A stretch of DNA of 15,658 nucleotides from Verrucomicrobiales bacterium (GTDB lineage: Bacteria > Verrucomicrobiota > Verrucomicrobiia > Verrucomicrobiales > DEV007). The notes under the pieces are model-generated. The model searched no databases and had not been told where the DNA came from. It saw only the letters and a program-made list of their open reading frames with translations. The position numbers were made by a program, and so were the translations under genes. Shown here in pieces: positions 1 to 15,658 of this stretch. Location of the stretch: NCBI GenBank assembly GCA_007123695.1, contig SLGN01000058.1, positions 1 to 15,658 of the forward strand. Reading direction: 5' to 3'. Numbering within the stretch: the stretch's first letter is position 1; every line of letters begins with the position of its first letter.

Positions 1-1
1 C

Positions 2-1276
2 TTCGCCCTCAGTTTCTCCAGCACGGTGTTCGCGGTGAAGGCCCTCGACGAGAACGGCGACCTCGGCTCCGCCCACGGCCGCGTCGCCATCGGCATCCTC
101 GTCATGCAGGACGTCTTCGCGGTGCTCTTCCTCACCGCCTCAACCGGGAAGGTGCCTTCGCTCTGGGCCATCGCCGCGGTCGCCGCGATGTTGTTGGCGC
201 GCCCGGCCCTCGGCTGGATCGTGGCCCGATCGGGACACGGGGAGCTGCTGACACTTTGCGGGCTCTTCCTCGCCTTCGTCGTCGGCGCCAAGGCCTTCTC
301 GGCGGTGGGCTTGAAGGCCGACCTCGGCGCGCTCTTCGTCGGGGTTCTCGTCGGGGCGCACCCGCGCTCCGGCGAGCTGAAGAAATCGCTGAACGAAATC
401 ACCGACATCCTCCTCGTCGGCTTCTTCCTCCAGATCGGCTTGGAGGGCTCGCTGACCTGGCAGGGACTGGGCTGGGCCGCGTTCTTCCTGCTGCTGCTGC
501 CGCTCAAGAGCGCGGGCTTCTTCGCGCTGCTGACCCGCTTCAATCTGCGGGCGCGCACCTCGTGGATGGCGGCGACTTCGCTCTCGACCTACAGCGAATT
601 CGGGCTCATCGTGATGGCGCTGGGGGTGACCCAAGGCTGGATCGGATCGGAATGGCTCGTCGCCGTGGCGCTGGCCCTCTCCATCAGCTTTCTCCTCGCC
701 GCGCCGCTCAACCGCCGCGCCGAAGCCATCTACGACCCCATCAGCGACCGGCTCAAGCGATGGGAGTCCAAGGGCCCGCGCGAGGACGAACTGCCCACGC
801 TCGACCAAGGCGAGCGGATCGCCGTCTTTGGGATGGGGCGCGTCGGCCTCGCCGTCTACCATGCCCTCGAGGCCCGCTTTCCCGGCCTCGTCATCGGCTT
901 CGACCGCGATCCCAAGGCCGTCGCCGAGCACCTCCAGCGCGAGCGCAACGTGAAGCTCGCCGACGCCACCGACTCCGATTTCTGGGAGGCGGTCTGCCCG
1001 AGCGACAATCTCGACCTCGCCGTGCTCGCGATGCCGACCCACGCCGCCAACGTCCACGCGGTGGAGACGCTCCGCCGCCACGACTTCGAGGGCGTCGTCG
1101 CCGTCGCCGGAAAGTTTCCCGAAGACATCCGCGAACTCCGCGGCCTCGGCGTCGACACCGCCTTCGACCTCTACTCGAAGGCGGGCTCCAGCTTCGCCGG
1201 ACACGTCATCAACGTATTCTCCCAGCAGCGCCCCGACCTCGCGAAGCGGTGGCGGACGGTGCTGGACAAGGAGTGA
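2..1276 (+). CDS. Kef-type monovalent cation:proton antiporter (CPA2) with C-terminal RCK/TrkA-N domain, 5'-truncated by the window edge
   Basis: An inner-membrane K+(Na+)/H+ exchanger of the CPA2 family. The reading frame is open from base 2, and the first visible residues (ALSFSSTVFAVKAL) are a conserved internal Kef segment, so the real start lies upstream; the first possible start codon in view is a GTG at 26 that is not the true start. Several hydrophobic membrane segments fill bases 80-720, with the conserved SEFG signature near 595. A soluble RCK_N domain follows from about 810, with the Rossmann motif GMGRVG near 832-850 and an acidic strand end (GFDRDP) that suits NAD(H) binding. The protein ends soon after this domain, without an obvious TrkA-C domain. 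The FMN reductase gene starts 26 bases downstream, which suggests co-transcription. E. coli KefB/KefC are gated by glutathione adducts and need a flavoprotein partner; whether this protein is gated likewise is inference. Confidence 0.9.
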   Translation, partial: FALSFSSTVFAVKALDENGDLGSAHGRVAIGILVMQDVFAVLFLTASTGKVPSLWAIAAVAAMLLARPALGWIVARSGHGELLTLCGLFLAFVVGAKAFSAVGLKADLGALFVGVLVGAHPRSGELKKSLNEITDILLVGFFLQIGLEGSLTWQGLGWAAFFLLLLPLKSAGFFALLTRFNLRARTSWMAATSLSTYSEFGLIVMALGVTQGWIGSEWLVAVALALSISFLLAAPLNRRAEAIYDPISDRLKRWESKGPREDELPTLDQGERIAVFGMGRVGLAVYHALEARFPGLVIGFDRDPKAVAEHLQRERNVKLADATDSDFWEAVCPSDNLDLAVLAMPTHAANVHAVETLRRHDFEGVVAVAGKFPEDIRELRGLGVDTAFDLYSKAGSSFAGHVINVFSQQRPDLAKRWRTVLDKE

Positions 1277-1302
1277 ACCGCTTCGCATCCCCGCCCCCAT
1301 CC

Positions 1303-1857
1303 ATGAACGTCTCCATCGTCAACGCCAACCTCTGCCCCGGCGGCAAGCCCGCCGTGCTCGCCGACACGCTCGCCGCCCTGTTCGCCGCCGAGGGCCACGC
1401 GGCCCGGCTCCTCTCCCTGAGCGAGCGGCCGCTCCCGAACTGCGACGGCGCGAGTTGCTACGCCGACGAGCGCACCATCGACGCCACCGCCGAACTGGCC
1501 GCGGCCGACGCCATCGTCCTCGTCTCGCCGATCTACAACTACGACCTCAACGCGGCCGCGAAGAACTTTATCGAGCTGACCGGCGCAAGCTGGAAGGGCA
1601 AGGCCGTCGCCCTCGCCTGCACCGCCGGAGCCGACCGCAGCTACCTCGCCCCGCTCGGCTTCATCAACAGCCTCTCCATCGACTACCGCTGCCTCGTCTC
1701 CCCCCGCTTCGTCTATGCGACGCGCGGCGATTTCGCCGACGGCAACGCCCTGCCCGCCGACGGCGAGATCCACCGGCGCCTGCGGCTCCTTGCCAAGGAA
1801 CTCCCCATCCTCGCCGAGGCCGCCACCCGGATCGCCGGGCTCGCCATCGAGGATTGA
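1303..1857 (+). CDS. NAD(P)H-dependent FMN reductase-like flavoprotein (flavodoxin fold)
   Basis: A 184-residue cytoplasmic protein of the NADPH-dependent FMN reductase type. These enzymes bind FMN and reduce flavins, quinones or azo compounds with NAD(P)H. The N-terminal strand (MNVSIVNANLCPGGKPAVL) leads into the phosphate-binding loop. The mid-protein motif SPIYNYDLNAAAKNFIEL (about residues 78-95) is the conserved flavin-edge SP.Y...... .KN..D segment of the family. The ATG at 1303 is chosen because it begins the first beta strand; the open frame upstream is out-of-frame overlap with the antiporter. No Shine-Dalgarno motif precedes it. It lies 26 bases after the Kef gene and 27 before the GGT gene, so all three probably share a transcript. 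Its position recalls the KefF/KefG ancillary oxidoreductases beside kefC/kefB, although it resembles the FMN_red rather than the Flavodoxin_2 family. Confidence 0.85.
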   Translation: MNVSIVNANLCPGGKPAVLADTLAALFAAEGHAARLLSLSERPLPNCDGASCYADERTIDATAELAAADAIVLVSPIYNYDLNAAAKNFIELTGASWKGKAVALACTAGADRSYLAPLGFINSLSIDYRCLVSPRFVYATRGDFADGNALPADGEIHRRLRLLAKELPILAEAATRIAGLAIED

Positions 1858-1884
1858 TTCCAGGCGCCCCCCGCCCGAGCCTCC

Positions 1885-3771
1885 ATGAAAACCTTCCGAC
1901 CCGCCCTCGCTCTCGCCCCCGCTCTCGCCCTCGCTCTTCTCGCACCCCTAGGCCTGCTCGCCGCGCGCAGCGCACCCGCCGCCGAGCAGGCGGTCGACGT
2001 CTCCGACCCCGAGGTGCGCACCGATTCCGGCGATCTCGGTCCCGGACCCAGCGGTCCCTTCGTGGCGCGGCACGGCATGGTCGCGACCTCCTCTTTGCAC
2101 GCCTCCGTCGCCGCGCTCGAGACGCTGCGCGCCGGCGGCAACGCCTTCGACGCGGCGGTGGTGGCGCAGTTCGTCCTGTCCCTGACAGAGCCCTACGCCA
2201 GCGGCATCGGCGGCGGTCTTTTCGCCCTCGGCTACGAAGCGGAAAGCGGCACCGTCTTCGCCCTCGACGGTCGCGAGGAATCCCCCGCCGACTTCGGGCC
2301 GGAACAGTTCCGCGACGAAGAGGGCGGCACCCTGCCGTTCCGCGAGCACGCCACCGGAGGCAACGCCGCCGGGGTGCCCGGCACCGTGGCCGCCTGCGTC
2401 CGGCTGCTGGAGGAACGCGGCACCCTGTCGCTCGCCGAAGCCGTCGCTCCGGCGGCGCGGCTCGCCCGCGACGGCTTCGTCGTCAGCCATTCCTTCGCCG
2501 CGAACGTCGCGGCGCATTGGGACCGTCTCCAGCGCTTCCCCGAATCCGCCCGGCTCTTCGGACGCGAGGACGGCACGCCCCTGCAGGCCGGCGACCTCTT
2601 CCGCAATCCCGACTTCGCCGCCACCCTCGGGCGGCTCGCCGAGCACGGCGCCGGGGACTTCTACCGGGGCGAAATCGCCGCCGACATCGTCGCGGCGGTC
2701 CGCGATGCCTCGGTCCGCCCCGGCCTCATGACGCCCGAGGACCTCGCCGGCTACCGCGCGGTGGAGCGGCGGCCCGTCGAGACCGACTACCACGGCTACC
2801 GCATCGTCGGCATGCCCCCGCCCTCCAGCGGCGGCATCTCCCTCGGGCAGATGCTCAATCTGCTCGAGGCGACCGGCTTCCGGGAGCTGCCCCGGGGCGG
2901 GGCCGATTCGCTGCACCGGCTCATCGACGCGCAGAACCTCGCCTTCGCCGACCGCAACCGCTACCTCGCCGACGCCGACTTCGCCGACGTGCCCGGCGCC
3001 GCCCTGCTCGACAAGGAATACGCCCGGCGGCTCGCCGACGGGCTCGGACTGGAGCGTGCCGCGACCGTTCCCGCCGAGGCCGGCGAGGCGGGCCCGCCCT
3101 TCTGGCACGAGCCCGCCGCCGCCGCCGCCGACACCGAGAGCGAATCGACCACCCATTTCTCGGTCGTCGACGAGGCCCGCAACCTCGTCGCCATCACCTC
3201 CACCATCGAGCAGCATTTCGGCTGCGGCATCGTCGTGCCGGGACGCGGCTTTCTGCTCAACAACCAGCTCACCGACTTCGACGCCGCGCCGTCCCATGCG
3301 GACGCCGCAGAGGCAGCAGAGGCCGACCCGCCCAACGCCCCGGAGGCAGGACGGCGTCCCCGCCGCAGCGCTCTCGACGGCGAAGACGGCGAGCCCGGGG
3401 CCAAGCGCCCCCGCTCCAGCATGACCCCCACCCTCGTCTTCCACGAAGGCGAACCCCGCCTCGTCCTCGGATCGCCCGGAGGCAGCCGCATTATCGGCAT
3501 CACCCTGAACGTCCTCGTCGGAATCCTCGACCACGGCCTCGATCCGCAGGCCGCCGTGAACGCTCCCCGCGTCGTCGCCCGCAACGGGCCCGCCGAACTC
3601 GAGCTGCCCTATCACAACGACAAGGATCTTCGCCGCGAGCTCGAATCCCGCGGATTCAAGACCACCCGGTCCTCGCGCTTCGGATCGGTGCAGGCCATCC
3701 TCGTCGGACCCGACGGATTCCTCCAGGGCGCCGCCGACCCCCGCCGCGAGGGAATCGCCCTCGGCTACTGA
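1885..3771 (+). CDS. ggt: Gamma-glutamyltransferase / glutathione hydrolase precursor
   Basis: A 628-residue N-terminal-nucleophile hydrolase that cleaves glutathione and other gamma-glutamyl compounds or transfers the glutamyl group. A signal peptide (basic MKTFR, long Ala/Leu core, cleavage likely near residues 30-33) sends it to the periplasm. The large-subunit signatures are present: GMVATSSLHAS near 64, the SGIGGG loop near 106-111, and ALDGREESPA with Arg130 as the expected substrate-binding Arg. Autoprocessing should occur before Thr422 in STTHFSVVD, which becomes the catalytic Thr of the small subunit. LLNNQ..DF, SSMTPT and GSPGGSRI follow and complete the active site. The loop between DF (464-465) and SSMTPT (511) is about 18 residues longer than in the E. 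coli enzyme and is made of charged low-complexity sequence. It is the third gene of a rightward cluster; no clear ribosome binding site precedes the ATG. Confidence 0.95.
   Translation: MKTFRPALALAPALALALLAPLGLLAARSAPAAEQAVDVSDPEVRTDSGDLGPGPSGPFVARHGMVATSSLHASVAALETLRAGGNAFDAAVVAQFVLSLTEPYASGIGGGLFALGYEAESGTVFALDGREESPADFGPEQFRDEEGGTLPFREHATGGNAAGVPGTVAACVRLLEERGTLSLAEAVAPAARLARDGFVVSHSFAANVAAHWDRLQRFPESARLFGREDGTPLQAGDLFRNPDFAATLGRLAEHGAGDFYRGEIAADIVAAVRDASVRPGLMTPEDLAGYRAVERRPVETDYHGYRIVGMPPPSSGGISLGQMLNLLEATGFRELPRGGADSLHRLIDAQNLAFADRNRYLADADFADVPGAALLDKEYARRLADGLGLERAATVPAEAGEAGPPFWHEPAAAAADTESESTTHFSVVDEARNLVAITSTIEQHFGCGIVVPGRGFLLNNQLTDFDAAPSHADAAEAAEADPPNAPEAGRRPRRSALDGEDGEPGAKRPRSSMTPTLVFHEGEPRLVLGSPGGSRIIGITLNVLVGILDHGLDPQAAVNAPRVVARNGPAELELPYHNDKDLRRELESRGFKTTRSSRFGSVQAILVGPDGFLQGAADPRREGIALGY
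3299..3415 (+). repeat. Repeat-rich low-complexity insert within the ggt gene
   Basis: This stretch encodes the enlarged loop after the LLNNQ motif of GGT. It contains paired short direct repeats with 9-base spacing: GCAGAGGC at 3307 and 3316, and GACGGCGA at 3376 and 3385 (GACGGCG also occurs at 3350). A perfect 5-bp hairpin, CGGCG-TCCC-CGCCG, spans 3352-3365. The frame stays open and rejoins conserved GGT sequence at SSMTPT. It looks like a small repeat expansion or a dispersed-repeat fragment accepted into a surface loop; the origin is inference. Confidence 0.45.
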
Positions 3772-3775
3772 CCTT

Positions 3776-3795
3776 GCCGGGCCTGGAGGGCCGGC
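3776..3795. terminator. Possible hairpin after ggt
   Basis: GCCGGGCC-TGGA-GGGCCGGC can fold into an 8-position stem with one G-G mismatch, beginning 4 bases after the ggt stop codon. No T-tract follows, so it could be a weak terminator, a 3'-end stabiliser or chance in GC-rich DNA. The rest of 3772-3907 shows no other clear signal; GGAATTCC around 3850 is a plain palindrome. Confidence 0.3.
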
Positions 3796-3907
3796 GGCAT
3801 CCGGGACGCGGTTCGGCATTTCCTCCGCGGCGGATCCTGTCGCGGGGCGGAATTCCTTGCAGTTCCGGCGGGATGCCCTTGAGTGAGCCGTTTCCCACCG
3901 ACCATCA

Positions 3908-4975
3908 ATGAAAGAACTCCTCGAAGAACTCAAGAACGTCCAGTCGCCCCACTGCATCTCCATCGTCCTCAACACCCACCGGACCCATCCCGAAAACCAG
4001 CAGGACCCCATTCTCTTGAAGAATCTCATCAAGGAGGCCGAGACCCGCCTCCTCGAGGTGATGGACAAGCGCAGCGCCGAAGTCTTTCTCGGGAAGCTCG
4101 AGCTCGTCGCGAGAGAAATCGACCACGAACAAAACCTCGAGAGCCTCGCCATCTTCGTGAACGAGGATCTGGCCCGCTACGTCCGGCTGCCCGTCGCCGT
4201 GACCAACCGCGTCGTCATCGACGGCACCTTCGCGACGCGCGATCTGGTGCGCACCCTTCACGCCGAGCACGCCTACTACGCCCTCGTCCTCAGCCGCAAG
4301 GTGGCACGCCTCGTCGAAGCCTTCGCCGACCGTCCCGTGCGGGAGCTCGGCGGCGATTTCCCCATGGACTACGGCCTGCTCTACACCACCGACCGGGAGG
4401 AGCGCAGCAAGGCCAGCGGCAGCGACCAGCTCGTCGAGGAGTTCTTCAACCGCGTCGACAAGGCGGTGCAGCGGGTCTGGCAGGAGCAGCCGCGCCCGCT
4501 CGTCCTCGTCACCGAAGACCGCAACATCGCCCACTACCGCAAAGTCGCCGACCGCGACCACGTCATCGCCACGGCGCAGTCCGTTCACGACGACGAACAG
4601 CCCCACCGCGTCGTCACCAAGGCGTGGGAGGCGGCCCAGCCGGCCTTCGAGGCCCGCAACGCCGCCCGCGTCGCGGAACTGCACAAGGCCGTCGCCGCAC
4701 AAAGCTTCCTCAGCGACCTCAACGACATCTGGCGGGCCCTGCAGGAAGGGCGCGGCGCCACTCTCTTCGTCAAGCGCGGCTACTTCCAGCCTGCCCGGGT
4801 GGACGGCGACCGGCTCGTGCCCCTCCACGAAGTCGCCACCAAGGTCGAGGGATTCATCGACGACGCCATCGACGAAATGATCGAGATCGCCCTCCAGCAC
4901 GGCGGCGAAGCGGTCTTCCTCGACGGCGACGAACTCGAGGAATTCCAGAACCTCGCCCTCGTCACGCGCTGGTAG
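3908..4975 (+). CDS. baeRF3-type (bacterial eRF1/Pelota-like) protein, probable ribosome-associated or hibernation factor
   Basis: A 355-residue soluble protein resembling bacterial archaeo-eukaryotic release-factor homologues, family 3. Recognisable features are HPENQQDPILLKNLIKEAETRL (about 27-48), LAIFVNEDLARYVRLP (80-95), the strongly family-like DGTFATRDLVRTLH (105-118), the central YYALVLS strand (123-129), and a C-terminal half (about 195-355) with an L7Ae/eRF1-domain-3-like ending GGEAVFLDGDELEEFQNLA. No GGQ peptidyl-hydrolysis motif is seen, so classical peptide release is unlikely. Relatives of this broad group include Balon, an eRF1 homologue that occupies the ribosomal A site in dormant cells; membership of the same subfamily is from memory and needs a profile search. 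The ATG at 3908 opens directly into the first helix. It is the last gene of the rightward block and converges on rlmN, itself a ribosome-modifying enzyme. Expression in starvation is plausible but nothing in the upstream 136 bases proves it. Confidence 0.75.
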   Translation: MKELLEELKNVQSPHCISIVLNTHRTHPENQQDPILLKNLIKEAETRLLEVMDKRSAEVFLGKLELVAREIDHEQNLESLAIFVNEDLARYVRLPVAVTNRVVIDGTFATRDLVRTLHAEHAYYALVLSRKVARLVEAFADRPVRELGGDFPMDYGLLYTTDREERSKASGSDQLVEEFFNRVDKAVQRVWQEQPRPLVLVTEDRNIAHYRKVADRDHVIATAQSVHDDEQPHRVVTKAWEAAQPAFEARNAARVAELHKAVAAQSFLSDLNDIWRALQEGRGATLFVKRGYFQPARVDGDRLVPLHEVATKVEGFIDDAIDEMIEIALQHGGEAVFLDGDELEEFQNLALVTRW

Positions 4976-4980
4976 ATGCC

Positions 4981-5016
4981 GTGCCCGTGGCCGGCCGCTT
5001 GCGCCGGCTACGGCAC
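4981..5016. terminator. Bidirectional terminator-like hairpin between convergent genes
   Basis: GTGCCCGTGGCCGGC (4981-4995) pairs with GCCGGCTACGGCAC (5003-5016), giving about 14 base pairs with one bulged C and one G-U pair around a short loop. It begins 6 bases after the stop codon of the baeRF-like gene and extends into the last codons and stop of rlmN on the other strand. There is no U-tract on either side, so its role as an intrinsic terminator is likely but unproven. Confidence 0.5.
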
Positions 5017-6075
5017 GCAGCGGGCGGCGGCCTCGGTCTTCAACTGTCCGCAGGCTGCGGCGATGTCGCCTCCGCGCGTCTCGCGCACCGTCGCGGCGAT
5101 CCCGGCCCCGAGCAGTTCGAGCTGGAAGGCGCGGACGCCATCCGGCGGCGTCGGACGGTAGGGCGCTCCGGGCCAGGGATTGAAAGGGATCAGGTTCACC
5201 TTCGCCGGAAGATCATCGAGCAATTGCACCAGCTCCCGCGCCTCGCGAAGCCCGTCGTTCACTCCCTCGAGCAAGGTGTAGGCGAAAAGGATGCGGCGGC
5301 TGTTGGATAGGCCTGGATAGCCGCAGCAGGCCTTCATCAGCTCGGCGAGCGGGTAGCACCGGTTGACCGGCACAAGACGGTCGCGCAGCTCGTCGCGGGG
5401 AGCGTGCAGCGAGACTCCGAGATTGACCCCCAGCTCGCGCCCGCAACGCCCGATCGCCGGAACGACGCCAGCCGTCGAGACAGTGATGCGGCGCCGCGAG
5501 ATGGCGATGCCGTCGCGGTCCGAGATCGTGCGCACGGCGGTGGCGACGGACTCGTAGTTGGCGAGCGGCTCACCCATTCCCATGAAGACGACATTGGAAA
5601 GGCGGCGCGGCATCTCGGCGGGCAATGCGTGGTCTCCCAGCAGATCCCGTGCGAGGAGAACCTGGCCGACGATCTCTCCGGCAGTGAGATTTCTGGAGAG
5701 CCGCTGCGTTCCAGTGTGGCAAAAGCGGCAGGCCAGGGCGCATCCGACCTGGCTGGAGACGCAGAGCGTGCCCCGGTCCCCGTCGGGGATGAAGACCGAT
5801 TCGACCCGCGCCCCGTCGGCGAAGGAGAGCAGCCATTTCACCGTACCGTCGGCGGCTCTTTGTTCCCATGCGACCGCCGGACGCCCCACGCAGCCCTCGC
5901 GCCTCATACGATCGAGCAGCGCTGCAGAAAGACGTCCCTCGTGCCGCAGCGCTTCGGGGTCTCGCCCTCCCTTGCGGTGCAGCCAAGTCCACACTGTGCC
6001 TTCGTTGGCGCCGCGCCCGCCCTCGGCAAGCCAGCGGCGCAGCTCTTCGCGGCTCAGGGAGGCGAGATCGACCAT
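5008..6075 (-). CDS. rlmN: 23S rRNA (adenine(2503)-C(2))-methyltransferase RlmN (also tRNA A37), radical SAM
   Basis: A cytoplasmic radical-SAM enzyme that methylates C2 of A2503 in 23S rRNA, and A37 of some tRNAs in many bacteria, by a ping-pong mechanism. From the chosen ATG (6075) it is 355 residues. Cys112, Cys116 and Cys119 (CALACRFC) bind the [4Fe-4S] cluster; Cys105 in TLCVSSQVGC matches the E. coli Cys118 base, and Cys342 in RETRGGDIAAACGQL matches the methyl-carrying Cys355. GMGEP (165-169) and the SLHAPRDELRD segment are also typical. The N-terminal accessory domain (LASLSREELRRWLAE) begins two residues after Met1. A GTG at 6135 would add 20 atypical residues and overlap hrpA, so it is not preferred. 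The gene lies 52 bases downstream of hrpA on the same strand, suggesting a two-gene RNA-related operon. The sequence before the ATG has no Shine-Dalgarno motif. Confidence 0.95.
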   Translation of the reverse strand: MVDLASLSREELRRWLAEGGRGANEGTVWTWLHRKGGRDPEALRHEGRLSAALLDRMRREGCVGRPAVAWEQRAADGTVKWLLSFADGARVESVFIPDGDRGTLCVSSQVGCALACRFCHTGTQRLSRNLTAGEIVGQVLLARDLLGDHALPAEMPRRLSNVVFMGMGEPLANYESVATAVRTISDRDGIAISRRRITVSTAGVVPAIGRCGRELGVNLGVSLHAPRDELRDRLVPVNRCYPLAELMKACCGYPGLSNSRRILFAYTLLEGVNDGLREARELVQLLDDLPAKVNLIPFNPWPGAPYRPTPPDGVRAFQLELLGAGIAATVRETRGGDIAAACGQLKTEAAARCVP

Positions 6076-6127
6076 CGGAAAGGAATACCGGCACCGGTCG
6101 GGGAACTCAAGGAAAAGAACACTGCGG

Positions 6128-9100
6128 CTACCCACCCTTCAACCGCGCTCTCAGCTCGGGGGCGAAATGCTTCAGGCGCAGGTCGCGGTCGGCGGCGAGG
6201 GCGGCGGCGTGAACGACGGCGGGCGGGCCCTTCCCGCATTCGCACCCGGACCCGCGCCAATCGATCGCGGCGGTCTCGGCCTCGTAGCGCTCCAGCTTCT
6301 GCAAGTCCTTCGCCGGCGGGGCGCCGAGCATCCGCGTGATCCGCAGCTCGAGGCCCTGAAAATGCACAAGCGATCTGGCGAAGTCGTCCACGAGGAGCCA
6401 TCCGGGCGCGAGGAGCCGGTCGAACTGCCGCCGCGCGTCCTCGATGGACTGTTCGTAGCCGCGCGGCGCCTCGGCGAGCAGCCCCGAGACCGTCTCGGCG
6501 ACCTTGAGGACGCGGGCGACCGCCTCGCACACGAGAGGGGCATGACCGAAAATCTCCCCGTCGCAGCGGGCCGACGCAGCCTCCCATTCCGAAGGGGAGA
6601 AGGGCGTGCCGAGCAGGTCGGCGAGGATGCGCCGGAGCAGGTCCTCCTTTTGCTCCGCGGCTCCCGGCCCGAGCCGCGCCAGAAGGAAGGACTCGCCCGG
6701 AGATAGAAAGCGGCCCGCAACTGCCTTCGGCACCCCCGTCGCCGGCTTGCCGGGAGCCGCCGCCTTGGGCGCGGGCGCGGGCGCCCGCCCCAGGTCCCCA
6801 AAGGCCGCCGCGAGCGAGTTGAAGGCGGGGCCCGGCTTCTCCCCGATCCTTGACGCGGCCGCGACAGGAATCGGGGCGTCCGTCTTCCCCGCGAACATCG
6901 CCGCGAGGAGCCGGTCGATCCGGTCCTTCCTGACAAAACGATAAAGGCGCGTCGTTCCGAGACGGTGCTGGAACAGGGCGCATTCCTCGCTGGGCCAGAG
7001 CCGCATTGCAGGGCGGTCGGCACCGGTGTCGTGCAGGCCGGGAAAGCCGCAGGTGTGGCGGTCGAGCTCGACGCGCCGGGGCAGTTCGCCGAAGTTCCAC
7101 GAACCCACCGCAGCCCGCTCGAAGCGCCCCTTGGCGACCGTCTCGAAGCGGTCGCGGACGCGTCCGGCGAGGGCGCGCTGGAGCTCCTCCAGCTCGTGCC
7201 CGGCGCCCACGACGCGCCCGGCGTCGTCGAGCACTTCGAAGCGGAGGCGCAAATGCTCCGGCAGCCGCGCGAGCTCGAAGGAGCCCGGCGTGACGACGAG
7301 CCCGTGCGCCTCGTGAAGGTGGTCGACGACCGCCTCGAGCAGACCGCAGGCGGGCTCGTAGCCTTCCCACGCGGCGAGAAAGTCCTCGACGACCTCGCGG
7401 TTGGCCGGCAGCAGGGTACGGGTCTCCTTGCGCAGGCAGCGCAGCAGCGCTCCGACCTTTTCCCCGATCCAGCCGGGCACGAGCCATTCGCCGAACCAGG
7501 CCGGCAGGTGCGGCAGCTCGACGAGGGGCAGCTCGCAGGTGATGCCGTCGGCGGGGTCGGAGGGATTGTGGAGGTAGCGCAGGACGAACTCGGTCGCCCC
7601 GTCGGGCGAGGGGATCGTGTCGGGGTAGTCCTCGGGCCGGATCGGATCGGGCCGCGGCACGAGGCAGTCCTCGAGGGAGAAGTCGAGGAAGCCGGGATTC
7701 TGCTTCGCGATCCAGCGCTCGAAGTCCTTCTGCGTGCAGATCGAGGCGGGGACGCGGTCCTCGTAGAAGGCGACGATGCCGGGCGGGTGGAGCAGCCCGC
7801 CGAGCCGGCGCGTCTTGTGCTCGAGCCGCTCCGCCGCGGCCATGGTCTCGCGGTTGCGTGCGAGCGCGGCGATGGGGGCGCGGGTGTTGCCGTTGACGAG
7901 GGCCTCGAGCAGGAAGATCTCGCGGGCGACCCTCGCGTCGATGCGCCCGTAATGGACGCGGCGTTTCTCGACGACGGGCAGGCCGAAGGCGAGGACGCGC
8001 TCCTCGCCGTAGACGGCGCCCTGCTCGGGGCTCCAGTGGGGATTGGAGTAGCGGTAGCGGCAGAGGTGGGGCGCCACCTTCTCGAACCAGCCGGGGTCGA
8101 AGACGGCGGCGTTGCGTGCGTAGAGCCGGCTCGTCTCGACCAGTTCGAAGGCCATCACCCAGGCGGGCGAGGCGCCGAAGAGGCCCGATCCGGGAAAGAG
8201 GTGGAAGGTCGAGTCGCCCGCCCCGCGGTAGCCCTGCCCCTTTCCACGCCAGGTGCCGATGCGGCTCGGAATCGCGGCGAGGACGGCGCGGTGGAGCGGC
8301 TCGCTGTAGGTGTCGGCAGGATCTTCGAGGGGTGTGTTCGGGTCGGGCAGCCGCCACTTCATCTCGCGCAGGGTGGCGCGCAGCTCGCGATGGAGGTTCA
8401 GCCACTCCTGGGTGCGGCGGTGGTTGAGGAAATGGCGCTGGCAGAACTTGCGGAGCTGGTTGCCCGACTGCCGCCTCGCTCCGTCGAGGCCGTGCCAGAG
8501 CCGCAGCCACATGGTGAAGTCGGACCGCTTGTCGCGGAACTTGGCGTGGGCCTCGTCGGCGGCCTGCTGGCGGTCGCGGGGGCGCTCGCGCGGATCCTGC
8601 ACCGCGAGGGCGCTGGCGACGACGAGACCCTCGGCGAGGCAGCCTTCGGCCTCGGCCGCGACGAGAATGCGCCCGACGCGCGGATCGAGGGGCAGCCGCG
8701 CGAGGCTGTGGCCCAACCCTGTCAGGTGGACGACCCGACCCTGTTTGGTGAGGGCTCCGATCTCCTCGAGCGCGCGGTAGGCCTGGGTGACGCGCTTCGG
8801 CTGGGGCGGATCGACGAAGGGGAAGTCGAGCGGATCGCCGAGGCCGAGGTGCTCCATCTGCAGGACGACCCCGGCGAGGTTCGATCGCCGGATTTCGGGA
8901 TCGGTGAAGTCGGGGCGCTCGGCGAACTCCTCTTCGGAGTAAAGCCGCAGGCAGACGCCCTCGCTGATGCGGCCGCAGCGACCGCGCCGCTGGCGCGCGC
9001 TGGCCTTGGAGACCGGCTCGACCCGGAGCCGCTGGACGCCCGAGCCGGGATCGTGGCGGCTCACCCGGGCGAGGCCCGAGTCGATCACAAAGCGGATCCC

Positions 9101-9979
9101 CGGGATCGTCAGCGAGGTCTCGGCGACGTTCGTGGCGAGGACGACGCGGCGCTTCGTCCTCATGGGATGGAAGACGGCCGCCTGCTCCGAGGCGGCCAGG
9201 CGGGCGTAGAGCGGCAGCACGACGGTGTCGCGGTATTTCCGCCCCTCCAGCAGCTCGGCGGCCTCGCGGATCTCGCGCTCGCCGGGCAGGAAGACGAGGG
9301 TGTCGCCGAGCCGGTCGATCTCGCCGAGGGCCTCGAAGCCCCGGGCGACCTGCTCGGCGAGCGACTCGTAGTCGTCGAGGGCCGGCTGATAGAGATCGGT
9401 CACGGGAAAGGTGCGGCCCTCGACCTCGATCACCGGCGCCCCGCCGAAGAAGTCGGAGAAGGCCCCCGCGTCGAGGGTGGCCGAGGAGATCACGACCTTG
9501 AGGTCGCGGCGCTTGGCGAGGATGCGGTGGAGGTAGCCGAGGATGAAATCGATGTTGAGGGAGCGCTCGTGGGCCTCGTCGATGATGAGGGTGTCGTACT
9601 GCCGCAGCTCGGCGTCGTTGCGCGTCTCGGCGAGGAGGACGCCGTCGGTCATGAACTTCACCCGCGTCGCCGCACGGTCGGTGCGGTCCTCGAAGCGGAT
9701 CTGGTAGCCGACCTCGCGTCCCAGCGGCACTTGCAGCTCCTCGGCGACGCGGGACGCCACCGAGGTCGCGGCAATGCGGCGGGGCTGGGTGCAGCCGATG
9801 CGCCGCCCTTTCGTCCCGCGGCCCATGGCGAGAGCGATCTTGGGGAGCTGGGTCGTCTTGCCCGAGCCCGTGTCGCCGCAGACGATGACGACGGCATGGC
9901 GCTCCATCGCGGCGCGGATGTCGTCGCGCCGCCGCGAGACCGGCAGATCGGGGGGGAAGTCGGGTGAGTCGAGGTTCAC
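6128..9979 (-). CDS. hrpA: ATP-dependent RNA helicase HrpA (DEAH box)
   Basis: A 1283-residue DEAH/DExH RNA helicase; in E. coli HrpA has been linked to mRNA processing and to rescue of stalled ribosomes. Helicase motifs in order: Walker A GDTGSGKT (35-42), TQPRRIAA (64-71), DEAH (134-137), SAT (166-168), TNVAETS (283-289) and motif VI QRRGRCGR (330-337), with the Cys variant typical of HrpA. Helicase-associated and OB-fold regions follow, and a long C-terminal part matches the HrpA-specific DUF3418-type extension. The start is uncertain: GTG at 9979 begins just before the conserved DLPVSRRRDDI segment, while a TTG at 10057 would add 26 Pro/Arg-rich residues. Either way it lacks the roughly 70-residue N-terminal extension of E. 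coli HrpA. Its stop lies 52 bases from the rlmN start, and it is divergent from the rhodanese gene. Confidence 0.95.
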   Translation of the reverse strand: MNLDSPDFPPDLPVSRRRDDIRAAMERHAVVIVCGDTGSGKTTQLPKIALAMGRGTKGRRIGCTQPRRIAATSVASRVAEELQVPLGREVGYQIRFEDRTDRAATRVKFMTDGVLLAETRNDAELRQYDTLIIDEAHERSLNIDFILGYLHRILAKRRDLKVVISSATLDAGAFSDFFGGAPVIEVEGRTFPVTDLYQPALDDYESLAEQVARGFEALGEIDRLGDTLVFLPGEREIREAAELLEGRKYRDTVVLPLYARLAASEQAAVFHPMRTKRRVVLATNVAETSLTIPGIRFVIDSGLARVSRHDPGSGVQRLRVEPVSKASARQRRGRCGRISEGVCLRLYSEEEFAERPDFTDPEIRRSNLAGVVLQMEHLGLGDPLDFPFVDPPQPKRVTQAYRALEEIGALTKQGRVVHLTGLGHSLARLPLDPRVGRILVAAEAEGCLAEGLVVASALAVQDPRERPRDRQQAADEAHAKFRDKRSDFTMWLRLWHGLDGARRQSGNQLRKFCQRHFLNHRRTQEWLNLHRELRATLREMKWRLPDPNTPLEDPADTYSEPLHRAVLAAIPSRIGTWRGKGQGYRGAGDSTFHLFPGSGLFGASPAWVMAFELVETSRLYARNAAVFDPGWFEKVAPHLCRYRYSNPHWSPEQGAVYGEERVLAFGLPVVEKRRVHYGRIDARVAREIFLLEALVNGNTRAPIAALARNRETMAAAERLEHKTRRLGGLLHPPGIVAFYEDRVPASICTQKDFERWIAKQNPGFLDFSLEDCLVPRPDPIRPEDYPDTIPSPDGATEFVLRYLHNPSDPADGITCELPLVELPHLPAWFGEWLVPGWIGEKVGALLRCLRKETRTLLPANREVVEDFLAAWEGYEPACGLLEAVVDHLHEAHGLVVTPGSFELARLPEHLRLRFEVLDDAGRVVGAGHELEELQRALAGRVRDRFETVAKGRFERAAVGSWNFGELPRRVELDRHTCGFPGLHDTGADRPAMRLWPSEECALFQHRLGTTRLYRFVRKDRIDRLLAAMFAGKTDAPIPVAAASRIGEKPGPAFNSLAAAFGDLGRAPAPAPKAAAPGKPATGVPKAVAGRFLSPGESFLLARLGPGAAEQKEDLLRRILADLLGTPFSPSEWEAASARCDGEIFGHAPLVCEAVARVLKVAETVSGLLAEAPRGYEQSIEDARRQFDRLLAPGWLLVDDFARSLVHFQGLELRITRMLGAPPAKDLQKLERYEAETAAIDWRGSGCECGKGPPAVVHAAALAADRDLRLKHFAPELRARLKGG

Positions 9980-10125
9980 GATTCGGAGAGGGGGAGGGCG
10001 GGGCGGGAATCGCCCCGGGGCAGGCAACTGTCTTCGCCGCGAACGGAGGAAGGTCAAGGCGGGGCTTGCCGGTACGGGCTCGGACCGGGGCTGGGGCCGA
10101 GGGTTCGCACCGGCGCGACTTCCGC

Positions 10126-10156
10126 TTGGAATCGCCGCGAATCTCGCCTACGTTTC
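10126..10156 (+). promoter_or_regulatory. Candidate promoter of the rhodanese gene, implying a nearly leaderless mRNA
   Basis: TTGGAA (10126-10131) and TACGTT (10149-10154) are separated by exactly 17 bases, and the second box extends to TACGTTTC, only 3 bases before the ATG at 10160. A start site about 7 bases downstream of the -10 box would fall on the start codon. The boxes are weak matches to sigma-70 consensus; the TAnnTTT pattern also resembles a Bacteroidetes-type -7 box. The remainder of the hrpA-rhodanese gap (9980-10125) shows no further clear element. Confidence 0.35.
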
Positions 10157-10159
10157 TGT

Positions 10160-10564
10160 ATGAAGACACTCCCCGCCATCGCCCTTTCCGCCTGTCTCGC
10201 CCTCGCCGCCGCTCCTCTTTGCGCCGCCGATCCCGTCGATGTCGACGTCGCCAAGGCCGCCGAAATTCTCTCCGGCGAAGAGAAGGTCGTCGTGCTCGAT
10301 GTGCGCACCCCCGAGGAGTTCGCCGACGGCCACCTCGAGGGAGCGGTGAACATCGACTACAACGGAGGTTCCTTCGAGGAGCAGCTCGCCAAGCTCGACC
10401 CGGCGAAGCCCTACCTCGTCCACTGCGCCGCCGGGGGCCGCAGCGGGAGGTCGCTCGGAACCTTCAAGAAGCTCGGCTTTTCCAAAGTCTACCACCTCGC
10501 CGACGGCTACAACGGTTGGGAAGACGCGGGCAAGCCGGTGGTGAAGGGCAAGCCGGGCCAGTGA
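10160..10564 (+). CDS. Secreted single-domain rhodanese (sulfurtransferase-like) protein
   Basis: A 134-residue protein with a Sec signal peptide (MKTLPAIALSACLALAAAPLCA, cleavage near residue 22-23) and one rhodanese domain, resembling the periplasmic PspE type. The domain shows VVVLDVRTPEEFADGHLEGAVNID (43-66) and the active-site loop CAAGGRS (89-95), with Cys89 as the likely persulfide carrier, followed by GFSKVYHLADGYNGWEDAGKPV, the classic C-terminal signature. It probably transfers or detoxifies sulfane sulfur (thiosulfate or cyanide) in the periplasm; the substrate cannot be read from sequence. It stands alone, divergent from hrpA and convergent with the AraC-type gene, whose stop lies 38 bases downstream. 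The lipobox test fails because Leu precedes Cys21, so a lipoprotein is unlikely. Confidence 0.9.
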   Translation: MKTLPAIALSACLALAAAPLCAADPVDVDVAKAAEILSGEEKVVVLDVRTPEEFADGHLEGAVNIDYNGGSFEEQLAKLDPAKPYLVHCAAGGRSGRSLGTFKKLGFSKVYHLADGYNGWEDAGKPVVKGKPGQ

Positions 10565-10602
10565 ACGGTCGTGCGAGGACGCAACGGCCGGTCTCCGGTG
10601 TC

Positions 10603-11436
10603 CTAGCCACCCTCGGGACTCCGCATCGCGGCGCGCCAGCGGGTCGGGGTCTGCCCGGTCTGCCGACGGAACCAGCGCGCGAAGTAGTTCTGGTCGTCCA
10701 TGCCCACGGCGGAGGCGATTTCGCCGATGGGTAGGGTGCCCCCGCGCAGCGCGGCGGTCGCCTCGGCGAGCCGCAGGCGGTCGAGAATACCGCCCACGGT
10801 CGTGCCCGCCTCGCTGCGGAGCTGGCGGTTGAGGTGGTCGAGGCTGCGTCCCAGTTCGGCGGCCACGGACCGGGGGGTGAGCCCGGCGAATCCACGTCTT
10901 GCGGCGACGCGGCGCACCGCGGCGGCGACCGGTCCGCCTTCCTCGCCGATCCTGCCTTCGGGCGCGGAGACGAGTTCCTCGAGCCGGGCCAGCAATCGCA
11001 GCACGAGCGCCGCGGTCTGCAGGGAAAAGGCATCGCCCTGTCTCCGCAGCCCATGCAGGCGGACGAGCCATCGTTCGATGCGGGCGAGATCCCCCGGCGC
11101 CAGCACCGCCGACTCGCTCCACGCCGCCGCCGCATCCGCCTCGAAATCGATGGCCAGACAAATGGGCCGCACCGACCGCGTCTTGGCGAAGCGGTGGGCC
11201 TGCCCCGGCGGCACGTGCAGCACGCTGCCGCGCCGCACCGGCACGGACCGGTCGCCGAGATGCTGCGTGCCCTCGCCCCGCAAGTAGACGAGCAACTGCG
11301 AAAAGCGGTGCACGTGCTCGTCGAGGCGCTCGACCCGCGGCATGTGCTGGTTCAGCGCGAATCTCCGCACCGCAAAGCCGCGCCACCGGATCCGCAGATC
11401 CTCCAAAAGGATGGGCTGGAACTCCCGCCGGGCCAT
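10603..11436 (-). CDS. AraC-family transcriptional regulator with N-terminal cupin-like sensor domain
   Basis: A 277-residue cytoplasmic DNA-binding regulator. The N-terminal half has the cupin-like pattern HVHRFSQLLVYLRGEG followed by GSVLHVPPGQAHRF, usual for AraC proteins that sense small sugars or derivatives. The C-terminal third has two helix-turn-helix motifs: TPRSVAAELGRSLDHLNRQLRSEAGTT, then IGEIASAVGMDDQNYFARWFRRQTGQTPTRWR, the canonical AraC signature. The ATG at 11436 is preferred; a GTG at 11490 would add an Arg-rich 18-residue leader and place the operator-like palindrome inside the gene. The gene is divergent from the aldolase-isomerase operon, with 86 bases between the start codons, so it most likely controls that operon and itself. 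The ligand is unknown, but a sugar or sugar acid fits the neighbours. Confidence 0.93.
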   Translation of the reverse strand: MARREFQPILLEDLRIRWRGFAVRRFALNQHMPRVERLDEHVHRFSQLLVYLRGEGTQHLGDRSVPVRRGSVLHVPPGQAHRFAKTRSVRPICLAIDFEADAAAAWSESAVLAPGDLARIERWLVRLHGLRRQGDAFSLQTAALVLRLLARLEELVSAPEGRIGEEGGPVAAAVRRVAARRGFAGLTPRSVAAELGRSLDHLNRQLRSEAGTTVGGILDRLRLAEATAALRGGTLPIGEIASAVGMDDQNYFARWFRRQTGQTPTRWRAAMRSPEGG

Positions 11437-11441
11437 GTTCT

Positions 11442-11465
11442 CACGAAATCGACGTCGATATCGTG
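11442..11465. promoter_or_regulatory. 24-bp near-perfect palindrome, candidate operator of the divergent regulator/aldolase region
   Basis: The left half CACGAAATCGAC and right half GTCGATATCGTG are complementary at 11 of 12 positions (only A11447/A11460 mismatched), with ATCGACGTCGAT perfect at the centre. In addition AATCGACG recurs at 11447 and 11468, a 21-bp offset of two helical turns, which is the spacing known for AraC-type half-sites. It ends 5 bases from the regulator's start codon, which would suit autoregulation. Confidence 0.55.
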
Positions 11466-11509
11466 CTAATCGACGCGAAGAAGTTCTCACCCATCCGCGG
11501 CGGTTTGGC

Positions 11510-11517
11510 TACCTTTT
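11510..11517 (+). promoter_or_regulatory. Possible -7/-10 box of the aldolase operon
   Basis: TACCTTTT lies 5 bases before the ATG at 11523 and resembles TACGTTTC ahead of the rhodanese gene. If functional, the transcript would start at or next to the start codon. No convincing upstream -35 element was recognised, so this is tentative. Confidence 0.25.
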
Positions 11518-11522
11518 TCTCC

Positions 11523-12605
11523 ATGATCACCGATCCCGCCGAACTGAAGCCCTCCACCACCTGGGAGGAGACCGTCTGGGCCCACACCCCCGAGGATGCC
11601 CTCGTCGACCATGTGTCCAAGCCCCGGCTCTGCGTCGCGACCCTGCTGCCCTTCCGCGAGGGCCGGCCCGACTGGGAGGGCTTCGAAAACAGCATCCGCT
11701 GGATGATCTCCTGCGCCGAGGCCGCCGGGGTCGAGATCGCCTTCGTCCTCAACGCCGACACCGGCTACATCTTCCAGCTCGACCTGGAGCTCTACGGCGA
11801 GGTCATCCGCCGCTTCCGCGCCGCCTTTCCCGAGCCGACCATCATCTGCGGCTCGACCGCGGTGGGCGCCTCGGGCGACGCCTTCCAGCCCGAATGGTAC
11901 CGCCCCCACTTCGAGATCGCGCAGAGTTTCGAGAACGTCGAGGTGATGATCATGACCTCGAAGCTGCTCAACGAGCTCGGCACCGAGAAGCGCCGCGACG
12001 CCTATTTCGAGATCGCCGAGATGCTGACCGTGCCCGGCATCGTCCACGCCCTCGAGCCGGCCTTCGTGCCTTGGGCGACTCCCTACGGTCCCTGGCTGCT
12101 CCACGAACTCGCCAATCACCCGAAGTTCGTCGGCGGCAAGATCTCGACTCTCGACGAGCCGCATTTTCTTTATTGGGCTTCGATGTGCCGCGACCTCGGG
12201 CTCGACTTCGCGCCTCACAGCGGCGACGACTTCGGCATCGCTTCGGCGATCAAAATGGGCCTGCCTTTGCTGATCGGCGCCGGCGTCTCGGCCTGTCCGC
12301 TGATCTGCGAGGCGAAGCGGATGTGGACGAGCGAGCCGCTCGACACGCGAGTCTACAAGCTCTTCGAAGCCTTCCAGTCGCTCGAGGACGCCGTCTTCCG
12401 CCTCGACGCGAAGGGCAGCGCCGCCGCCTACAAGCACAGCACTGCGCATGTCCTGAAGCTGCTCGGACTGATAGCCTCGAGCGAGATCCATCCCGACTGT
12501 CCCGACCTTCGTCCCGAGGATGAGGCGGAAAGGATGAAGGAAGCTCTCGTGAGGCCGCTTCGGATCGCCGAGCGGCTGGGGATCGAGGGTTTTCGGCTGG
12601 CGTAG
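11523..12605 (+). CDS. Dihydrodipicolinate synthase (DapA)-superfamily lyase/aldolase, probably catabolic
   Basis: A 360-residue TIM-barrel class I aldolase or lyase. The barrel begins at RLCVATLLPFREGRPDWEGF (35-54). Lys206 in KFVGGKISTLDEP is the expected Schiff-base lysine. The usual GTTGE motif is replaced by NADTGYIF (77-84), keeping only one of the two threonines. C-terminal features are DDFGIASAIKMGLPLLIGAGVSACP (235-259) and YKHSTAHVLKLLGLI (303-317). The divergence from DapA at the Thr-Thr pair, the extra N-terminal 30 residues and the AraC/isomerase context argue against lysine biosynthesis. A keto-deoxy-sugar-acid aldolase or dehydratase in sugar or uronate breakdown is more plausible, but the substrate is unknown. 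It lacks a ribosome binding motif. An S23 cassette separates it from its likely operon partner at 13190. Confidence 0.85.
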   Translation: MITDPAELKPSTTWEETVWAHTPEDALVDHVSKPRLCVATLLPFREGRPDWEGFENSIRWMISCAEAAGVEIAFVLNADTGYIFQLDLELYGEVIRRFRAAFPEPTIICGSTAVGASGDAFQPEWYRPHFEIAQSFENVEVMIMTSKLLNELGTEKRRDAYFEIAEMLTVPGIVHALEPAFVPWATPYGPWLLHELANHPKFVGGKISTLDEPHFLYWASMCRDLGLDFAPHSGDDFGIASAIKMGLPLLIGAGVSACPLICEAKRMWTSEPLDTRVYKLFEAFQSLEDAVFRLDAKGSAAAYKHSTAHVLKLLGLIASSEIHPDCPDLRPEDEAERMKEALVRPLRIAERLGIEGFRLA

Positions 12606-12616
12606 TCGGGGTTGGA

Positions 12617-12674
12617 ATCGAAATCGGGATCGAAATCGGGATCGAAATCGGGGGTCGAAATCGAAATCGGAATC
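12617..12674. repeat. Left arm of 12-bp tandem repeats (ATCGAAATCGGG)n flanking the S23 gene
   Basis: Three perfect units ATCGAAATCGGG occupy 12617-12652, followed by a degenerate tract (12655-12674) made of the same GAAATCG core. It begins 11 bases after the stop of the aldolase gene. Bases 12618-12652 are perfectly complementary to 13095-13129, and TCGAAATCGA (12655-12664) can pair with 13084-13093 after a small bulge. Confidence 0.95.
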
Positions 12675-12698
12675 ACCTCACCGCTACTTACCGCACCG

Positions 12699-13166
12699 AT
12701 GTCCCTCGGACACGAAAAGCTCGATGTCTACCGCCTGGCGATCCGATACGTCGCCTGGGTATTCGAGCATTCCGAAAGATTGACAGGCATGCATCGCCAT
12801 GCCCGTGACCAATGGCTGCGAGCAAGTCAATCAATCCCGCTGAACATCGCTGAAGGAAATGGAAAGGCATCGGAAGCGGATCGGAGGAAATATTTCGAAA
12901 TCGCCCGTGGCTCGGCGCTGGAGTGTGCTGCGATCCAGGATGTGTTGGTGGTCGGCAAGGGGCTGGATGAGCTCGTGAGCCGCAAGCGCAAAGTGGAGCT
13001 GGATCGCATGAGCGCGATGCTAAGTCGCTTGGGGAAAAGGGGGTATCTTGTGGAGGAAGACCGGGCGGGATATGGGTTGGACGTCGATTTCGATCCCGAT
13101 TTCGATCCCGATTTCGATCCCGATTTCGAGAGGGCGGAAGGAGAGGGGAACGGGGCTCGGCATTGA
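12699..13166 (+). CDS. Four-helix-bundle protein of the S23 / 23S rRNA intervening-sequence protein (IVP) family
   Basis: A 155-residue small helical protein. The family core is clear: HEKLDVYRLAIRYVAWVFEHSERL (5-28), then SQSIPLNIAEGNGKASEADRRKYFEIARGSALECAAIQDVL (43-83), the highly conserved central signature. Relatives are encoded in 23S rRNA intervening sequences and include the Avd accessory protein of diversity-generating retroelements; their role is probably nucleic-acid binding as a pentameric barrel, but the cellular function is generally unknown. The C-terminal tail repeats Asp-Phe-Asp-Pro (about 128-144), which is the translated right arm of the 12-bp repeat. Start 12699 is chosen at the family N-terminus; a TTG at 12612 would translate the left arm as a Ser-Lys-Ser-Gly repeat. 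Base composition is unlike its neighbours (27 G+C of 60 in 12841-12900). It sits between two genes of a probable sugar operon. Confidence 0.9.
   Translation: MSLGHEKLDVYRLAIRYVAWVFEHSERLTGMHRHARDQWLRASQSIPLNIAEGNGKASEADRRKYFEIARGSALECAAIQDVLVVGKGLDELVSRKRKVELDRMSAMLSRLGKRGYLVEEDRAGYGLDVDFDPDFDPDFDPDFERAEGEGNGARH
13085..13130. repeat. Right arm of inverted 12-bp tandem repeats (CCCGATTTCGAT)n inside the 3' end of the S23 gene
   Basis: About 3.8 units of CCCGATTTCGAT, the reverse complement of the left-arm unit, run from 13085 to 13130; the last base differs. Because 12 is a multiple of 3 the array stays in frame and encodes DFDP repeats. Together with the left arm it can form a stem of 35 uninterrupted base pairs (45 with one bulge) enclosing most of the S23 gene, including its start codon. 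Confidence 0.95.
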
Positions 13167-13189
13167 GGGAAACGATCACCGAAGATTTT

Positions 13190-14008
13190 ATGAATCCGCA
13201 TCCGAAACTCTGCATCCACACCATCACCACCAAGCCCTGGTCGGTCGAGACGGCGATCGGCAAATACGCCGAGGCCGGCATTGGCGGCATCACTGTCTGG
13301 CGGCAGTGGCTCGAGGGCCGCGACCCGGAAAAGATCGGCGAGCGCATCCGCGCGGCGGGCTTGGAGGCGGTCTCGGTCTGCCGGGGCGGCTTCTTTCCCG
13401 CGCCCACGGCGGCGGAGCGCGCCACCGCCATCGAGGACAACCGCCAAGCCATCCGCGAGGCCGCCGCGCTGGGGGCGCCGCTCGTGGTGCTCGTCTGCGG
13501 GGCCGTTCCCGGTCAACCGCTTGCGGAATCGCGCCAGCAGATCGCCGACGGCATCGCCGCCGTCCTGCCCCTCGCCGAGGAGCTGAACGTCCGTCTCGGG
13601 ATCGAGCCGCTGCATCCGATGTACGCCGACGACCGCAGCGCGATCAACACCATGGCCTCGGCCAACGAGGTCTGCGACCGCCTCGACCACCCGCTCGTCG
13701 GCATCGCGGCGGACGTCTACCACATCTGGTGGGATCCCGACCTCGCGGAGCAGATCGCCCTGACCGGGGAGAAGAACCGCCTCTTCGCCTTCCACCTCTG
13801 CGACTGGCTCACCCCCACGGTGGACCTGCTCAACGACCGCGGACTGATGGGCGAAGGCTGCATCGACCTGAAGGGCATCCGCGCCATGGTCGAGGCGGCT
13901 GGGTTCAACGGGTATCACGAGGTGGAGATTTTTTCGAACCGCTGGTGGGCCGTGGACCAGGATGAGTTCCTTGCGAAGATCGTGAGAGCCTACGGCGAGC
14001 ATTGTTAG
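13190..14008 (+). CDS. Sugar phosphate isomerase/epimerase-like TIM-barrel protein (AP-endonuclease family 2 fold)
   Basis: A 272-residue xylose-isomerase-like TIM-barrel enzyme. These proteins bind a divalent metal and interconvert ketoses, inositol derivatives or related sugars. Likely metal ligands lie at the ends of successive strands: Glu139 in LGIEPLHP, Asp175 with His178 in GIAADVYHIWWD, His202 in FAFHLCDW, and Glu246 in GYHEVEIFS. The ATG at 13190 begins directly before the first strand (KLCIHTIT); a TTG at 13163 would overlap the S23 stop. GAAGA lies close to the ATG but is a weak ribosome binding site. Its probable operon partner is the DapA-type gene, with the AraC regulator upstream. 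The actual sugar is not deducible. The S23 cassette interrupts the expected close spacing of the two enzymes. Confidence 0.9.
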   Translation: MNPHPKLCIHTITTKPWSVETAIGKYAEAGIGGITVWRQWLEGRDPEKIGERIRAAGLEAVSVCRGGFFPAPTAAERATAIEDNRQAIREAAALGAPLVVLVCGAVPGQPLAESRQQIADGIAAVLPLAEELNVRLGIEPLHPMYADDRSAINTMASANEVCDRLDHPLVGIAADVYHIWWDPDLAEQIALTGEKNRLFAFHLCDWLTPTVDLLNDRGLMGEGCIDLKGIRAMVEAAGFNGYHEVEIFSNRWWAVDQDEFLAKIVRAYGEHC

Positions 14009-14092
14009 TCCTCCACCGTCTCGCCCCACCGCCCCTCGCCCATCGTTCAGATGTTGCCGCAAAAACAAAAAGCGAAAGGAATGCGCGAAGCG

Positions 14093-14120
14093 AAGTGGCA
14101 TTGGCTTCCGGCCAATGGAC
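14093..14120 (+). repeat. REP-like repeat unit A
   Basis: A 28-nt unit consisting of AAGTGGCA, left stem TTGGC, loop TTCCG, right stem GCCAA and TGGAC. With the flanking CA and TG the stem is 7 bp (CATTGGC/GCCAATG). It aligns without gaps to the reverse complement of 14221-14248. Such units are reminiscent of dispersed palindromes common in Verrucomicrobiota and Planctomycetota genomes (recall, not search). Confidence 0.75.
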
Positions 14121-14220
14121 CTGTGTTTGAGAATCGAAAAACCAAGAAAACGTCAATCGCGATGGATTTTCGAGCTTGGACCGCCAGTTCTCTCCTTCGG
14201 CCTTCGGAGCGGCAGCCGAA

Positions 14221-14248
14221 GTCCATGGGCAAGATGCCCATGCCACTT
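14221..14248 (-). repeat. REP-like repeat unit B, inverted relative to unit A
   Basis: Read on the minus strand this is AAGTGGCA, left stem TGGGC, loop ATCTT, right stem GCCCA and TGGAC. It has the same 28-nt length and outer sequences as unit A. The stems differ by a compensatory T-A to G-C change and the loops differ freely. The pair spans about 156 bp in mirror orientation, like a bacterial interspersed mosaic element. Confidence 0.8.
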
Positions 14249-14307
14249 TTTCTTGCGCCTACGTCCGCACGGTGAACGGCCACACCATCCAGGCGCGGCA
14301 GCGACTT

Positions 14308-14346
14308 AATCAAAAATCCGAAATCAACATTCATCAATCGTCAATC
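14308..14346. repeat. Short-period AATC-rich tract
   Basis: The sequence repeats AATC-containing words (AATCAAAAATCC, AAATCAAC, ATCAATCG, TCAATCC) every 6-10 bases. It is low-complexity spacer with no coding signal. Confidence 0.5.
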
Positions 14347-14410
14347 CCGCCCCTTCCACCCTAGGCGTCTACTTACCCCTCAACTCTGACATCACCCACC
14401 GTCCACCGCC

Positions 14411-15520
14411 GTGTCCCCCTACGCTTCCATCCTCCGCCCGCTCCTCTTCCGCCTCGATGCGGAGACAGCGCACCATCTCACGGTCGAGGGCTGCCACTGG
14501 CTCGGACGCGTGCCGGGGGCGGCGGGGCTCGCGAGGGCGCTTTACGAATGCCACGAACCACGCCTGCGCACCGAGGTCGCCGGACTCTGCTTCGACAATC
14601 CCCTCGGCCTCGCCGCCGGCTGGGACAAAAGCGGGCGCGCCTTGCGCATGACCGAGTCGATGGGCTTCGGTTTCGCCGAGATCGGCTCGGTCTCGGCGCG
14701 GCCCTCGGCGGGAAATCCGAAACCTCGCCTCTTCCGGCTCCCCGAGGATCGAGCCATCATCGTGAACTACGGACTGCCCAACGACGGCGCCGAGATGGTC
14801 GCCCGGCGGCTCGCCGCCCATCGTCCCTGCCAGCCGCTCGGAGTGAACATCGTCAAGACGAACGACGGCCCCGGCGCCCCGCCCGCCAGCGACGACGAGA
14901 TCCTCGACGACTACGCCAGCAGCGTCGCGCTGCTGCATCCGCACGCGGGCTATCTCTCGCTGAACCTGAGCTGTCCGAACGCGAAGGGCGGCAAGGATTT
15001 CTTCGCCCAGCCCGGCAACATCGCCTGGCTGCTGGAGCGGCTCGTCCCGATGGCCATCGCCTGTCCGGTCTTCTTGAAGATCGCCCCGCGCGATGCCGAC
15101 GCCGAGCACGAGCGCGTCCTCGCCGAATGCGAGCCCTTCGGTTTCGTGAGCGGCTTCTGCTTCAACCTGCCGCCGGGCAAGCCGGAGACGCTGGAGTTCA
15201 GCGTCCCGCGGGATCGTTTCGAGCACCAGCCCGGCGCCGTCGCCGGCAAGCCGGTGGAGTCGCTCGTCAACCGCTGCATCGCCGGCCTCTACGCCCGCAT
15301 GGACCGCGAGCGCTACCGTATCGTCGGAGTCGGCGGCGTCTTCTCCGCCGAGGACGCCTATCGGAAAATCCAGCTCGGAGCCTCGCTGGTGCAGCTCTAC
15401 ACCGCCCTTGTCTATGAAGGGCCCGGCGTTGTCAAAAGGATCTGCCACGGCCTTGCCGGACTGCTCGAGCGCGATGGCTTCGCCGATGTCGCCGCCGCCC
15501 TAGGCAGTGCCCATCTTTAG
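14411..15520 (+). CDS. pyrD: Dihydroorotate dehydrogenase, class 2-like (quinone-dependent type) with an unusual active-site Cys
   Basis: A 369-residue FMN enzyme expected to oxidise dihydroorotate to orotate in pyrimidine synthesis. A class 2 style N-terminal membrane-association segment (YASILRPLLFRLDAETAHHLTVEG, 4-27) precedes the barrel. Typical motifs are DNPLGLAAGWDKSG (62-75), EIGSV...P..GNPKPRLFRL (90-110), FLKIAP (221-226), IVGVGGVFSAEDA (304-316) and GASLVQLYTALVYEGP (323-338). Deviations: NLSCPN (185-190) has Cys188 where class 2 enzymes have the catalytic Ser and class 1 enzymes a Cys; the usual NRMGFNN is NYGLPND (119-125); and the ATNTT substrate motif is CFNLPPGK. The start is GTG at 14411, immediately before the class 2 N-terminus; no Shine-Dalgarno motif precedes it. 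It is a divergent PyrD or a PyrD-like enzyme of altered function; no neighbouring pyrimidine gene is in view. Confidence 0.85.
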   Translation: MSPYASILRPLLFRLDAETAHHLTVEGCHWLGRVPGAAGLARALYECHEPRLRTEVAGLCFDNPLGLAAGWDKSGRALRMTESMGFGFAEIGSVSARPSAGNPKPRLFRLPEDRAIIVNYGLPNDGAEMVARRLAAHRPCQPLGVNIVKTNDGPGAPPASDDEILDDYASSVALLHPHAGYLSLNLSCPNAKGGKDFFAQPGNIAWLLERLVPMAIACPVFLKIAPRDADAEHERVLAECEPFGFVSGFCFNLPPGKPETLEFSVPRDRFEHQPGAVAGKPVESLVNRCIAGLYARMDRERYRIVGVGGVFSAEDAYRKIQLGASLVQLYTALVYEGPGVVKRICHGLAGLLERDGFADVAAALGSAHL

Positions 15521-15563
15521 TTCTACCTTTTCGATTCAAGGACTTAAAAGCTCAATGGAGCAT

Positions 15564-15573
15564 TTCGTACGAA
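15564..15573. repeat. 10-bp perfect palindrome TTCGTACGAA
   Basis: TTCGTACGAA lies 43 bases after the pyrD stop in an AT-richer stretch. It could be a protein-binding site, but a palindrome of this size can occur by chance. Confidence 0.35.
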
Positions 15574-15593
15574 GGAAGGTTTACCCGCAGCAG

Positions 15594-15623
15594 CGGCTCG
15601 TCGGGCACGGCTCGCCCCACCTT
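15594..15623. repeat. Dispersed-repeat-like unit containing CGGGCACGGCTCGCCCC
   Basis: The unit has a GGGC (15603-15606) / GCCC (15614-15617) stem around a 7-base loop and a direct repeat CGGCTCG at 15594 and 15608. On the minus strand it begins AAGGTGGGGCGAGCC, an arrangement (AAG..GTGG, stem, loop, stem, GAC) similar to the REP-like units near 14100-14250. The rest of 15521-15658 holds no gene; the final bases (TTGAACGTTGG) resemble intergenic filler. Confidence 0.5.
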
Positions 15624-15658
15624 CAAAGTTGAACGTTGGAAGTCCACCCCTCCACCCC

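Follow-up and report, generated by a model that had tools for sequence, protein, structure and literature searches.

An S23-family gene between inverted short-repeat arrays at an operon junction: probably one copy of a widespread mobile-like cassette

The window, a stretch of 15,658 nucleotides from a Verrucomicrobiales bacterium (contig 15 of the source assembly, which is 79.8% complete), holds a gene of the S23 family between two genes read in the same direction, together with arrays of a short repeat that face each other at the two ends of this gene. The features are:

11523..12605, + strand, upstream operon gene; start codon inferred, no Pfam family in a scan of 11487-12602
12617..12674, + strand, 5' array of the unit ATCGAAATCGGG (six-base period), 4.8 copies; exact pairing core 12618-12652
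12699..13166, + strand, S23 / 23S_rRNA_IVP gene, 155 aa from its ATG (PF05635, TIGR02436)
13085..13129, + strand, 3' array, the reverse complement of the 5' unit ATCGAAATCGGG, 3.8 copies with 100% matches
13190..14008, + strand, downstream operon gene encoding a xylose-isomerase-like TIM barrel (PF01261); start codon inferred, scan from 13163

The upstream gene stops 11 nt before the 5' array. The first-pass annotation, made from the sequence alone, had described 35 perfectly complementary base pairs enclosing an S23 gene of lower G+C than its surroundings, and both statements were borne out. Over 35 nt, 12618-12652 is the exact reverse complement of 13095-13129, and the match extends to 12618-12664 and 13084-13129 when one gap and one mismatch are allowed. 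Scanned from an upstream TTG at 12612, the gene scored 66.4 bits against PF05635 (cut-off 33.8) and 59.9 bits against TIGR02436 (cut-off 24). G+C was 0.573 in 12699-13084, compared with 0.655 and 0.676 in the two neighbouring genes and 0.684 in the window. Tandem Repeats Finder assigned a period of 12 to both arrays, over 12617-12674 and 13085-13129, whereas the true period of the 12-nt unit is six bases (ATCGAA/ATCGGG), like that of its closest S23 relatives. The arms reached a local-alignment score of 82, and a chance origin was rejected since dinucleotide-preserving shuffling of the flanks of 92 S23 loci, 20 times each (1840 in all), gave no score above 32. The 3' array is translated within the S23 reading frame as (DFDP)n and gives the protein an Asp-rich tail. 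Compared with the protein encoded at 12699-13166, a 147-aa version of it (P0001) has eight tail residues fewer, corresponding to two 12-nt units of the 3' array, which reflects either variation in copy number or a difference in assembly. A search of 12400-13400 for sigma-70-like promoters found none.

PF05635 was the sole Pfam match of the cassette gene. The Pfam scan detected no known transposase or recombinase in the cassette, and no Y1 (RAYT) transposase between the repeats. A four-helix bundle is predicted with confidence for the protein (mean pLDDT 86; helices 9-25, 30-54, 59-85 and 91-112), and Foldseek matched this model to the solved members 2gsc and 2rld with a probability of 1.00 and rmsd values of 1.5 and about 2 Å. 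At least 7921 homologues of the window protein were counted among 7998 scored candidates, among the matches listed. In a set of 193 S23 sequences with a mean identity of 35%, repeated loci still included, E75 was present in 193, E52 in 191, Q38 in 190 and N49 in 188; S45 and R41 were near-invariant as well. Among these residues are those at the R, S, N and E positions of GxxRxxxSxxxNxxE, a motif described for S23 in PMC3936711. The S23 protein of Xanthomonas is described as a homopentamer, and S23 proteins as having no known function, in PMC4990558. Tandem S23 domains within one open frame of about 250-270 aa were also seen (G108 C77:18615-19337, G222 C29:15409-16134 and others).

Seven matches to PF05635 were present in the source genome. 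By eye, five of the six others carried short-repeat arrays: AGTTTTC at two loci, which we take from the sequences of the neighbouring genes to be sucC|sucD and metK|ahcY, ATTTGAG at a third, an array of eight-base units close to the end of a contig, and one longer inverted repeat. The sixth fell below the cut-off and had no array. S23 matches occurred in 42 of the 56 genomes searched, the source genome included; most of the assemblies are fragmentary. From these we assembled 94 S23 places, seven from the source genome and 87 from the genome search, taken in rank order down to G004:C11; lower ranks were left out except for three places on stretches already retrieved, and five places at contig edges were skipped (G001:C206, G019:C570, G008:C36:68, G007:C70, G038:C137). 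Flank statistics cover 92 of the 94, two having been dropped for short flanks. The arm score is a local alignment of the 5' flank with the reverse-complemented 3' flank, and the controls were open frames picked greedily from the same regions with a minimum length of 300 nt; some of these frames are perhaps no genes.

An arm score of at least 24 was reached by 83 of 92 S23 genes versus 19 of 389 control frames, the latter indicating a background of short arrays in these genomes. At a threshold of 30 the counts were 65 of 92 and 5 of 389. The median inverted score was 35.5 at S23 loci and 17 at control frames, and the median for direct repeats was likewise 17. Nine of the 92 genes had no clear arms. 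When each 5' arm was compared with all 3' partners, its own ranked first of 92 for 54 loci and among the top five for 78. Base identity within the arms was 0.609, 0.584 and 0.541 at lags of 7, 14 and 21, versus about 0.25 inside the S23 gene. Nine sites were tested for the fit of the 5' arm to the 3' arms of relatives, and at three of them this fit was about as good as that to its own 3' arm, with scores of 36.5 against 33.1 at cysD|cysN, 30.0 against 34.8 at the YGRLLVSRLK site, and 31.3 against 31.3 at the FRACANYGPLYGKY site. Two regions stood out in other respects: one (L125; G039 C1:2566000-2585000) carries four S23 matches on a single strand within 12 kb, one of them with an internal stop, and in another (L127, G016) the S23 genes lie amid longer GC-rich repeats with direct scores above the inverted ones, unlike most loci.

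The repeat unit follows the S23 clade. Across 82 loci scoring at least 24, two G016 loci left out, arm similarity between pairs at different sites correlated with S23 similarity (r 0.32, with 0 of 2000 permutations as high), the rise being seen above about half of the maximal S23 score and not below. The window protein has nine relatives that are 72-80% identical and belong to other families of the phylum. Among those looked at by eye the neighbouring genes mostly differ, with L326 and L329 sharing a site. Arms of the window clade consist of ATCGNN units in close relatives and of other six-base units in farther ones. The period was 6 at all 24 classifiable loci among 28 window-like ones; it was 7 at 55 of 69 classifiable other relatives, and mostly 7-8 bases outside the six-base clade. 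On a quick tree of 185 proteins the 26 six-base loci formed one clade with support 100, and the trait changed once, versus a mean of 24.1 changes after shuffling (0 of 500 shuffles; repeated loci removed, 24.3 before their removal), the 45 of 185 rows with unclear period being uncounted. Left out were an S23 whose frame has an internal stop, the match of the source genome that fell below the cut-off, and the masked L322. Since the window-like set was chosen by similarity and the alignment has 118 columns, the tree shows the coupling of clade and repeat rather than its cause.

The position of these genes is as regular as their flanks. With genes called by an in-house hexamer gene caller, both neighbours were co-directional with S23 at 78 of 94 places versus 72 of 167 short control genes (at most 900 nt), and two of the exceptions (G015:C60, G008:C24) turned out to be miscalls, actually cysD|S23|cysN junctions. 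Median gaps to the neighbours were 54 and 48 nt at the 78 co-directional loci. Judged by the sequences of the neighbouring genes, the sites are presumably sucC|sucD, cysD|cysN, pheS|pheT, metK|ahcY, gyrB|gyrA and nuoI|nuoJ, among others. One and the same S23 clade, together with its arms, can occupy more than one site, as it does at metK|ahcY and sucC|sucD. The combination of S23 gene, inverted short-repeat arrays and operon junction is a general anatomy. The first-pass annotation had read the window feature as an IVS-like S23 cassette living between protein genes, and had proposed to look for inverted arrays beside the S23 genes of relatives and to compare empty with occupied sites. Relatives do carry flanking inverted arrays, as counted in the 83 of 92 already quoted, and the junctions, described below, proved to be occupied in some genomes and empty in others.

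At the window junction, 26 loci had a clear orthologue of the downstream gene (of 30 returned, 26 were used after removal of a fragment and of three weak paralogues), and the cassette was present in the source genome only. Both genes were adjacent and the cassette was absent in 18 of 18 such relatives examined; in seven others the upstream gene was not adjacent. The empty gap, measured to the first aligned residue instead of the start codon, was 1-125 nt in 16 relatives, and the two genes run together in the other two (L295, L303). A vertically fixed cassette at this locus is therefore rejected.

At cysD|cysN, 27 CysN loci of the genus were surveyed, weaker paralogues left out: ten were occupied (the S23 of L172 in G003 included), 16 empty with gaps of 65-192 nt, and one unreadable. 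Array-like remnants were seen by eye in at least three empty junctions (L178, L187, L190). The eight S23 proteins grouped at this junction belong to one clade, and some sites, such as this one, look vertically inherited on that basis. At pheS|pheT (n=29), S23 of a clade A was present in five genomes and of a clade B in three, a RAYT-like gene in two, and 15 junctions were empty; of the remainder, two were cut at a clade-B-like array and two unreadable. The S23 frame of G002 was identified by eye. Clades A and B are distantly related and occur in different species. We take the frames in L374 and L380 (G004, G006) to be Y1-transposase-like (RAYT), by eye from their motifs; they have long inverted ends and lie where relatives hold S23 cassettes. 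With clades A and B and a Y1-transposase-like gene at one junction, this site has been filled more than once. In the empty pheS|pheT junctions L368, L369, L365, L363, L366 and L359, solo CCTTTTACC-type arrays resemble by eye the 3' arm of the cysD|cysN clade and are possibly scars of a third cassette type. No target-site duplication or movement was seen; by eye, the empty junctions are too divergent between species to fix a boundary.

The arrays are found in many bacterial groups. In one named S23 clade an arm score of at least 24 was reached at 65 of 75 readable loci of 79, four having been dropped for short flanks, and at 55 of 65 once the ten loci identical to records among the 94 were removed; as 23-24% of mismatched arm pairs within this clade reach the same score, it says little there about own-arm pairing. 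Scoring loci included some from Planctomycetaceae, Bacteroidota genera, Neomarinimicrobiota, Chlamydiota, Thermodesulfobacteriota and CPR groups. Inverted arrays also flanked all eight S23 loci read on cyanobacterial plasmids (8 of 30 matching records), with scores of 29-59; at one (L356) direct repeats outscored them with 129. The plasmid sites included cas10/cmr2|cmr3 (annotated), cas6|cas4, an AAA ATPase|ParB pair and a conjugation operon, and the neighbours pointed the opposite way at one of the eight.

The window repeat also occurs apart from S23. A 24-nt array pattern had 42 placements in the source genome (up to 3 mismatches, overlaps counted) versus none for the reversed pattern. Several ATCGAAATCGGG arrays bound, in inverted orientation, a conserved core of about 126 nt that contains no gene:

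C262:11475-11680, C269:2010-2200, C457:6520-6770, C538, C669, C721 and C181 of G000, gene-less ATCGAAATCGGG-array elements

The core had six full-length and further partial matches in the source genome and no match in 32 other genomes of the genus. A recent burst of short elements that share their ends with the S23 cassette therefore seems to be present in this lineage.

Taken together, the window feature is probably one copy of a widespread mobile-like cassette that consists of an S23 gene and inverted arrays, mostly of 6-8 nt units, and sits in the gap between co-transcribed genes. The cassette is most likely selfish or semi-selfish and recognised by its own S23 protein. Because the sequence and period of the repeat are clade-specific, the protein most likely recognises its own arrays. 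It would do so at both ends and take part in pairing or in movement. Expression may come from the transcript of the host operon, and the cassette would be tolerated owing to its position between reading frames. Slippage of the repeats and copying between the arms may renew the arrays quickly while their complementarity is kept.

A possible alternative, on which we have some doubt, is an intervening sequence of mRNA: once the arms had paired in the transcript of the operon, the stem would be cut by RNase III, possibly with the help of S23, and the cassette would be released as in 23S rRNA. The homology of S23 and the predicted RNA fold of the window, with its long terminal stem (z -4.49), are consistent with it, as is the co-orientation with the operon at 78 of 94 places. 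Furthermore, the 5' arms are C-poor and G-rich, with more G than C in 74 of 82, so that pairing within an arm is avoided. S23 genes have also been reported in insertions of 16S and 23S rRNA in CPR bacteria (PMC11270868). The mismatches between arms, however, showed no wobble tolerance: 131 were of the G·U type versus 179 of the A·C type at 162 loci (142 versus 195 before repeated loci were removed). Without a G·U excess, selection for RNA pairing is not supported, although mutational bias could mask a G·U preference; the excision or protection of an RNA stem proposed in the first-pass annotation thus gains no support from this test. RNAduplex energies separated own from foreign pairs weakly, with 23 of 82 own pairs below the 5% level of foreign ones, in what is a blunt test, since it uses whole flanks and is dominated by pairing outside the arms.

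More doubtful is a stronger version of the cassette reading, in which S23 itself would be the enzyme that moves the cassette or makes the arrays, in what would be a new class of minimal mobile element. An oligomer of four-helix bundles would read the 6-8 nt repeat, build or homogenise the inverted arrays and insert the cassette in operon junctions, with E75, E52, Q38, N49, R41 and S45 as its working site; rRNA IVSs, and possibly Avd, would be offshoots.

It is unlikely that the cassette is a resident operon regulator, with S23 binding the arrays to couple or uncouple the expression of neighbouring subunits and kept for the benefit of the host. The sites do often lie between what we take to be subunits of one complex (sucC|sucD, cysD|cysN, pheS|pheT, gyrB|gyrA, nuoI|nuoJ and the annotated cas10/cmr2|cmr3), and the polar residues E75, E52, Q38 and N49 are strongly conserved. 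Presence is patchy within one genus, however; a single junction can hold S23 genes of distant clades or a RAYT-like gene, and the same clade with its arms is found at unrelated operons. Conserved operons presumably offer the commonest stable co-transcribed gaps in any case.

Passive carriage of S23 by another system, such as a Y1 transposase (RAYT-like) family, appears quite improbable. That family is abundant in the source genome, with 40 Y1_Tnp (PF01797) matches of which one alone is long and strong, and by eye RAYT-like genes with inverted ends of their own occur at pheS|pheT in two relatives. Those ends differ from the S23 arrays, though, and no ATCGAAATCGGG array was listed when 30 of the 40 Y1_Tnp loci were scanned for tandem repeats, which disfavours these repeats as ends of the Y1 transposase elements of the genome. 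Plain coincidence, with intergenic arrays growing everywhere by slippage, turning mirror-like by template switching and S23 there by accident, would fit the solo arrays of the window unit elsewhere in the genome and the 19 of 389 control frames, and is very improbable in view of the enrichment around S23 genes and of a repeat period and sequence that follow the S23 clade.

The shared anatomy of operon junction, inverted arrays and clade-specific period gives a very common protein family a testable role and suggests a reason for the presence of S23 in rRNA genes and cas operons. It predicts a code between protein and repeat, and could explain where some of the 6-8 nt arrays between bacterial genes come from. 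We found no prior description of the combination of S23, inverted arrays and junction in the open-licence PMC literature (preprints excluded). This anatomy is undescribed in the literature searched, though a report of S23 genes in cas operons dates from 2013.

In contrast to insertion sequences and transposons, the cassette showed no encoded transposase or recombinase in the Pfam scan. A REPtron or REPIN system comprises one gene with inverted repeat ends and gene-less short elements that share these ends, at extragenic sites. The cassette gene likewise has inverted ends, and gene-less elements with ATCGAAATCGGG arrays are dispersed in the source genome; its gene, however, is S23 instead of a Y1 transposase, and its ends consist of tandem arrays, with a unit that varies from clade to clade. 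REPtrons and REPINs with their RAYT transposase are treated in PMC3116915.

Foldseek also matched the window model to Avd of diversity-generating retroelements (4dwl, 8ub7 and others; probability 0.97-1.00, TMq 0.50-0.59, E at least 0.1), more weakly than to 2gsc and 2rld. No reverse transcriptase (PF00078) was matched in the source genome, at 79.8% completeness, or in G053 (99% complete, nine S23 matches). From the former, incomplete assembly, a standing DGR-like partner seems not to be required for maintenance here. PF05635 has been described as resembling Avd (PMC10053308).

Short tandem units between genes, mostly of 7 nt, are a further likeness. Cyanobacterial STRR are heptanucleotide tandem arrays between genes. 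The intergenic TAACTGA heptanucleotide arrays of Beggiatoaceae are, as described, direct repeats with one indirect exception, and the terms 'four helix bundle' and 'S23' are absent from the main text of that report (PMC4679880). S23 genes in cas operons, for example between cmr3 and cmr2, were read in 2013 as pointing to a CRISPR-Cas-associated function (PMC3936711), whereas S23 at cmr2|cmr3 here looks like one more array cassette lodged in an operon junction.

Intervening sequences with an S23 ORF in 23S rRNA are reported for Leptospira and Coxiella, among others, with a length of 428 nt in Coxiella (PMC4990558). Like these, the window cassette has an S23-family ORF, a length of a few hundred nt, a patchy distribution and complementary ends capable of forming a stem, here with 35 exact pairs and a terminal stem in the predicted fold. 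Unlike them, it lies between two protein genes and outside any rRNA gene, its arms are arrays of mostly 6-8 nt repeats, and such cassettes occur in several copies per genome.
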